A stretch of 64,000 nt of DNA from Nitrospira sp. (GTDB taxonomy: Bacteria > Nitrospirota > Nitrospiria > Nitrospirales > Nitrospiraceae). The translations under genes were made by a program, and so were the position numbers. A model generated the notes under the pieces. It was given only the letters and a program-made list of their open reading frames with translations. It ran no database searches and was not told the origin of the DNA. This document shows, piece after piece, positions 1 through 64,000 of this stretch; positions within the stretch are counted from its first letter, which is position 1, and each line of letters opens with the position of its first letter. The DNA lies in the NCBI GenBank assembly GCA_022226935.1, contig CP092081.1, forward strand, positions 2,430,627 to 2,494,626. The letters run 5' to 3'.

Positions 1-608
1 ACGCTCTGAAGCTCCAGCATAAGCAGCGCCAGGCGCTGATTGACATCATCATGGAGATCCCGGGCAATCCGCCGACGTTCCTCTTCCTGGGCCGTGAGAA
101 TCCGGCCGGTCAGCGTATGCAACTGCTCCTCGCTCCGCTCCAACGCCAGGCGGCTGGCGGCCAGATCTGCTGTCCGCCCTTCTACCCCTCGCTCCAGCCG
201 CTCGTTGATTTGCTCTAGAAGTCGTTCCGTTCGGCGACGCTGATAGACAAACACCACCGGCGCCCATACGCCGAAGAGACTGAACAGGTGATTGACCCAT
301 TCAAACCATGGGGGAAGATTGGGAATCCTGGGACTGAAGGGAGCGGCAATGATCGTCAACAATGAGCACGCCGTGGCGGTGGCAATCGGCAACCATCGGT
401 AGTGGCTGGCGGACGACAGGAGCACGACCGCGCTGTAGAGCACCGCGTTCGCCACGCCTAGCGGCAACTGAAGATCCAGCACAAAAAAGAGACCGGCCAG
501 CAGACCGGCGAGTCCGACCAGGAGCCGCTGGCGCTGCTGCGCCTTGGCATCGGTCGGCCGGCCGAGCATCTCACCCGTCTCGTCCTGACGTAAGTTGAAA
601 GGCGCCAT
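1..608 (-). CDS. NarL-type sensor histidine kinase, 3'-truncated by window edge
   Basis: Reading leftward from ATG at 608, an open frame runs off the window after about 202 codons. Residues about 25-110 hold several hydrophobic segments (membrane sensor region). A charged, probably coiled linker follows, then a HisKA_3 phosphoacceptor box reading ARDLHDDVNQRLALL close to the edge. In this family the His of RDLHDD is autophosphorylated and passes phosphate to a NarL/LuxR response regulator; the ATPase domain should lie outside the window. The start follows an extended -10 box (TGCTAAAAT) by nine bases with no Shine-Dalgarno, so the mRNA may be nearly leaderless. The ligand sensed is unknown. 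Confidence 0.8.
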   Translation of the reverse strand, partial: MAPFNLRQDETGEMLGRPTDAKAQQRQRLLVGLAGLLAGLFFVLDLQLPLGVANAVLYSAVVLLSSASHYRWLPIATATACSLLTIIAAPFSPRIPNLPPWFEWVNHLFSLFGVWAPVVFVYQRRRTERLLEQINERLERGVEGRTADLAASRLALERSEEQLHTLTGRILTAQEEERRRIARDLHDDVNQRLALLMLELQS

Positions 609-617
609 CGGGGCCGG

Positions 618-623
618 ATTTTA
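618..623 (-). promoter_or_regulatory. -10 box (TAAAAT) of the histidine kinase gene
   Basis: On the minus strand TGC-TAAAAT is an extended -10 element lying nine bases before the ATG at 608. Transcription would begin only a few bases before the start codon. No clear -35 is visible. Confidence 0.4.
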
Positions 624-697
624 GCACGCGACTCTGTCCGGAGACTAGAACCAGAATAGGCTCCGACCGGCAGCAGCAAACGCACCGGCGGTTCGGG

Positions 698-703
698 TAT
701 GAT
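698..703 (+). promoter_or_regulatory. -10 box (TATGAT) 6 bases before the epimerase start
   Basis: TATGAT is followed by GCCCGG and then ATG at 710. With the normal distance from -10 to transcription start, transcription would start at or next to the ATG, giving a leaderless mRNA. This fits the absence of a ribosome binding site. The -35 is not recognisable. Confidence 0.4.
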
Positions 704-709
704 GCCCGG

Positions 710-1525
710 ATGTCCGCCCCTCGCCCCATTGTCATTCTCGGAACCGGGTATACCGGCCGCTGGATCCGGAAGTTGGCCCGTGAACAATCGCTCCCCATTC
801 TGGCCGGCAGCCGCCGGCCGGAGCAACGCCTCAACGACCTGGCCCAAACCGCCCGCATCCAGTTCGATCTGGATCATCCGTCCACGTGGTCTGCGTTGCC
901 GCTCGAAGCCGACCTGATCTGGACGTTTCCGGCCGTTCCTCTTGAACAGGTCCGGGCCTTCGCCACATACGCCTGTCGCCATTCCCGTCGGTTGGTGGTG
1001 TTAGGGAGCACGTCGGCCTACGATCGAGGCGATGAGCCTCTGACGGACTGGCCGCCGTGGATCGACGAGGCCAGCCCCGTCAATGCCGATCTTCCCCGCG
1101 TGCAAGGCGAGGAATACCTCCGGACACAACAGGGTGCCATCATCCTCCGCGTGGCCGGAATTTATGGACCGAATCGCAATCCGGTGGAGTGGATCCGGCA
1201 AGGGCGTGTCGGCCCGACGAAGAAATTCGTGAACTTGATTCATGTCGAGGATCTGGCCGCGCTCTGTCTTCGAGCCCTGCAAACCGGACGCGCGGGAGAC
1301 CTGTACAATATCAGCGACGGGCATCCGCGCCGATGGGCCGACATTTGCGCGGAAGTGTCGACTCGATGGGGCATTGTGAGTCCGCAGGAAGCTTTCCCCA
1401 GCCAACCAGGAAAACGGATCAGCAGCCGCAAAGCGCTCGAAGAATTAGGCTACACACTCCGGCATCCCGACCTCTACCGCACGCTCGCAACGCTCCAGCA
1501 GGAAGTAGGCAGGAACTCCCACTAA
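710..1525 (+). CDS. NAD(P)-dependent epimerase/dehydratase family protein (YeeZ-like SDR)
   Basis: 271 residues. The N-terminus carries the Rossmann glycine motif GTGYTGR (residues about 11-17), typical of atypical/extended short-chain dehydrogenases of the YeeZ/SDR_a5 group. LGSTSAYDRG near residue 100 corresponds to the strand carrying the active-site Ser, and VAGIYGPNRNP is the region that holds substrate in epimerases. The protein is short for an extended SDR and is probably cytoplasmic. The substrate cannot be told. The gene stands alone, divergent from the kinase to its left and convergent with the next gene, nine bases away. The ATG start is supported by the adjacent -10 box rather than by a Shine-Dalgarno. 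Confidence 0.8.
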   Translation: MSAPRPIVILGTGYTGRWIRKLAREQSLPILAGSRRPEQRLNDLAQTARIQFDLDHPSTWSALPLEADLIWTFPAVPLEQVRAFATYACRHSRRLVVLGSTSAYDRGDEPLTDWPPWIDEASPVNADLPRVQGEEYLRTQQGAIILRVAGIYGPNRNPVEWIRQGRVGPTKKFVNLIHVEDLAALCLRALQTGRAGDLYNISDGHPRRWADICAEVSTRWGIVSPQEAFPSQPGKRISSRKALEELGYTLRHPDLYRTLATLQQEVGRNSH

Positions 1526-1533
1526 GCACGGCC

Positions 1534-2850
1534 TCATTGTTGGGCCAGGCGAGTAGGACTACCGGCCAGCAGATGATGGATGGCCTCCCCGGCCACGCGC
1601 TGCCCTTCCGCCGTCCAATGCGTATCATCGGGAAGATAGGTCAACACGCCCTGTGCGGCGGCTTCGCGGAGAGGCGGAGTCAAATCGAGGAACTCGGCCT
1701 CCGGCACGAGTCCTTTCAGCATCGACGCGACTTCGGCAGGCAGATCGTTGAGCGGCCATTCCCGCATCTCCTCTGTCAGGGGCTCGAAATTGTCCAACCC
1801 CTGGTGCACTCGATGCTTCACCGGCGCAAACGCCACCACGAGGCGAATGCCTTGTTGGCGGCTCACCTGAGAGGCTTCGGCCAAAATCGATCGCAGCCGC
1901 TCGAGGCGCAATCTGTCCGTGGCCTTCAACGCTCCGAGCTTCTCCCAGAAATACAGCAGAGTTTCCTTGCCCTCCGTATCCTGAAACCTTCCACGAAGTC
2001 GCAGATAATCGGGATGTGGGACGCATCCTTGCGCCGCTTTACGTGAGAGGAGAAGAAGATTTCTCGTCAACGACCGCATCCAATACTCGTCGTGCGCAGC
2101 CGTGATATCGGAGGCGTCACTCACCTCCTGATCTTCCGGGGCTAATTGATAGAGATCGTTCCCCTCAAAAAATACCCACACAATCGTCTTGGGCTGGAGG
2201 GCCAGCGCATACCGCTTCAGCACGACGAGTTCCTGCTCCGGTCCATATCCGCTGATCCCTAAATTCGCCACAGACGTGCGCAACCGATGGCTTAATTGCG
2301 TCGTCAGTAGACTGGCGCCTGGCAGCATGGGCGATTCAACATAGGAATCACCGATGACGACGACGTCCGCCCGGTCCATATCCGTATCGTTTCGAAATCC
2401 ACGATGGTCATACCGGAGGTCGAACGACGCCGGCGGATGTGCCGGAAGACAGAGCGCCTCACCGATGTTCCCTCGCACAAAGGACCCCCGTTCCTGATAA
2501 TGCGCTTCACGCCGGTAGCCGAGTTCCGGATCACGGACATACCCGGAACGATCGAACCATTCACGTCCGTGGGTACCGAAAAGAACTTGGTAATTGACGA
2601 GTCCCGCAACGCCCAGCAATTCGGCCATCCCCAACACGACGATCCCGCACAGAGTCATCAGCACGAACCGTCCCTGAATCTCTTTGCGCGGCAGATCAGA
2701 GAGCAGGGCATACAGGCCCCAAGACAGCAGATAACCGGTGACGAGGTTGTCCACGAGATGTTTGGTGCTGGTCACCCCCGTCAGCCATAACACAACGCAT
2801 CCGCACAGAAATATCCCCAACGTCAACCCTGTCGCCTTGTCTTTCAACAA
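1534..2850 (-). CDS. SGNH/GDSL-type membrane-anchored hydrolase-like protein
   Basis: 438 residues. Two or three hydrophobic segments lie within residues 8-95 and a large extracytoplasmic domain follows. IGDSYVESPML (GDS at 167-169) fits block I of SGNH hydrolases, and DDTHW (409-411) fits the C-terminal Asp-x-x-His pair, so a Ser-Asp-His triad is plausible. Related proteins act as O-acetyl esterases or acetyltransferases on cell-surface polysaccharides. The best start is TTG at 2850 (TTG TTG AAA), with AAGGCGG a few bases upstream; no ATG lies near enough to include the first membrane segment. Substrate unknown. Confidence 0.7.
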   Translation of the reverse strand: MLKDKATGLTLGIFLCGCVVLWLTGVTSTKHLVDNLVTGYLLSWGLYALLSDLPRKEIQGRFVLMTLCGIVVLGMAELLGVAGLVNYQVLFGTHGREWFDRSGYVRDPELGYRREAHYQERGSFVRGNIGEALCLPAHPPASFDLRYDHRGFRNDTDMDRADVVVIGDSYVESPMLPGASLLTTQLSHRLRTSVANLGISGYGPEQELVVLKRYALALQPKTIVWVFFEGNDLYQLAPEDQEVSDASDITAAHDEYWMRSLTRNLLLLSRKAAQGCVPHPDYLRLRGRFQDTEGKETLLYFWEKLGALKATDRLRLERLRSILAEASQVSRQQGIRLVVAFAPVKHRVHQGLDNFEPLTEEMREWPLNDLPAEVASMLKGLVPEAEFLDLTPPLREAAAQGVLTYLPDDTHWTAEGQRVAGEAIHHLLAGSPTRLAQQ

Positions 2851-2957
2851 TCACCGCCTTCCATGCTTCGCACCTGGATATGCCGGTGGTTTCTGTTTCA
2901 GCGCAGGCCGCATGAACGACCGGCAGCACCATAAATTAAATTCACACCCGCAACATA

Positions 2958-2976
2958 TGTCCAGTAATACTGGACA
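2958..2976. promoter_or_regulatory. perfect 9+1+9 palindrome, candidate operator
   Basis: TGTCCAGTAATACTGGACA is a perfect inverted repeat with a one-base centre. It lies between the divergent genes at 2850 (minus) and 3162 (plus). The short arms and lack of a loop fit a dimeric repressor site better than a terminator. The XRE-cupin regulator encoded immediately downstream is the obvious candidate to bind it. Confidence 0.5.
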
Positions 2977-3161
2977 CCTTCTTTAGCCTGATTCACGAGA
3001 TCTGGAAAGCTGGGGAATTCCCTAGGGGCGGCGATACGGCTGCGGGAGGCGGAGGCGCGGAAAGTGACTCCTTCCTTGAGACTCCTCACGGAAACGTGTT
3101 ACACAGGTAAAAAAGCGGTTGTGTGCGTTCGGCCTTGTGTGGTGTGACCAACGAGCGAGTG

Positions 3162-3767
3162 ATGACCGACATCGCAAAGAAGCCTGCCAAACGCATTCAA
3201 CCATCCCCGGCAAAAACCGAAGTGCACGTCGGCGACATTGTCCGGCGGCTCCGCAAAGCGCATCATCTTTCGGTGCGAACACTCGCCGATAAATGCGGGT
3301 TCTCTCCAAGCTTCATCTCTCAGGTCGAGTTACGCCAGGCTTCACCGTCCATTGCCTCCACCGAAAAAATTGCTTCCGCGTTGGGAGTCACCCTGGGGGA
3401 ATTCTTTCGGGCCATCGACCCTACTCCACCGGCCGTCATCCGATCAGATGCGCGACCGGTTGTCCAAAGCGAATGGTCTCGCGCAAAAATCGAAGCGCTG
3501 GGCCCGTTCAACAAGGACAGTCAGTTCGAGCCCATGGTGATTACGATTCAGCCAGGCGGCGCCAGCGGGCATAAACCTTACGCACGGCAGGCAGAGCAAC
3601 TCGCGGTCCTGCTTATGGGAACGTTGGAATTGACCCTGGAAGAGGAAGTGCACCATCTCAAGCGGGGGGATGCCGCCGGGATTCCTGCAGGCAACCGGCA
3701 CTGCTGGCGAAACATCAGCAAGCGGCCCGCGCAAATTCTCATCGTCACGGCTCACCGGCGGGTGTAA
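3162..3767 (+). CDS. XRE-family transcriptional regulator with C-terminal cupin domain
   Basis: 201 residues from ATG 3162; an upstream GTG at 3123 is in frame but adds a tail with no features. Residues about 25-80 form a lambda-repressor-type helix-turn-helix (RRLRKAHHLSVRTLADKCGFSP..ISQVE). The C-terminal half is a small cupin barrel with the usual GxxGxxH-like strand (PGGASGHKP) and a late His (NRHCWRN). This architecture (PuuR/SutR type) senses a small metabolite through the cupin and represses nearby genes. A 19-bp palindrome upstream suggests autoregulation. Effector unknown. Confidence 0.85.
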   Translation: MTDIAKKPAKRIQPSPAKTEVHVGDIVRRLRKAHHLSVRTLADKCGFSPSFISQVELRQASPSIASTEKIASALGVTLGEFFRAIDPTPPAVIRSDARPVVQSEWSRAKIEALGPFNKDSQFEPMVITIQPGGASGHKPYARQAEQLAVLLMGTLELTLEEEVHHLKRGDAAGIPAGNRHCWRNISKRPAQILIVTAHRRV

Positions 3768-3835
3768 CCGCCGTTCCCACAACCTATCACCTGCAGGTCC
3801 GGCACACCGCAATCGTCAGGCACGAACACCGCCTC

Positions 3836-5329
3836 TCAGGGCCGCAGCAACGCCATCACGCTGAGACAGACCAGCAGATTGTTGACGGCATGCCCGATCA
3901 TGCCCGGCCACAAACTGCCCGTCCGCTCATAGGCCCACGCCCATATCACGCCGCTCCAAAAGACGCTCAAGAATCCGATCAATCCGTAGCCGTGAGCAAT
4001 GGCAAACAACGCCGCGCTCAGCATGGCTGCGGTGCCCCATTGGAATCGCCGCCGGAAGACGCCGAATAACAGTCCGCGGAAGGCCAACTCTTCAAACACC
4101 GGCGCAAAAATCACATATTCCATCAAGCTGACGATCAGAGTCGGAGGCGAGCCCCATACGAGGTCGGCGTCGAACCATTCAGTCCAATGACTGATCAAAT
4201 TCAGCGGTTCCGCAATGCGGCCCAACACCCACTCTCCGACAAGACCGGCTGACACAACGGCGAGCACCGCCAATCCCAATTGTCCCAGATGACGAGGCTC
4301 AAGGCTCAGCCCCAATCCTCGCCAGAAGGTCTGCCGCTGGGGCCGGAGCAGGTGATAATAGGCCAACGCCAGCAGCGGCAGGTTCGACAGTGGCACCGCG
4401 ACGACCCGCAAAGAGGGCACGTCTCCGGCGGCAAAGAGAAACGCCACCGTCAACAATGCGCCAACAGCGCCCCCGCGAAGCAACACCCCGGCCCCCAGAC
4501 GCCCTGCCCACAAGGGCGGGAGCTCGGCGGATCCCACCCGAAACATGGCCGCGCCTGGGCCTCGCCGCACCCACATCATCAAGACGACACCCCCGACGAC
4601 CATGAGGCTCAGCTCGAGCAGGGCGAACGCCCGTGAGCGCCAAACCAGTGCTTCGATACGTTGCTGGTCGGCAGTCTCAATCGTGACGAGCAGCGGGCGA
4701 TCTCCCGCCCGTTCGGCAATACGAGCCGCCAGTCGGCTGTAGAACCAGCCGGAGACCGGCTGTTCCGCCAGAGAGGCTTGCAGATCGAACCCCGCGCTGC
4801 GTGCCACATGCGCATCCACGTATCCAGCCTGCAACAGTCGCGCGAACAACGGATAGGGAGCGGATTGCCGCGCCCATCGCGAGATGCTTTGCCGCACCTC
4901 CGAAAGATGCCCCGCCTCGCCCTCCAAGATGGTCAGGTGTAGATCGACAAACGGATCGGACGATTCGTCGGCCAATTCGCGATACCACTCGATGGCCTGC
5001 GCCCGATCGTTCGCATCGCTCCCCATCGTGAGGTCATACAGAAATTGTTCCCACACCGGCAGCGACTTCACGCCGTCTGCCTGATCCATCAGGCGACCGA
5101 CCATGTGACTCAGCGCCCGCCCAGGATCGGCGACCCGCTCCACCCTCGGGATATCGAACGATAACCAGGCCACGACCGCAATCGAGGCCGACAGGACCAC
5201 GGCAGACAACAACGTGACCGCGCGGGAAAACCCGGGATTGTACGCATGTGGCGGAGGCGGCGCCCCGACGCAGGGCGCGGGAGAGGGAGATGCATGCGAG
5301 ACCGGCCCGGTTGATGCGTCAGCGTCCAC
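3836..5329 (-). CDS. CPBP family intramembrane glutamic endopeptidase (CAAX protease-like)
   Basis: 497 residues. One N-terminal membrane segment is followed by a soluble extracytoplasmic region (about 65-210) and then many membrane segments. The C-terminal Abi/CPBP domain shows all expected motifs: FEELAFRGLL with the catalytic Glu pair at 413-414 and Arg four residues on, FAIAH with His 446, and GHAVNN with His 480. These proteins cleave within or next to membranes, and many have unknown substrates. The start is GTG at 5329, preceded by GGAGG four bases upstream. The long N-terminal periplasmic extension is more than the minimal family domain. Confidence 0.85.
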   Translation of the reverse strand: MDADASTGPVSHASPSPAPCVGAPPPPHAYNPGFSRAVTLLSAVVLSASIAVVAWLSFDIPRVERVADPGRALSHMVGRLMDQADGVKSLPVWEQFLYDLTMGSDANDRAQAIEWYRELADESSDPFVDLHLTILEGEAGHLSEVRQSISRWARQSAPYPLFARLLQAGYVDAHVARSAGFDLQASLAEQPVSGWFYSRLAARIAERAGDRPLLVTIETADQQRIEALVWRSRAFALLELSLMVVGGVVLMMWVRRGPGAAMFRVGSAELPPLWAGRLGAGVLLRGGAVGALLTVAFLFAAGDVPSLRVVAVPLSNLPLLALAYYHLLRPQRQTFWRGLGLSLEPRHLGQLGLAVLAVVSAGLVGEWVLGRIAEPLNLISHWTEWFDADLVWGSPPTLIVSLMEYVIFAPVFEELAFRGLLFGVFRRRFQWGTAAMLSAALFAIAHGYGLIGFLSVFWSGVIWAWAYERTGSLWPGMIGHAVNNLLVCLSVMALLRP

Positions 5330-5541
5330 GAGACCTCCAAGGGTAAGGCGCGCCGGAGTATACCACCGGCTTCAGAGCGGTGAAACTGGAGAGCCTCTCG
5401 CGGCGTCGGCCGGTTGGATCTCGCCACAATCCCATGGCTGAATCCCTTCCGGTTTCGTTATACTACGCCACTCGTCATGGCAGGCTTTTTCCCATGGACG
5501 GTCAGACCTCGCCTGACGAGCGGACACGAACGGTTTCAACC

Positions 5542-6759
5542 ATGAGCCTTCCCTCTCACGATCACGAATTTGTTCCTCCGCATCGATTGCTCATGGGCCC
5601 CGGCCCGAGCCTGGTGCATGCGCGCGTGCTCCATGCCCTGTCGCAGCCACTGATCGGCCATCTAGACCCACTCTTCCTGACCCTGATGAATACCATTCAA
5701 GCCTCGCTCCGCGCCCTATTCCAGACGGAGAACGAATTCACTATTGCCCTCCCCGGGACCGGTTCGGCAGGCATGGAGGCTGTGATCGCCAATCTCATCG
5801 AGCCCGGAGACCGCGCGATCGTGGGCGTCAACGGTGTCTTCGGTTCACGACTGGCGACGATGATCGAACGAACCGGCGGTATCCCGCTACGTATCGAAGC
5901 GCCCTGGGGGCGCATCATTCCTGTGGACGCCGTGCACGACGCATTATCCCGAGGCGGCCCCGTCAAAGCGGTGGTATTGGTGCATGCGGAAACATCGACC
6001 GGCGCCTGGCAGCCTCTCGAAGAGGTCGGCGCCCTCTGCCGCGCGCACGGCGCCTTACTCATTGTCGATACCGTCACATCGCTCGGAGGCATCCCCGTCG
6101 AGGTCGACGCGTGGGGCATTGATGCCTGCTATAGCGGCACACAGAAATGCTTGAGCTGTCCGCCGGGTCTGGCTCCCTTGACGCTGAGCCCGCGAGCCAT
6201 GGAGATCGTTCGACAGCGACGCACTCCCTGCCACAGTTGGTACCTTGACCTCTCGTTGATTGCCGACTATTGGAATGACCGCAGCCGCGCCTATCACCAC
6301 ACGGCTCCGATCTCGATGCTCTACGGACTCTGCGAAGCGCTGCGGCTGGTGTCCGAGGAAGGACTGCCGGCGCGATTCACTCGCCATCAACTCCACAGCG
6401 ACGCTTTACTCGCCGGCCTGGAACCCTTGGGCCTGCGGCCGCTCCCTCCGACGGCGCATCGACTCCCCATGCTCAACTGTGTCACCCTGCCCGAAGGAAT
6501 TGACGATACGCTGGTGCGGTCGCAGTTGTTGCGGGAACACGGAATTGAAATCGGGGGAGGCCTGGGGCCGCTGCGCGGGCGGGTCTGGCGGATCGGGCTG
6601 ATGGGCGAGTCCTGCCAGCAGGCCCACGTGCTGACACTGCTCAACGCCTTGGAAGACATTTTCGCGCAACACGACTGGCTGGATCAGCCCGGTCGCGCGG
6701 TGCAGGCGGCGGTCGAAACCTATACCCAATCACAGTTGTCGGCGAGGAGGGGCGCATGA
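5542..6759 (+). CDS. class V aminotransferase (alanine-glyoxylate / serine-pyruvate aminotransferase family)
   Basis: 405 residues from ATG 5542; ATG 5494 is an in-frame alternative. RLLMGPGPS near the N-terminus and the PLP-lysine region SGTQKCLSCPPG are signatures of the alanine-glyoxylate/serine-glyoxylate/serine-pyruvate group (PLP-dependent, cytoplasmic). The C-terminus has the expected small domain with RVWRIGLMG. Reported activities in the family are transamination of Ala, Ser or taurine-like donors with glyoxylate or pyruvate, and which applies here cannot be told. A TATACT at 5459-5464 may be its -10 box. The stop overlaps the next start (ATGA), so it heads a translationally coupled three-gene operon. 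Confidence 0.85.
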   Translation: MSLPSHDHEFVPPHRLLMGPGPSLVHARVLHALSQPLIGHLDPLFLTLMNTIQASLRALFQTENEFTIALPGTGSAGMEAVIANLIEPGDRAIVGVNGVFGSRLATMIERTGGIPLRIEAPWGRIIPVDAVHDALSRGGPVKAVVLVHAETSTGAWQPLEEVGALCRAHGALLIVDTVTSLGGIPVEVDAWGIDACYSGTQKCLSCPPGLAPLTLSPRAMEIVRQRRTPCHSWYLDLSLIADYWNDRSRAYHHTAPISMLYGLCEALRLVSEEGLPARFTRHQLHSDALLAGLEPLGLRPLPPTAHRLPMLNCVTLPEGIDDTLVRSQLLREHGIEIGGGLGPLRGRVWRIGLMGESCQQAHVLTLLNALEDIFAQHDWLDQPGRAVQAAVETYTQSQLSARRGA

Positions 6760-7358
6760 GTCGAAACGGGTTCTGGATCGTCATGGCAGGGGTAGCCGGC
6801 TTCGTGGCGGCGATCACGTACTGGGTCATCGCCCTCGCCGTGGCGGAATCACGCAAAGCCGACATGATCGCACCCGAACGGGTGACCAGTTTCATCCATG
6901 CTGTGATCGATGCCAATCGCGCCAACTACACGCAGAACGTCGTCGACAAGTTGCACACCCAAGGCGTGGTCGAAGCCCTCGAACATTGGAAAGAAGAAAA
7001 GGGCCTTCCTCTGCCCGCCCAATTTCTCCTCGAATCCGGCCGTCTGGTTGCGCAGAAAGACATGAAACTCAGCTTCCGGCTCGCCAGCCTCACCCCGATC
7101 TATGTGTGGAACGGACCGAACAGCGAGTTTGAACGGCGCGGCCTGGAAGTCGTCATGAAGGCGCCGGAGAAACCCTTTACGGGATTTTATCAGCAGGGCG
7201 GGGTCCGCTACTTCCAAGGCATCTATGCCGACCGGGCGGTGTCGGAAAGCTGCGTGTCCTGCCACAACGGGCATGCGAACAGCCCGCGGCGAGACTATAA
7301 ACTCAACGACATCATGGGCGGCGTCATCGTCACCATCCCGATCAGCGAGGCGCCATGA
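6756..7358 (+). CDS. DUF3365 (Tll0287-like) haem-binding sensor-type protein
   Basis: 200 residues with one N-terminal membrane segment (about 5-25) and a periplasmic domain. The C-terminal CVSCHNGH is a CxxCH c-type haem motif, and GGVIVTIPI follows as in DUF3365/Tll0287-like domains. These are PAS-like c-haem proteins thought to sense redox state or gas, or to form the sensor part of larger proteins. Here the domain stands alone, with no kinase or cyclase attached. It is coupled by ATGA overlaps to the aminotransferase before and the amidohydrolase after it, an odd setting for a haem sensor. Confidence 0.8.
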   Translation: MSRNGFWIVMAGVAGFVAAITYWVIALAVAESRKADMIAPERVTSFIHAVIDANRANYTQNVVDKLHTQGVVEALEHWKEEKGLPLPAQFLLESGRLVAQKDMKLSFRLASLTPIYVWNGPNSEFERRGLEVVMKAPEKPFTGFYQQGGVRYFQGIYADRAVSESCVSCHNGHANSPRRDYKLNDIMGGVIVTIPISEAP

Positions 7359-8563
7359 CTATCGCCATCCGCCAGATTCGCATCCTCGACGGCCACGGCC
7401 GCAAGATCGAACGAGGCACCGTCGTGATCGAAGGCGAGCGCATTGTAGCCGCCGGACCGGATCAGACGATACGCCTGCCTCGAGGCGCGCGACGTATCGA
7501 CGGCCGGGGCCTGACCATCCTCCCAGGACTCATCGATTGCCATGTCCACTTTTGCCTGGGGGCTGAAGCCGATGTCGTGGCAGCCGTCGAGCAGGAATCT
7601 TCGGCGGTGACGTTGTTGAAGGCCGCGGAACTGGCACGCCGCACCGTGCAGGCCGGATTTACCACCGTCAGGGATGTCGGCTTCCGCGACCATGCCGTGT
7701 TTGCGCTGAAGCAGGCCATTGAATCGGGACTGACGCCGGGGCCCCGCATCCTGGCCGCCGGTCTTGCGATCTGCATGCCGGGAGGGCATGCCCGCTTTAT
7801 CGGGCGTGAAGCGCAGGGAATCGAGGCCGTGCGGGCCGCCGTGCAGGATCAGCTCACCGCCGGGGCCGAAGTGATCAAGGTGATCGCCTCAGGCGGAGTC
7901 CTCACGCCGGGCACTTCTCCCGACGAAGCCCAAATGACCGTGGAAGAATTGAGAGCAGCCGTCGAAGTCGCCGCCGCCCATGGCCGACACGTGGCTGCCC
8001 ATGCTCATGGCGCAAGTGGGATGAAGAACGCCCTGCGCGCCGGGGTCCATTCGATCGAACATGCCACGCTCATGGACGACGAAGCCGCTGGCCTGATGAC
8101 CCAGCGCGGCGTTTACATGGTTCCGACACTATCCGCTCTCGCTACCACAGCCGCCTGCCCGACCGGCTGCGGCATTCCCGACAGCGCCCGATCAAAGGCA
8201 AAAAACATGGTCCGGCAACACGAGAAGAGTTTCCGCGCCGCCGTGCGCCGTGGGGTGCCGATTGCCCTCGGGACTGATGCCGGCACACCCTTTAATTATC
8301 ACGGCGACAATGCGCAGGAATTGGAGCGGATGGTCACCCTGGGTATGACGCCGATGGATGCGATCATGACCTGCACCTCCGCAGCCGCACGGTTGCTGCG
8401 CCTCTCGGCAGAAATCGGCACCATTGAAGCCGGCAAACAAGCGGATCTGTTGGTGGTGGACGGCAACCCCCTCAGAAATATCGGACTGCTTTTGAAACAA
8501 GAGCGCATCGCAGGAGTCATGCAACGAGGGCGCTTCGTGTCGGGACCGCTCTCACAGGCGTGA
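7355..8563 (+). CDS. amidohydrolase family protein (imidazolonepropionase/prolidase-like)
   Basis: 402 residues. DCHVHF near residue 65 is the HxH metal motif. VIKVIASGG supplies the bridging Lys, HAHG and SIEHATLMD the further His ligands, and GTDAGTP the catalytic Asp. The C-terminus returns to the beta-sandwich (GKQADLLVVDGNPL). The layout matches the binuclear-metal amidohydrolase subgroup that includes Xaa-Pro and other dipeptidases and cyclic amide hydrolases. There is no signal peptide, so it is cytoplasmic. It is coupled to the DUF3365 gene by ATGA and is the last gene of the operon. Substrate unknown; a cyclic amide or dipeptide is an inference from the family. Confidence 0.85.
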   Translation: MTIAIRQIRILDGHGRKIERGTVVIEGERIVAAGPDQTIRLPRGARRIDGRGLTILPGLIDCHVHFCLGAEADVVAAVEQESSAVTLLKAAELARRTVQAGFTTVRDVGFRDHAVFALKQAIESGLTPGPRILAAGLAICMPGGHARFIGREAQGIEAVRAAVQDQLTAGAEVIKVIASGGVLTPGTSPDEAQMTVEELRAAVEVAAAHGRHVAAHAHGASGMKNALRAGVHSIEHATLMDDEAAGLMTQRGVYMVPTLSALATTAACPTGCGIPDSARSKAKNMVRQHEKSFRAAVRRGVPIALGTDAGTPFNYHGDNAQELERMVTLGMTPMDAIMTCTSAAARLLRLSAEIGTIEAGKQADLLVVDGNPLRNIGLLLKQERIAGVMQRGRFVSGPLSQA

Positions 8564-8644
8564 AGCGTGAACAGTACCACGCGAAACGCAATACGGAGGA
8601 CTCACCGCCCATTTCATACGCTTCGCATGACCCTGTACCACGAT

Positions 8645-9283
8645 TCACCGGCGTTCGTACAAGAGTTCCAGCGCCGTGGCATACCCATTGATTCGTCCCT
8701 TCCGGAACATGTCTTCCAGGCGGCCCCGTAGCGCGCGTATCCCGCCTTCGTCGCCCCGCGCCACCACGGACTGGGACACCATCATCTGCACGGCCACTTC
8801 CAGGAGGCGATGCTTACGTTGCTCCATTTCCGGCGTGACGAATTCGTCCAGCACCTCCGCTCCCCGCGCCTCGACGATCGGCTCTTTGAACGTATCGTAC
8901 CCCTGATGCGCAACCGTGCGTTCGCGAATGATTGCGAGTTCGGATTTGATCCGCGACACCATTTTCATCAAGACGGCGAACACTTCCTTTCGCCCCTCAT
9001 CGAACAGCTTCTTCTCCATTTCCTCGAGAATCAGCGCCGGATCGACGGTCTCAGGGCGCATTTCCTCGCCCCAATGCAGGCGATCATAGGTGCGCCGGCT
9101 CTCGGGATCGCCGAGGACTTCATAAGCCGAGTTGATCTCACGGATCTTCTCTTCAGCCTTGCTGTTATTCGGATTGCGATCAGGGTGATGCTCGAAAACG
9201 AGCTTTCGGTAGGCTTTCTTGATCTCGTCATCGGAAATGTCCCGCGACACTCCGAGAACGCGATAATAATCGACACGTGGCAT
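8645..9283 (-). CDS. J-domain protein (DnaJ-like co-chaperone)
   Basis: 212 residues. The N-terminal J domain (about 4-70) has the HPD triad at residues 33-35 within [11 protein letters not shown] and the typical [14 protein letters not shown] helix IV. No Gly/Phe-rich region, zinc fingers or DnaJ C-terminal domain follow, so it is a type III/C J protein that stimulates an Hsp70. The rest is helical and charged with no recognised substrate domain. A TGCTATAGT extended -10 box ends ten bases before the ATG and there is no Shine-Dalgarno, so the leader is very short. It is convergent with the amidohydrolase operon. Confidence 0.85.
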
Positions 9284-9293
9284 AGTGCGAGGG

Positions 9294-9299
9294 ACTATA
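9294..9299 (-). promoter_or_regulatory. extended -10 box of the J-domain gene
   Basis: The minus strand reads TGC-TATAGT, ten bases before the ATG at 9283. The predicted transcription start lies a few bases before the start codon. Confidence 0.4.
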
Positions 9300-9462
9300 G
9301 CATGTCCGCTTTGCGCGCTTCACCTTGACAGCGCCGCACCCTCCCGTAGCGTGGCGGCACGCGATCCGTCCCCTGAAGACCCGCCTCGTGGCATCGACGA
9401 GCGGCGGAACAGACCGGATGGTAGGGCCGCATCGTCTTTTGAATTGTTCTGATCGGGGGGCC

Positions 9463-9666
9463 ATCGAGGGCATCGGCTTCGGCCTGGCCGCCGACTATTT
9501 CGGCCGCACCAAAGCGCTGATGGCACCATTGTGATCTCACCGGTCGGCTCGTGACGAGGCTGGGATCGTTCAACAATGCCGCAGTACCCTCGCATTGATC
9601 TACCTGCTCGGCTTCGCCATACTCCCATTCGCACCCGAAGCCAAAGGCAGACCGTTACCGGAATGA
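9463..9666 (+). pseudogene. remnant of an MFS transporter (motif A and C-terminus)
   Basis: In one frame GFGLAADYFGRTKAL (about 9466-9515) resembles the MFS motif-A loop G-x-x-x-D-x-x-G-R. That frame stops at 9534. In another frame LIYLLGFAILPFAPEAKGR followed by PLPE and a stop at 9666 matches the typical last helix and tail of MFS transporters (LPFAPETKGRPLP). The two pieces are far too close for an intact transporter and lie in different frames, so this is a deleted, frameshifted remnant. It sits directly upstream of the 5-oxoprolinase genes, where a transporter gene is often found. Confidence 0.5.
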
Positions 9667-9712
9667 ACGTCTTTCGGTTCTTATTGGAAGCAGCACCCGA
9701 CAAGTCGCGCAG

Positions 9713-10399
9713 ATGATCTCTCGTATGATCCCACTCAGCGAGTTTGCGGTCACCGTGGAGTTCGGGGCCACGATTGACCTCCGCACGAACGAACTGGTGT
9801 TGGCTTTTACCGCGGCTGTGGACCAGGCGGGCATTTCAGGTCTTCTAGAGATCGTCCCTACCTACCGCTCCGCCACAGTCTATTTTGACCCGCTGCTCAC
9901 TGATGCCGTCACGATCATGAAAGACCTTCGCGCATTGACGATGAACGCAACGGCAACGCCTTCGCGCCCGTCCCTCACACACACCATTCCCGTGTGGTAT
10001 GGAGGCGCAGCGGGACCGGATCTGCCCGATGTGGCCAGGCACGCAAGGCTCACTCCGGAGGAAGCCGGCGAACTCCACGCGTCCGTCACATATCGTGTGT
10101 TTATGCTGGGGTTCAGTCCCGGATTTCCCTACCTGGGCACCGTGCCCGCGCCGCTTGCCACACCGCGCCTTCCGACACCGCGCAAACATGTGGCTGCCGG
10201 ATCAGTAGGCATTGCAGGCTCACAGACCGGCATCTATCCCCAAGCCAGCCCGGGCGGCTGGCGCATCATCGGGCGCACGCCGGTCGTGTTGTTCAGTCTC
10301 CACAGGCGCAAGCCGTTCCTGCTCGCTCCCGGCGACCAGGTACAGTTCGTGCCGATCGAAGAGGAAGAATTCCAACAACTGTCGGGAGAGCAGGCATGA
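9713..10399 (+). CDS. pxpB: 5-oxoprolinase subunit PxpB (KipI / allophanate hydrolase subunit 1 family)
   Basis: 228 residues; ATG 9713 or, 12 bases on, ATG 9725 could start it, and no strong Shine-Dalgarno is seen. The sequence YRVFMLGFSPGFPYLGT and the later GSVGIAGSQTGIYPQ with SPGGWRIIGRTP are characteristic of the KipI/AHS1 family. With PxpA and PxpC it forms the bacterial ATP-dependent 5-oxoprolinase, which opens pyroglutamate to glutamate in the cytoplasm. Its stop overlaps the pxpA start (ATGA), as usual for this operon. Confidence 0.92.
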   Translation: MISRMIPLSEFAVTVEFGATIDLRTNELVLAFTAAVDQAGISGLLEIVPTYRSATVYFDPLLTDAVTIMKDLRALTMNATATPSRPSLTHTIPVWYGGAAGPDLPDVARHARLTPEEAGELHASVTYRVFMLGFSPGFPYLGTVPAPLATPRLPTPRKHVAAGSVGIAGSQTGIYPQASPGGWRIIGRTPVVLFSLHRRKPFLLAPGDQVQFVPIEEEEFQQLSGEQA

Positions 10400-11172
10400 C
10401 CCGCAGGCGCAGCATCGATCTGAATTGTGACCTCGGCGAAGCGTCAACGCCTGAGCAACAGGATGTGGAGGCTCGTCTCATGCCGTACGTGACATCGGTG
10501 AATATCGCGTGCGGGGGCCATGCAGGCGACGCCGCACTGATGCGCAGTACTATTCAGCTGGCCAGACAGTACGACCTGGCGATCGGCGCGCATCCCGGGT
10601 TACCTGACCGGGAATTCCGCGGGCGTCGCGAACTGCCGCTGTCGCAAGGGTTCGTGCTGGACGTCATCCTCTCACAGGTGACTGCGTTGATGGCGATCGC
10701 TCAAGCGGAAGGCGTCCGCCTCTCGCACGTGAAACCGCATGGAGCCCTCTACAATATGGCGGCACGCGATCCGGCGCTTGCAAATGCGGTCGCGGCCGGT
10801 ATCGCCCAGCTCAACCGGCGGTTGATCCTGATCGGATTGGCCGGCTCCCAACTGCTCACCGCCGGAACGGCGCATGGGCTGGCGGTCGCCGCAGAAGGAT
10901 TCGCCGATCGAGCCTACCAGGCCGACGGTCGTTTGGTACCCCGGACTGACGCCCCTGCCCTGATCCATGATGAATCGACCGTGCTTGCCCGAGCCCACTC
11001 ACTGGTGCATGAAGGCACTATCACGGCTATCGATGGGTCATGCCTTCATCTCGACATTGATACGCTCTGTCTCCACGGCGACACTCCCGGAGCCGTCCGG
11101 CTGGCCCATGCACTGCGAACGATGTTCGCCGATGGCGGAGTTTTTGTAAGGCGACTCGATCATGCCGACTAA
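10396..11172 (+). CDS. pxpA: 5-oxoprolinase subunit PxpA (LamB/YcsF family)
   Basis: 258 residues from ATG 10396. IDLNCDLGE at the N-terminus, NIACGGHAGD near residue 40, IGAHPGLPD, and VKPHGALYN are the classical LamB/YcsF signatures. PxpA cleaves the phosphorylated 5-oxoproline intermediate made by PxpB/C. The start is fixed by the ATGA overlap with pxpB; a much longer open frame upstream is only the pxpB shadow. Its 3' end overlaps pxpC by 11 bases. Confidence 0.93.
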   Translation: MTRRRSIDLNCDLGEASTPEQQDVEARLMPYVTSVNIACGGHAGDAALMRSTIQLARQYDLAIGAHPGLPDREFRGRRELPLSQGFVLDVILSQVTALMAIAQAEGVRLSHVKPHGALYNMAARDPALANAVAAGIAQLNRRLILIGLAGSQLLTAGTAHGLAVAAEGFADRAYQADGRLVPRTDAPALIHDESTVLARAHSLVHEGTITAIDGSCLHLDIDTLCLHGDTPGAVRLAHALRTMFADGGVFVRRLDHAD

Positions 11173-12127
11173 ACCACCGCTGATTCATGTGCTGCATCCC
11201 GGCCTCTTCACCACCGTGCAGGATCTCGGCCGATGTGGTTACCAGCGATTCGGCGTGTCGGTGAGTGGAGCGATGGACCCTTGGGCGCTCCTGGTCGGCA
11301 ATCGCCTGCTCGGGAATCCGGATCGGGCCGCCGCGTTGGAGATCACGCTCCACGGTCCTGAACTGTTGTTCGAGCAGGCCCTCACGATTGCCCTCACCGG
11401 TGCCGACCTTTCCCCGACCACCAACGGCTTCGCCATTCCCATGTGGACCGTGGTCGCCATGCAGGCCGGCAGCCGGTTACAGTTCGGGACGCGGCGGCAA
11501 GGTGCTCGCGCCTATCTCACGGTGGCGGGCGGCATCACGGGGCCGATGATGCTGGGAAGCCTTTCGACGCATGTGCGGAGTGGATTGGGCGGGCTGGCAG
11601 GCCGAGCGGTGAAGAAATGGGATCAATTCTGCGTTGGACCCGCGCCACGAACAGCCGCGCAGTCCATTGGTCGCTCACTGCTGGAACGATATCGGCCGCG
11701 GTATACGAAGTCCCCCACCGTACGAGTCATGCCGGGCCCGCAATCAGACTATTTTACGGACGACGCCGTTCAACTGTTGACCAGCAGTTCGTACCGAGTG
11801 ACGACAGAATCCGACCGGATGGGCTATCGTTTGGAGGGAGCTGAACTCCCGCATCGTGCCTCAGCGGAGATCGTTTCCGAAGCGGTGTGCGTCGGAAGTC
11901 TTCAAGTCCCGTCGAATCGACAACCGATTCTCCTGATGGCAGATTGTCAGCCGACAGGCGGGTATGCCAAGCTCGCCACAATGATCAGCGCGGATCGTTC
12001 GCTGGCCGCGCAACTGGCTCCCGGCGACAGCCTGTCGTTTCGAATGATCAGCGCACAGCAGGCATCTGAACTGTTTCGGTCACACCATGCCGAACTTGAT
12101 CGCATCCTTCCCCCCTGCTGTTCATGA
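11162..12127 (+). CDS. pxpC: 5-oxoprolinase subunit PxpC (KipA / biotin-dependent carboxyltransferase-like)
   Basis: 321 residues. VLHPGLFTTVQDLGRCGYQRFGV and VSGAMDPWA at the N-terminus, and GPQSDYF with SDRMGYRLEG further on, are the KipA/AHS2 hallmarks. It is the third subunit of 5-oxoprolinase and completes a pxpB-pxpA-pxpC operon with overlapping genes. The short N-terminus before LIHVLHPG supports the chosen start. About 130 bases of apparently empty sequence follow before the next promoter. Confidence 0.93.
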   Translation: MPTKPPLIHVLHPGLFTTVQDLGRCGYQRFGVSVSGAMDPWALLVGNRLLGNPDRAAALEITLHGPELLFEQALTIALTGADLSPTTNGFAIPMWTVVAMQAGSRLQFGTRRQGARAYLTVAGGITGPMMLGSLSTHVRSGLGGLAGRAVKKWDQFCVGPAPRTAAQSIGRSLLERYRPRYTKSPTVRVMPGPQSDYFTDDAVQLLTSSSYRVTTESDRMGYRLEGAELPHRASAEIVSEAVCVGSLQVPSNRQPILLMADCQPTGGYAKLATMISADRSLAAQLAPGDSLSFRMISAQQASELFRSHHAELDRILPPCCS

Positions 12128-12224
12128 GACAAAACCTTCAACGGCAGAGTCTTTGCGTGGACCGGTGCCGGTGATTCGCGCGCAGCCCCATCGAACGAGA
12201 GGGGCTCTTCAAGGCGCGGAGTCC

Positions 12225-12252
12225 TTGACATTGCCCTGAAGCGATCTATTAT
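12225..12252 (+). promoter_or_regulatory. sigma-70 promoter, leaderless type
   Basis: A perfect -35 TTGACA (12225-12230) is separated by 16 bases from TATTAT (12247-12252). ATG lies seven bases further on at 12260, where transcription itself is expected to start. No Shine-Dalgarno can fit, so the message is predicted to be leaderless. Confidence 0.65.
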
Positions 12253-12259
12253 TATTCGT

Positions 12260-12460
12260 ATGGACACCACACTGACTCCTCGACAAATTACCCACGATGA
12301 GAAAAAAGCGGCTGAGGCCGCTTTCGCTGGTCGCCCATTCAATCCCAAATGGTCTGACGCGGCTCGCATCGTCTACGACGGCCTACTCGCCGCGATGGGG
12401 AAAGAGGCTCGTGCCGTCGACACTCACGACGAACTCGAGCCGGTTGAGCCGCTGGCTTAA
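12260..12460 (+). CDS. small hypothetical protein
   Basis: 66 residues, cytoplasmic, with no signal peptide or membrane segment. The sequence has a helical look (THDEKKAAEAAFAGRPFNPKWSDAAR in two parts) with an acidic tail (HDELEPVEPLA). I do not recognise the family. The gene is supported by a near-perfect promoter whose transcription start coincides with the ATG. It runs convergent to the large nucleotidyltransferase gene. Confidence 0.6.
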   Translation: MDTTLTPRQITHDEKKAAEAAFAGRPFNPKWSDAARIVYDGLLAAMGKEARAVDTHDELEPVEPLA

Positions 12461-12559
12461 TCCTCTCGTTGCCGTTCGGTCGCCAAGGGTGCGCAGATGC
12501 CGCCCCTCTCTCACCTGTCGCCATCGCAGTTGCGTGGCATCATCACGACGCGCACGAAG

Positions 12560-15220
12560 CTACGACGTTGAGGGCCGTCGCCCGATCAATTCCTTCACCA
12601 GAACCCGCTCCTCCGCTTCACTGTGTACCTCGCCATTTAACCGCGCTTCGGTCAATCGCTCCAAGATAGTGCGGTAGAGAGGACCAGGCTTCAATCCAAG
12701 GGCCTGAAGCGCCTTTCCCGTGAGGGCCGGCTTTACGTCACGATACGTGGTGAGATACTGGGACAGATACCGTTTGGCAGTGTCAGAGGCGTTCTTCGCC
12801 AGAAGGAACACCAGGCACTCCTCTGACAAGCCGTCCAAAATAGCGACCGTGTCCGACGGCCGGAGAGGCGCGCGCCGGGTCAACGTCCGGCACACCGGCT
12901 GCGTAAGGAATCGCGCCTGAGTGATGGCCGCCCGCTCCGCCTCGGTGAAGGGAAATCGCTCGAGCATGTCGCGGACGGCTTGATCCGGCATGATCTCCGC
13001 GAGAGCCATGGCATAGACGACCCATCCGTTGATGGTCCGATCGAGACAGGACAGCCGATACCAATCCAACGCCGCTTCCAGGTCGCTGAGTCGTCGATCC
13101 AGCCGAACAGACCACGCCAACGTCGGGTGAATAAACCGCAACAGATCAAGATCGGCCAACCGGCGGACCGCCTGCCTGGGAGTGCGCTCGGAAAACAGCA
13201 ACCGCAGCTCATCCAAAAGCCGCTGACCGGATAATCGATGGAACAGTTCCATCTTCACCGCGCCCTTGATGAGGGCCAACGTTTCTTTACTCAAATGAAA
13301 GTCGAATCGCAGTTCGAACCGGATGGCCCGAAAGACCCGCGTCGGATCTTCGACAAAACTCAGACTATGGAGCACGCGGATCAGACGCTCTTTCAGATCG
13401 CGTTGCCCACCATAAAAATCGATGAGTTGACCGAACGTTCGAGGCCGCAGCGCCACTGCCAACGTATTGATGGTGAAGTCGCGTCGGTACAGGTCCTTCT
13501 TGATGGAGCTTTGCTCCACGGTCGGCAAGGCTGTCGGATACTCGTAGTACTCGGTACGGGCCGTCGCCACATCCACCTTAAACCCGTCCGGCAGGAACAC
13601 CACGGCCGTTCCAAACCGCTCGTGCACCTTGACGCGGCCTGTACGCGCCTTCGCAAGCGCGCGCGCAAACGCGATGCCATCCCCCTCGACGACCAGATCA
13701 ACATCGAGATTCTCGAGGCCGAGCAACAGATCGCGGACAAATCCTCCGACCACATAGAGGGACAAGCCCAGCCGTTCTCCCAATTCACCTGACGTCTGCA
13801 GCAAGTCATATATGCGAGCAGGGAGCCGATCGCGCAAAAGCCCTTTCAGATCCCGTTTTCGCACTCCCCCGGGAGCCTCCAACCCCATCAACGATTTCGG
13901 TTTACCGCGCGCAGACGCCAGTACATCATCATGCAAACTGCGAAGCAGATCGGTTCTCGTGATGACGCCGACCGTCTTGCCGTCGGACAACACCGGCACG
14001 AAACGTTGATTCAATTCAATCATCCGTGTCTCGATGTCATGGAATGGCGTGTCGGGCAACGCGCTGTATTGTCCGCTGCCGGCCAGATCCCCCACTCGCT
14101 GCTCTCCCAGCCGATGAAACAGCGCTTTCTGAACGGTCTCCCGTGAAATCATGCCGAGGTATCGATCTTTCGTATCGAGAACCGGCAGCACGTTGACACC
14201 GTAGGTGGTCATGGACCGTTCCGCCTCCGTCACCGTTGCATCCGCGACAATCGACTTGACCGGCGTGGTCATCACATCCCGGGCCAACAACGTCGGGCGG
14301 TACCGTTCGGTCAGCAGACGGGTCAGTTGTTCCTGCACTTCCACCAGCGTACGGCCCTTGACGCTGGCGGCGGCTGCCACGGCATGTCCGCCGCCACCGA
14401 ACTCGCGCGCGATCCAGGCCACGTCGATCTCCGGCCTGCGGCTCCGTCCGATAATCTGAACCTTCTCTTCCATCGCAATGGCTACGATGACGGCATCAAA
14501 GCCTTGCAATTCCGCGAGCCGCTGAACCGCTTCAGCAAGGTCGCCCGTATAACGATCGTAGGCGCTCGAGGCGACAAGGATTTTGCGGCCTTCCAAGTAG
14601 TAGGTCTCACCCGATTGAAGCAGATCGTTCAGCAAGGCAATGAGATCCGGATCAAGCGGATGCTTGAGCCTCTCTGCGACCCGGTTCAAATCGGCGCCCG
14701 CGCGCAGGAGACATGCTGCCGCTTCCAAATCCCGCGGCGTCGTCGAGGGGTAGGCCAGCGAGCCTGTTTCTTCATACAAGCCCATTGCCAGCACCGTTGC
14801 TTCAGCAGCGGTAAGTGCGATTTGCTGCGATTTCAGGCGCTCGATCAGCAACGTCACCGTGGCTCCCACCGGTTCGATATGCCGTTCCGTAACCGACGGC
14901 CAGGCCGAAATCTCTGCTCCTTCGCCGGTTCCATGATGGTCAAATACATGGACATCCAGGTCCTGACGCACACTCAGTACCTTCAAGGGACCGATCCGCT
15001 CGGGCTCTTGAACATCGACCAGGATCAACCGGCGCACCCGCTCCAACGCCACATCCTTGAGGCGGCAGATGCCCAAGTCGTGCTCGGCTAAAAAGTTTCG
15101 AACCGACTCTTGCGCGCCGCCGGGAAACACCAGAACAGCACCGGGATATAGTTTCCGAGCCGCCACCATGGAAGCCAATCCGTCGAAGTCGGCATTCAAG
15201 TGAGTAGTGATGAGATCCAT
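12560..15220 (-). CDS. DHH / CBS / tRNA nucleotidyltransferase (poly(A) polymerase head) fusion
   Basis: 886 residues with three modules. The N-terminal DHH/DHHA1 phosphoesterase domain (about 1-310) has DFDG at 11-14 and VFDHHGTGEGAE (DHH 94-96). A CBS pair (about 315-440) begins at LARDVMTTPV. The class II nucleotidyltransferase head and neck (about 475-880) carries LYVVGGFVRDLLLG and the catalytic LDVDLVVEG. Enzymes of this architecture add all or part of the CCA end of tRNA; in Aquifex the protein with these extra domains is the A-adding partner of a separate CC-adding enzyme. Only one such gene is in the window, so CCA- and A-adding cannot be distinguished. A TAGAAT box lies just before the ATG. 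Confidence 0.88.
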   Translation of the reverse strand: MDLITTHLNADFDGLASMVAARKLYPGAVLVFPGGAQESVRNFLAEHDLGICRLKDVALERVRRLILVDVQEPERIGPLKVLSVRQDLDVHVFDHHGTGEGAEISAWPSVTERHIEPVGATVTLLIERLKSQQIALTAAEATVLAMGLYEETGSLAYPSTTPRDLEAAACLLRAGADLNRVAERLKHPLDPDLIALLNDLLQSGETYYLEGRKILVASSAYDRYTGDLAEAVQRLAELQGFDAVIVAIAMEEKVQIIGRSRRPEIDVAWIAREFGGGGHAVAAAASVKGRTLVEVQEQLTRLLTERYRPTLLARDVMTTPVKSIVADATVTEAERSMTTYGVNVLPVLDTKDRYLGMISRETVQKALFHRLGEQRVGDLAGSGQYSALPDTPFHDIETRMIELNQRFVPVLSDGKTVGVITRTDLLRSLHDDVLASARGKPKSLMGLEAPGGVRKRDLKGLLRDRLPARIYDLLQTSGELGERLGLSLYVVGGFVRDLLLGLENLDVDLVVEGDGIAFARALAKARTGRVKVHERFGTAVVFLPDGFKVDVATARTEYYEYPTALPTVEQSSIKKDLYRRDFTINTLAVALRPRTFGQLIDFYGGQRDLKERLIRVLHSLSFVEDPTRVFRAIRFELRFDFHLSKETLALIKGAVKMELFHRLSGQRLLDELRLLFSERTPRQAVRRLADLDLLRFIHPTLAWSVRLDRRLSDLEAALDWYRLSCLDRTINGWVVYAMALAEIMPDQAVRDMLERFPFTEAERAAITQARFLTQPVCRTLTRRAPLRPSDTVAILDGLSEECLVFLLAKNASDTAKRYLSQYLTTYRDVKPALTGKALQALGLKPGPLYRTILERLTEARLNGEVHSEAEERVLVKELIGRRPSTS

Positions 15221-15226
15221 GCCGGC

Positions 15227-15232
15227 ATTCTA
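15227..15232 (-). promoter_or_regulatory. -10 box (TAGAAT) six bases before the nucleotidyltransferase start
   Basis: On the minus strand CTAGAAT, then GCCGGC, then ATG (15220). There is no Shine-Dalgarno and the -35 is weak. The spacing predicts a leaderless message. Confidence 0.4.
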
Positions 15233-15324
15233 GCAGGATCGACCGAATCGATTCAGGCGCGATGTGTGAAATTCAGGAACCAGATGCTGCCGGGCGTGGC
15301 GGTGAGATCCGAGGTGAGAGACAA

Positions 15325-15360
15325 CCATGCCGTCCACAGTGTGACCTGTGGACGGCATGG
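15325..15360 (-). terminator. 15-bp perfect hairpin, likely terminator
   Basis: CCATGCCGTCCACAG (15325-15339) and its exact complement (15346-15360) flank a six-base loop. It lies downstream of the minus-strand gene ending at 15454 and upstream of the next minus-strand gene. On the minus strand the stem is followed by TTGTCTCT, a modest T-rich tail, so it most likely ends transcription of the small secreted protein gene. Confidence 0.6.
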
Positions 15361-15453
15361 AAGACACCCGACAACAAGCACGAGCGCAGAGATCAACCAC
15401 GTGACCCGGACCAACATGCTTCGTTCCTGCCGAAGTCGGTCCGGATGGAAATA

Positions 15454-15771
15454 TTATCGTTGCTGGCGGTCGTGCTTCTGGCGAGCGATGTGGCGCGACG
15501 TACGATCCTGGGCATGCTTAATCCGGGCGCGTTCCTTCTTCGTCACCACCCCGTCGGACTTGGCCTTGTCCTCCATGTTGTTGATGTGTTCCTGCTGGTT
15601 ATTCAAACGAGTGGCCTCGCGTTCATTTAATTGGCCGCCGGCTATGCCTTGATCAATCCGTCGCTCCTGATTCGCCTGCCGCTGATCAATTCTGGGCGTC
15701 TCCGCCTGCGCCAATACAAATGACGGGACACACATCGACAGCACAGCCGCACTCCAAATCACCTGCTTCAT
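15454..15771 (-). CDS. small secreted Arg/Gln-rich protein, conserved hypothetical
   Basis: 105 residues starting at ATG 15771, which has an excellent GGGAGG six bases upstream. Residues 1-23 are a Sec signal peptide ending near VLAQAE. The mature part is highly charged: RQANQERRIDQGIAGGQL, NEREATRLNNQQEHINNMED, then DGVVTKKERARIKHAQ. Helix-acidic loop-helix segments (MEDKAKSDGVVTKKE) recall an EF-hand-like pattern. Similar RQANQ..RIDQG proteins are common in proteobacteria and Nitrospira, with no known function. It is followed by a strong hairpin. Confidence 0.75.
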   Translation of the reverse strand: MKQVIWSAAVLSMCVPSFVLAQAETPRIDQRQANQERRIDQGIAGGQLNEREATRLNNQQEHINNMEDKAKSDGVVTKKERARIKHAQDRTSRHIARQKHDRQQR

Positions 15772-16100
15772 ACATCCTCCCTTGGTTCCCGCGAGAGCCC
15801 TGCCGTTCATTTCAACGTACAAGGCGGCCGGTTCGTTGACAACGAGTTTTTGATTTCCAAGAACACCAACACCGCGTTGCACATCGCCGCCGCGGAGGAT
15901 GCGTCAGGAAAGAATCCACAGAAGGGGGCTGAGCAAAATTGAACAGATGTTGGCGTTTCCCTCCCCTACCAGTCCAACCCCCTCACGCCAACCGGACATA
16001 ACCGGCACAAATCCGAGTGATTCTCCACATGATCACGGAGGCATGAGGCTTGCTGAGTCTCCGACCCGCAGACGTCATCATTGATTGAAGGAGGATTGTT
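15772..16100. other. 329-bp divergent intergenic region
   Basis: This lies between the divergent small secreted protein genes at 15771 (minus) and 16101 (plus) and must hold both promoters. I see the two good Shine-Dalgarno sites at its ends but no convincing -35/-10 pair, repeat or conserved small ORF inside. Confidence 0.5.
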
Positions 16101-16514
16101 ATGAGGATCAACGCTGAGGCTTCATTGCTGGCCATCGCGATGGCCACCCTAACTGCGATCAGCTTCGTGGCTGAACCGGCATCGGCAAAAGAAAAGGAAA
16201 AGACGGGCAAGCATCACCCTCATGCCGCGACCACATCCGCGGCTGCAGCGGCGTCTCTTTTAGGCTCCGTCCCTGAGCAATCGGCTGCTCCCAAGCCGGG
16301 CCAGTACGACTCGAAACCCGGTGTGGCTTGGAAGACCGTGGGCGGCACCGTCAAAGATATTCAGGGAGAAACCTATACGGTCGAGGAGTACGACGGCAGT
16401 CAAATGAAGATGCGTGTGGGACAAGGCACTAAACAGCTTCGAGGTCACAAAAAGGTGGGCGACACCATTCGGGCTGAGATTACTCACGGCGGCTTCGCCA
16501 ATTCCATTCAGTAA
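16101..16514 (+). CDS. secreted hypothetical protein
   Basis: 137 residues, ATG preceded by AAGGAGGATTGTT. There is a Sec signal peptide (about 1-29, cut near PASAKE), then a Lys/His/Ala-rich low-complexity stretch (30-60). A small C-terminal domain (about 75-137) reads VGGTVKDIQGETYTVEEYDG and MKMRVGQGTKQL. The latter pattern, a short beta-rich stretch with GDTIRAEIT, suggests a small OB/SH3-like fold seen in Nitrospira hypothetical proteins. No function is known. A strong hairpin follows 43 bases after the stop. Confidence 0.7.
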   Translation: MRINAEASLLAIAMATLTAISFVAEPASAKEKEKTGKHHPHAATTSAAAAASLLGSVPEQSAAPKPGQYDSKPGVAWKTVGGTVKDIQGETYTVEEYDGSQMKMRVGQGTKQLRGHKKVGDTIRAEITHGGFANSIQ

Positions 16515-16557
16515 CCCGCTGACAGTGCGAACCCGCCTCAGCTCGCCGGTGTCCGAA

Positions 16558-16584
16558 GAGGCCGACCCTGCACAGGTCGGCCTC
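16558..16584. terminator. bidirectional hairpin terminator between convergent genes
   Basis: GAGGCCGACC and GGTCGGCCTC form a perfect 10-bp stem with a seven-base loop. It lies between the convergent genes ending at 16514 (plus) and 16617 (minus). T-tracts are poor, so efficiency is uncertain. Confidence 0.65.
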
Positions 16585-16616
16585 TCCCTCGTCCGTCACA
16601 CATTCATCTACACCTG

Positions 16617-17363
16617 CTATTTCGGCGCGCGAACAAACTCGATATCACCGTAATAGGCCACGGCGCGCTCTTTCGTATTATCCGTATCGGTCATGATCGC
16701 GATGCCGTTGATCGCGGGCGGTTCCTCAGCGAAGGCCGAGAGATAATCCTGATAGACGTTCCGCTCTTCCTCGATCCACGAACCGATCCGCCGAGCTCCG
16801 CTCTCCACGACAATCATCTTGGCAAAACTCGTGAACGCATTGTCCACCACGGTTCCCACGGGGCTCTTGTTGTCCCAGATATAGTTGAGCGCGGCGATGG
16901 GAATGTCGCCGAATAGCGCCTGGCCGGCTTTGTATTTGAGCTTTTTTCCGAAACTCACTTTATCCGGTTCATAGGCAAAGGTAATGTACAACCGCGCCGG
17001 ATAGTCATCACCATCCTTCCGGCTCACGTCGCTCTTGTTCAACACATTCTCGATCTTCCAACGCCAGCGAACAATCGGATATTCACGCGGGTCGATCGTC
17101 ACGGCTTTGGTCAGTCCCGAAGCGCTGGCCTCGCTCACCGCTCTGACCACAGAGATGGCCTGGTCTTTCACGACGTCATACTGCGTATGCCGCTCGATTT
17201 TCTTGAACGTCAGCATGTGCCAGCCGTCCGGCAGTGCAGGTCCCGCTGTTGCGGCGGAAAACGTTCCCACTGGCAACAAGGCCGGCGGCTGCGCAATCCC
17301 CGTCACCGTTGCGCCTAACAAGACGAGACACAGGATGGGACCGACGGGCCTCATATGGCTCAT
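16617..17363 (-). CDS. DUF3047 domain-containing periplasmic protein
   Basis: 248 residues. The start at 17363 overlaps the stop of the preceding flavoprotein gene (ATGA). A Sec signal peptide is present (to about residue 25). The rest fits DUF3047: WHMLTFKKIERHTQY, REYPIVRWRWKIENVL with the conserved WRW, a Lys-rich middle, and IMTDTDNT with the final YYGDIEFV. The family has a concanavalin-like beta-sandwich look and no assigned function. It is the last gene of a three-gene operon with a TVP38 membrane protein and a MerA-like flavoprotein. Confidence 0.8.
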   Translation of the reverse strand: MSHMRPVGPILCLVLLGATVTGIAQPPALLPVGTFSAATAGPALPDGWHMLTFKKIERHTQYDVVKDQAISVVRAVSEASASGLTKAVTIDPREYPIVRWRWKIENVLNKSDVSRKDGDDYPARLYITFAYEPDKVSFGKKLKYKAGQALFGDIPIAALNYIWDNKSPVGTVVDNAFTSFAKMIVVESGARRIGSWIEEERNVYQDYLSAFAEEPPAINGIAIMTDTDNTKERAVAYYGDIEFVRAPK

Positions 17364-18922
17364 CGCCTCAGCCAGGCAAATAGCGTGGTCAATAGTGACT
17401 TGGTGCGCGGGGTGAAATGCGCTTTGCGCCAAAGATTGACCGCCTTCTTGATGACTTCCGCACGTGTCGGATAGGGATGGATTGTCCCGGCAATCGTCTT
17501 AGCGCCGACGCCGGCCTTCATCGCCACAGAGACCTCGCTGATCAAGTCCCCGGCGTGCGACCCGACAATGGTGGCCCCGAGAATCGTATCGGTGCCCGCT
17601 TGGATATGAAGACGGGCAAACCCTTGTTCATCACCATCGAGAATGGCTCGATCGACTTCGTCAAACGTATGCGTATAGGTTTCGACCTTCAGTCCCTGTT
17701 TCACCGCCTCCGCTTCGTACAACCCGACATGGGCAATTTCCGGTGCGGTAAAGGTGCACCAGGGCATATTGAGCGAATTCACGTTCGCATATCCCAATCC
17801 GAACGGATGGGGAAACAAGGCGTTTTGAATGACGATCTGCGCCATTGCATCGGCAGCATGGGTAAACTTGTAGCGCGAACAGACATCTCCAGCGGCATAG
17901 ATGCGCGGATTCGTCGTCTGCAGGCGATCGTTCACTGTGACGCCCGTCTTATCGAATTCGACGCCGACGGTTTCCAATCCCAAGCCTTGTACATTGGGCG
18001 CGCGGCCCACACCCACCAGAATCTCATCGACCGTCAGATCATGGTGTTGCCCGTGAGAATCGACGATCAGCCGCTTGCCGTCCGGGACCTTCTCAATCCG
18101 GAGATCCTTCCCGCAACAGAGCAAGGCCACGCCGTCACGGATCATCGACTGTTGCACGCATTCCGCCGCATCTCGATCCTCATTCGGAAGGATGCCGTGC
18201 ATCGCCTCAATGAGCGACACTCGACTGCCGAACCGTGCCAAGGCCTGCGCCAATTCGCACCCGATCGGGCCTGCCCCGATGACGCCGACGCGCACAGGGA
18301 GCGTCGTGAGCGAAAAGACTGTTTCATTGGTCAGATAGCCCGCCTCTTCCAATCCCGGGATGGAAGGCGCGGCAGCTCTTGCGCCGGTACACACAGCCGC
18401 CTTGACGAAGACTAAGGTCCGGTTGCCTGCTGAGCCTTCAACGACGACCGTCTCGCCGCCGACAAACCGGGCCTGACCGATATAGACATCCACACCGAGT
18501 GCCTTATAACGGTGTGCGGAATCCACGTGGCTGATTCTGGCCCGCAGCTGCCGCATCCTCGCCATGGCCGCGCCGAAATCGTAGCTTGCCCCATCCGGAA
18601 TGCGGGCGCCGAACACCGTCGCGTTGCGCACCTGTGCCCAGGCGTTCGCGGCGCGGATCATTCCCTTGGAGGGCACGCAGCCGACATTGAGGCAATCTCC
18701 ACCCATCAAGTGCCGCTCGATGAGCGCCACCTTTGCGCCCACACCCGCGGCGATCACTGCCGTGATTAAACCGGCCGTTCCGGCTCCGACCACGACGATG
18801 TTGTATCGACCGTCCGGTTCAGGATTGACCCAATTGGACGGATGCACATTGCCCACCAGTTTCCGGTTGTGCTCGTCATCCGGCAGAACGAGGTGTTGAC
18901 TATCGGCTGTCATCAATGACAT
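17360..18922 (-). CDS. MerA/lipoamide-dehydrogenase-like FAD-dependent oxidoreductase
   Basis: 520 residues from ATG 18922; a TTG at 18997 is in frame but lacks a ribosome site. GAGTAG (47-52) binds FAD, GGDCLNVGCVPSK (Cys 77 and 82) is the redox-active disulfide, GAGPIGCELAQ binds NAD(P)H, and AAGDVCSRYKFTHAA and HPYPTRAEV complete the class I disulfide reductase fold. It is often named mercuric reductase, but the C-terminus (TLFAWLRR) lacks the vicinal cysteine pair and the N-terminus lacks an NmerA domain. Hg(II) reduction is therefore unlikely. It is coupled to DUF3047 downstream and sits 55 bases behind the TVP38 gene. True electron acceptor unknown. Confidence 0.8.
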   Translation of the reverse strand: MSLMTADSQHLVLPDDEHNRKLVGNVHPSNWVNPEPDGRYNIVVVGAGTAGLITAVIAAGVGAKVALIERHLMGGDCLNVGCVPSKGMIRAANAWAQVRNATVFGARIPDGASYDFGAAMARMRQLRARISHVDSAHRYKALGVDVYIGQARFVGGETVVVEGSAGNRTLVFVKAAVCTGARAAAPSIPGLEEAGYLTNETVFSLTTLPVRVGVIGAGPIGCELAQALARFGSRVSLIEAMHGILPNEDRDAAECVQQSMIRDGVALLCCGKDLRIEKVPDGKRLIVDSHGQHHDLTVDEILVGVGRAPNVQGLGLETVGVEFDKTGVTVNDRLQTTNPRIYAAGDVCSRYKFTHAADAMAQIVIQNALFPHPFGLGYANVNSLNMPWCTFTAPEIAHVGLYEAEAVKQGLKVETYTHTFDEVDRAILDGDEQGFARLHIQAGTDTILGATIVGSHAGDLISEVSVAMKAGVGAKTIAGTIHPYPTRAEVIKKAVNLWRKAHFTPRTKSLLTTLFAWLRR

Positions 18923-18977
18923 CAATAGGCCTTTCTCTCCCTGCGCGAGGTCTATCGCTAAAGGCGTCTCTCGCTGG

Positions 18978-19694
18978 TCAGTTCGATTGACCGGCAAACC
19001 GCTTGTAGAGGATGGGGACCAGCGCGAGTAATCCTAACAGCGTAAACGCGATTAACACATTGGGGGACACGATTTCCTTGAGCGAATTGATCGTTCCCAA
19101 TTGACGCCCCGCATAGGCAAAGACAAAACTCCCGGGAATGATACCCAGGGACGTCGCCGCCACGTAAGTTCCGACCTTGACCCTGGTCAATCCCGACACC
19201 ATGTTGACTAAGAAAAACGGAAAGAGCGGGATCAATCGCAGAGTCAGCAGGTAGCTAAATGCATTCCGAGCGAAGCCCTCCTGGATAGCTCCGAGCCTGC
19301 TTCCGAATTTTTGCTCAACCCAGTCTCGTAGCAGATACCGCGCCACCAGAAATGCCAGTGTGGCCCCGACCGTTGCGCCAACATTCACATACAGCGTTCC
19401 CAACACACTTCCGAAGAGGAATCCTCCGGCGAGGGTCATGATCGCGCCACCCGGCAATGACAGCCCGACCACGGTGCAATAGGCCAACACATACACCGCA
19501 ACGGCCGTCGAATAGTTGGCTTCCGTGAATGCAAGCAGCAGATCGCGATTGGCCTTCAGCGCATCCAGGGACAGATAGCGCCCCAGATCGAAATAGAGGA
19601 ACCCCGCCACGGCACAACCCACGACGAGGGCCAATACAAGCTTGCCGTTACCGGCGCGCGCCTTGGGTAGAGAAGAATCGGCAGAAATAGTCAT
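18978..19694 (-). CDS. TVP38/TMEM64 family (DedA-like) membrane protein
   Basis: 238 residues from ATG 19694 (GGGAG 11 bases upstream); ATG 19721 is possible. Five or six hydrophobic segments. The loop GGAIMTLAGGFLFGSVLGTLY and the stretch FLVARYLLRDWVEQKFG, then RLIPLFPFFLVNMVSG, are the VTT/SNARE-associated domain motifs. The family is linked to lipid scrambling or transport across the inner membrane. A TVP38 gene next to a MerA-like flavoprotein gene recurs in many bacteria, which suggests a shared redox or membrane-lipid role not yet defined. Confidence 0.85.
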   Translation of the reverse strand: MTISADSSLPKARAGNGKLVLALVVGCAVAGFLYFDLGRYLSLDALKANRDLLLAFTEANYSTAVAVYVLAYCTVVGLSLPGGAIMTLAGGFLFGSVLGTLYVNVGATVGATLAFLVARYLLRDWVEQKFGSRLGAIQEGFARNAFSYLLTLRLIPLFPFFLVNMVSGLTRVKVGTYVAATSLGIIPGSFVFAYAGRQLGTINSLKEIVSPNVLIAFTLLGLLALVPILYKRFAGQSN

Positions 19695-19887
19695 TTTGTT
19701 CGGTACTCCCGGCGGTATCATCGTGTCTGCCCGCTCCTGTGTCAATCAGATCACGTCCCCACCGTCCATGCCCTGTCCCTTTTTCCTAGCTGCTCCACTT
19801 TTTCGTTCAGCTTCGTTCATCGGTGCCCTCAAGTGCAGGGCTACAACCTCCGAAAGAACTCTTGAAGCCGGGAGGCGAGTGGAGGTA

Positions 19888-20094
19888 ATGTCGTCCGTGT
19901 ACGCGATCATTGATGTCCTGGACGCTGCCATGCCGACAACACATTCGGTTCCACAGCAGACCCGTACCTCGCACCCCGCTTACGAAACCGCTTTACACGT
20001 GTGGATGCGCCCCTGCCCCCAGTGCCATTGCCGTCTGAGAAAAAATTCACCTGAAGAATCATGGCGTTGTGGCTGCGGCTGGCGCACGGAGTGA
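19888..20094 (+). CDS. small zinc-ribbon-like protein
   Basis: 68 residues from ATG 19888, directly behind GGAGGTA (very close spacing) with a second GGAGG 13 bases upstream. ATG 19930 is an in-frame alternative with no ribosome site. The C-terminal CPQCHCRL...WRCGCGW has two Cys-x-x/x-Cys knuckles about 15 residues apart, as in a small zinc ribbon. No further domain. Function unknown, and coding status is moderately supported. Confidence 0.45.
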   Translation: MSSVYAIIDVLDAAMPTTHSVPQQTRTSHPAYETALHVWMRPCPQCHCRLRKNSPEESWRCGCGWRTE

Positions 20095-20099
20095 AGTGG

Positions 20100-20105
20100 T
20101 ACAAT
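20100..20105 (+). promoter_or_regulatory. extended -10 box (TGG-TACAAT)
   Basis: TGGTACAAT lies 26 bases before the ATG of the small membrane protein gene and just beyond the stop of the zinc-ribbon ORF. It could give that gene its own short-leader transcript. No -35 is evident. Confidence 0.4.
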
Positions 20106-20130
20106 TAGCTCATATGAAGGGGGTGACGTC

Positions 20131-20280
20131 ATGGGACCGCTCTCGGTGCACGATATGAAAGGTGGATTCTTCCTCATCGCCAGCTTCGTGTTACTGGCCA
20201 CGATTTGCGCCATTGCCGCCCTGGGCACATTGATGCGCCCGCAACGCTGGTGTGAACGCGAGACCAGACTGCATGTCTGA
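20131..20280 (+). CDS. 49-residue single-span membrane protein
   Basis: ATG 20131 is preceded by AAGGGGGTGACGTC, a good ribosome site. The product has a short charged head (MGPLSVHDMKGG), one hydrophobic helix (about 13-34, FFLIASFVLLATICAIAALG) and a basic tail (MRPQRWCERETRLHV). It would sit in the inner membrane with a cytoplasmic C-terminus. No family recognised. The about 250-base stretch that follows to the next gene holds only a weak six-bp hairpin (20291-20313). Confidence 0.5.
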   Translation: MGPLSVHDMKGGFFLIASFVLLATICAIAALGTLMRPQRWCERETRLHV

Positions 20281-20527
20281 CGTGCTCAGCCAGACCCATT
20301 TTGAAGCGGTCTGACGTCTGATCCCCCTCTGCGGTCTTGCCTTTCTCTCTGCGCCGTCTTTCCCCTGCTCCGTCATCTAGATTTAGATCCTCTGAACCGT
20401 CCCGGCGCCTAATCAGAGGGCGTTCCATTCCCCAGCCAATTTACAACCTTCTGCCTCTTTCCATTTGCAGGCTTCACCCTTGTAAGCACAGGGCATGTTG
20501 TCCTACTCTGTGAGCAGGGAGGCCGGT

Positions 20528-21172
20528 ATGGATCAGAATGACCGATTGATCAAGACCAAGGAGAACTGGGCCAAGGCCCGTCGGGGCGGAGAAGAGCGTG
20601 AGGTATTCTATGAAGGGGACGATCGGCTCCCTCCAGGCCAGCATTTAGTTGAAACGTGGCCGGTACTCGACCTTGGCCAGAAACCCGATATTCCGCTTGC
20701 CGAATGGACACTCACTGTCGGAGGCGCAGTCGCGGCCCCGATGACCTGGACCTGGACAGACTTTCTCGCGCAACCGCAGTTCAAAGACACGTCGGACTTT
20801 CATTGTGTGACATCGTGGAGCCGGTATGACAATGAGTGGGAAGGAGTGAGCTTCAGGCACTTGACGGCCGTCGTCCAACCGCACCCTTCCGCCCGCTTCG
20901 TGCTGTTCAAATCCTACGACGACTACACCACCAATTTACCGCTCAGTGCCTGCCTGGACGATGATGTGCTGCTCACGTATAAATGGAACGGCCGCCCGCT
21001 CACGAAGGAACACGGTGGCCCGGTGCGTATGATCATCCCGAAACGATACGCCTGGAAAGGCGCCAAATGGATCAAGGAGATCACCTTCTCGGATCACGAC
21101 GAGAAGGGGTTTTGGGAAGTGCGTGGCTATTCTAATACCGCTCTCCCCTGGCAAAACGATCGCTACGGATGA
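20528..21172 (+). CDS. sulfite oxidase-like molybdopterin-dependent oxidoreductase (cytoplasmic, YuiH-type)
   Basis: 214 residues from ATG 20528, with AGGGAGG six bases upstream. It consists of only the molybdopterin-binding domain of the sulfite oxidase superfamily. DFHCVTSWSRYDNEWEGV carries Cys 93, the expected molybdenum ligand; KEHGGPVRMIIPKRYAWKG.KW is the cofactor-binding stretch. It has no twin-arginine or Sec signal and no haem or dimerisation domain, so it is probably cytoplasmic. Substrate unknown. Its stop overlaps the start of a dipeptide epimerase gene (ATGA), an unexpected partner. Confidence 0.85.
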   Translation: MDQNDRLIKTKENWAKARRGGEEREVFYEGDDRLPPGQHLVETWPVLDLGQKPDIPLAEWTLTVGGAVAAPMTWTWTDFLAQPQFKDTSDFHCVTSWSRYDNEWEGVSFRHLTAVVQPHPSARFVLFKSYDDYTTNLPLSACLDDDVLLTYKWNGRPLTKEHGGPVRMIIPKRYAWKGAKWIKEITFSDHDEKGFWEVRGYSNTALPWQNDRYG

Positions 21173-22302
21173 GCTTCCACCTGCAGCCACGACGCCTCTC
21201 AGTGAACTCCCACGTCATACAGCGCATCGAGATCTGGCCGGTCGATATTCCAATCACCGATCCCTTCGTCGTGGCCACAGGCGCCCGCGTGACGGCGCAA
21301 AACCTCTTCATGCGCGTGACCTTGCACGACGGGACGCATGGCATTGGAGAGGCGGCACCCTTTCCCGAAGTGGGAGGCGAAGATCGGGCCTCCTGTTTCG
21401 CTGCGGCCAAAGATTTAGCCTCTGGACTGATCGGCCGATCTGCGGGAGACTATGAATCCCTTGCAGATCACCTGAGCGAACAGGCTCCGCTCTTTCCCGC
21501 GGCTCGCTGCGGCCTGGAAACGGCCATCCTCGATGCCTATTGCCGGACTCAGGGCATCCCGCTCTGGCAACTCTGGGGGCAGGCCGATGTCCGAGAGCGG
21601 GAAACCGACATCACCATCCCGATCTGCGATATGGAAAAGACTCTCGCCCTCTCGCGCGGCTGGTATGCCCAAGGCTTCCGCCTCTTCAAGATGAAGGTCG
21701 GGACCGATGTCGAGGACGACATACGCCGCGTAAAGGCTGTGCATGAGGCACTTCCAGGAATCAGCTTCATCGGTGATGGCAATCAGGGCTTTTCCCGTGA
21801 GGACTGCATCCGGTTCGCCGGCGGAGTAAAACAGTTCGGCGGGCGGCTAATGCTCCTGGAACAACCGGTGATTCGAGACGACCTCGAGGGACTTCAGGCC
21901 ATCCGGCATCTGACAGGCATTCCTGTGGCAGCTGACGAATCCGTCCGATCGCTGGAGGATGCACGCCGGGTGGTCGGGATGCAGGCCGCCGACTACATCA
22001 ACATCAAGATCATGAAAACGGGCGTGATAGAGGCACGGCGCATCGCAGACTTCACCCGATCGTCCGGCCTTCGACTCATGGTCGGCGGGATGCTCGAAAC
22101 ACGCATCGCGATGGGCTGTTCGTTCAGCCTGGTGCTGGGACTCGGCGACTTTGACGTGCTGGACCTCGACACACCACTCCTCCTCTCGATCGATCCCGTC
22201 ATCGGCGGGTATCGCTACCAAGGTCCGCGACTTCAACCCTGGCAGGAAGCGGGGCTCAACATGCAGATGGCCGTGCCCGCCGACTGTCTCACCATTCAAT
22301 AA
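21169..22302 (+). CDS. dipeptide epimerase (enolase superfamily, muconate-lactonizing subgroup)
   Basis: 377 residues. The catalytic set of the MLE/L-Ala-D/L-Glu epimerase group is intact: KMK (Lys 174 and 176), metal ligands Asp 203 (GDGNQG), Glu 231 (LLEQPV) and Asp 256 (AADES), and Lys 280 (INIKIMKTG). The C-terminal DxD-like region (LDLDTPLLL) binds the dipeptide amino group in family members. The likely reaction is epimerisation of L-Ala-D/L-Glu or another dipeptide, for instance in murein peptide recycling. O-succinylbenzoate synthase activity is less likely because no menaquinone genes are near. It is coupled to the preceding Mo-oxidoreductase gene. Confidence 0.85.
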   Translation: MSFHLQPRRLSVNSHVIQRIEIWPVDIPITDPFVVATGARVTAQNLFMRVTLHDGTHGIGEAAPFPEVGGEDRASCFAAAKDLASGLIGRSAGDYESLADHLSEQAPLFPAARCGLETAILDAYCRTQGIPLWQLWGQADVRERETDITIPICDMEKTLALSRGWYAQGFRLFKMKVGTDVEDDIRRVKAVHEALPGISFIGDGNQGFSREDCIRFAGGVKQFGGRLMLLEQPVIRDDLEGLQAIRHLTGIPVAADESVRSLEDARRVVGMQAADYINIKIMKTGVIEARRIADFTRSSGLRLMVGGMLETRIAMGCSFSLVLGLGDFDVLDLDTPLLLSIDPVIGGYRYQGPRLQPWQEAGLNMQMAVPADCLTIQ

Positions 22303-22476
22303 GTGGCGGCTCACCTCGCCCTCGCCTTAGTCTCTCCCAACCGCCACCTGCAAGTTTCCCGAAATATTTTGCCGTTTTTTCACTTTTCTGAAAAATTAGC
22401 CTCAGGCACCATGGCTCCGTTGAGCGGACCACCTTTCGCATCTATCGCCACCGTACGTATCCGGGAGGAACGTCCC

Positions 22477-23283
22477 ATGCAATCAATTACCCCATACCCG
22501 CGACTCGCATTTGTCTTCACTCTGTGCTGGATGGTCGGAGGCGCGGCATTGACGCTGGGAGGCTGCGTCTCGCAGCAGACCTATGATACCGCTCGGCATG
22601 AAATAAAAACGCGGGCGGGCGAGCTGGCGCAGACTCAGGCCGATATTCATAACCTGGAACAGGAACGGGATGCGGCACACCTCGCCAATCAGCGCGATGA
22701 ACGAGCGCTGGCCAACCTGAAGCACGAGCTGAAAACCATTCAAGCTTCCTATGATCAACTGCACAAGGCCAATCAAGCCAAACTGGCCCTGCTGGAGCAC
22801 AATATTGCCGCCTTACGTGCCAAGCATCAGGCCATGCTGAAGGAGATCAGCGAAACCAAGCGGATTGAGAAACGGCTGGAAGCCCTGACCACGCTGCGCG
22901 AACGAACGATGGCGACGCAGCAACCAGGACCGGAAGCATACGTGACTCCTGTCGACACCGTTCAGCAGGAACCGCACATGGTCGCGGTGATTACACCGCA
23001 ACCCTCTCAGGCAGAGACACCCTCGACGGCGCCCACTCCGGCAGCCGCTCCGTCATCAACGATTCCTGCACCATCAGTAACCGTGGCCCCCGCACCGTCG
23101 ACTGCTTCGCCTGCAACGGCAGTCGCCGCGCCCGCAGCTCCGAATGCCCCCGCAAAGGTGAGCCAGGCTGCCGCTACCCCGCCCGCTCCTCGTCCAGTCC
23201 CTGCACCAGCGCCTCAGGATGAATCCTGGTTCTCCAGCGTGACCGGATGGTTTTCCTCTTTGATCGATTGGCTCTGGGCCTAA
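22477..23283 (+). CDS. coiled-coil lipoprotein with Pro/Ala-rich linker
   Basis: 268 residues from ATG 22477, with GGGAGGA seven bases upstream. The lipobox LGGC places the lipidated Cys at residue 30. Residues about 38-140 form a long coiled coil (EIKTRAGELAQTQADIHNLE and KHELKTIQASYDQLHKANQA). Residues about 175-250 are an Ala/Pro/Thr/Ser linker, and the last 18 residues are an aromatic amphipathic helix (SWFSSVTGWFSSLIDWLWA). The linker probably spans the periplasm or the peptidoglycan, with the tail touching a membrane or partner. Function unknown. It is well separated from the epimerase by 174 bases. Confidence 0.75.
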   Translation: MQSITPYPRLAFVFTLCWMVGGAALTLGGCVSQQTYDTARHEIKTRAGELAQTQADIHNLEQERDAAHLANQRDERALANLKHELKTIQASYDQLHKANQAKLALLEHNIAALRAKHQAMLKEISETKRIEKRLEALTTLRERTMATQQPGPEAYVTPVDTVQQEPHMVAVITPQPSQAETPSTAPTPAAAPSSTIPAPSVTVAPAPSTASPATAVAAPAAPNAPAKVSQAAATPPAPRPVPAPAPQDESWFSSVTGWFSSLIDWLWA

Positions 23284-23361
23284 GATAGACGTACAAATTG
23301 GCGCAGGCCATCACTACCTTTGATGGTCCGCGCCACACCTATCGCTTTCCCTTCGCGGTGT

Positions 23362-23583
23362 TTACGGAAGCGCCTCAGGCGGAACGAATCCATCTCCCCC
23401 CTCGTCGCACTTCTTGCAATTTAATTCAGTGCCGAGAAACACCTGCCGCCCCTCTTCCGTCAGCACCCACGGACGACTCGTCATCGGCGGTTGGTGACGC
23501 ACATGCTGGCCGTGCCCGCAGCGAAGGTCGGCTACCCAATGTCCCTCTTCGTCCTGGTGATATCCGATAATCGATTGTTGCAT
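23362..23583 (-). CDS. DUF3565 domain-containing protein
   Basis: 73 residues from ATG 23583, with GAGGGAG seven bases upstream. MQQSIIGYHQDEEGHWVADL and RCGHGQHVRHQPP, then RPWVLTEEGR and LNCKKCDEG, match the DUF3565 pattern well. The Cys/His placement (CGHGQHVRH...CKKC) suggests one bound metal. The protein is small and cytoplasmic. Function unknown. Confidence 0.85.
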   Translation of the reverse strand: MQQSIIGYHQDEEGHWVADLRCGHGQHVRHQPPMTSRPWVLTEEGRQVFLGTELNCKKCDEGGDGFVPPEALP

Positions 23584-23710
23584 CACACACTCCCTCGTCG
23601 TGATCCGAGCAGCCCCTGGTATCCAAGCGGATGTCGTGATACCGGGGCCTGAATAGACTGTGATACACTGCCACGCCAATCAGAGTACCATGTTTTCCAG
23701 GAGGTTGCGG

Positions 23711-24610
23711 ATGGGACAGGCAGAGTTTCGTATCGGCATCGTCGGGGTCGGACGCATGGGAGCCAACATGGCCCGCCGGCTCCACGACCTCACATATCAG
23801 ATTGTCGCCGTCTACGATACCGAGGCGTCACGCGCGGAGACACTGGCCAACGAACTGGGGTGCAAGGCCGCTCCGACTCCGGCCCAGGCCGCGGAACCGG
23901 CCAATACGATACTGACGGTGGTGCCGGATGACGCAGCCATGCACCGCATCTATGCACCCGGCAAACCAGACAGCCTGCTGCAGCACGCGACCAACCGGCT
24001 CTTTATCAATTGCGCGACCCTTTCTCCCGCGCTCCAAACAGAAGTCCACAGGCTGGTAGAAGAACAGGGAGGCCAGAGCCTCGAAGCCTGTATGGCGAGC
24101 AGTATTCCCCAAGCCCGCCAAGGCACCCTCTATCTCATGTGCGGTGGACGACGAAACGTGTTCGAGCGCGCGACCCCGTTACTCAAGGACTTGAGCGCGC
24201 ACCTGCGTTATATCGGACCAGCGGGCGACGCCGCCAAGGTGAAAGCGCTGGTGAATATGGTCATGAACGCCAATACCGCAGCCCTCGCGGAAGGCCTCGG
24301 ATTGGCATCCGCCCTGGGATTGGATCTGACCATGCTGCGCGAAGTATTTTCCCAGACGGGCGCGAACTCCCGCGTCCTGGAGACCGACGGAGAAGACATG
24401 CAGCAGCGCGCACATGACTGCTATTTTTCCGCCGCCCATGCCGCGAAAGATTCAGGGATCGCTTGCAGTCTGGCCGAACAAGTGGGGCTGGACCTCCCCA
24501 TTGCGAAAGCCACCCATGCTCAGTACCGCCGGCTGGTGACGCTCGGCAAAGGCGAACTGGATAAATCCGCGGTGGCAGAACTGACGTTCAAGGAGCGGCT
24601 GACTTCCTGA
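23711..24610 (+). CDS. NAD(P)-dependent beta-hydroxyacid dehydrogenase family protein
   Basis: 299 residues from ATG 23711, preceded by AGGAGG six bases upstream. IGIVGVGRMGANMARRL is the dinucleotide-binding motif of the 3-hydroxyisobutyrate/6-phosphogluconate dehydrogenase family. The central region CMASSIPQARQGTLYLMCGG is the substrate-binding stretch (family DxxVSGGxxGA, here diverged). KVKALVNMVMNANTAALAEG carries the catalytic Lys in the usual KxxxN arrangement. Reduction of glyoxylate or succinic semialdehyde, or tartronate-type activity, are options. The altered SGG motif leaves the substrate open. Confidence 0.82.
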   Translation: MGQAEFRIGIVGVGRMGANMARRLHDLTYQIVAVYDTEASRAETLANELGCKAAPTPAQAAEPANTILTVVPDDAAMHRIYAPGKPDSLLQHATNRLFINCATLSPALQTEVHRLVEEQGGQSLEACMASSIPQARQGTLYLMCGGRRNVFERATPLLKDLSAHLRYIGPAGDAAKVKALVNMVMNANTAALAEGLGLASALGLDLTMLREVFSQTGANSRVLETDGEDMQQRAHDCYFSAAHAAKDSGIACSLAEQVGLDLPIAKATHAQYRRLVTLGKGELDKSAVAELTFKERLTS

Positions 24611-24619
24611 CAGGTGGGA

Positions 24620-25084
24620 CTAGTGCTTTTCGAACGGCTGCTCGGGCCTGAGCGAGGCGGGAAAGAATTGCCAACGTTTCTGGGCATCCACATCAAACGC
24701 CCCCACAAACTTCGACGGCCCCACCAACGACTGAAACTCCACCAGCCGAATCGTGCAGTGCGTTCGGTCGATCACGCGGGCATCGTACTGCCCTAATAAC
24801 GTCATCGCGCCTGACGCCTGCTCATACAGGTTGCGCCGCCCGGCATATCCCGTATCCGGAAATAACTCTGCCGTATCGGTACAGCCCTGAGAACCTTCCA
24901 CCTGCAGCGTTAAGCGGTAGCGGGACAAAAAGGGATGTGTGGCGACACGCGTCACCCGCAAGCGAAGCCCCGCTGAAGGCACCTCAGCCTCAGCGGGCTC
25001 CGGACGATCGCTGTTACAAGCCGCCAGGAGGAGGACCAGCCCCATCACCATCCAGGCACGTCCTCGTTCCAGCGCCAGGTTCAT
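24620..25084 (-). CDS. lipoprotein of unknown function
   Basis: 154 residues. A lipoprotein signal with lipobox LLAAC (Cys about 23) is followed by a short acidic linker and a beta-rich domain (LRLRVTRVATHPFLSRYRL, GQYDARVIDRTHCTIRLVEF). Two further Cys could form a disulfide. No family recognised. Its start overlaps the stop of the GlcG-like gene (ATGA), so both are probably made together and exported. Confidence 0.65.
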   Translation of the reverse strand: MNLALERGRAWMVMGLVLLLAACNSDRPEPAEAEVPSAGLRLRVTRVATHPFLSRYRLTLQVEGSQGCTDTAELFPDTGYAGRRNLYEQASGAMTLLGQYDARVIDRTHCTIRLVEFQSLVGPSKFVGAFDVDAQKRWQFFPASLRPEQPFEKH

Positions 25085-25629
25085 TTGGCGGCAGGCATCT
25101 TCGAGGCCGCCCCGATGGCATCGAGACCGGCTTCGGCACAGGCATCATCCAAGTGAGTTCCCGGCGCGCCGCCGACTCCGATCGCTCCCACCACTTCACC
25201 GGCGATTTCAATGGGCAACCCGCCGCCAACCATCAAAATGCTCTCGTTCATTTCGCGCAGCGCCTGCAACGCCGGTTGCTTGGCAATCATGTCCGCCAAC
25301 TCACTCGTCGCGCGCCGCAGACTGGCTGCCGTGTAGGCTTTCTTTCTGCTGCTGTCGACGGTGTGAGGACCGGCGCCGTCAGCCCGCAACATGGCCCGGA
25401 GCACACCGGCCCGATCCACAACCGAGGCGCTGACCCGATAGCCGTCCTTTTTACAGGCATCGAGCGCCGCCTGCGCGGCCTTCCCTGCCAAAACCGCCGG
25501 CAAGACCGACTCTTTCGGCAATTCATCGGCCGCCTGCGCCGTTCCCAGCCATCCGGCGGCCAGTAACCCCATAGCAAAGAAGCCGGCACAGCCCAGCACC
25601 CGTCCAGACACCTGTATTCGCTCTCCCAT
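25081..25629 (-). CDS. GlcG/HbpS-like haem-binding-family protein, exported
   Basis: 182 residues from ATG 25629; AAGGAGG sits six bases before this second of two adjacent ATGs. A Sec signal peptide (to about AQAAD, residue 34) precedes a GlcG/HbpS domain: SVLPAVLAGKAAQAALDACK, ASVVDRAGVLRAMLRADGA, KKAYTAAS and GGGLPIEIAGEVVGAIGVGG are its typical motifs. Family members bind haem or small acids, and many are periplasmic and of unknown role. It is coupled to the downstream lipoprotein gene. Confidence 0.85.
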   Translation of the reverse strand: MGERIQVSGRVLGCAGFFAMGLLAAGWLGTAQAADELPKESVLPAVLAGKAAQAALDACKKDGYRVSASVVDRAGVLRAMLRADGAGPHTVDSSRKKAYTAASLRRATSELADMIAKQPALQALREMNESILMVGGGLPIEIAGEVVGAIGVGGAPGTHLDDACAEAGLDAIGAASKMPAAK

Positions 25630-25759
25630 CATGAGCCTCCTTTTATTCCTCTTCGTCAGTCGTGAGTCATCCACGCTGCACCGCGGGAGCCTACGGCCAT
25701 CACATCGCGCTGTCAATACTCGGAGTCCCGTGATCGGGCCTGGCACAGAAACGGAGGGG

Positions 25760-26746
25760 CTAGGAATAGAGCGCGAACTTTGCGGCCGGCGACAACTGCT
25801 CGTAACGGACAGAGCGAGGAAGGGAATAGCGTACGGCATCGATCCCGGCATTGGAGGTGTAGACACCGACCAGGACGATTCTCGGTGTCGTCACCGATCG
25901 GCCACCTCGATGGAGACCGCTGGTATCACACAAAATGATACTTCCGGCCGATCCGATACAAGACACCGAATCCAGCGGCGTATCGTTGATCAATTGACTG
26001 AGCACATCTTGCTCGGGATAACGGCCGGTGGGAGGGATGGCAGGAAAGACATGGCCGAACTCGCCCCCGACCTGCGATCGTTTCACATAGGTGAACGGCC
26101 CCATGGTCTCGTCGATATCGGTCAGAAACACAAACAGCTTGAGCAGTCGTTTATCCTCATGATCGCGATGCCAGAACTCTGCGGAAATGGACGGCTCCCC
26201 TTCGCGCGCGGGAATGTTATGCCAGACATCGGTGTAGTTGAGCCGTACCTGCAGCCCGAGATAGGTACTGGCAATGCTGAGGACTTGCGGGTGGAGAAAG
26301 AACCGGACAAAGGATGACGGCAACGACGGCCGCTTTGCACGATGGCCGATGGCTCGCACGACATACCATTTGGCATCGTGCGGATTGTATCGCTGCCTGA
26401 TCTTGCGTTGGACTTCCTGCCCTGCCAATAGCATCTGTGCATCACGTGACAACTCGTGGAACAGGTTTGCATCGCGCGCAAGGGCCTCGACCGAGCTACG
26501 AAAGATGCCATCCGTCTTGAGAGCCTGGACGGCCTCGACGCCCAGGGGATGCAATGGCTGCGGGATCGAATCAAAGATCCGGCGGGATTGTCGGTTGATG
26601 ATCTGATAGCAGGGCTTGGACCAACACAGACGATAAAACAGTCTCCCGATAATCGACAAGGGCCACACATAGACCATGACGCCGCGCACCAACTGGAGAC
26701 AGGTCTTCCCCCGCCAGAACGTTCGCCACTGTCGAGGCCGTGTCAC
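25760..26746 (-). CDS. phytanoyl-CoA dioxygenase-like Fe(II)/2-oxoglutarate oxygenase
   Basis: About 328 residues from a GTG at 26746 (GAGG upstream); a TTG at 26803 would add 19. The Fe(II) facial triad is visible: FWHRDHEDKRLLK supplies His-x-Asp and DTSGLHRGGRS the distal His with the 2-oxoglutarate-binding Arg shortly after. MGPFTYVKRSQVGG matches the segment before the distal His in phytanoyl-CoA dioxygenase-type enzymes. A basic N-terminal stretch with one hydrophobic segment (PLSIIGRLFYRL) may touch the membrane. The substrate (lipid, nucleotide-sugar or small molecule) cannot be told. It stands alone. Confidence 0.75.
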   Translation of the reverse strand: MTRPRQWRTFWRGKTCLQLVRGVMVYVWPLSIIGRLFYRLCWSKPCYQIINRQSRRIFDSIPQPLHPLGVEAVQALKTDGIFRSSVEALARDANLFHELSRDAQMLLAGQEVQRKIRQRYNPHDAKWYVVRAIGHRAKRPSLPSSFVRFFLHPQVLSIASTYLGLQVRLNYTDVWHNIPAREGEPSISAEFWHRDHEDKRLLKLFVFLTDIDETMGPFTYVKRSQVGGEFGHVFPAIPPTGRYPEQDVLSQLINDTPLDSVSCIGSAGSIILCDTSGLHRGGRSVTTPRIVLVGVYTSNAGIDAVRYSLPRSVRYEQLSPAAKFALYS

Positions 26747-26886
26747 GCGGCCTCGCTCTCGGTCTGAGCGTGCATACGCGGCGGATTTCCAGACAAGCCG
26801 CAATGCTTGCGCGTCACAATCTCACTCCGAATGTGCGAGAGACCGATAGATCGGGCCGAGCAACGGCAGACGAGATCGGCGGTCGC

Positions 26887-27393
26887 TTAGTAGCTGGAAA
26901 TGGGATGGATCACGGCATCTGAAGAGCCGGGATGATGCAACTCCTCAATCCACACCTTCGCCTGCGCGACATAGAAGGTGTAGTCGCTTTCCGGATAACT
27001 GAACACCACGGCATAGAGCAGCTGTTCGGCTTCCTGCTCACGCCCGGCGCTCAGGCTTGTCCGAGCTGCTTGCAGGGTGCATGAAGCGGCAAGGGCTTTC
27101 GGATCGACGGTGGTGCGAACCGGTTGCTTGGTGACAAATCGATCCAGGCTCTTCGGAACATCGGGAGCGGGAACGACATGGGTATCGGCGGATTGTTGCA
27201 GTTGCTTCGCCGCCGAGAGGACTGTCTCGACATCCCCGCTCGATTGGCAATGGCGATACAATTCCCACATCGACATCACGGATAGCGATCGCGGGGCGGC
27301 CGCGCGGGTCGACGAGTCGAACAATTGGCAACCGGCCAACAATATCCCGACCGTCAACAATAGAAATGACTTCGTCCCAGTGGAAGAGACCAT
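26887..27393 (-). CDS. lipoprotein of unknown function
   Basis: 168 residues with lipobox LLAGC (Cys 22) and AAGGAT upstream of ATG 27393. The mature part is mostly helical. LYRHCQSSGDVETVLSAAKQ and ARTSLSAGREQEAEQLLYAV, then FSYPESDYTFYVAQAKVW, look like a degenerate TPR-type repeat. No family name can be given. Confidence 0.65.
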   Translation of the reverse strand: MVSSTGTKSFLLLTVGILLAGCQLFDSSTRAAAPRSLSVMSMWELYRHCQSSGDVETVLSAAKQLQQSADTHVVPAPDVPKSLDRFVTKQPVRTTVDPKALAASCTLQAARTSLSAGREQEAEQLLYAVVFSYPESDYTFYVAQAKVWIEELHHPGSSDAVIHPISSY

Positions 27394-27533
27394 GAACCTA
27401 TCCTTACCGGATCGGTTTCGGCGCTGTCAAGAATTTCAGGGAGGAATTTACAGAAACGAGCGAAGACTTGCGACAGCCGCGTCGCGATCATGACGACAAA
27501 TCGTCGTCGAGGCGAAACCTTGCTACATGTGTA

Positions 27534-29519
27534 TCAGGTCGAACTCGGCGTGCCTTTACGGAGCACTCCGATATCTTCGATAAGCGCTCGCAACGGCTCG
27601 GCCACCGACCAAGCTTCGGCAAAACAGCCGCGTGGATGGTGCGGCAACTGTCCATCGAAAATCTCCGATACCTGCCCCAGGCAACCGTCTTCCACGTGTT
27701 CAGACAATCCCTCCAGAAACAGTCGCGCCTCACGGCGCACGGCCTCCTTGTCGCCATAGGTCTTCACCCAGGCCGTCACGAACGGGCCAAGGAGAAACGG
27801 CCAGACAGTCCCTTGATGGTAGGCGGCGTCCCGAGCGGAGACGCCCCCCTCATACGAGGCGCAGAATCGAATATCCTCCGGAGCGAGCGTGCGTAACCCC
27901 ACCGGTGTGAGCAGCCGTTCCTTCATGAGCTGCAAGATCTGTTTTGCCTGCGCATCGGTCACCAGTTGATCATCCAGCGCCAGGGCAAAAATCTGGTTGG
28001 GGCGAAGAGACGCGTCGTCGCCCGTCGGCCCATCCACGACATCCAGCAAGTATCCCCCGGTGCGATACCAGAAGCGTTCACGAAACGAGGCCGTCGCGCG
28101 GGCGCGATCCTGCCGGCATTGCGTCGCATAGGCGGTCTCGTCGAATTGGTCTGCCAGCGAGGCCGCCACAGCCAGCGCCCGCACCCAGAGGGCCTGCACC
28201 TCCACCGGTTTACCGTGCCGCGGCGTGACGACCCAGTCGCCGATTTTGACGTCCATCCAGGTCAGTTGCACACCGTCCACCCCGCCCGTGATCAATCCAT
28301 CCTGGTCCATGCGAATACCAAAGCGCGTGCCCTGGCGGTATCCGTCCAGAATCTGTTTGATGGCGGGCCAGGCGACCGCGCGGACGCCGGCCAGATCGCG
28401 ACTGTAATGCAGATAACGATCCACCGCGTGCACGAACCACAACGACGCATCGATCGTATTGTATTCAGGCTGTTCACCGATGTCGGGAAACCGGTTTGGC
28501 AGCATCCCCTGTGAGACGTAGGAGGCGAATGCCTCGATCACCTGCCGCGCCACGTGGTAACGCCCGGTCACCAGGCAGAGCCCCGGTAACGCGACAAATG
28601 TGTCCCGCCCCCAATCGGCGAACCAGGGATACCCCGCGACCACCGTCTGCCGTGCCCCTCGCTGCACGAGATAGGCGCCTGTTGCCGCCCACAGCCGGCG
28701 CGTCAGGACATCGTCGGTCAGGATGCATTGCCGGACCTCCGCGCGGCGGAGACGTTCGGCCTCGATCGCTTGCGTCACGTCGTAGGACGACAGCGTCTCA
28801 CTGGTGAAGACCAGCTCCGCCGCAGTCCCTGGCATGAGGGTAAACACACATTCTCCCGGCGACCACCAGTCTTCGATATAATCGAGTCCCCGCTCCCGCT
28901 CAATACGATAGGAGATCTGGCGATACCAATCCGGTCCGTGACGGTACTGCCCATTATGAAACGCTCGCACGGCCGGCAATCCTTCATAGGGATGCCAGAT
29001 GATCCGGTTTTCTTTGGTCGCCGCCTCGCTCCGAACGCCGGCGTTTTCCCTCTGGGTCGCATGAAAATCCCGTCCCGACAACATCGGCCGGACCCGCAAC
29101 ACCACCGGCGATGACGCCGCATCCAGCAGGCGCCAGCGCAGGATCACCAAATCGCGGCCCTGAGGGCACAACAGCTCTCGGACCAAGCGCATGCCTTGCC
29201 CGGCGTAACGCCACGTCGGCCAGGGATCCGTAGAAAACTCTTCGCAATACTGGTAGCCCTCCGGATGCACGGCGTCGTGATAGAGATTGGTCGACAACGG
29301 GACCGTTCGCCCGCCGCTTTCCACGAATTCCTCAACGTGGTTCACGAGCACGACACGGTCGACCGGCGGGTGTCTCGCGACCAAGAGCAAGGCATGATAG
29401 CGGCGCGTATTGGCGCCCGCGACCGTGCCCGACGCATAGCCTCCGCGGCCATTCGTCTCCAGCCACTCCAGACTCAAGGCGCGCTCCAGATCTTGACAAC
29501 GCCGCGAATCGATGGTCAT
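27534..29519 (-). CDS. amylo-alpha-1,6-glucosidase (glycogen debranching enzyme, bacterial/archaeal type)
   Basis: 661 residues from ATG 29519, seven bases after GGAG. The N-terminal GDE_N beta domain (about 10-230) begins with LEWLETNGRGGYASGT. The C-terminal (alpha/alpha)6 catalytic domain has the hallmark YPWFADWGRDTFVALPGL and YNTIDASLWFVHA, with GVSARDAAYHQGTVWPFLLGP near the end. It should hydrolyse alpha-1,6 branch stubs of glycogen or maltodextrins in the cytoplasm. It lies 14 bases downstream of a GH63-type glucosidase gene, so the pair forms a carbohydrate-mobilising operon. Confidence 0.9.
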   Translation of the reverse strand: MTIDSRRCQDLERALSLEWLETNGRGGYASGTVAGANTRRYHALLLVARHPPVDRVVLVNHVEEFVESGGRTVPLSTNLYHDAVHPEGYQYCEEFSTDPWPTWRYAGQGMRLVRELLCPQGRDLVILRWRLLDAASSPVVLRVRPMLSGRDFHATQRENAGVRSEAATKENRIIWHPYEGLPAVRAFHNGQYRHGPDWYRQISYRIERERGLDYIEDWWSPGECVFTLMPGTAAELVFTSETLSSYDVTQAIEAERLRRAEVRQCILTDDVLTRRLWAATGAYLVQRGARQTVVAGYPWFADWGRDTFVALPGLCLVTGRYHVARQVIEAFASYVSQGMLPNRFPDIGEQPEYNTIDASLWFVHAVDRYLHYSRDLAGVRAVAWPAIKQILDGYRQGTRFGIRMDQDGLITGGVDGVQLTWMDVKIGDWVVTPRHGKPVEVQALWVRALAVAASLADQFDETAYATQCRQDRARATASFRERFWYRTGGYLLDVVDGPTGDDASLRPNQIFALALDDQLVTDAQAKQILQLMKERLLTPVGLRTLAPEDIRFCASYEGGVSARDAAYHQGTVWPFLLGPFVTAWVKTYGDKEAVRREARLFLEGLSEHVEDGCLGQVSEIFDGQLPHHPRGCFAEAWSVAEPLRALIEDIGVLRKGTPSST

Positions 29520-29533
29520 CACAGATCTCCGGC

Positions 29534-32209
<2,676 letters not shown>

Positions 32210-32441
32210 ATGACACAACTCCTCTCGTCGGCCGCCCTTGACCACAAAACGGCGCCAGCATGCGCCCGGCGTCGAAAAGATTCAACAGGGATTCGCGGGA
32301 ATCCGCAGCGAGCGAGTGGAGATGCCGATCAAGACCGGGAGGAGCTCATATGCCGGTTGGCTAGGGCGGTAAACACATCTGTGAGACAGAGAATGGAATG
32401 CGGGAGAACGGAGAGGATGGCTGAACGGAAAGCTGAAAAGC

Positions 32442-32627
32442 CTAGCTCCAGACGACGGTTTCCTGATTCATGAGATAGTCGATCACCTCGATGCTATCCC
32501 GTAATTGGAGTTGCGCCTGCTCAGACATGGGCAAGATTGCCCCTAGAAGCTTACCGGACTCCACCTCCGCCAGGTTGGGAATCCCGTCGGTGCTGCGTTT
32601 TTCGAGATCGAATCGAAAGCTGGCCAC
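32442..32627 (-). CDS. small conserved hypothetical protein
   Basis: 61 residues from GTG 32627, which has GGAGG six bases upstream and so decides the start. The product is soluble and acidic (DLEKRSTDGIPNLAEVESGK, SEQAQLQLRDSIEVIDYLMN) with no membrane segment. I do not recognise a family. It stands alone; the 230 bases to the glucosidase gene start hold nothing I can name. Confidence 0.55.
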   Translation of the reverse strand: MASFRFDLEKRSTDGIPNLAEVESGKLLGAILPMSEQAQLQLRDSIEVIDYLMNQETVVWS

Positions 32628-32784
32628 GTCTTACCTCCAATCCCTTGTCGGTCGTAGTGCAGCAATTCTTGAGCCACACAGGAGCGCCCTGCATCCCTTT
32701 GCTCACCATGAAGCATAGCACAAGGGCTTCGTGGCCAAGAGGATCCAGGGAACCTCTTTATTTGCTGTATTTTCCGATTGAAGA

Positions 32785-33816
32785 TCAGTGTGATGCGCTC
32801 AGAGGCGGGAGGGCCCCGAGATAGGGAAAGGTGCCGATCTTGACGAGGGAGGTGTCGGCTCGAAGCCTGAAATCATCGCGCGCGGTGTCAACGAAACCGG
32901 GGTCCACCGTCAAATCAGAATCGGGCTTCAGTTCGGGCGCCGGCTGGTTGGGGGTTCCGGAGCGGAGATAGTTGGCCCCTGAATTCTGCATGGCATTGTA
33001 GGAAAAGAGTACCCGGCTTGAAGCCCCCACGACAAAGCCATAGGTATTCAGGCTCACGATATTGCCCGAGGCCTCATTCTGCGACGTGCCCAGAAACGCG
33101 GCGCCCCCGCCGTTTTTGACAAACGTATTCCCGAGCAAAATTGCCTGCGCCTGATCATTGACGATCACGGCCTCGAAGAGGCTCCGGGTGATGACATTTC
33201 GTTCCAGCCGCACGGTGGATTTCCCCGCGACGCTGACGCCGTGATCGTTGTCGTGGATGAAGTTCCCCCGCATGACGGCCTGGGAATTGGCAAATTGAAT
33301 GCCGGTGGTTTCGCTGCCCCCGATATCGCAATCTTCGATCCGCACATCCTCCACCTGTTGCGTGAACAGCATGCCTTTCACGCGCGCATGATGAAAATGG
33401 ATGCCGCGGCCGTTGAACATGCCCATCGCATGCCCGCCATGTTCATTGACCGTGATGCCGGAGATTTCGATATTGGTCGCCCCGTAGGGCCATTTGCCGA
33501 TATGAAACACGCCGACTCGTTCGCGACCCAGAATCGTCACCTGATCCATGCCCGCCCCGATCAAGCGGACATTCTCTTTGCTGTGAATGGTCACATCTTC
33601 GGGATAGGCGCCGGGGCGGATCAAAATGGTGTCGCCTTTTTTCGCGGCATCCACCGCTTCCTGAATGGAACGATACTGGCCCGAGCCATCCAACGCCACG
33701 ATCAACGGCTGGCGTTCCGCTGGAACCTCTTCCGTTCGTGCGGGAACTGGACTCACCGCTCCGATCGATACACAGAGGAAGACGAACCGCAAGAGCCCAT
33801 GCTTCATCATTTTCAT
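32785..33816 (-). CDS. exported right-handed parallel beta-helix protein (pectinesterase/NosD-like)
   Basis: 343 residues from ATG 33816, with a Sec signal peptide (to about SPVPARTEE). IVALDGSGQYRSIQEAVDAA and KKGDTILIRPGAYPEDVTIH resemble the first coil of pectinesterase-type beta helices. Repeated coils such as GNFIHDNDHGVSVAG, LERNVITRSLFEAVIVNDQA and LLGNTFVKNGGGAAFLG follow. The catalytic Asp/Gln set of pectin methylesterases is not apparent, so carbohydrate binding or modification is only a guess. It is divergent from coaE with about 80 bases between. Confidence 0.78.
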   Translation of the reverse strand: MKMMKHGLLRFVFLCVSIGAVSPVPARTEEVPAERQPLIVALDGSGQYRSIQEAVDAAKKGDTILIRPGAYPEDVTIHSKENVRLIGAGMDQVTILGRERVGVFHIGKWPYGATNIEISGITVNEHGGHAMGMFNGRGIHFHHARVKGMLFTQQVEDVRIEDCDIGGSETTGIQFANSQAVMRGNFIHDNDHGVSVAGKSTVRLERNVITRSLFEAVIVNDQAQAILLGNTFVKNGGGAAFLGTSQNEASGNIVSLNTYGFVVGASSRVLFSYNAMQNSGANYLRSGTPNQPAPELKPDSDLTVDPGFVDTARDDFRLRADTSLVKIGTFPYLGALPPLSASH

Positions 33817-33861
33817 ACGATGGTCATACCGCCGGCCACCGCGAGAAGTCAACCGCGCTCG

Positions 33862-33890
33862 TTGCGGGGACCGGACCCCCGTGGTATCTT
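33862..33890 (+). promoter_or_regulatory. promoter of coaE, leaderless type
   Basis: TTGCGG (33862-33867) and TATCTT (33885-33890) are 17 bases apart, and ATG lies eight bases after the -10 box. A TG precedes the -10. No ribosome site is present, so a leaderless message is likely. Confidence 0.45.
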
Positions 33891-33898
33891 CCCGCCCT

Positions 33899-34525
33899 AT
33901 GATTCTCGTAGGCCTCACCGGCGGCGTCGCCACCGGCAAAAGTACGGTCGCCAAGATGTTTGAGCGCTGCGGGGCCTTCGTCATCGATGCCGATGCGCTG
34001 GCCCATCAGGTCATGGAACCGGGCAAGCCGGCCTGGCGCGCCATCGTCGACACGTTCGGCAAGGCCGTCCTACACCCCGACCGCACCCTCAATCGCCAAA
34101 CTTTGGGCGCCATTGTGTTTCGCCACCCCGCCAAGCTGCGCCGCCTGGAACAGATCATTCATCCCCGCGTCGCGCGTGAACAGGCCAGACTCACCAGGCA
34201 GGCCGGCCGCAAAGATCCGAACGCCGTCGTCATCTATGACGTGCCGCTCCTCTACGAGGCCGGCATCGACAAGCGCGTGGATACAATTATCGTCGTGACC
34301 GCCGACCGCGACACCCAAATCGCTCGACTGAAACAGCGGAACGGCTTCACCCGCGCCGAAGCCATCCGGCGCATCCGCAGCCAAATGCCGATCAAACAGA
34401 AGGCCGCAGCCGCAGATTACCTGCTCGACGGCACGGCGCCTCGATCCCGATTGTTCGCGCAGGTCAGACGACTGTATCGCGAACTGTACGCGCGGGATGC
34501 CTCTCGTGGGAAAAACGGCGGGTGA
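33899..34525 (+). CDS. coaE: dephospho-CoA kinase
   Basis: 208 residues from ATG 33899. GLTGGVATGKST is the P-loop near the N-terminus. VIDADALAHQVMEPG is the CoA-domain signature of this enzyme, and YDVPLLYEAG and VVTADRDTQIARLKQRNG follow in the expected order. It phosphorylates the ribose 3'-hydroxyl of dephospho-CoA with ATP, the last step of CoA synthesis. Usual length for the family. It ends the GC-rich core region, since an AT-richer island begins straight after. Confidence 0.95.
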   Translation: MILVGLTGGVATGKSTVAKMFERCGAFVIDADALAHQVMEPGKPAWRAIVDTFGKAVLHPDRTLNRQTLGAIVFRHPAKLRRLEQIIHPRVAREQARLTRQAGRKDPNAVVIYDVPLLYEAGIDKRVDTIIVVTADRDTQIARLKQRNGFTRAEAIRRIRSQMPIKQKAAAADYLLDGTAPRSRLFAQVRRLYRELYARDASRGKNGG

Positions 34526-34610
34526 CCAAAAAGCTGTCTTCGTACACAGCCCTATGGCAAAAATTTGAGCTCTACCTCTGCTAGCACTGGAAGACCAAAG
34601 TCGGCTTTCT

Positions 34611-35132
34611 TCAAAGATATGAGGTTTGAATTCTGGCCTGAATTTCTTTGACATGTGCACCAGGATCACCGGCAGAGTCTGGATATAGCTCAATCCCCAC
34701 ACTTGCCACATATCCGAACGATTGCTCCAGGACGAATCCACCCACCAGGGTAAACCTCATTGCTTTTTCCCATTCTGGAGCGGATTCCCGATATATGGGG
34801 CGAGGTGGTCTCTGCCCCATCTTAAATTTGGCGGCGAGCAACACCTTCTCAGCTTCTTCAAAAGATGTTCCGATGGGAATATAGATGGCCACAATGGGGC
34901 TCACATCTACTCCTGGACCATTGCCCATACCTAATTGATTGGCTTCTTTCAGAGTTCGAAATTTTTGTTCCAGTGCTGCACGAAGCTGCCTGCCTCGTTG
35001 CTCCAAAGTCTCCGCACTCACACTGGCATCAAGCGCCAGGCTTGGCAACACAATCAAAACGAGCATAACGATAAGCCAAGGGGACAATACGAGTCGGAGT
35101 GCTATATGTGAGATGTTCCACGGAACGCTCAT
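34611..35132 (-). CDS. secreted/membrane-anchored hypothetical protein A of the AT-rich island
   Basis: 173 residues. There is an N-terminal hydrophobic segment (about 12-34, LVLSPWLIVMLVLIVLPSLA), then a helix (TLEQRGRQLRAALEQKFRTL) and an alpha/beta stretch FEEAEKVLLAAKFKMGQRPPRP. A C-terminal beta region (LVGGFVLEQSFGYVASVGIE) ends it. The block EQRG.QLR...AE..L..A.F...RP is shared with the next protein, so they appear paralogous. No family recognised. The base composition is clearly lower in GC than the flanking genes. No start ambiguity beyond the usual. Confidence 0.6.
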   Translation of the reverse strand: MSVPWNISHIALRLVLSPWLIVMLVLIVLPSLALDASVSAETLEQRGRQLRAALEQKFRTLKEANQLGMGNGPGVDVSPIVAIYIPIGTSFEEAEKVLLAAKFKMGQRPPRPIYRESAPEWEKAMRFTLVGGFVLEQSFGYVASVGIELYPDSAGDPGAHVKEIQARIQTSYL

Positions 35133-35240
35133 CTGACTTGCCTTTCGACAACGTGCAATCCTCGCTCGTCATCCTAGATTTTTGTGAACCTAGTCCATGC
35201 TCAGATTCTCTAACATTGGCCATAGCCGCCTTACCTCTCG

Positions 35241-35744
35241 TCAAGGCGAAGCGGAAAAAATGCCTGCCGAAATTTGATAAATCGAGCTGTAGTCGTTTGG
35301 AGTCTTAGGCCCAAGAGAGACAATTACCTGAATGTGGTGCCCTCCCTCATGGTCAAGCGAGTTTATGAAAGCGACCACATGATATTTATCTGGGCGATTG
35401 CCGGTGGCATCGAGACCAGGACGAGGATGAACTGTAAAGCCTGCCGAACGTAGAATTGTTTCAGCATCATCAAAAGAATCACCAATTCTTACGTACTCTC
35501 GAACGATTTCACCAATATCATTTCCCTTAGGACCGCTCACCAACTTCTTCTCCCGTTTTAATTGGTGGTATATCCTCTCGATCTCTATCCGTAGCTGCCC
35601 TCCTCTTTGATCCAAGCTGATAGCATTCATTGGAGAACTCTCTCCTCCGAACAACACGCTTCCCCAAAACATCAATATGAGTAGGGTGGCAAAGTTTGCG
35701 TAAAGTAGCCTGCCTCCCAATGAAAAGCTTCGATTATTATTCAT
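35241..35744 (-). CDS. secreted hypothetical protein B, paralogue of A
   Basis: 167 residues from ATG 35744 (GGAAG upstream; TTG 35759 is an alternative). It begins with a signal peptide or anchor (about 10-32), then DQRGGQLRIEIERIYHQLKR and FDDAETILRSAGFTVHPRPG, parallel to protein A in order and spacing. The C-terminal strand region reads KYHVVAFINSLD and HHIQVIVSLG. It lies 39 bases after the preceding gene of the island and is probably co-transcribed with it. Function unknown. Confidence 0.6.
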   Translation of the reverse strand: MNNNRSFSLGGRLLYANFATLLILMFWGSVLFGGESSPMNAISLDQRGGQLRIEIERIYHQLKREKKLVSGPKGNDIGEIVREYVRIGDSFDDAETILRSAGFTVHPRPGLDATGNRPDKYHVVAFINSLDHEGGHHIQVIVSLGPKTPNDYSSIYQISAGIFSASP

Positions 35745-35783
35745 ACGGCTTGCTTCCAACCATCCTGGCCTCCCATGTTTGGG

Positions 35784-36299
35784 TTAGGGAACGATACTGG
35801 TCTTTCTCTCTGCATGAATAGAGTTTCGATCAGTATAGTCGGCCAAGACAATGGAGTACGACACAATGTGCACCTTCTGAGCATCCGTATTCTCTTTCGG
35901 TGCCCCATGGACTTGACATGCCATTTCGCCAACGTATCGACACGTGAGACTCGGCGGTTGCTCGCAGGCAAATCCGATCGATTCGGCTGCTTCACGCGGC
36001 CCATGAGTGGCATTAGCCTTCTTGAGAGCAAGCTGTATTTGCTCGTTCATTAGGTGCTCAGAAGGCGCGCAGCACATATCCTTTAGGGTTCGCGCAATTT
36101 CTGAATTCCCTAACCCTGTCGTATCCTCGGTCGCACTTGGCCAAGGCCCAACACATGCACTCGTTATCCAAAGACAGAGCACCCCCCATGAGACCACGAG
36201 GCGGTGTAATCGCTGACGCCTACCCGTCCGCCTTGCACATACATCCCCATCTTCAATACCGTCGGTTTGGCATGCTGGTGCAAGGGAACAGATGGGCAT
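35784..36299 (-). CDS. Cys-rich exported hypothetical protein C of the island
   Basis: 171 residues from ATG 36299 (GGAG nine bases upstream). After an unusual 35-residue hydrophilic head comes a hydrophobic signal with a lipobox-like ITSAC. The mature part has LMNEQIQLALKKANATHGPR and EAAESIGFACEQPPSLTCRY with several Cys. The helix-then-Phe-Pro-Pro arrangement loosely parallels proteins A and B. If the true start is internal, it would be a normal lipoprotein. It starts 14 bases after the original stop of the broken DUF5625 gene, so both were one operon. Confidence 0.55.
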   Translation of the reverse strand: MPICSLAPACQTDGIEDGDVCARRTGRRQRLHRLVVSWGVLCLWITSACVGPWPSATEDTTGLGNSEIARTLKDMCCAPSEHLMNEQIQLALKKANATHGPREAAESIGFACEQPPSLTCRYVGEMACQVHGAPKENTDAQKVHIVSYSIVLADYTDRNSIHAERKTSIVP

Positions 36300-36313
36300 A
36301 TCCCTAATCTCCT

Positions 36314-36896
36314 CTATTTGTCTAGGCGCCGCTCATTTGGATGCCACTCGATTTTCAAATGCTACGGTGTTCCGACAAACTCTGTACTGTCTCTTATCGC
36401 ATTCATATGAACTCGATAGAGACCAGGCTTCAGAGCAATACCTACGAGCATCCGGCGGTAGTGCCCATTGAACTTTATTTCGGTGAAGCCGTGAGCATAA
36501 TGCCCTTGTGACTCAACGGTATCCTCGTAGATAACCTCCGAACCTCGGGACGAGTCTCCGTCTATTCGAACAATTTTCAAGCAGATTGGAGCAACAATGC
36601 CTGGCTTTTCATATTTTCCATCGACATAAGTATCCACCCCCAACCAATTTTTCGACACGATATTCGTCATCGCGACCCGCATAATCGAATTGAAGGGCGA
36701 AATAGTAATTGCGGTATTCACGAATCTGAATTTCTACATCCAGCGTGTTGTCTCCACGAGAGACATCAAGGGGAAAACTGCGAACAGGGGGGATTGTGAG
36801 TGAATCAGCACAAGCGCTCTGTGGCACACACGCAAGGAGAAGGAAAAGGCTTGCACTAATTCTGCTGAACCACACAAAAACACTCCGAGTATTCAT
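36314..36896 (-). pseudogene. DUF5625-like exported protein gene, broken by a frameshift and a nonsense codon
   Basis: From ATG 36896 a signal peptide (ending near SACADS) leads into SLTIPPVRSFPLDVSRGDNT and YFALQFDYAGRDDEYRVEKLVG. This frame then falls out at a run of five C on the plus strand (36637-36641). The other frame continues naturally with VDTYVDGKYEKPGIVAPICL, LKIVRIDGD and RRMLVGIALKPGLYRV. Removing one base of the run restores the protein. A TAG at 36362-36364 interrupts again (VGTP*HLKIEWHPNERRLDK), and the original stop would be 36314-36316. Order and motifs resemble DUF5625 proteins. Two lesions argue for a true pseudogene rather than a single sequencing error. Confidence 0.7.
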
Positions 36897-37110
36897 TGAC
36901 AGATTCCTTCCCCATGCTGTTCGACCATGACGACCTTGCCGCCGCGGATAGAGGCCTGGAGCTGAGTCAGGCCGCGCACTGCCTCTCCCCATGCTATCTC
37001 GCTGACCACAGAGTACCTACAAGATTCCGAAAGATTCCGGCAGGAAGGCATTGCGGACTCGTATGGTGGACGACACCTCTCCCCGCTTTTCCCTCGCGGC
37101 GCCGGTGTGT

Positions 37111-37116
37111 TAGCAT
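37111..37116 (+). promoter_or_regulatory. -10 box (TAGCAT) six bases before trxB
   Basis: TAGCAT, CCGCAT, then ATG 37123. There is no ribosome site and only a poor -35 (TTTTCC region). The spacing predicts a leaderless mRNA. Confidence 0.4.
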
Positions 37117-37122
37117 CCGCAT

Positions 37123-38043
37123 ATGCATCATGTCGTCATCATCGGCTCAGGTCCGGCCGGACTGACCGCGGCCATCTATGCCGCGCGGGCCAATCTGTCT
37201 CCGCTGCTCATCGAAGGCTGGCAATCCGGCGGGCAGCTGACGACCACCACCGAGGTCGAAAACTATCCCGGATTTTCCAAGGGCATCATGGGCCCCGAGC
37301 TCATGAAGGAGATGCGCGCCCAGGCGGAACGCTTCGGTACCAAACTTCTGACCGGCGATGTCTCTGCCGTAGATCTCTCACAGCGGCCGTTTCGATTGAG
37401 CATCGATGGGGAGCGGACTGTTGAGGCGGCGGCCCTCATTTTGGCCACCGGCGCGTCCGCGATTCAGCTCGGATTGCCGAACGAACAGCGGCTGATCGGA
37501 CATGGTGTCTCGACCTGCGCGACCTGCGACGGGTATTTTTTTCGCGGCAAAGACCTTCTCGTGATCGGCGGCGGCGATAGCGCGGTGGAAGAGGCCACCT
37601 TTCTGACGAAATTCGCTAGAACCGTCACGGTGGTCCACCGGCGGGACAAGCTGCGAGCCTCGAAAATCATGCAAGACCGCGCCATGAAGAATGAGAAAAT
37701 TTCATTTGCCTGGAACTCCGTCGTCGAAGATGTCCTGGGAAAAGATCTGGTGACCGGCGCCAGGCTCAAGAATCTCGTCACCGGAGCCTCATCGGAAGTC
37801 GCGTGCGACGGCATCTTCGTCGCCATCGGCCACCGTCCCAATACCGATCTCTTCAAAGGCCAACTCGACATGGATGAGAAAGGTTACATCCTTACCTCGC
37901 AAGGCACCGCGACCAGCGTCCCCGGCGTGTTCGCCGCAGGAGATGTCCAAGATACCAAATATCGCCAGGCCATCACCGCGGCCGGCTCCGGCTGCATGGC
38001 CGCCATCGACGCCGAGCGGTTTCTGGAATCGCGCGAAACGTAA
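37123..38043 (+). CDS. trxB: thioredoxin-disulfide reductase
   Basis: 306 residues. [20 protein letters not shown] binds [19 protein letters not shown] is the usual TrxB stretch, [11 protein letters not shown] carries the redox-active Cys pair (about 130-133), [12 protein letters not shown] binds NADPH, and VFAAGDVQD closes the FAD site. It reduces thioredoxin with NADPH in the cytoplasm. Normal length. The stop codon lies inside the left arm of the inverted repeat that encloses the next small ORF. Confidence 0.95.
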
Positions 38044-38062
38044 AACGTGAAAAGTGAAAGGT
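38031..38062. repeat. left arm of 32-bp inverted repeat around the four-helix-bundle ORF
   Basis: This arm matches the reverse complement of 38483-38514 at 29 of 32 positions. Its core is a degenerate run of the heptamer-like unit CGTGAAA (AACGTGAAAAGTGAAAGG). It overlaps the last codons and stop of trxB. Confidence 0.75.
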
Positions 38063-38080
38063 TTCGCCCAAAGCCCACGA

Positions 38081-38443
38081 ATGAACAAGCCCCACAAAAA
38101 GCTGGATGCTTGGACAACGGCAATTGAATTAGCGCACCAAGTCTATCAAAAGACTGACCGGTTCCCTTCCAAAGAGCAGTATGGTCTCACCAGCCAGATC
38201 AGACGCGCAGGAGTCAGCATCCCAAGCAACATCGCCGAAGGCGCGGCGAGGCAAACCAAGAAAGAGTTTGTTCAATTTCTTCATATCGCGAAGGGCTCGC
38301 TCAGCGAACTCGACACCCAACTGGAACTTGCCGTTCGCCTCGAGTATCTCGGGCCGAGAGAATGGACGACGTTGAATGAGCTCCTTGAACGAGTCGATAA
38401 AATGATCAGCGGGCTCATTCGTCACTTGGGAGCGAAATCGTGA
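38081..38443 (+). CDS. four-helix-bundle protein (S23 / intervening-sequence protein family)
   Basis: 120 residues from ATG 38081. LDAWTTAIELAHQVYQKTD, RFPSKEQYGLTSQIRRAGVS and IPSNIAEGAARQTKKEFVQF are the well-known motifs of the 23S rRNA intervening-sequence protein / S23 family (also related to the Avd fold). The proteins form pentameric four-helix bundles, probably nucleic-acid binding. The ORF is neatly enclosed by a 32-bp inverted repeat and inserted between trxB and thiI, which suggests a small mobile or formerly mobile unit. Its function here is unknown. Confidence 0.88.
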   Translation: MNKPHKKLDAWTTAIELAHQVYQKTDRFPSKEQYGLTSQIRRAGVSIPSNIAEGAARQTKKEFVQFLHIAKGSLSELDTQLELAVRLEYLGPREWTTLNELLERVDKMISGLIRHLGAKS

Positions 38444-38482
38444 ACTCCATGCCTGACGCCTTCGATAGGCTTGTTTTCTTCC

Positions 38483-38514
38483 ACCTTTCACCTTTCACGT
38501 TTTACCTTTCACGC
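38483..38514. repeat. right arm of 32-bp inverted repeat
   Basis: Reverse-complement partner of 38031-38062 (29/32). It ends six bases before the thiI start codon, so the element reaches right up to both neighbouring genes. Confidence 0.75.
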
Positions 38515-38520
38515 TGATTC

Positions 38521-39699
38521 ATGCGCTGCGCCATCGTCCACTACCACGAACTCGCCCTCAAAGGCCGCAATCGCGACTTCTTCGAGCAGCGGCTCGTCCG
38601 CAACATCCGCCTGGCCCTCAAAGATCTGAAGATCCGGCGGATCGAATCGTTGCAGGGACGCATCCGGGTGACGATTCCCGATGAAATAGCGCTCGACGTG
38701 GTGACGGAGCGACTCCGCCGCATCTGCGGCGTTTCAAACTTCCTGCTGAGCGAATCCGTGCCGTTGGATCTCACGGCGCCGGACCTGACAGCCATCAAGC
38801 AGATCGCGCAGCGCCAACTCGCTGAGCAGACATTCACCTCGTTTCGAGTGACGGCCAAACGCGCGGATAAACGCCTGCCTCTGACCTCAATGGACGTCGA
38901 ACGCGAAGTCGGCGGGTATCTCCACGAAGCCACGAGAAAAGCCGTGAAGCTGAAACAGCCGGACGTGACCCTCTACATCGAGCTCCTCACCAAAGAGGCT
39001 CATGTCGCGGCGAAGAAAATTCAAGGGCCCGGCGGCATGCCGGTGGGCACCAGCGGCAAGGTCGCCTGCCTGCTCTCCGGCGGCATCGATTCTCCGGTCG
39101 CCGCCTACCGCATGATCAAACGCGGATGCAAGGCGGTCTTCGTCCACTTTTCCGGCCGCCCGCTGGTCAGTCGCGCCTCAGAGGAAAAGGTCCAGGAGCT
39201 GGTTCAGCTGTTGACGGCGTACCAATATCATTCCAAGCTCTACGTCGTGCCGTTCGGCGAAATTCAACAGGAGATCGTCGCCAATGCGCCGGCGCCGTTT
39301 CGTGTGGTGTTGTACCGGCGGATCATGGTGCGGATTGCGCAGGAGCTGGCGCGGCGGGAAGGCTGCTGGGCGCTGGTGACCGGCGACAGCCTCGGTCAGG
39401 TGGCGTCACAAACGGCGGAGAATTTGTCCGTCGTCGAGAGCGCGGCGGAACTCCCGTTGCTCCGGCCGCTCATCGGGATGGATAAGCTCGAAATCACCGA
39501 ACAGGCGCAACAAATCGGAAGCTTCACCATCTCGATTGAACCGGATCAGGATTGCTGTAAACTTTTTGTCCCGCTCCATCCGAGCACCAGAACCAAACCG
39601 GATGACATCGTCCGCATCGAACGCAGTCTGGAAATCAGCGCGTTCGTCAAGCGAGGCGTCGAGAAGGCCGAACTGACGACCTTCACCTTTCCTGTGTAA
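38521..39699 (+). CDS. thiI: tRNA 4-thiouridine synthase ThiI, short form
   Basis: 392 residues. The N-terminal ferredoxin-like/THUMP part (about 1-165) begins MRCAIVHYHELALKGRNR. The PP-loop ATP pyrophosphatase motif SGGIDSPVAAYRMIKRG lies near residue 185, and EPDQDCCKLFVPLHPSTR near residue 345 holds the conserved catalytic Cys. There is no C-terminal rhodanese domain, so sulfur must come directly from a cysteine desulfurase. It makes s4U8 in tRNA and may feed thiazole synthesis. Its end overlaps the convergent START-domain gene by 17 bases. Confidence 0.93.
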   Translation: MRCAIVHYHELALKGRNRDFFEQRLVRNIRLALKDLKIRRIESLQGRIRVTIPDEIALDVVTERLRRICGVSNFLLSESVPLDLTAPDLTAIKQIAQRQLAEQTFTSFRVTAKRADKRLPLTSMDVEREVGGYLHEATRKAVKLKQPDVTLYIELLTKEAHVAAKKIQGPGGMPVGTSGKVACLLSGGIDSPVAAYRMIKRGCKAVFVHFSGRPLVSRASEEKVQELVQLLTAYQYHSKLYVVPFGEIQQEIVANAPAPFRVVLYRRIMVRIAQELARREGCWALVTGDSLGQVASQTAENLSVVESAAELPLLRPLIGMDKLEITEQAQQIGSFTISIEPDQDCCKLFVPLHPSTRTKPDDIVRIERSLEISAFVKRGVEKAELTTFTFPV

Positions 39700-40285
39700 C
39701 CCGATCCAGCGCCCGTTGCCGGACAAGCCGAAAATGCACTGTGAGCTCCCGCTCCATGGCGACGGCGATCAACCAGTCGGGAATCATCGTCTTCGGCTCG
39801 ACGAGCAATTCAAACTCCGCTCTTGTTTGAGTGCCTTCGCCCGCCGCTTGCAGCCTCCACTCCCGATGGTACTGCTTGAAATCGCCCCCTTTCAGATCAG
39901 TGACCAATCCTCCGCCTGGCAATACCTGCGATTCGCAGAGCAGTCGCTGTTCACCAGGCAAGAGCGCATGGGAAATATAGACGTCGGTGAGCACATGCCC
40001 TTCGTGTTCCTCGACCTGCGCCATGCGCATGCGGGTCTCGAACAGCTCCGGCCACTTGCGGTATTCGGTGAGGATGGAATGAAGAACGGAGGGACTGCCT
40101 GGGAATAGCAGTGTAGCCGTCGCTTTGACTCCTCCACCCGGATTAGGCTGCACCAGAAGAGGCCGAAGCAGATGGATCGCCCCCACCTCTCCCGGCCAGG
40201 ATTGGGCCGCAGGCCCCAGCACAAACGCCAACCAGCAACCGAGCAGAGGTCCCAGAAGTGACATGAGACGTGCCATGGCGCGCAT
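39683..40285 (-). CDS. SRPBCC/START-like (COQ10-type) domain protein, exported
   Basis: 200 residues with a signal peptide (about 1-28). The mature part fits a polyketide-cyclase/COQ10 START fold: LLFPGSPSVLHSILTEYRKW (the typical P..V...L.D...W) and HREWRLQAAGEGTQTRAEFE, with a long C-terminal helix (PDWLIAVAMERELTVHFRLV). Such folds bind hydrophobic ligands. A periplasmic location is inferred from the signal. Start ATG 40285 or 40276. Confidence 0.72.
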   Translation of the reverse strand: MRAMARLMSLLGPLLGCWLAFVLGPAAQSWPGEVGAIHLLRPLLVQPNPGGGVKATATLLFPGSPSVLHSILTEYRKWPELFETRMRMAQVEEHEGHVLTDVYISHALLPGEQRLLCESQVLPGGGLVTDLKGGDFKQYHREWRLQAAGEGTQTRAEFELLVEPKTMIPDWLIAVAMERELTVHFRLVRQRALDRVTQER

Positions 40286-40496
40286 CAGGCTCTACCGAAG
40301 GAATCGGCAAGTCGAGAGACTTGGGTTTTCACCAAGGAAATCGGATTCCATTCGACGATGGCGCAAGGGATCATCGCACTCCAAACATGACAACAGGCGA
40401 GTCAGCGGAATCAGTCACCGGGGAAGCGATCATAGAAGAAGTATACTGATTGACTGCCGGGAGTGCGAGTGCGGAGAACAGGCGCAGCATCATTCG

Positions 40497-40623
40497 CAGG
40501 CTGTTCAGAAAGGCCGCTCAGGAAAGCCGCAGCCAGCGCAGAGGCGATGCGTCCTCGCGGCGGGACGTGGAGTCTCTGCGCGCCGCGAGACCGCCGCTGG
40601 CGGTTTTTATCACCAGCCTGCTA
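40497..40623. repeat. dispersed intergenic element, copy A
   Basis: About 127 bp, beginning CAGGCTGTTCAGAAAGGCCG and ending TTTTTATCACCAGCCTGCTA. CTA is the complement of the TAG stop of the minus-strand response regulator gene. The ends are imperfect inverted repeats of each other (CAGGCTG at each tip). Inside are a 9-bp stem (40554-40562 with 40581-40589) and a GC-rich terminator-like hairpin. Copies B and C share the tips and the block GCGAG-ACGC-GC-G. The 335-bp gap 40286-40620 otherwise holds nothing I can name. Confidence 0.7.
40590..40608 (+). terminator. hairpin plus T-run inside repeat copy A
   Basis: ACCGCC-GCT-GGCGGT is followed by TTTTA. It would stop plus-strand transcripts from entering the response regulator gene in antisense. 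No plus-strand gene precedes it, so its role is tied to the repeat. Confidence 0.55.
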
Positions 40624-41382
40624 CTCGGAGGCGGGACGGAATACCAACACAGCTCCGGTAGGCGCGCCATGTTCGTCGTAGATCACCGCGGCGCTCCGGT
40701 GGATTACATGCTCGACACCGTGACGACTCATGAGCAGGAAAGGGCGCCGGTCCTGCTCCCCTTCCTTGCTCTGCTGCAGCAATGAAAGGGAGGGATTCAT
40801 CAGAGGTGTGCGCCGCTGCGCATCCACCACGACCATGACATCCTGGATGGCTTTTCCAAGCGCATCCGTTTGGGACCAGCCGGTCAATGCCTCCGCCGCC
40901 GGATTGAGCAACGTCACCTTTTCCTGCGGATCGATCGTCACGACCGCATCGCTCATCGACTGCAGCACCGAATCGAGCCACCGGCCGCGTTGTTCGGCAA
41001 TACGCAGGACACGATGACGAAAAAGCGCCAGTTCGAGCGCGGCGCGCAAATCACTGCTGACGAAGGGCTTGATCAGATACGCCAACGGAAGCGTATGTCT
41101 GGCCCGCTCCAGCGTGTCCTCGTCGGAGAAGGCCGTCAGATAGATTACCGGAGTGCCATAGCGCGCTTGAATCGTCCGGGCGGCATCGATCCCATCGAGC
41201 GGCCCTTTGAGCTTGATATCCATGAGGATCAGATCCGGACGATGTTCTCCGGCCAAGTCTACGGCCTCGCTTCCCGAGGCCACGACACCGACCACGATAT
41301 ACCCCAGCGAACGCAGCTGGCGCCGGATGTCTTCGGCCACGACCACTTCATCGTCGACGATGAGAATTTTTTCCTGCGCCAT
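40621..41382 (-). CDS. response regulator with C-terminal PAS domain
   Basis: 253 residues from ATG 41382; a GTG at 41409 is in frame. The receiver (about 1-120) has ILIVDDEVVVAEDIRRQL, the phospho-acceptor Asp in LILMDIKLKG, and YLTAFSDEDT and YLIKPF. A PAS domain follows (about 140-250: LDSVLQSMSDAVVTIDPQEK, LNPAAEALTGWSQTDALG). There is no output domain, kinase or cyclase, so it probably works as a sensory adaptor or partner of a kinase encoded elsewhere. Its TAG stop is the last triplet of repeat copy A. Confidence 0.85.
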   Translation of the reverse strand: MAQEKILIVDDEVVVAEDIRRQLRSLGYIVVGVVASGSEAVDLAGEHRPDLILMDIKLKGPLDGIDAARTIQARYGTPVIYLTAFSDEDTLERARHTLPLAYLIKPFVSSDLRAALELALFRHRVLRIAEQRGRWLDSVLQSMSDAVVTIDPQEKVTLLNPAAEALTGWSQTDALGKAIQDVMVVVDAQRRTPLMNPSLSLLQQSKEGEQDRRPFLLMSRHGVEHVIHRSAAVIYDEHGAPTGAVLVFRPASE

Positions 41383-41699
41383 GGTGCAACCAGAAAACGC
41401 TTGAAACACGATCGTCGCCCGTCATGCCGGGATCCCGTCATCCCGTCGCACACGTATCCACACGCCACCGGATGCCCACCGGTTCACGCAACTAACATGC
41501 CACTTGCCCTTCCCTGTTCTGGCACCAGGTTACGCGTCGCAGGGCTCCTGGTCTCCCCTACACCGACGGTGGTTTTTGAACAATGCTCGGACAGAATCGG
41601 AAGTGATCAGGGGCAACACTGTCGCGTCATTCCGGTGTGAAGGTTCGCTGCGGAAAGCAGGCTATGCTACTATGCGCCCTTCCACTGGAGCTCTGTACG

Positions 41700-42074
41700 A
41701 TGGCTTGGCTCGTTCGTCTGATTTCTGTGGTCTTATTCAGTGTGCACGCCGCGCTCAGCATCATGCCGCTCGACGCGCAGGCACAAACACCCCCTGACTC
41801 TGCGGCAACCACCGAACACTCGTGCAGTTTCGGCATGGCCAAGGGTGATCCCGCCCATCAGTGCCAAGTGCCGATCCCGAGCGGCTGCGTGATCGCCAAA
41901 TTTCCCGGGACGGACAAACCCTGGACCACCGTCTCCAAAGCGGGGCGCACCTTCTGCACGTTCGATAAGAAACGTACGGACTGGAAAACCACCATCACCG
42001 GTCAGTGCACGCGATGCGATTCCAGCCACTGTACCGGCCAATTCATGGTGCGCTTCGAGTGCGCAAAACCGTAA
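41700..42074 (+). CDS. Cys-rich exported hypothetical protein
   Basis: 124 residues from ATG 41700 (GGAG nine bases upstream). Signal peptide to about AQAQTPP. The mature part has seven or eight Cys (EHSCSFGMAKGDPAHQCQVP, SGCVIAKF, GRTFCTFD, GQCTRCDSSHCTGQF, RFECAKP). The spacing suggests three or four disulfides or a metal site. I do not know the family. Its TAA overlaps the queG ATG by one base, so translation is coupled, though a link in function is not obvious. The 290 bases before it are empty. Confidence 0.7.
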   Translation: MAWLVRLISVVLFSVHAALSIMPLDAQAQTPPDSAATTEHSCSFGMAKGDPAHQCQVPIPSGCVIAKFPGTDKPWTTVSKAGRTFCTFDKKRTDWKTTITGQCTRCDSSHCTGQFMVRFECAKP

Positions 42075-43105
42075 TGCCCGAGCCCCTCACAGCGCTGATC
42101 AAACAGGCCGCGCGCGAGTTGGGATTCGATGTCGTCGGCATCAGCCGGCTGCCGCACCAGCCAGACCAGGCACCCAATCACCATGCCGATTTCTCCTCGA
42201 CCCGACTCCGTGACCGGCTGCAGGAATGGTTGCGGCGGGGATTCCATGCCTCCATGGCGTGGATGACGCGTGACCCGGAACGGCGAGCCGATCCGGCACT
42301 GGTCTTGCCAGGCTGCCGTTCCATCATTTCCGTCGGCATGAATTACTACACCGACCAGCGAGCCGATGAGCGATCGGGGAACGGGCGGATTGCCCGGTAT
42401 GCCTGGGGACTCGACTACCACAAACTCCTGGGCGATCGATTAATGCGGCTGTCTGAACGGATCACCACCCTGGCGCCGGAGGATCGCCATCGCGCTTACG
42501 TCGATACGGGGCCGGTCATGGAAAAGGCCTGGGCTGAGCGGGCGGGGCTGGGATGGATCGGCAAACATTCCAATCTGGTCTCGCCTCAATTCGGTTCCTG
42601 GTTGTTGTTGGGAGAAATTCTGACGACCCTGGAATTAGATCCGGACGAGCCCGGGACCGACCTTTGCGGCAGTTGCACACTGTGCATTCAGGCCTGCCCC
42701 ACAGGAGCGATCACTCAGCCGTATGTCGTGGATGCCGAGCGTTGCATTTCTTACCTCACCATTGAGCTGCGGGGCAACGAGCCTCCTCTTTCTGACGAGC
42801 TCCGGCGGGGAATAGGCAATCGGATTTTCGGCTGCGACGACTGTCTCGATATCTGCCCGTATAACCACCAGGCCGCACCGACCAGCGAGCCAGGCTTCCA
42901 ACCCACCCAACGTACCATCTCGCCTTCGTTACGCAGCTTGATGGACATGAACGAGGCGACCTTCGCCGCGACGTTCACACACAGCCCCATTCGACGTGCC
43001 AAACATGCCGGGCTTCAACGCAACGTCTCCTGGGCACTGGCCAATGAAGCCAAGGCCGCCGGAAATCGCGCGCCGACACCATCATCGGCCGCCGATTCTC
43101 TGTAA
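42074..43105 (+). CDS. queG: epoxyqueuosine reductase QueG
   Basis: 343 residues. The N-terminal cobalamin-binding part carries WMTRDPERRADPALVLPGCR and KAWAERAGLGWIGKHSN, typical of QueG. Two 4Fe-4S cluster motifs follow: CGSCTLCIQACPTGAI and FGCDDCLDICPYN. It reduces epoxyqueuosine to queuosine in the wobble position of tRNA, using B12 and iron-sulfur clusters. Some QueG have C-terminal HEAT repeats; here the tail is short (RNVSWALANEAKA). Confidence 0.93.
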   Translation: MPEPLTALIKQAARELGFDVVGISRLPHQPDQAPNHHADFSSTRLRDRLQEWLRRGFHASMAWMTRDPERRADPALVLPGCRSIISVGMNYYTDQRADERSGNGRIARYAWGLDYHKLLGDRLMRLSERITTLAPEDRHRAYVDTGPVMEKAWAERAGLGWIGKHSNLVSPQFGSWLLLGEILTTLELDPDEPGTDLCGSCTLCIQACPTGAITQPYVVDAERCISYLTIELRGNEPPLSDELRRGIGNRIFGCDDCLDICPYNHQAAPTSEPGFQPTQRTISPSLRSLMDMNEATFAATFTHSPIRRAKHAGLQRNVSWALANEAKAAGNRAPTPSSAADSL

Positions 43106-43195
43106 GCTTCCCCTCTGTTTCTCCTTCGCCGATAGTGGTAGGCTACAGCTCACGTCCTCGCACGTTCGAGGACCCACCTCAGCGGCTGCGAGACC

Positions 43196-44581
43196 ATGCA
43201 CGCACCCACCCTCCTGATCGTCGAAGATGAAGAACGCATGCGGCGCCTGTTTGAGTTGGTGCTGAAACCGGCCGGGTATCAGCTCCTGCTGGCTGCTTCC
43301 GGCGACGAAGCCATTCGCATGCTGCAGGAGCATGATTCGCTCGACATGATCATCACGGATCTTCAACTGGGAACGCTGTCGGGCATGGATGTGCTGGAAG
43401 CCGCGCACCAACAGGCGCCGGATGTGCCGGTTCTCATCGTGACCGGGTATGGCACGGTGAAGTCGGCCGTCGAAGCGATGCAGAAAGGCGCCTACGATTA
43501 CATCTCCAAGCCGGTGGACAATGAAGAACTGAAAATCGTCATCGCGCGGGCGCTGCAAGTCCGTCAACTCGCGCGGGATAATCGCACGCTGCGCGCAGGG
43601 CTGCAGGAGCAGTTCGGGTTCGACCGGATCGTCAGCGTCTCGAAAGAAATGGAGCTCGTGAAACGGCTGGCCAAGGAGGTAGCCCAGACCGATTCCACCG
43701 TGTTGATCACGGGCGAGAGCGGCACGGGCAAGGATCTCCTCGCGCGCGCGATTCATCTGGCCAGCCCGCGCGCCCAAGGCCCGATGGTGGCACTCAACTG
43801 CGCCGGGATTCCCGAGCATCTGCTTGAATCCGAACTGTTCGGCTATGAGAAAGGCGCCTTCACGGACGCCAAAAAAGCCAAACCGGGCCGTTTTCAACTG
43901 GCCGATCGGGGGACGCTGTTTCTGGATGAAATCGGCGAACTCAGCCTCACGGCGCAGGCCAAACTGCTGCGGGTGCTCGAGCAACATGTGGTCGAGCCGC
44001 TCGGCGGAGTGCGGAGCATTCCGGTCGATCTGCGAGTCATTGCCGCGACCAATCAGGAGTTGCCCGATCTCATCAAGGCCGGTCGCTTCCGCCTGGATTT
44101 GTATTATCGCCTGAACGTTTATCAGCTGCGCATGCCGCCGCTGCGCGAACGGCCGGGTGATATTGAACCGATCCTGACTCAGTTTCTCGATCGCGCCCGG
44201 CGCGAGCGAGGCAGCCGGATCAAAGGCATCACCCAGGAGGCGCTGGCGCTGCTGCAACACTATCCCTGGCCCGGCAATGTGCGGGAACTGCACAACGTCG
44301 TGGAATGGCTCACCATCACCTGCAAGCAAGACACGATTCAGCCCGAGCATCTCCCGGTGTCGTTAACCGCCGCTCCCCCTCAGCCATCTGCGGTACCCGC
44401 CGGCGCGCCCTCGTTGCTCTCTCTTGGGCTGTCGGTCGAAGAGGTGGAAAAGGCGATGCTGCAAGAAGCGCTGGCGAAGAGCGGCGGCAATGTGTCCGAA
44501 GCCAGTCGGCTGCTCAAGATCACACGCAACACGCTCCGGTATCGCATGGCCAAACATCATTTGTCGCAGCCTCACGGGTGA
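43196..44581 (+). CDS. sigma-54-dependent NtrC-family response regulator
   Basis: 461 residues: receiver (1-120, phospho-Asp 55 in MIITDLQLG), AAA+ domain (about 145-380) with Walker A GESGTGKD, Walker [11 protein letters not shown] and the Arg fingers, and a Fis-type HTH at the C-terminus ([17 protein letters not shown]). The sigma-54 contact loop reads GAFTDA instead of GAFTGA, a variant found in many NtrC-like proteins. It activates sigma-54 promoters when phosphorylated by the kinase gene that overlaps its stop (TGATG). Confidence 0.92.
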
Positions 44582-46500
44582 TGCGCGCTGCACGGCGAAC
44601 CGGCGGACTCCAGAGAAAATTTGTTGTCGCGTTGCTGATCGTCGGCATCGTGCCCGGCATGGTCGCGCTCTGGGCCACCTACCATTCCAGCACCGCCAGC
44701 CTCAAAGAGGCAATCGGCGAAGGGTTTCAGGAGATTGCGCGCTCCACCTCGATTCGATTGGCCGGCGCCGTCGACGAGGAAATCGATCGCGCCGGGCGCT
44801 TGGCCCACAGCGTGGCCGCGCAACAAGCCTCAAACTTATCCAACCACACCGACCGTAACCAAACAGGGACGATCCGCTCGCACCCTCCTCCCCGGCCTGT
44901 GAACAATCCCGTCACCGCCGCCTTCCTCGACGCGTGGGCGCGTGAATCGCGACATTATCTGCGCGTCACCGTTGCCGATCGCCAGGGCTTGGTCATCGCC
45001 TCCACCGATCGGAATCTCCCGGCCCAGCAGGCCGATCAGACGTGGTGGCGGGAAGCCATGCAGGCCCAGCCCGGCACAGCCTATGTGAGCACTGTCACGC
45101 ACGATCCGGCCATTAACGACGCGATCTTTCACGTCGCTGTTCCCATGGTCGAGAAAGCAGGTGGTGCGGTGACCGGCGCCGTCGACCTCGTGATTCGCCA
45201 CAATCTCCTGACCCAGCTGATCCTTCCCATTCAGATCGGCAATACAGGCCATGCGATGCTCCTCGACACCCAGGGAACACCATTGATCTGTCCCGTGCTG
45301 CCGCCGACCGCCCACCTGATTCCGTCGAACCTGATGAACCGGCTGGCGCTGGACCATCCCTTATGGTTGGTGGCCGACGACGATGCGCACGGCGGCCGCG
45401 ACGCGATCGTCGGCGCTTCGCCGGTCCGATTCAGCCATCCGTTGACCCCCTCCAGCCTGGACGGCAGCCGGTGGTACGCCTTTGTCCGGCAGGCTCCCGA
45501 AGAAACCTATGCGCCGATCTATTCGCTCCTCCTGTCTGTAGGCGTGATCGGCTTCGGACTGGTGATCGCGCTGTCCATGTTTGGATTTATGGTTGGCTAC
45601 CGTATCGTCAAGCCGCTCACGGCGCTTCAACGGGAGGCCGAAGCGCTGCGCCTCACTCTGGCGACGCCTCAGGCCGACCACACTGTCCCTCTTGTTACTG
45701 CGCCCTTGCCGCGGGAATACCGCACCGGGGATGAGATCGAAGATCTCGCCACCACGTTCAGCGCGATGCGGGCGGTGCTGGAAGAAAATCTGCGGACCAT
45801 CAGGTCGCAGCAACATGAATTGATCCGGCAGGAAAAGCTGGCCTCCGTCGGACAACTCCTTGCCGCCCTTGCTCACGACCTACGCAATCCCCTTGGTGTC
45901 ATCCGCAGTTCCGCGCAAGTGGTGCTGGAAGGTCCGCAGGAGGAAGCCATCCGCCATGAAATGGCCCGCTATATCATCGACGAAGTCGACAAACTGTCGC
46001 AGCGGCTTCACGACTTTCTGCGGTACGCGAGGCAGAAACCGCCGGACTGGGCCGACTGGGCCGCGGAAGACGTCATTCGCGCAGCTCTCAAGCAATGGGA
46101 GGCGCAAGGGGGGCATGACCGCATCCGAGTCGAGCACCGGTTTGAACCCAACCTGCCTCTGATTCGTATTGATCCTGAACAGATCAAAGAAGCCCTGATG
46201 AACGTGCTGATCAATGCGCGGGAAGCGATGGCCGAGGGGGGAACCCTGATGGTGGCAACCCGCAGCGGAGAAGGAAACACGGTAGAAATCAACGTGACCG
46301 ATACAGGAAATGGTATCTCCCCCGACCATCTGGGAAGAATTTTCGAACCGTTTTTCACGACCAAGACCTACGGCACCGGCCTCGGCCTCACCAATGTCAA
46401 ACGGCTGGTCGAGGATAATCAGGGAACGCTGATGGTCAACAGTACCATAGGAAAGGGAACCACCTTCACGTTGCGTTTCCGCCCGGCAGAGGCAGGCTGA
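44581..46500 (+). CDS. membrane sensor histidine kinase, partner of the NtrC-type regulator
   Basis: 639 residues from ATG 44581, overlapping the regulator stop. TM1 (about 14-36), a periplasmic dCache-like sensor (about 37-310), TM2 (about 315-338), HAMP (KPLTALQREAEALRL), HisKA with LAHDLRNPL (His 432), and HATPase with NVLINAREAMAEG (N box), VTDTGNGI (G1) and GTGLGLTNVKRLVE (G2). It senses an extracellular ligand, probably a small organic acid or amino acid in Cache fashion, and phosphorylates the NtrC-type regulator. This is inference from adjacency. Confidence 0.92.
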   Translation: MRAARRTGGLQRKFVVALLIVGIVPGMVALWATYHSSTASLKEAIGEGFQEIARSTSIRLAGAVDEEIDRAGRLAHSVAAQQASNLSNHTDRNQTGTIRSHPPPRPVNNPVTAAFLDAWARESRHYLRVTVADRQGLVIASTDRNLPAQQADQTWWREAMQAQPGTAYVSTVTHDPAINDAIFHVAVPMVEKAGGAVTGAVDLVIRHNLLTQLILPIQIGNTGHAMLLDTQGTPLICPVLPPTAHLIPSNLMNRLALDHPLWLVADDDAHGGRDAIVGASPVRFSHPLTPSSLDGSRWYAFVRQAPEETYAPIYSLLLSVGVIGFGLVIALSMFGFMVGYRIVKPLTALQREAEALRLTLATPQADHTVPLVTAPLPREYRTGDEIEDLATTFSAMRAVLEENLRTIRSQQHELIRQEKLASVGQLLAALAHDLRNPLGVIRSSAQVVLEGPQEEAIRHEMARYIIDEVDKLSQRLHDFLRYARQKPPDWADWAAEDVIRAALKQWEAQGGHDRIRVEHRFEPNLPLIRIDPEQIKEALMNVLINAREAMAEGGTLMVATRSGEGNTVEINVTDTGNGISPDHLGRIFEPFFTTKTYGTGLGLTNVKRLVEDNQGTLMVNSTIGKGTTFTLRFRPAEAG

Positions 46501-46515
46501 GCAAAGGCCGTCGCT

Positions 46516-46578
46516 CGTCGTTCGTGAAGCGTATCTCGTCGGAAACCAGAATCGGTCTGCCCCGAGAAACGAACGACG
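46516..46578. repeat. 10-bp inverted repeat spanning 63 bp after the kinase gene
   Basis: CGTCGTTCGT (46516-46525) and ACGAACGACG (46569-46578) pair perfectly, with a further TCTCG/CGAGA pair nested inside. It lies just after the kinase stop and before repeat copy B. It may be a rho-independent-like stop without T-run, or another small repeat. Confidence 0.45.
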
Positions 46579-46627
46579 CGAGAACGGCACTGGTGACTAA
46601 TCGAAGCAGCTTGGCCGACGGACCAAA

Positions 46628-46811
46628 CAGGCTGTCCGGCAAGGCCGCAGCGAGGTCCACGGCGCGAAGAATAATGAGCGCCACGTTTGTGGACGCCGGC
46701 GAGACGGTGAGCCGGCAGGGCCTTAGGGGGCGGAGGCGTACCCTTGTGGTACGTTGAGGCCCTGAGCGATGCGAGAACGCCGCTGGCAGCCAATTTCAAC
46801 ATCTTGCGCTA
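46628..46811. repeat. dispersed intergenic element, copy B
   Basis: About 184 bp, starting CAGGCTGTCCGGCAAGGCCG and ending AATTTCAACATCTTGCGCTA, whose CTA is the complement of the TAG stop of the M48 peptidase gene. It holds more internal structure than A and C: GCCGGC/GCCGGC arms near 46700 and a GTACC/GGTAC hairpin (46738-46752). The block GCGAGAACGCCGCTGGCAG aligns with copies A and C. With the small inverted repeat it fills the whole 308-bp gap 46501-46808. Confidence 0.65.
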
Positions 46812-47681
46812 GACACGTTTGGTCATGCGAGCAAACCGCTCTTGCAACACAACGCCGGTGGCGGCGAGATGTTTGCCCTGAATCGTTTTCTGTACGGCTT
46901 CGATACGCGCGGAAAAGTTGGGGTGGGTCTTAAACAAGGCCCGGTCGTCGCCCTTGAGGTCCCGTAGGCGTGTCAGGAAGCCCACGTACGCGTCCGCATC
47001 GTAACCGACCCGCGTCGCGAAGACTTCGCCGATCGTATCGGCCTCGGTTTCCTTCTCCTGATCCAAGCCTTCATCGAGCAACTTCTTGACCGCTCCGTCG
47101 ATCACCGTCTTGAAGGCCGCCGGATTGCTCGTCGCATAAGACAGACCGGCTTCCGTCACACCGGCCAGACGTTTGCTCCGCTGAATCACATCGAGAATAT
47201 GCTTCTGGCTCACATGGGCGATTTCATGTCCCAACACCGCAGCCAATTCCGCTTCGTTTCGGACCTGCTTGAGCAAACCGCGCGTGACAAAAATGTAACC
47301 GGCCGGCGCGGCAAAGGCATTGATCGAGTCATGCTCCAGGATCGCCACACGATACGGAATATCCGGCCGGTCGGACGTGTTGGCGACGGCTCGTCCTACC
47401 AAATTCACGTACCGAACGAGCTCGGGTTGATCGACGACTCCGCCATACCGCGCGACGACCTGCAAGGCCATCGCTTGGCCGATCGACGACTCTTCGTCAT
47501 ACCCGATCGGAAACAAACTCCCCACCACATTGCCGACCCCGTGAATCGCACCGGCCAATCGCGGATTGCCGGATTGGCGCGCGATATCTTCACTGGCTCG
47601 CTGCACTTCCGCGCAACCGGCGACTGTGAGGGACAGTGCGATCAGTGCGGCCGCCAGGCCGTGATTATTTCGCATATTCAC
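46809..47681 (-). CDS. M48 family metallopeptidase, lipoprotein
   Basis: 290 residues from GTG 47681 (GGGAGG five bases upstream) or ATG 47675. Lipobox VAGC (Cys 23). GHEIAHVSQKH is the zinc motif HExxH (152-156), and the third ligand Glu lies in EKETEADTIGEVFA. The fold matches BepA/LoiP-like periplasmic M48 peptidases that police outer-membrane protein assembly. Its start overlaps the SH3 gene by 17 bases. Its TAG stop is the end of repeat copy B. Confidence 0.88.
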   Translation of the reverse strand: MNMRNNHGLAAALIALSLTVAGCAEVQRASEDIARQSGNPRLAGAIHGVGNVVGSLFPIGYDEESSIGQAMALQVVARYGGVVDQPELVRYVNLVGRAVANTSDRPDIPYRVAILEHDSINAFAAPAGYIFVTRGLLKQVRNEAELAAVLGHEIAHVSQKHILDVIQRSKRLAGVTEAGLSYATSNPAAFKTVIDGAVKKLLDEGLDQEKETEADTIGEVFATRVGYDADAYVGFLTRLRDLKGDDRALFKTHPNFSARIEAVQKTIQGKHLAATGVVLQERFARMTKRV

Positions 47682-48207
47682 CGAGGCCTCCCTCTCGCAA
47701 AAATTCTTCGACCTCCTGATCGGGGATCTGATACGCCGTCATGCGATCTACCGCATCACGATCTCGCGCGGACACGCCGGCGCGATTGGCATAGCCTTCC
47801 GAAGCCTTATCCAGTCCTCTGGCGCCGGCCGAGGCCGTCGTAGCCGACGCATCACCACCGCGCATACTCTGGCCAAGCTTGGCCAGGGTATCGTTGGTGC
47901 CCGACGGTTTGGACGACGACGTTTTATTGGCGAAGATCCATCCTTTGGCGCCGACAGCGGTCTTGACCTCCACCCAACTCCCGTCACGCCCGACCACCTC
48001 CAACGCGTCGCCGAACTTGACGTTCCCCACGACGGCATCCAACGACGTTTTCCCGGCGCGCAGTTGCGCGGTCTTGGCTTGAACATACACGGTTTCGGCC
48101 CAGCCTTCCGCACTCCAGGCAAACAGACTAATCCACAAGACGATCAGGACAATGCGAAGCATTCGTGGTGGTGTCACAGCTTCCTCTCCTTCATCAGCGC
48201 GGCTCAT
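47665..48207 (-). CDS. exported SH3-domain protein
   Basis: 180 residues. The start at 48207 overlaps the cyclase stop (ATGA); ATG 48162, just before the hydrophobic segment, is another option. After a signal peptide (LRIVLIVLWISLFAWSAEGW) comes a bacterial SH3 domain (about 38-95: YVQAKTAQLRAGKTSLDAVV, GDALEVVGRDGSWVEVKT, KGWIFANK). The rest is low-complexity Ser/Ala/Gly with a helical tail ending EEFLREGGLGEY. SH3b domains often bind cell-wall peptides. It sits between a membrane cyclase and a periplasmic peptidase. Confidence 0.78.
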   Translation of the reverse strand: MSRADEGEEAVTPPRMLRIVLIVLWISLFAWSAEGWAETVYVQAKTAQLRAGKTSLDAVVGNVKFGDALEVVGRDGSWVEVKTAVGAKGWIFANKTSSSKPSGTNDTLAKLGQSMRGGDASATTASAGARGLDKASEGYANRAGVSARDRDAVDRMTAYQIPDQEVEEFLREGGLGEYAK

Positions 48208-50345
48208 TTTGACGTCATTTCGTAGACCCCGTCCCAGTCCGCTGACGGAGGCTGATGGCGATAATTGGTCGAGCGGTCGAGATAGACCCGTGACGGACCA
48301 TCCGCTGGGTCCAAGGTCACCGCTTCCGAAAACTTGGCGCAGGCGGTCGAGAAATTCCGCGCTTTATAGGCCGCCAATCCTTCCAAATAGAGATTGATGA
48401 CGCCCCGCTTCTTCTCGTCCACCCGCCCCTTCCGTGCCAGCAGTTCAAAGACCACCACCGGCTCTTTTTTGCCCTTCACTCGTAGCAGATCGATCTCCCG
48501 CACTTCAACGTCGTTCTTGGCCAATTCGGCCGTTCGCTGGCCGATCAAAATCAAGGTGTCGTAATACTTGCTGGCGCCCTCTAAACGCGACGCCAGGTTC
48601 ACACTGTCTCCGGTCACCGTATACTCCATCCGCTCCTCGGACCCCATGTTGCCGACGATGCAGGGACCGGAATTAATCCCGATTCTGGCCTCGATTTCCG
48701 GCAGTCCCTCCTGCTTCCAGACCTGACGGAGGCGGGCCAATTCGATCTGGCAATCCAGTGCGGCATAACAGGCCAACGACGCATGTTGGGGATCGTTCAG
48801 GGGCGCGCCGAAGAGGGCCATGATTCCATCGCCGAGATACTTGTTCACATTGCCGCGATGCGTGGTCTTGATGATGGTCGTCATCGCCGACAGGTACCGG
48901 TTCAGTAACGCGACGAGATCCTCCGGCGACATCTTCTCGGAAATCGTGGTGAACCCGGCGATGTCTGAGAAGAGAATCGAAATTTCCTTCTTCTCACCGC
49001 CAAGCTTGATGGCCGCGGGGTTCCGCATGATTTCCTCGACCACTTCAGACGACATGTACTTGTCGAATGCGGCTCGCATGAGCCGGCGCTGCTTGCCCTC
49101 GGTGACATATTCGACCGTCGCGGCCGTGCCGAACGTCAAGGCCAGGGCGGCTTCCGGAAATACCAAGTCCAGCCACCGCTCGTGCCCGGTGAAGGCATGC
49201 GCCACCAACCCATAGTAGGCCAGCGCGAGGCCGATCGTGACGCCGAATTTGACCGGATAGGACGAGAACAACATGAAGGCCCCGGCTGAGACGAGGCAGA
49301 GCAGCAGGAGGATCGAGAGCGAAAACCAGGCAGGCGTCGCTTGAAGCCCCTGGCCATGCAACAGGTTGTCCAGCGCCGCCATGTGGATGAGTACGCCGGG
49401 TGTCGCGGACGAGAACGGGGTCACGCGCAGATCGTATAACCCCGCCGCCGTCCCTGCGATAAAGACGATTTTGTCTTTGAACAGCGAGGCATCCAGATCC
49501 GGACGTTCCCCCTTCTCCTGCTGCGCGAAGGCCTGCAGCACTCGGCCGATCGAATATTTCCTGGCGTGGTAGGTCTGCTCCAAAGACCCATGCCACTCGA
49601 TCAGCAGGTTGCCATCTGCATCCAGCGGAACACTACTGCCGCCGATCCGCAGACGGCCGTCCCGCATCGCAAGCTCGCCATTGCCCAACACGTATCGGGC
49701 CACCGCCACGGAGAGATGCGGTACCAGATTTCCGTTCACCTGCCCTAGCAGGGGAAGACGCCTCGTAGGCCCATCTGCATCAGCAGACAGATTGATGACG
49801 CCCAGTCCACGCGCCTGCTGCGCCAACACAGGAATCGGCAATTTCACCCCCGCGTGCGGTGCAGCCTGCGCCTGTCCCGCATCGGATCGCTCGGCCCTCA
49901 CCGTGGCATGAGCCTGCAGCTCGGCCGGGACCGGAGCCGGTTCGGCTTGAAACAACATCGGCAGGAAGGCATTGCCCGCCGCCTTCAAGTCATCGGCAAA
50001 GGATTGATCGAACTCTTCGGCACTGTCGTCCGGCTCGAAAAACATGACATCGAAGACGACCGCCTTGGCCCCCGCCCGTTTGAGGTACCGCACGACATAC
50101 CCGTACCGATCACGCGGCCAGGGCCAGCGTCCGAACGCCTCCAGGCTCGATTCATCGATGGCGAGCAGCACAAGATTGGAATCAGCCTTGGCAGGATCGG
50201 CATACCGCCGCACGAGATGATCGAACGCCTTGAGTTCCACCACCTCGAACCAGCGGGTCATGCGTAGCCCCGCGACGAGGGCAAAGACCATACCCCCGAC
50301 AGCGACCGCTGAGAGAATTTTTTTGGTTCCCGCAGAAAATGGCAT
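48204..50345 (-). CDS. CHASE2 membrane adenylate/guanylate cyclase
   Basis: 713 residues from ATG 50345. TM1, an extracytoplasmic CHASE2 domain (about 35-330, with AFDHLVRRYADPAKADSNLV and DVMFFEPDDSAEEFDQSFAD), three further TM segments (about 340-420), then a class III cyclase domain (about 470-650) with ISILFSDIAGFTTISEK (metal Asp), KYLGDGIMALFGAP and NSGPCIVGNMGSEERMEYTV. A C-terminal TPR-like stretch (INLYLEGLAAYKARNFSTAC) ends it. It makes cAMP or cGMP in response to a periplasmic signal. It is first of three overlapping genes (cyclase, SH3, M48 peptidase). Confidence 0.9.
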   Translation of the reverse strand: MPFSAGTKKILSAVAVGGMVFALVAGLRMTRWFEVVELKAFDHLVRRYADPAKADSNLVLLAIDESSLEAFGRWPWPRDRYGYVVRYLKRAGAKAVVFDVMFFEPDDSAEEFDQSFADDLKAAGNAFLPMLFQAEPAPVPAELQAHATVRAERSDAGQAQAAPHAGVKLPIPVLAQQARGLGVINLSADADGPTRRLPLLGQVNGNLVPHLSVAVARYVLGNGELAMRDGRLRIGGSSVPLDADGNLLIEWHGSLEQTYHARKYSIGRVLQAFAQQEKGERPDLDASLFKDKIVFIAGTAAGLYDLRVTPFSSATPGVLIHMAALDNLLHGQGLQATPAWFSLSILLLLCLVSAGAFMLFSSYPVKFGVTIGLALAYYGLVAHAFTGHERWLDLVFPEAALALTFGTAATVEYVTEGKQRRLMRAAFDKYMSSEVVEEIMRNPAAIKLGGEKKEISILFSDIAGFTTISEKMSPEDLVALLNRYLSAMTTIIKTTHRGNVNKYLGDGIMALFGAPLNDPQHASLACYAALDCQIELARLRQVWKQEGLPEIEARIGINSGPCIVGNMGSEERMEYTVTGDSVNLASRLEGASKYYDTLILIGQRTAELAKNDVEVREIDLLRVKGKKEPVVVFELLARKGRVDEKKRGVINLYLEGLAAYKARNFSTACAKFSEAVTLDPADGPSRVYLDRSTNYRHQPPSADWDGVYEMTSK

Positions 50346-50517
50346 GAACAAGATAGGCCCGCCCCTCGATCATGTCACAGGCGGGCTATCGTACTGGAGA
50401 ACGCGAAAGAGCGAAAGAGGCAACAGGGATATGTCCGGTTGGGTCGATCCAGGTCAAAGAAAATTTCCGGCGCGCCAACCTCAGTTCGTGCGGCCCCAAT
50501 TGATCGTGCATCGCGCG

Positions 50518-50641
50518 CAGGATGTTCAACAAGGCGGTCCAGCCAGGCCTTCGCACGTGAACACGTAAGGCGTATTCTCAACGGTCCGTTGAAGATTTGA
50601 ACGATGCGAGTACGCTGCCGAGGTCTTTTCAGCACCTACTA
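50518..50641. repeat. dispersed intergenic element, copy C
   Basis: About 124 bp, starting CAGGATGTTCAACAAGGCGG and ending CTTTTCAGCACCTACTA, whose CTA is the complement of the TAG stop of the trypsin/SUMF1 gene. It shares GATGCGAGTACGCTGCCGAG with copies A and B, and carries an imperfect stem (CTCAACGG..CCGTTGAAG). The rest of this 293-bp gap (50346-50517) is featureless to me. Confidence 0.65.
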
Positions 50642-52255
50642 AGGGGCGTCATTCGCGCAACGAAACCCCAACGTCGGACCCCAGTAGGTCATCTCATCCC
50701 AGCCTCGATAACCAGCGCGCAATTCCAGTGGCCGCTCCATCCAACTGCCGCCTCGCAACACTCTGAAGGTTCCGCGCAGGGGTCCTTGCGGGTCACGTGC
50801 CGGCGAGTTTCGGTAAAAATCTTCCGCATACCAATCCTTCACCCATTCCGAGACCTGGCCGATCATGCCGGACACACCATAGGGGGAACGGGAAGCCACC
50901 GGCATGCCGACAGGCTCGACACCGTTAGAGGATGCCTTTCCATCCACCAGCATGCTCCTGCTCTTCTGGATGACGTCGTCGCCGTTGCCCCATGGATACC
51001 GTCGGCCGTCGATCCCGCGCACGGCCTTCTCCCATTCGGCTTCCGTGGGTAATCGTTTGCCCGCCCACTGGCAATGGGCGCGGGCTTGCATCCAGGTCAC
51101 GTCGGTCACGGGGTGTTGGGCAAGCTGAGGATCATCGAAGGCCACGCGCACCTTCGGCGGGAGGCAGCTCCCTCCGTCCACGCAGGCTCGATACTGCTCA
51201 TTCGTCACCCCATGTTGATCGATCCAGTAGGAGCTCAGATAGAGGCGGTGGATCGGACGCGCATCGGGCAGGCCATCTTCCATCCCCATCAGAAACTCCC
51301 CGGCCGGGATCAGCACCATTCCGGCTGGAGGCGTCAGGCCTTGCTCGAAGAGCCGCTTCAGAGTTTCCTGCTGCTCGGCCCGAAGTTGAGCATTCACTCG
51401 CTCAATGGCATCCTCGTCGACTGCCGGAGGTGGTTCATAGGGTCGGGCCAGCGGTGCCGGTGCACGGGCAATCGACGGCGCCCCACCGCGCAGCGACTCC
51501 CTCACCGAGGGAGTCGCGGAAGACTGGCTCGTGCCGGCCGAGGGGTCAGACATGCGAATGGTTTCAATCCGTACTGAGGTCCGCGCCATATCCAGCACTG
51601 GATCCCCAGTCGGCTTTCCCTTCTTGAATTCTTTTTTGACTCGGCCGATCGCAGAAAAATCGAAGTCCGGAATGTTGGCCAGCAAGGGCGTGGCGTAACT
51701 GATCGGCACGGCAAACGCCATCCCTTCCGGCACAATCCCTGACGGATGCGTAAATTTCGTCGTGAGAATCCCGACGACTTCGCCTTGCCGATTGAAGATT
51801 GCGCCGCCACTGTTGCCCGGATTCACCGCCGCGTCGACTTGAAAGACCCGCTGCACACCTCTGGTTCTCACGGCGGCCACATGGCCCCTGGTGATCGTAG
51901 TTTCGCGCAACCCGAACTGAAATCCGACGGCAATCACCTCCTGATCCAGTTTCACCGCGCCGGCATACCCGAGCGGGGCCTCGGAGAGTCCCACCGTTTC
52001 CGCCTTCAAGAGCGCGAGGTCATGCTCAGCATCCACACTGATGAGGACTGCAGTCGCCCGAAACTCTCCCGGCGTCACAATCGTGATTCGTTTGGCAGCT
52101 GCGACCACATGATGCGCTGTGAGTACGTACCCATCGTGATGCACGATCACCCCGCTTCCCGCCGGTTTCTCAACCGGCAACAGCGCGCGCTCGTTGGCCT
52201 CTCCGGGATCAACCATGCGCAGGAGGATGACGATTAAAGCCAGAAGGATCTTCAT
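50639..52255 (-). CDS. exported trypsin-like protease fused to a SUMF1/FGE-sulfatase domain
   Basis: 538 residues, signal peptide (about 1-20). The S1C-type protease domain (about 25-215) has the triad His in VLTAHHVVA, Asp in AEHDLALL and Ser in VNPGNSGGAIFN. A Pro/Ala-rich linker (about 235-315) follows. The SUMF1 domain (about 320-538) starts GMVLIPAGEFLMG and has WIDQHGVTNEQYRACVDGG, WAGKRLPTEAEWEKAVRG and VLRGGSW, ending LGFRCAND. The cysteines of true formylglycine-generating enzymes are missing after RGGSW (MERPLELRAGYR), so it is probably a binding or structural domain. Coupled to a DUF3365 haem protein gene (ATGA). Confidence 0.88.
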   Translation of the reverse strand: MKILLALIVILLRMVDPGEANERALLPVEKPAGSGVIVHHDGYVLTAHHVVAAAKRITIVTPGEFRATAVLISVDAEHDLALLKAETVGLSEAPLGYAGAVKLDQEVIAVGFQFGLRETTITRGHVAAVRTRGVQRVFQVDAAVNPGNSGGAIFNRQGEVVGILTTKFTHPSGIVPEGMAFAVPISYATPLLANIPDFDFSAIGRVKKEFKKGKPTGDPVLDMARTSVRIETIRMSDPSAGTSQSSATPSVRESLRGGAPSIARAPAPLARPYEPPPAVDEDAIERVNAQLRAEQQETLKRLFEQGLTPPAGMVLIPAGEFLMGMEDGLPDARPIHRLYLSSYWIDQHGVTNEQYRACVDGGSCLPPKVRVAFDDPQLAQHPVTDVTWMQARAHCQWAGKRLPTEAEWEKAVRGIDGRRYPWGNGDDVIQKSRSMLVDGKASSNGVEPVGMPVASRSPYGVSGMIGQVSEWVKDWYAEDFYRNSPARDPQGPLRGTFRVLRGGSWMERPLELRAGYRGWDEMTYWGPTLGFRCANDAP

Positions 52256-53028
52256 GGTTTGACCGGCAACATCACACTGATCGCCCCGGCATTTTGGCCG
52301 AGGACGAGGCCTTCTCGCGGATAGCCTAGGCGATCGACCACCCCTTTAGGCTCGCCATGACAATCCAGGCAATGCCTCGTCGCGTACAACGGGAACATCA
52401 AGCGGAAGGACGCACTGTTGGCCGCCATCTCGCTGATGACGGTTTCCCGGGGGTAGGCAGCATCGGCAAATGCTTCCAAGGCACCCTGTTCATACGCGTC
52501 CGGACGGTTGGCGGGATTTCGGGGCGCCAGCGCGGTTTGTTTCAGCCGCACGCCTGTCTGCTCGGTAAAGCGGGCCGACACCCGTGCGCCGAATGCGGCG
52601 GGAATGAAGCCGGTGAACCCCTTCGCCGGGGGACTGAGTTCCCGGTGGACATCGGCAATCACCTGTCTGCTGGTCTCGACCAATGCGCGGAGCAGCCGTT
52701 TGGTGCGCGGGGCGAGAGCCGTATGATCCAATTCATGCAGATCGATGCCCGCCCGGCCCCGGAACATATCCAACAGTTGCCGCTCGAAGGCCTCCGGCGT
52801 GAGGCCCCTCCCCTGCGATTCATCCAACAGGATCTGGTTGTCGTTGATAACCGCGCGACCGGAGTCGAGGAGCACGGCGAGCAGACGAGCGGTGTGTTCA
52901 AGTTCAAGAACCGTTTGGAAGGGAATCGATGAGCGTTCGGATTGCTCACCCCCGAAGATCGGTGGGCCGGCGGCCAGCGCCCCTCCGGCCAGGAGAGTTA
53001 CCACCATCCACGGCAGACGACGTCGCAT
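52252..53028 (-). CDS. DUF3365 (Tll0287-like) exported haem protein
   Basis: 258 residues from ATG 53028 (AGGGG six bases upstream). Signal peptide (about 1-22), then a helical region, then a DUF3365 domain: FIPAAFGARVSARFTEQTGV, ISEMAANSASFRLMFPLYAT, and RHCLDCHGEPKG with the CxxCH haem motif near residue 225. It has no output domain. Its stop overlaps the protease/SUMF1 gene start. A haem sensor coupled to a periplasmic protease suggests a redox-linked quality-control pair, which is inference only. Confidence 0.83.
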   Translation of the reverse strand: MRRRLPWMVVTLLAGGALAAGPPIFGGEQSERSSIPFQTVLELEHTARLLAVLLDSGRAVINDNQILLDESQGRGLTPEAFERQLLDMFRGRAGIDLHELDHTALAPRTKRLLRALVETSRQVIADVHRELSPPAKGFTGFIPAAFGARVSARFTEQTGVRLKQTALAPRNPANRPDAYEQGALEAFADAAYPRETVISEMAANSASFRLMFPLYATRHCLDCHGEPKGVVDRLGYPREGLVLGQNAGAISVMLPVKP

Positions 53029-53172
53029 GGGCGACCCCTGATGCGTTCGCGTTGCGGGCTACAGGGAACCGTGCGCCACCACTTGCATGAGCCGCATGGC
53101 AGCGCACGTCGCCTGAATCGTACGAGTCGCTCGGAAACAAGTCAAGGCGCGTACTGGCCGACCTCTGCGCCC

Positions 53173-53682
53173 TCAGTGACTGGACTGAATATCGATCATC
53201 ACATTGTCCGCATCTAATTCAATCGTCACGGGCATGCCTTCCTGAATCACCGACAGTTTGCTCCCCGCCAGGGTATCCACTTCAAACCGTTCAAACCCTT
53301 CCGGAGTGGAGATTTGGATTTCGCCCCAAAAAGGATCGGCGTAACGCACCCGGCCGACCAAGGTCTTATGGTTGGCAAAATCTTCACCGCCCGGTTTGGT
53401 CGCGTCCAACAAGATGTTGTTCGAATCGAGCAGCAACCACACTTCATCACCAATGTGGGCGTCATGCAGGCCCACTCGATCCGCCTTATTGGGGCTGATC
53501 GTCCTCATTTGCAGCCCGTAGGGCGTCTTCACAAACAATACCCCACTCTCAATCTTGGTAATGTGCCCGTTTACGGCCAGATGCAGGCCCGAGGATGACA
53601 CGTCTATCAGCTCTGCCCCCGCCGATACCCACGGCCAGCCGACTCCGATCAACCAGACGAGAAGGCACGCCGTCCGCTTCAT
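53173..53682 (-). CDS. exported hypothetical protein
   Basis: 169 residues, ATG preceded by AAAGGAGGTTGCC. Signal peptide (about 1-23). The mature part is beta-rich: LHLAVNGHITKIESGVLFVK, TPYGLQMRTI, GDEVWLLLDSNNILLDATKP and KTLVGRVRYADPFWGEIQIS. Two similar OB-like halves can be imagined (KIESGVLFVKT...GDEVWLLLD and VRYADPFWGEIQI...GMPVTIELD). No family recognised. It is followed closely by two more secreted proteins in the upstream direction, all minus strand. Confidence 0.7.
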   Translation of the reverse strand: MKRTACLLVWLIGVGWPWVSAGAELIDVSSSGLHLAVNGHITKIESGVLFVKTPYGLQMRTISPNKADRVGLHDAHIGDEVWLLLDSNNILLDATKPGGEDFANHKTLVGRVRYADPFWGEIQISTPEGFERFEVDTLAGSKLSVIQEGMPVTIELDADNVMIDIQSSH

Positions 53683-53722
53683 GGCAACCTCCTTTCACAT
53701 CTCTTGCGATCCGCCGTTCGCT

Positions 53723-54112
53723 TCAATAGCCCGGCTCACTGCCAGGAGCTGGCGGGACGGTTATGCCATATTCCTGGATGGGCGTGACCATGACGGCAAA
53801 GTTGAACAACTCATCGGCCGCCACATCGTGAATGCCCTGATCACGGGCGCGCAGCATCTTGAACCATGTCCCCATCTCCTTCTTCACGGTCTTCGTATCC
53901 CCGCGATCGACCGCCTCTTTCACCATCTGTAACCGCTGGCTATAGGGCTCCCAATTCGAGCCGGGATAGCTGGTTTTATAGAAATTCAGCGACCCGTTAA
54001 TCTCGTCGACCCAAGTCGACTGAGCCCACGCGGTCCCCATGAGCCAACCCGCACCGACGCACAAGGCACACAACAACGCGCAGAGAGCATATCTTTTGGT
54101 CTGACGATTCAT
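53723..54112 (-). CDS. exported helical hypothetical protein
   Basis: 129 residues, ATG preceded by AAAGGAGGCATCCC. Signal peptide (to about AWAQS, residue 32). The mature part is helical: WVDEINGSLNFYKTSYPGSN, YSQRLQMVKEAVDRGDTKTV, TWFKMLRARDQGIHDVAADE, FNFAVMVTPIQEYGI. No Cys and no motif I know. It is part of a run of three small exported proteins, probably one transcription unit. Confidence 0.68.
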   Translation of the reverse strand: MNRQTKRYALCALLCALCVGAGWLMGTAWAQSTWVDEINGSLNFYKTSYPGSNWEPYSQRLQMVKEAVDRGDTKTVKKEMGTWFKMLRARDQGIHDVAADELFNFAVMVTPIQEYGITVPPAPGSEPGY

Positions 54113-54151
54113 GGGATGCCTCCTTTACGCGAAATGGTCCTGAGGCAAAAA

Positions 54152-54481
54152 TCAGAAGGAGACCGCCGATCGACTGTCTGACTCTCGAGCATTCTCGGCG
54201 TCGGTCGCGTCAGGCGTCTTCAACATGTTCAGGTTCGCGGCACCCGAGGATTCGGTTTCCGGCGCCATCAACGGACGGTCAAATCCTTTCTCCAAATCGC
54301 TCATCGCGGGCTCGCTGGGAATAACTCCTCCTTCTGGGATCACCTCCTGTTTCAGCGCGGGCGCTCCGATCATCTGATCCGGATGGATCACCTGCGCTTG
54401 GGCCTGAACCGCCGACGAGGCGAACAATCCCACCCCCAGAGCGATGAACAGCATGCCTGCTATGTGTAATCCTTTATGCAT
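54152..54481 (-). CDS. small exported hypothetical protein
   Basis: 109 residues from ATG 54481, which has GGAGGGTTGAAG just upstream; a longer frame to 54598 has no ribosome site. Signal peptide (about 1-27, cut near VQAQAQ). The mature part is acidic and low in hydrophobics (VIHPDQMIGAPALKQEVIPE, EPAMSDLEKGFDRPLM, LNMLKTPDATDAENARESD) and is probably disordered. Function unknown. Confidence 0.6.
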   Translation of the reverse strand: MHKGLHIAGMLFIALGVGLFASSAVQAQAQVIHPDQMIGAPALKQEVIPEGGVIPSEPAMSDLEKGFDRPLMAPETESSGAANLNMLKTPDATDAENARESDSRSAVSF

Positions 54482-54633
54482 CTTCAACCCTCCTCTACGA
54501 AGAACGAGCGCGTCACGCCGCCAGCAACCACGGCACTGGTGACTGTATGGGAAGACAGAACCGAAGCCTATTGCCTGGGTGATGGATTTTGACTCCACCC
54601 TTCGGGTGAGGAGGTATGCCGGAGGCGCGAGGG

Positions 54634-55278
54634 TTACCCGTTGCCGAGGTAGGCAAGCACCGCTTCAACCCGCCCGCTGACCTTCAACTTTTGATAGGTA
54701 TGATGGAGATGAGTTTTCACGGTATCGAGGGAGACACAGAGTTGATCGGCGATTTCCTTATTGCTGCGACCCGCAGCCGCGCAGGCCAGAATTTCCCGCT
54801 CCCGATCGGTCAACAGGGACAGCGCACCCAGATCGGACCCGCTCTGTTGGCTCGAGAGAGACACGGCCCTTTTGGCAAAACCATCCGGCATGAAGGCCGA
54901 GCGCACCGGCTTGTCCTGGTAGGTGGCCCGGATGATTCGCAAGAACTCTTGATGATCGGCGTCCTTCAAAATGTACCCGCAAGCACCCGCTTGCACGGCG
55001 GCGACGATACGGGCGTCGTCGTCATGCACCGACAGCATCAATACGCGGCAGTCCGGCACACAGCCGCGAATCAAGCGGGTGGCTGTGATGCCATCCAACC
55101 GCGGCATGTCGACATCCATCAACACGATGCGCGGCTGTTGAGCCACGGCAAGGTCGAACGCTTGCCGACCATCCATTGCCTCTCCCACGACCACAATGTC
55201 CGGCTCATGCTCGAGCAACATCCGTAAACTCTGCCGGAACAAGCGCTGATCCTCGGCGATCAGGATGCTGATAGACAT
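54634..55278 (-). CDS. NarL/LuxR-family response regulator
   Basis: 214 residues from ATG 55278 (AGGAG five bases upstream). The receiver (1-120) has SILIAEDQRLFRQSLRMLLE and the phospho-Asp in IVLMDVDMPRLDG. The C-terminal LuxR-type HTH reads LLTDREREILACAAAGRSNK and EIADQLCVSLDTVKTHLHHT. It is a DNA-binding regulator phosphorylated by the adjacent kinase, whose gene it overlaps by 19 bases. Confidence 0.92.
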   Translation of the reverse strand: MSISILIAEDQRLFRQSLRMLLEHEPDIVVVGEAMDGRQAFDLAVAQQPRIVLMDVDMPRLDGITATRLIRGCVPDCRVLMLSVHDDDARIVAAVQAGACGYILKDADHQEFLRIIRATYQDKPVRSAFMPDGFAKRAVSLSSQQSGSDLGALSLLTDREREILACAAAGRSNKEIADQLCVSLDTVKTHLHHTYQKLKVSGRVEAVLAYLGNG

Positions 55279-57566
55279 GACTGCTCCTGTCTGACCGGCA
55301 AGGAGACCGTCAAGAGGGCTCCCCCCGTGCGACGATTGCCGGCCGTGATGCGCCCCCCGTGCGCTTCGACCACGAGTCGACAAAAATGCAGCCCCAGGCC
55401 GCGGCCGATCCGATAATCCTGGCCGTCCTTCTTCCGGAAAAACAGCTCAAACACATACGGCACATCATCTGGCACGATGCCCGGCCCTTCATCCTCAATA
55501 CAGATGGTCGCTATGGATCCGGGCGTCGACTCACCAAGGGCCGTGGCGCTCGGCATTGGTCCCTCATCCACCGTCAGAGTCACGGTGATGGTACCCTGCG
55601 GCGGAGAATACTTGAGGGCGTTATGCAGAAGGTTAATCAAGACGCGTTGCAGCCGTCGCCCATCTCCCCACACCCACACCTCGTCCGGCGGCTTGCGCAC
55701 CGCGAACCGCACGCCCTGCGCTTCCGCCTCGAAACGGAAGAGCCGCAACGTTTCATGCAGGAGCAGGCCTGCCGGGACCGGAGCGGTACTCAGCGGGAGT
55801 CCCGAATAGTGTTCCTGGTAAACGTCCAACATGTCGTTGATCATGCCGAGGAGAAGATCGGTCGTGAACCGCAGATCTTCCAGGCAGCGACGGGGTAGAT
55901 CCTGCGCCATCTCCGGACGCCCGCTGAGCCATTCAAGCGTTTTCTTGATCCCCGCCAAAGGATTCCGGATATCGTGCGCGAACATCGAAGCAAATTGACT
56001 CAACGACGCGAGCCGTTCGGATCGGAGCAATTGTTGCTCGAGCGCTTTCTGTTCCGTCAAATCACGGAGTTGAACCATGATGGACTCGATACGGCCGACC
56101 TTCGTGACCGGTACGCAGTCGATCTCCATCGTCAGCTCACCTCCCGGCGTCGGCACGCGCATCAGGCCGGCCGATACTTCCGCGCCATTCTGGAGCACCA
56201 GCTTCAGTTGTGCCTGCAGACGGGTACGCTCGGGATCGGCCACCAGGTCGGAGACCAACCGGTGCAGGAGGGTTGAGGCCGGTCGGCCGAGCGTCACCTC
56301 GCCGCGCCCGTTCACGTCCTGGATCACGCCGTGGGGATCGACCAGAATTTTGGTGTCCACCGAGTGATTCCAGAGCAACCGATAGTGTTCCTCAGAGGTG
56401 GTGAGGTCGAGGTTCGCTTGTTCCAGCCTTCGGACGTATTGCGCCTTCGCCTGTGACGCCTGTTCCAGGCGCTGAGCGAGATCATCGAAACTCGCAGCGA
56501 GTCTATCAATCTCCTCAACGCCGCACAGTTGATCGGCCGACGGCGCCGAACGCACGACGGGGGTTCCACAACCGGCCATCCGGTTGATGCGCTGAATCAG
56601 CATCCCAATGGGCCGCACAATTTGCCGACCCAACCGCCAGCGCAGCCAGACAATAAAAATGCTCGTCACAAGCCAAAACGCCCCTAGTTTCCCCAGCAGG
56701 GCCACCAATGGCTCAAATGTCTCCGTCGGATCCTGCTGCACGAGGATGGACCAAGCCGGCGCCTGGGCCACCTGTCCCGGGAGCACAACAGGGGCCATGC
56801 CGATGATGCTCCCCTGCCCACCGTGAGTATCGTGGCCGACAAGGGCCCATCGTGCAGCGGCACCTCCTGTCCACCGCTGGGTGACATCCGCCAAAAGCGG
56901 CGCGTGAAGCTGGGGCGCGAGCACGGAACAGGCGAGGATGGCGCCTTGCCCATCCAACAGCATCATGTGGCCTGTTCGACCAAGTCGGCTTCCCAGGATT
57001 GACGACAGGATGCGATCCGTCCCCATGACGACCTTGAGCACTCCACGAACCGACTCGCCCCGCTCGCCGATCGGTACCGCCAATTCCCAGTATCCATGCC
57101 CCTGTTCGTCAACCGTAAGAGGTCCTGCCCACGACTGCCCCTCCTGCACCACCGTTGTCCACCAAGGTTGCCTGGTGTAAAACCCTCGCGCGTACTCACT
57201 CAGGCGACCTCCCACCATTTGCCCATCCGCCCGGACAAGAACGAGGGAATGAAAGTAGCGATGCTGCTCCTCGCGCCACCGCTCAACCTGCCTCGCCGCC
57301 TGCGCGGGCGCTACAGCGCCTTCCACAGAGGCACGAAGGTCAGGAAGCGCGGCAAGCCGTTGCACCCATTCCATTTCTCCGGCGAGCAACAAGGCGGCTT
57401 TGTCGGCACTTTGGCGGGCGATTTCCTGGAAGGTGATCCCGACGGTGGCCTGCAGGGATTGCCGGGCATGCCAGTAGGCATAAGCGAGCCCCATGGTACC
57501 GGAGAACAATCCCACGGCAAGCACTGACAGGGTAAACAAACTCTGAAGACTGACCCGCTGGCGCAT
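55260..57566 (-). CDS. Cache-HAMP-PAS hybrid-sensor histidine kinase
   Basis: 768 residues. TM1 (about 8-30), a periplasmic Cache domain (about 35-285, QPWWTTVVQEGQSWAGPLTV), TM2 (about 290-312), HAMP, a coiled coil, a PAS domain (about 395-510, SEEHYRLLWNHSVDTKILVD), HisKA with FAHDIRNPL (His 531), and HATPase with NLLHNALKYSPP, EDEGPGI and GLGLHFCRLVVEAHGG. It is the partner of the NarL-type regulator downstream. HisKA kinases more often pair with OmpR or NtrC regulators, so the NarL pairing is a little unusual. Confidence 0.92.
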   Translation of the reverse strand: MRQRVSLQSLFTLSVLAVGLFSGTMGLAYAYWHARQSLQATVGITFQEIARQSADKAALLLAGEMEWVQRLAALPDLRASVEGAVAPAQAARQVERWREEQHRYFHSLVLVRADGQMVGGRLSEYARGFYTRQPWWTTVVQEGQSWAGPLTVDEQGHGYWELAVPIGERGESVRGVLKVVMGTDRILSSILGSRLGRTGHMMLLDGQGAILACSVLAPQLHAPLLADVTQRWTGGAAARWALVGHDTHGGQGSIIGMAPVVLPGQVAQAPAWSILVQQDPTETFEPLVALLGKLGAFWLVTSIFIVWLRWRLGRQIVRPIGMLIQRINRMAGCGTPVVRSAPSADQLCGVEEIDRLAASFDDLAQRLEQASQAKAQYVRRLEQANLDLTTSEEHYRLLWNHSVDTKILVDPHGVIQDVNGRGEVTLGRPASTLLHRLVSDLVADPERTRLQAQLKLVLQNGAEVSAGLMRVPTPGGELTMEIDCVPVTKVGRIESIMVQLRDLTEQKALEQQLLRSERLASLSQFASMFAHDIRNPLAGIKKTLEWLSGRPEMAQDLPRRCLEDLRFTTDLLLGMINDMLDVYQEHYSGLPLSTAPVPAGLLLHETLRLFRFEAEAQGVRFAVRKPPDEVWVWGDGRRLQRVLINLLHNALKYSPPQGTITVTLTVDEGPMPSATALGESTPGSIATICIEDEGPGIVPDDVPYVFELFFRKKDGQDYRIGRGLGLHFCRLVVEAHGGRITAGNRRTGGALLTVSLPVRQEQSCLSAS

Positions 57567-57770
57567 GGCGGCAGGCCATAGAAGATGGTTGGGCTTGACC
57601 GGCAGCTCGGGTCAAGCGGTGTGTGGGACCCGGCTGAGCTCCGGTCCCGACGCCAAATGAATTATGTTAGGCCATCTCGCACTCCACACAGCCCGCATGA
57701 GGATAGCCGGAAGCGGCACTCCTTCAGCATACAAAACTTCGTGCATCGAACATAGCCCCCCTCCCACGGT

Positions 57771-60203
57771 CTATCGCAACTGCACAATCGTCACGCCGTC
57801 GCCTCCCTCCGCGCGGTCGCCCGGCCGGAATGCCACCACATACGGAGAGGCCTTCAGATAGTCCCGCAAGGCGCTTCTCAACCGGCCGGTCCCATGCCCG
57901 TGGATGATGCGCACAAACGGGCTGCCGCCGAGGATGGCGCGGTCGAGGCCGGCAACCACCACATCCAAGGCATCGTCGGCTGCGTGACCACGGACATCCA
58001 GCGTCTCCTGGATATCCTCAGGCGCCAACGTTTGGCTCGTTCGCCTCGGCGATGCGGTGCTCGTCTTGACCGGCACTGGGGCTTCGCGCGGGCGATTCTT
58101 CGAGACTCCTGCCAGACTCGCCACGTTGGCTAGAATTTCCCCCTCGCCGACTTTCAGACGCACGCGCTTTTTGCCCTGTGGACTGTCCAGCAACGTGCCT
58201 GTCATACCCAGCCCAATCACTTCGACCGCATCGCCGATGGACAATTGATCCACGGGGATCGGTTCCTCGGAGCCTCCAACCTCGCACCGGATTGCCTGTT
58301 CCAATTCAACCAACCGGGATTTGGCCTCCTTGGCCTTGAGCAATTTTTGATCGCGCTTCAGATCGTCCATCGTCGCCTGCACCGCGGCCCGGGCGCGTTG
58401 AAACTCCTGAGACAACTTTTTCTTCAACCCTTGTCGCTCGTCCCGTTCGGTTTCCTGCAAGAACTTCAGCAATTCTTGCGCCTCACGAGAAGCCTGGTCC
58501 GCCGCTTGCCTGGCCGCCGTGGCCGCCGTCAGGTCGTCGTTGAGTCGCCGCTGCTTGTCCTGCAGATCGCTCAGCAGTGTCTCCAGCAGACGGTTGTCTC
58601 CTTGCAGCCGTGCGCGGGCATCCTCGAGGAGCGACTGATCCATTCCGAGCCGCCCGGCAATTTCAATAGCGGCCGAGCCGCCTGGTTGCCCTTGAATCAA
58701 GCGATACGTCGGCGAAAGCGTATCGAGATTAAATTCGACGCTGGCATTGGCGAAGCCCGGCCGGTCCTGGGCCAGACCTTTCAAGAGACTGTAGTGCGTG
58801 GTGGCCACCACTTTCACGCCGGCCGCAGCGAGCCGGCAGAGGAGTGCACTCGCGAGCGCCGCGCCTTCGGCCGGATCGGTGGAAGTGACCGGCTCGTCCA
58901 AGAGCACCAGCGCGCGACCGGGAGGCACCGGAGCCATGTCGCGATCGAAGCCCGGGCCATCCGATACCTCATTCAGTAACTGCACCATTTGTGTGATGTG
59001 GGCTGAAAAACTGGACAGATCCCGCGCGAGATCCTGCGCATCCCCGATGTCCGCATAGACCGACGGAAAGATCGCCATCTCCGACTCGGGGGCACAGGGA
59101 AGGTGCAGGCCGCAACGGACCATCAAAGAGAATAACCCCAGCAACTTCAAGATGACCGTCTTCCCGCCCGTGTTCGGGCCGGAAATAATGAGCACCCGCA
59201 CGGTTTCATCAAACGCGAGATCATTCGGCACCACCTGATCTTTACTCACCACCAGAAACGGATGCCGCGCCTGGGTAAGCACAATGCGCCCCTGGTCATT
59301 GAGACGCGGAGGCGAGGCCTGGAGACGTTCACTCAGCCCAGCTTTTGCCGAGATGGCGTCCAGTCGACCGAGCAGGGCCACACTCCCGGCCAGTGCCGGT
59401 TGATGAGGAGCCACGAGCGCCGACAATTCCCGTAAAATTCTACTCACCTCCCGTTCGATATCCAGGTCGACGACCTTGATGGAGTTATTGAGGTCCACCA
59501 GTTCGCGAGGCTCCAGAAAGAGGGTGGCGCCGCTGGACGACACGTCGTGCACGATCCCCGGCATCCGACCCTGCATCTCGGCCTTGATCGGGACCACATA
59601 CCGCCCTTCCCGCTGCGCAAAATAACGTTCTTGCAACACTTCTTCATAGCGCCGCGAATGCAAGATTTGTTCGAGTCGGTGCCGCATCTGTTGCTTGAAA
59701 TCGTTGGCCCGCTGGATCAACCGATGTAATTCCGGGCTGGCCGATTCCCGTATGGACCCGTCCGGGTCGATGGCGCCGGTCAGCGCGATGGTCAGCCGGC
59801 GATATTCCTGTACCGGACCCAGCTGGGTCGCCATGGCGCCGACCGTCGGGGCATCGGCCTGATGCCGCAGCAGATAGCGCTGCACGTCCATGATCAATTC
59901 CAACACCCACGCAATGTCTCGCAGCTCGTGTGCCTCCAAACAGGCGCCCTTCGCCACTCGCCCCAACCACTCCGTGACATCGGGAAATCGCAGGATGGGA
60001 AAGGGATCGACGCCGGCCCGCAGGCGCCGCATGTCGGAGGTTTCCTCCTGGCGTATCCGGGCCTGCGCCACCTCCCGTTCCAATTCCATAGACCGGCATT
60101 GCTCCGCCCCGACTGTCGATCGGGCATAGGACGCCAGCAGGTCCAACAGCTTGGCCCACTCCAACACCTTACCGGCCTCGGACTGCAGCTTTTCAGATTG
60201 CAT
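57771..60203 (-). CDS. mutS2: endonuclease MutS2
   Basis: 810 residues from ATG 60203. The MutS core and clamp helices (about 1-320) are followed by the ATPase with Walker A VLIISGPNTGGKTVILKLLG (near 340) and Walker B ALVLLDEPVTSTDPAEGAAL. A long coiled coil comes next, and the C-terminal Smr nuclease domain (about 730-810) has LDVRGHAADDALD and IIHGHGTGRLRSALR. In the family the signature after DE is usually L-GAGTDP; here it is PVTSTDP. MutS2 limits homologous recombination and may also act on stalled ribosomes. Standard length. Confidence 0.92.
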   Translation of the reverse strand: MQSEKLQSEAGKVLEWAKLLDLLASYARSTVGAEQCRSMELEREVAQARIRQEETSDMRRLRAGVDPFPILRFPDVTEWLGRVAKGACLEAHELRDIAWVLELIMDVQRYLLRHQADAPTVGAMATQLGPVQEYRRLTIALTGAIDPDGSIRESASPELHRLIQRANDFKQQMRHRLEQILHSRRYEEVLQERYFAQREGRYVVPIKAEMQGRMPGIVHDVSSSGATLFLEPRELVDLNNSIKVVDLDIEREVSRILRELSALVAPHQPALAGSVALLGRLDAISAKAGLSERLQASPPRLNDQGRIVLTQARHPFLVVSKDQVVPNDLAFDETVRVLIISGPNTGGKTVILKLLGLFSLMVRCGLHLPCAPESEMAIFPSVYADIGDAQDLARDLSSFSAHITQMVQLLNEVSDGPGFDRDMAPVPPGRALVLLDEPVTSTDPAEGAALASALLCRLAAAGVKVVATTHYSLLKGLAQDRPGFANASVEFNLDTLSPTYRLIQGQPGGSAAIEIAGRLGMDQSLLEDARARLQGDNRLLETLLSDLQDKQRRLNDDLTAATAARQAADQASREAQELLKFLQETERDERQGLKKKLSQEFQRARAAVQATMDDLKRDQKLLKAKEAKSRLVELEQAIRCEVGGSEEPIPVDQLSIGDAVEVIGLGMTGTLLDSPQGKKRVRLKVGEGEILANVASLAGVSKNRPREAPVPVKTSTASPRRTSQTLAPEDIQETLDVRGHAADDALDVVVAGLDRAILGGSPFVRIIHGHGTGRLRSALRDYLKASPYVVAFRPGDRAEGGDGVTIVQLR

Positions 60204-60343
60204 CACACCCCAGCTCTGAATGAATGTTCAAAGGATGAGACTCTACCGGACCACTTGCGCCCACAACAAGACGGGCCGACACTCCAACGTTTCCCTGAGG
60301 TACTCTTCACCAATATCCACCGGCCTTCCCTCTTTTTGTATGC

Positions 60344-60372
60344 TTGACACGCAGAAAGTCGGTCAGTACTAT
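60344..60372 (+). promoter_or_regulatory. sigma-70 promoter of the gap-pgk-tpiA cluster
   Basis: TTGACA (60344-60349), a 17-base spacer and TACTAT (60367-60372). Transcription would start near 60379, giving a 45-base leader that contains GAGGA nine bases before the gap ATG. This is the best promoter match in the window. Confidence 0.75.
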
Positions 60373-60411
60373 CGCCGCAGACTGACTCTGTTCAACCCGT
60401 TTAATTCTTGA

Positions 60412-61431
<1,020 letters not shown>

Positions 61432-61528
61432 CACGCGTCACACACGACACGCTTTTCTGACGTGCAGCACCGGCCGGAGCTGCCAACGACCGGCGCGGGA
61501 CACACCGGAAGAGGAGTGAGGATTTGCC

Positions 61529-62728
61529 ATGAATATTCGCAAACGGATTATCGAAGATGTGCAACTTCGCGGAAAGCGCGTGATTATTCGCGCCGACTAC
61601 AACGTGCCTCTTGATGATTCTTTGCAAATCACCGACGACACCAGGATTCGTTCGACGCTTCCCACCATCAATCGTGCCGTCGACGAAGGCGCAAAGGTCA
61701 TTTTGTGCTCCCACCTTGGCCGCCCGAAAGGCAAATTCGATCCGAAGTTCAGCCTGGCTCCGGTGGCCAAACGCCTCCAGCGCCTGCTGGGCAAAGAAGT
61801 AATCTTCGCGCCGGATTGCATCGGCTCCGCCGTTGAAAGCCTGGTGGCCAAGATGCAGCCCGGCGATGTCATGTTATTGGAAAACCTTCGCTTTCATCCC
61901 GAAGAAGAAAAGAACGACGAAGGATTCTCCAAGGCACTGGCTTCACTCGCCGATGTGTATATCAATGATGCTTTCGGAGCCGCCCATCGAGCCCATGCGT
62001 CGACTGTCGGCATCACCAAATATATTCCCGAAGCGGCAGCCGGCTATCTCCTCAAGAAAGAAATCGAATACCTGGAGGGAGCCGTCGAAAACCCGGTGCG
62101 TCCGTTCGTGGCCATTTTAGGCGGCGCCAAGGTATCCGGGAAAATCGGCGTGATCGAGAATCTCGGCAAGAAAGTCGACAAGGTCATTATCGGCGGAGGC
62201 ATGGCGTTCACTTTCCTCAAGGCCATGGGTCTTGAGATCGGCCAGTCACTCGTTGAAAACGACATGCTCGACTTCGCCAAAGGGGTGCAGGACCACGCCT
62301 TTGCCAGTGGCGTCAAATTCTATCTTCCCGTGGATTGCGTCGTTGCAGCAGGCCGAGAACCGGGCGCCGAGACGAAAATCGTTCCCGTGCAGGAAATTCC
62401 CAAGGGGTGGTATGGATTGGACATTGGTCCCGCATCGGTAAAATTGTTCTCCGAGGCCGTCCAAGATGCGAAAACCATTCTGTGGAATGGTCCCATGGGC
62501 ATGTTCGAAGTGGACGCCTTCGCGAGAGGCACCCTCGCCATGGCTCACTCTGTCGCCAATGCCTACGCGCTGACCATTGTCGGAGGAGGCGAAACGGCCC
62601 TGGCTATTCATCGCGCCGGCGAGTCTGAAAGCATTTCATTTATCTCCACCGGTGGTGGCGCAGCGCTGGAGTTGCTCGAGGGGAAAACGCTACCGGGGCT
62701 GGCCGCACTTCCCAATCGTGCAGCGTAA
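61529..62728 (+). CDS. pgk: phosphoglycerate kinase
   Basis: 399 residues, with GAGGAGTGAGGA upstream of ATG 61529. VIIRADYNVPL, CSHLGRPKG, LENLRFHPEE and NDAFGAAHRAHAS are the N-domain signatures. LGGAKVSGKIGVIENL, WNGPMGMFE and GGGETALA complete the nucleotide site (the last is usually GGGDT). It makes ATP from 1,3-bisphosphoglycerate. 35 bases separate it from tpiA. Confidence 0.96.
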   Translation: MNIRKRIIEDVQLRGKRVIIRADYNVPLDDSLQITDDTRIRSTLPTINRAVDEGAKVILCSHLGRPKGKFDPKFSLAPVAKRLQRLLGKEVIFAPDCIGSAVESLVAKMQPGDVMLLENLRFHPEEEKNDEGFSKALASLADVYINDAFGAAHRAHASTVGITKYIPEAAAGYLLKKEIEYLEGAVENPVRPFVAILGGAKVSGKIGVIENLGKKVDKVIIGGGMAFTFLKAMGLEIGQSLVENDMLDFAKGVQDHAFASGVKFYLPVDCVVAAGREPGAETKIVPVQEIPKGWYGLDIGPASVKLFSEAVQDAKTILWNGPMGMFEVDAFARGTLAMAHSVANAYALTIVGGGETALAIHRAGESESISFISTGGGAALELLEGKTLPGLAALPNRAA

Positions 62729-62763
62729 CGACAACTTCCCCCGTTCCCCGCGATAGAGGCTTC

Positions 62764-63543
62764 GTGAGAACCCGCTTCATCATCGGCAACTGGAAAATGA
62801 ACAAGACCGCCACCGAAGCCGGGGCGTTCGTTCGCCGTCTCACTGAAGAACTGCCTTCACTCGATGGAATCCAGGTCGGTTTTGCGCCGCCGTTTACCGC
62901 GCTGCACGCAGCCCATGAAGCGCTCGGTCCCACGCCGACCTTTCTTCTTGGTGCGCAAGATTTGTACTGGGAGGATAAAGGCGCCTTCACCGGTGAAGTG
63001 TCGGGAACCATGCTGAAGGAGCTTGGCTGCCACTTTGTCCTAGTGGGTCATTCTGAACGCCGTCAGTTCTTCGGCGAGCAGGACAGCTGGACCAACAAGA
63101 AAGTTCTCGCTGCCTGGCGGAACGGACTCCAGCCGGTTCTCTGTGTGGGCGAAACGCTCCAGGATCGCGATACCGATCAAACAGATCTTGTGATCCAACG
63201 ACAGCTGCGCGCCGGACTGGCCGGAATCGAGGGACCACATCTTGAGTCGATGATCATCGCCTATGAACCAGTGTGGGCGATCGGAACGGGGCGTGCGGCA
63301 TCCCCGGCGCAGGCGGTGCCGGTCCATCGATTGATCCGCCAAACCATCAATGAACTGAGCGGAGCTGAGGCAGGGCGGCGAGTCCGCATCCTGTATGGAG
63401 GAAGCGTCACCCCGCACAATATTGCCGACTTTCTGGCTTCCGAAGAAATCGACGGCGCATTAGTCGGCGGGGCTTGTTTAGATCCGGTCTCTTTTGCTAC
63501 ACTCACGAAAGTTGCGATCAGGTCCAAACCTACCACGGCCTAA
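62764..63543 (+). CDS. tpiA: triosephosphate isomerase
   Basis: 259 residues from GTG 62764. FIIGNWKMNKT has the catalytic Lys, LVGHSERR the His, AYEPVWAIGTG the Glu, and ILYGGSVTPHN and GALVGGACLD bind phosphate. The GTG start is fixed by FIIGNWKMN standing five residues in. It interconverts dihydroxyacetone phosphate and glyceraldehyde-3-phosphate. Confidence 0.95.
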   Translation: MRTRFIIGNWKMNKTATEAGAFVRRLTEELPSLDGIQVGFAPPFTALHAAHEALGPTPTFLLGAQDLYWEDKGAFTGEVSGTMLKELGCHFVLVGHSERRQFFGEQDSWTNKKVLAAWRNGLQPVLCVGETLQDRDTDQTDLVIQRQLRAGLAGIEGPHLESMIIAYEPVWAIGTGRAASPAQAVPVHRLIRQTINELSGAEAGRRVRILYGGSVTPHNIADFLASEEIDGALVGGACLDPVSFATLTKVAIRSKPTTA

Positions 63544-63553
63544 AGACTCAAAC

Positions 63554-63907
63554 ATGTACACATTGCTCATCATCATTCATGTCATCGTCTGCCTACTCAT
63601 GATTGGAGCCATTCTGCTGCAATCCGGTAAGGGCGCTGAAATCGGCGCAGCCTTCGGCGGCTCCAGCCAGACTGTGTTCGGCAGCCGAGGTCCAGCCAAC
63701 TTTTTGAGCAAGTTCACGGTCATCACCGCGTTTGTCTTCATGTTCACATCATTGTCTTTGGCTATTCTCGCAAAGGACCGAAACTTTTCCTCGACGGTCA
63801 TTGACCTGAACAAGAAGCCTGCGGCAACCAGCCCCAGTACGACACCGTCAGAAACCGCGACGCCGCCGGCGAAAGACTCGCATTCTTCCACCGAAAGCTC
63901 CCACTAA
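63554..63907 (+). CDS. secG: preprotein translocase subunit SecG
   Basis: 117 residues from ATG 63554. Two membrane helices (about 2-22 and 52-73) flank the conserved loop LLQSGKGAEIGAAFGGSSQT VFGSRG (written as two pieces). A Ser/Thr/Pro/Ala-rich tail follows, longer than in E. coli. It forms SecYEG with SecY and SecE at the inner membrane. tpiA-secG adjacency is common in bacteria. The last 93 bases of the window hold no gene I can call. Confidence 0.93.
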   Translation: MYTLLIIIHVIVCLLMIGAILLQSGKGAEIGAAFGGSSQTVFGSRGPANFLSKFTVITAFVFMFTSLSLAILAKDRNFSSTVIDLNKKPAATSPSTTPSETATPPAKDSHSSTESSH

Positions 63908-64000
63908 GACTTACTGTTCCGGCTATTTTCAATTCCCCGCAAGCCGAGCAAGCGAGAAGAACCGTTTCGCTACCTGCGAACGCTCGCTCATATGCTGCGC

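Follow-up and report, generated by a model that had tools for sequence, protein, structure and literature searches.

Within a 64,000-nucleotide stretch of a 4.23-Mb Nitrospira genome (G000:C1:2430627-2494626, hereafter the window), a small gene beginning at position 12260 is probably expressed from a leaderless mRNA. It would be transcribed from a sigma-70-type promoter with its start at, or no more than about 2 nt from, the A of the ATG; we put the probability of this reading at about 0.88, taken together with the arrangement being ancestral, selected and set against paralogues led by Shine-Dalgarno (SD) sequences. The prediction that the first base of the message is the A of the ATG itself, or that at most a leader of 1-3 nt precedes it, is well supported by the sequence. 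In the proposed mechanism transcription from this promoter would deliver a 5'-terminal AUG, which would be recognized directly by a ribosome loaded with initiator tRNA, with no SD pairing. The arrangement would be ancestral in the Nitrospirales and under selection, and paralogues sharing the domain within these genomes would give rise to ordinary SD-led messages. The arrangement, its conservation, the absence of an SD sequence and the contrast with the paralogues are read from sequence, and from these we infer where the RNA would begin and how the ribosome would enter it.

On direct reading of the plus strand the promoter elements follow one another up to the ATG at 12260, and the locus is laid out as follows:

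11162..12127, plus strand, upstream neighbor coding for a carboxyltransferase CT_A_B protein (Pfam PF02626), syntenic in same-genus loci
12219..12259, plus strand, conserved promoter block, from -41 to -1 relative to the ATG (identity across 25 same-genus loci)
12225..12230, plus strand, -35 element TTGACA (direct reading, consensus scan), with TTGAC in 80/80 orthologue loci
12231..12246, plus strand, 16-nt spacer, with a genus-level identity of 0.93
12247..12252, plus strand, -10 element TATTAT (direct reading, consensus scan, conservation)
12253..12259, plus strand, 7-nt discriminator TATTCGT (direct reading), with transcription predicted to start within about 2 nt of 12260
12260..12460, plus strand, ORF for a 66-aa helical hairpin protein conserved in the Nitrospirales (open reading frame, orthologue search, model)
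12560..15220, minus strand, convergent downstream neighbor coding for a DHH-CBS-polyA polymerase (CCA-adding type) protein (Pfam matches)

The sequence-only reading had described a near-perfect promoter, TTGACA-16-TATTAT, with an ATG after seven bases, upstream of a small "conserved-looking" protein. The first of these descriptions is exact, with the hexamers scoring 11 of 12 consensus matches in the consensus scan and the spacer of 16 lying within the 16-18 nt sought for sigma-70-type promoters, and the second is borne out by an orthologue in 28 of 29 same-genus genomes. The A of the ATG is the 8th base past the -10 element, whose first T lies 13 nt before the ATG. A second TATTAT, at 12250-12255, overlaps the -10 element and has a spacing of 19 to the -35 element. 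In the 1.9-kb region the consensus scan recovered three promoter-like sites, compared to a shuffle mean of 0.4. No SD-like string was seen before the ATG on direct reading.

Such an arrangement is rare in this genome. The strict pattern TTGACA-16..18-TATNAT occurs at 10 sites (5 + 5) in 4,229,538 bp, with 0 + 0 for the reversed-pattern control, and only two of the 10, those of the 66-aa gene and of gpsA, have an ATG 5-8 nt past the -10 element. The remaining eight include ordinary leadered genes, which from their translations we take to be, for example, rpmH and an SD-bearing rhodanese-like gene. A looser rule, shaped on the first 50 orthologue loci (TTGAC[ACT], 16 or 17 nt, TAnnnn, 5-9 nt, ATG), is matched by 4 of 15,314 ATGs when 464 kb of this genome are scanned, the 66-aa gene being one of the four. 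Hence, the rarity of both patterns argues that the arrangement at 12260 did not arise by chance.

The protein was matched in 54 of the 61 genomes that were searched. The same-genus orthologues comprise 27 full-length versions (67-100% identity over 66 aa) and one cut by a contig end, with G014 having a paralogue only. In a sample of 198 genomes from the phylum, 58 gave a match. Of these, 56 are members of the window's own family or order, and in the remaining two the match is confined to the C-terminal region; the gene family hardly extends beyond the order Nitrospirales. Among named records the protein is closest to those of Nitrospira, one being Candidatus Nitrospira defluvii (FP929003.1, with the gene at about 1,123,654-1,123,851). 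The same arrangement of promoter and ATG also accompanies an orthologue on a contig labelled Nitrospinota (L205), reflecting either transfer or a binning error. In the same-genus loci identity is 0.95 at codon position 1, 0.98 at position 2 and 0.79 at position 3; by its conservation, which stops short of proving translation, the 66-codon ORF is a real and strongly conserved Nitrospira gene.

In the model of the 66-aa protein, residues 12-23 and 33-48 form two confidently predicted helices and the ends are loose (mean pLDDT 74.5). Searches with this protein recovered no Pfam or NCBIfam family, no sequence relative in the PDB at E up to 1 and no plasmid match. The 22 orthologues from outside the genus are longer, at 194-244 aa, and carry a C-terminal alpha-beta region whose likeness is to DUF6573 (PF20213), with L029 scoring 30.7 bits, over the cut-off of 27, and L028 falling below it at 22.3. 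In contrast, the window protein consists of the N-terminal hairpin only and is not matched to PF20213. A search for PF20213 gave no match in the window's genome; among 23 same-genus genomes it found a single instance, a separate gene in G015. The DUF6573-like C-terminus is thus missing in the window's genus, which would mean that the N-terminal part alone was kept there and the leaderless start retained with it. Fold comparison of the long form with the PDB gave no convincing match (0 of 528 at E <= 0.001), and our literature search found no paper naming DUF6573; a regulatory role for the protein, or one within a protein complex, would be a guess.

The geometry of promoter and start codon is maintained in every orthologue locus examined. 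The looser rule fits all 50 loci of the first set (28 of the same genus, including the contig-cut one, and 22 others), 20 of 20 held-out loci from the later phylum sample, and 10 of 10 further orthologues, of which eight were scored by the automated rule and two, missed by the protein pattern, were read directly. This gives 80 of 80 loci from three families of the order, 30 of them obtained after the rule was fixed, though these loci share descent and are not independent events; the first 70 yield 60 different promoter 42-mers. An SD of five or more bases was found at none of 50 orthologue starts. The 23 loci from named genomes (L197-L219), which in part repeat genomes already counted and do not include the same-genus records L180-L196, divide cleanly into 17 that fit the rule without an SD and six with an SD that do not fit it, with none mixed.

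The fine structure of these starts has features on both sides. In 70 orthologue loci the -10 element is separated from the ATG by 6 nt in 21, 7 nt in 44, 8 nt in four and 9 nt in one. A -10-like TANNNT about 12 bp before the start codon is present at 12260 and is kept, as the looser TAnnnn, in all 80 loci. The base preceding the ATG is a pyrimidine (T or C) in 70/70 loci, as against 71% of 292 predicted ATG starts of the same genome; this is in line with a Y(-1)A(+1) start at the ATG, albeit in loci related by descent and in a genome where a pyrimidine at -1 is already common. In 35 of the 70 there is no purine at all from the 6th base after the -10 element up to the ATG. Counting against a leaderless message, the -10 hexamer is often poor outside the genus (TATCTG, TAACTG, TATCAA), and in G047 the orthologue (L043) has a second in-frame ATG three codons further up with GGAGG 8 nt ahead of it, possibly marking a shift towards SD-led initiation.

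We then consider where conservation begins. The mean pairwise identity of 25 same-genus loci (L026 and L027, with a different spacing to the ATG, being excluded) is 0.35 at -100..-60, 0.45 at -60..-42 and 0.81 at -41..-36, and reaches 0.95 in the -35 element, 0.93 in the spacer, 1.0 in the -10 element and 0.90 in the discriminator. The fourfold-degenerate sites of the ORF stand at 0.79, and identity is 0.43 just past the stop. The drop to 0.35 at -100..-60 therefore leaves no conserved upstream promoter or leader. Conservation thus starts at the -35 element itself, while the promoter of a leadered gene would be expected to lie further up.

The paralogues furnish an internal control. Most of the genomes encode one or two additional short hairpin proteins, the window's genome having two, and a subset of 22 of the matched paralogue loci was taken for comparison. 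None of the 22 fits the rule, and 20 have an SD of 5-6 bases before the ATG, the exceptions being L032 and L092. The bacteria concerned therefore do use SD sequences. Furthermore, the absence of the abutting promoter from the paralogues implies that it marks the orthologue rather than the hairpin domain. The suggestion of a leaderless message, originally made from this one site, is accordingly strengthened in its predicted form by the 80/80 geometry, the lack of an SD, conservation ending at the -35 element and the opposite arrangement of the paralogues.

The conserved block could in principle be coding, with the protein starting upstream and the promoter-like string falling within its N-terminus (in-frame VLDIALKRSIIIR). 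For most same-genus loci the upstream frame is indeed open over at least 13 codons, and the block matches codon positions 1 and 2 in its degree of conservation. Yet the upstream stretch has no ATG, GTG or TTG, a stop lies just above it in many loci, and in other genera the promoter pattern persists over upstream peptides that are unrelated. L026 and L027 differ in frame over the block but keep the -35 element, spacing and -10 element. With no in-frame start codon and the frame lost in these two loci, we rejected an upstream coding extension, which we consider exceedingly improbable. That the block is chiefly an operator, or a site for another regulator laid over the promoter, with its nearness to the ATG incidental, would account for the spacer's identity of 0.93 exceeding the 0.79 of fourfold sites within the genus. 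Between genera, however, the spacer is lost, whereas the -35 and -10 elements and the distance to the ATG are kept; moreover, the unrelated gpsA promoter has a spacer that is likewise conserved in the genus, so such conservation is nothing special, and an operator is unlikely to be the chief explanation.

The remaining alternative concerns the neighborhood, where the true promoter might lie further upstream or the gene might belong to an operon with the CT_A_B gene, yielding a leadered, SD-less message, with the abutting promoter weak or used occasionally. The CT_A_B gene, presumably PxpC-like (pxpC), is on the same strand and ends 97 nt before the -35 element; no intrinsic terminator was found on the plus strand between the two, and read-through could add a leadered transcript. 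The order of CT_A_B gene, 66-aa gene and convergent DHH-CCA gene recurs throughout the genus, L026 having CT_A_B fragments only. In other genera of the family the DHH-CCA gene alone is a neighbor, in many but not all loci, and in other families of the order neither neighbor was seen in the loci available, which are short enough for a distant neighbor to be missed. As the promoter is kept in the other-genus loci tested, none of which has the CT_A_B gene as its upstream neighbor, it is independent of this neighbor; with the upstream sequence being essentially unconserved (0.35-0.45), we regard a leadered message as the main product as very unlikely. Two kinds of RNA structure were also set aside. 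An Rfam scan of 11900-12800 for a structured leader found a single match, at chance level (20.3 bits where the gathering score is 98), and the 5'-most 60 nt of the predicted message showed no advantage in folding over shuffled sequences (z 0.73), which speaks against a special 5'-end fold; the AUG is free in the centroid fold of these 60 nt.

The leaderless start predicted at 12260 has a counterpart in the same genome at a gene that we take from the N-terminus of its translation to be gpsA. Like the 66-aa gene, it has a promoter abutting its start (TTGACA-18-TATAAT, 8 nt, ATG; G000:C1:1779276-1779316; L137, L140) and a predicted leaderless start. In contrast to the 66-aa gene, the arrangement is limited to 13 of the 25 same-genus loci, the majority of the remainder lacking such a promoter at the start, and the leaderless start of gpsA would therefore have been gained or lost inside the genus. 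In a survey of starts predicted by a home-made caller, with genes under 80 aa left out, 3 of 252 starts with intergenic space of 40 nt or more have a promoter-like pair 5-9 nt upstream. For TAnnnT -10 elements the background is roughly 1-2 matches per position, which is slightly exceeded at 6 nt with six starts; 7 nt and 8 nt have two starts each. This suggests a minor leaderless class in the genome, with the excess too weak for sizing it. In the genome sample three more predicted genes (L056, minus-strand 2023; L055, plus-strand 11085; L070, minus-strand 9622) lack an SD and have their promoter-like pair 6-8 nt ahead of the ATG.

Leaderless messages have been described in many bacteria, and whether leaderlessness matters for a given gene is seldom clear. 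One tentative and rather doubtful proposal is that here it is itself the function and for that reason maintained over the order: any regulatory consequence would come from output being tied to conditions favoring initiation at a 5'-AUG (initiation-factor balance, altered ribosomes, starvation or slow growth) or to the initiating nucleotide, while the SD-led paralogues would supply the hairpin under normal initiation. If true, nitrite oxidisers would possess a built-in pair sensing the state of translation. The two kinds of gene in any case offer a natural matched pair for asking when an SD-using bacterium needs a leaderless message, and the analysis brings to light a family of conserved small proteins that neither Pfam nor NCBIfam covers.

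Among the matches listed for literature on Nitrospira/Nitrospirae, none deals with leaderless genes or the mapping of start sites in Nitrospira, and in PMC7291052, as far as its text was available, "leaderless" is confined to the reference list. According to the available text of the survey by Zheng et al. (2011, PMC3160421), leaderless genes occur in 207 of 953 bacterial genomes, forming a widespread minority class in bacteria. The present start resembles the "TA-led" genes described there, which have a TANNNT-like -10 element about 12 bp before the start codon and no SD. It differs in its phylum: Nitrospirota does not appear in that survey's list of leaderless groups, nor "Nitrospir" in its main text, and leaderless starts are here predicted for it. 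Leaderless genes are thus a known class; what is new is this member, the depth of its conservation and the control provided by SD-led paralogues. It further differs from other "TA-led" genes in that the arrangement is maintained in one gene family throughout an order, beside paralogues that are SD-led.
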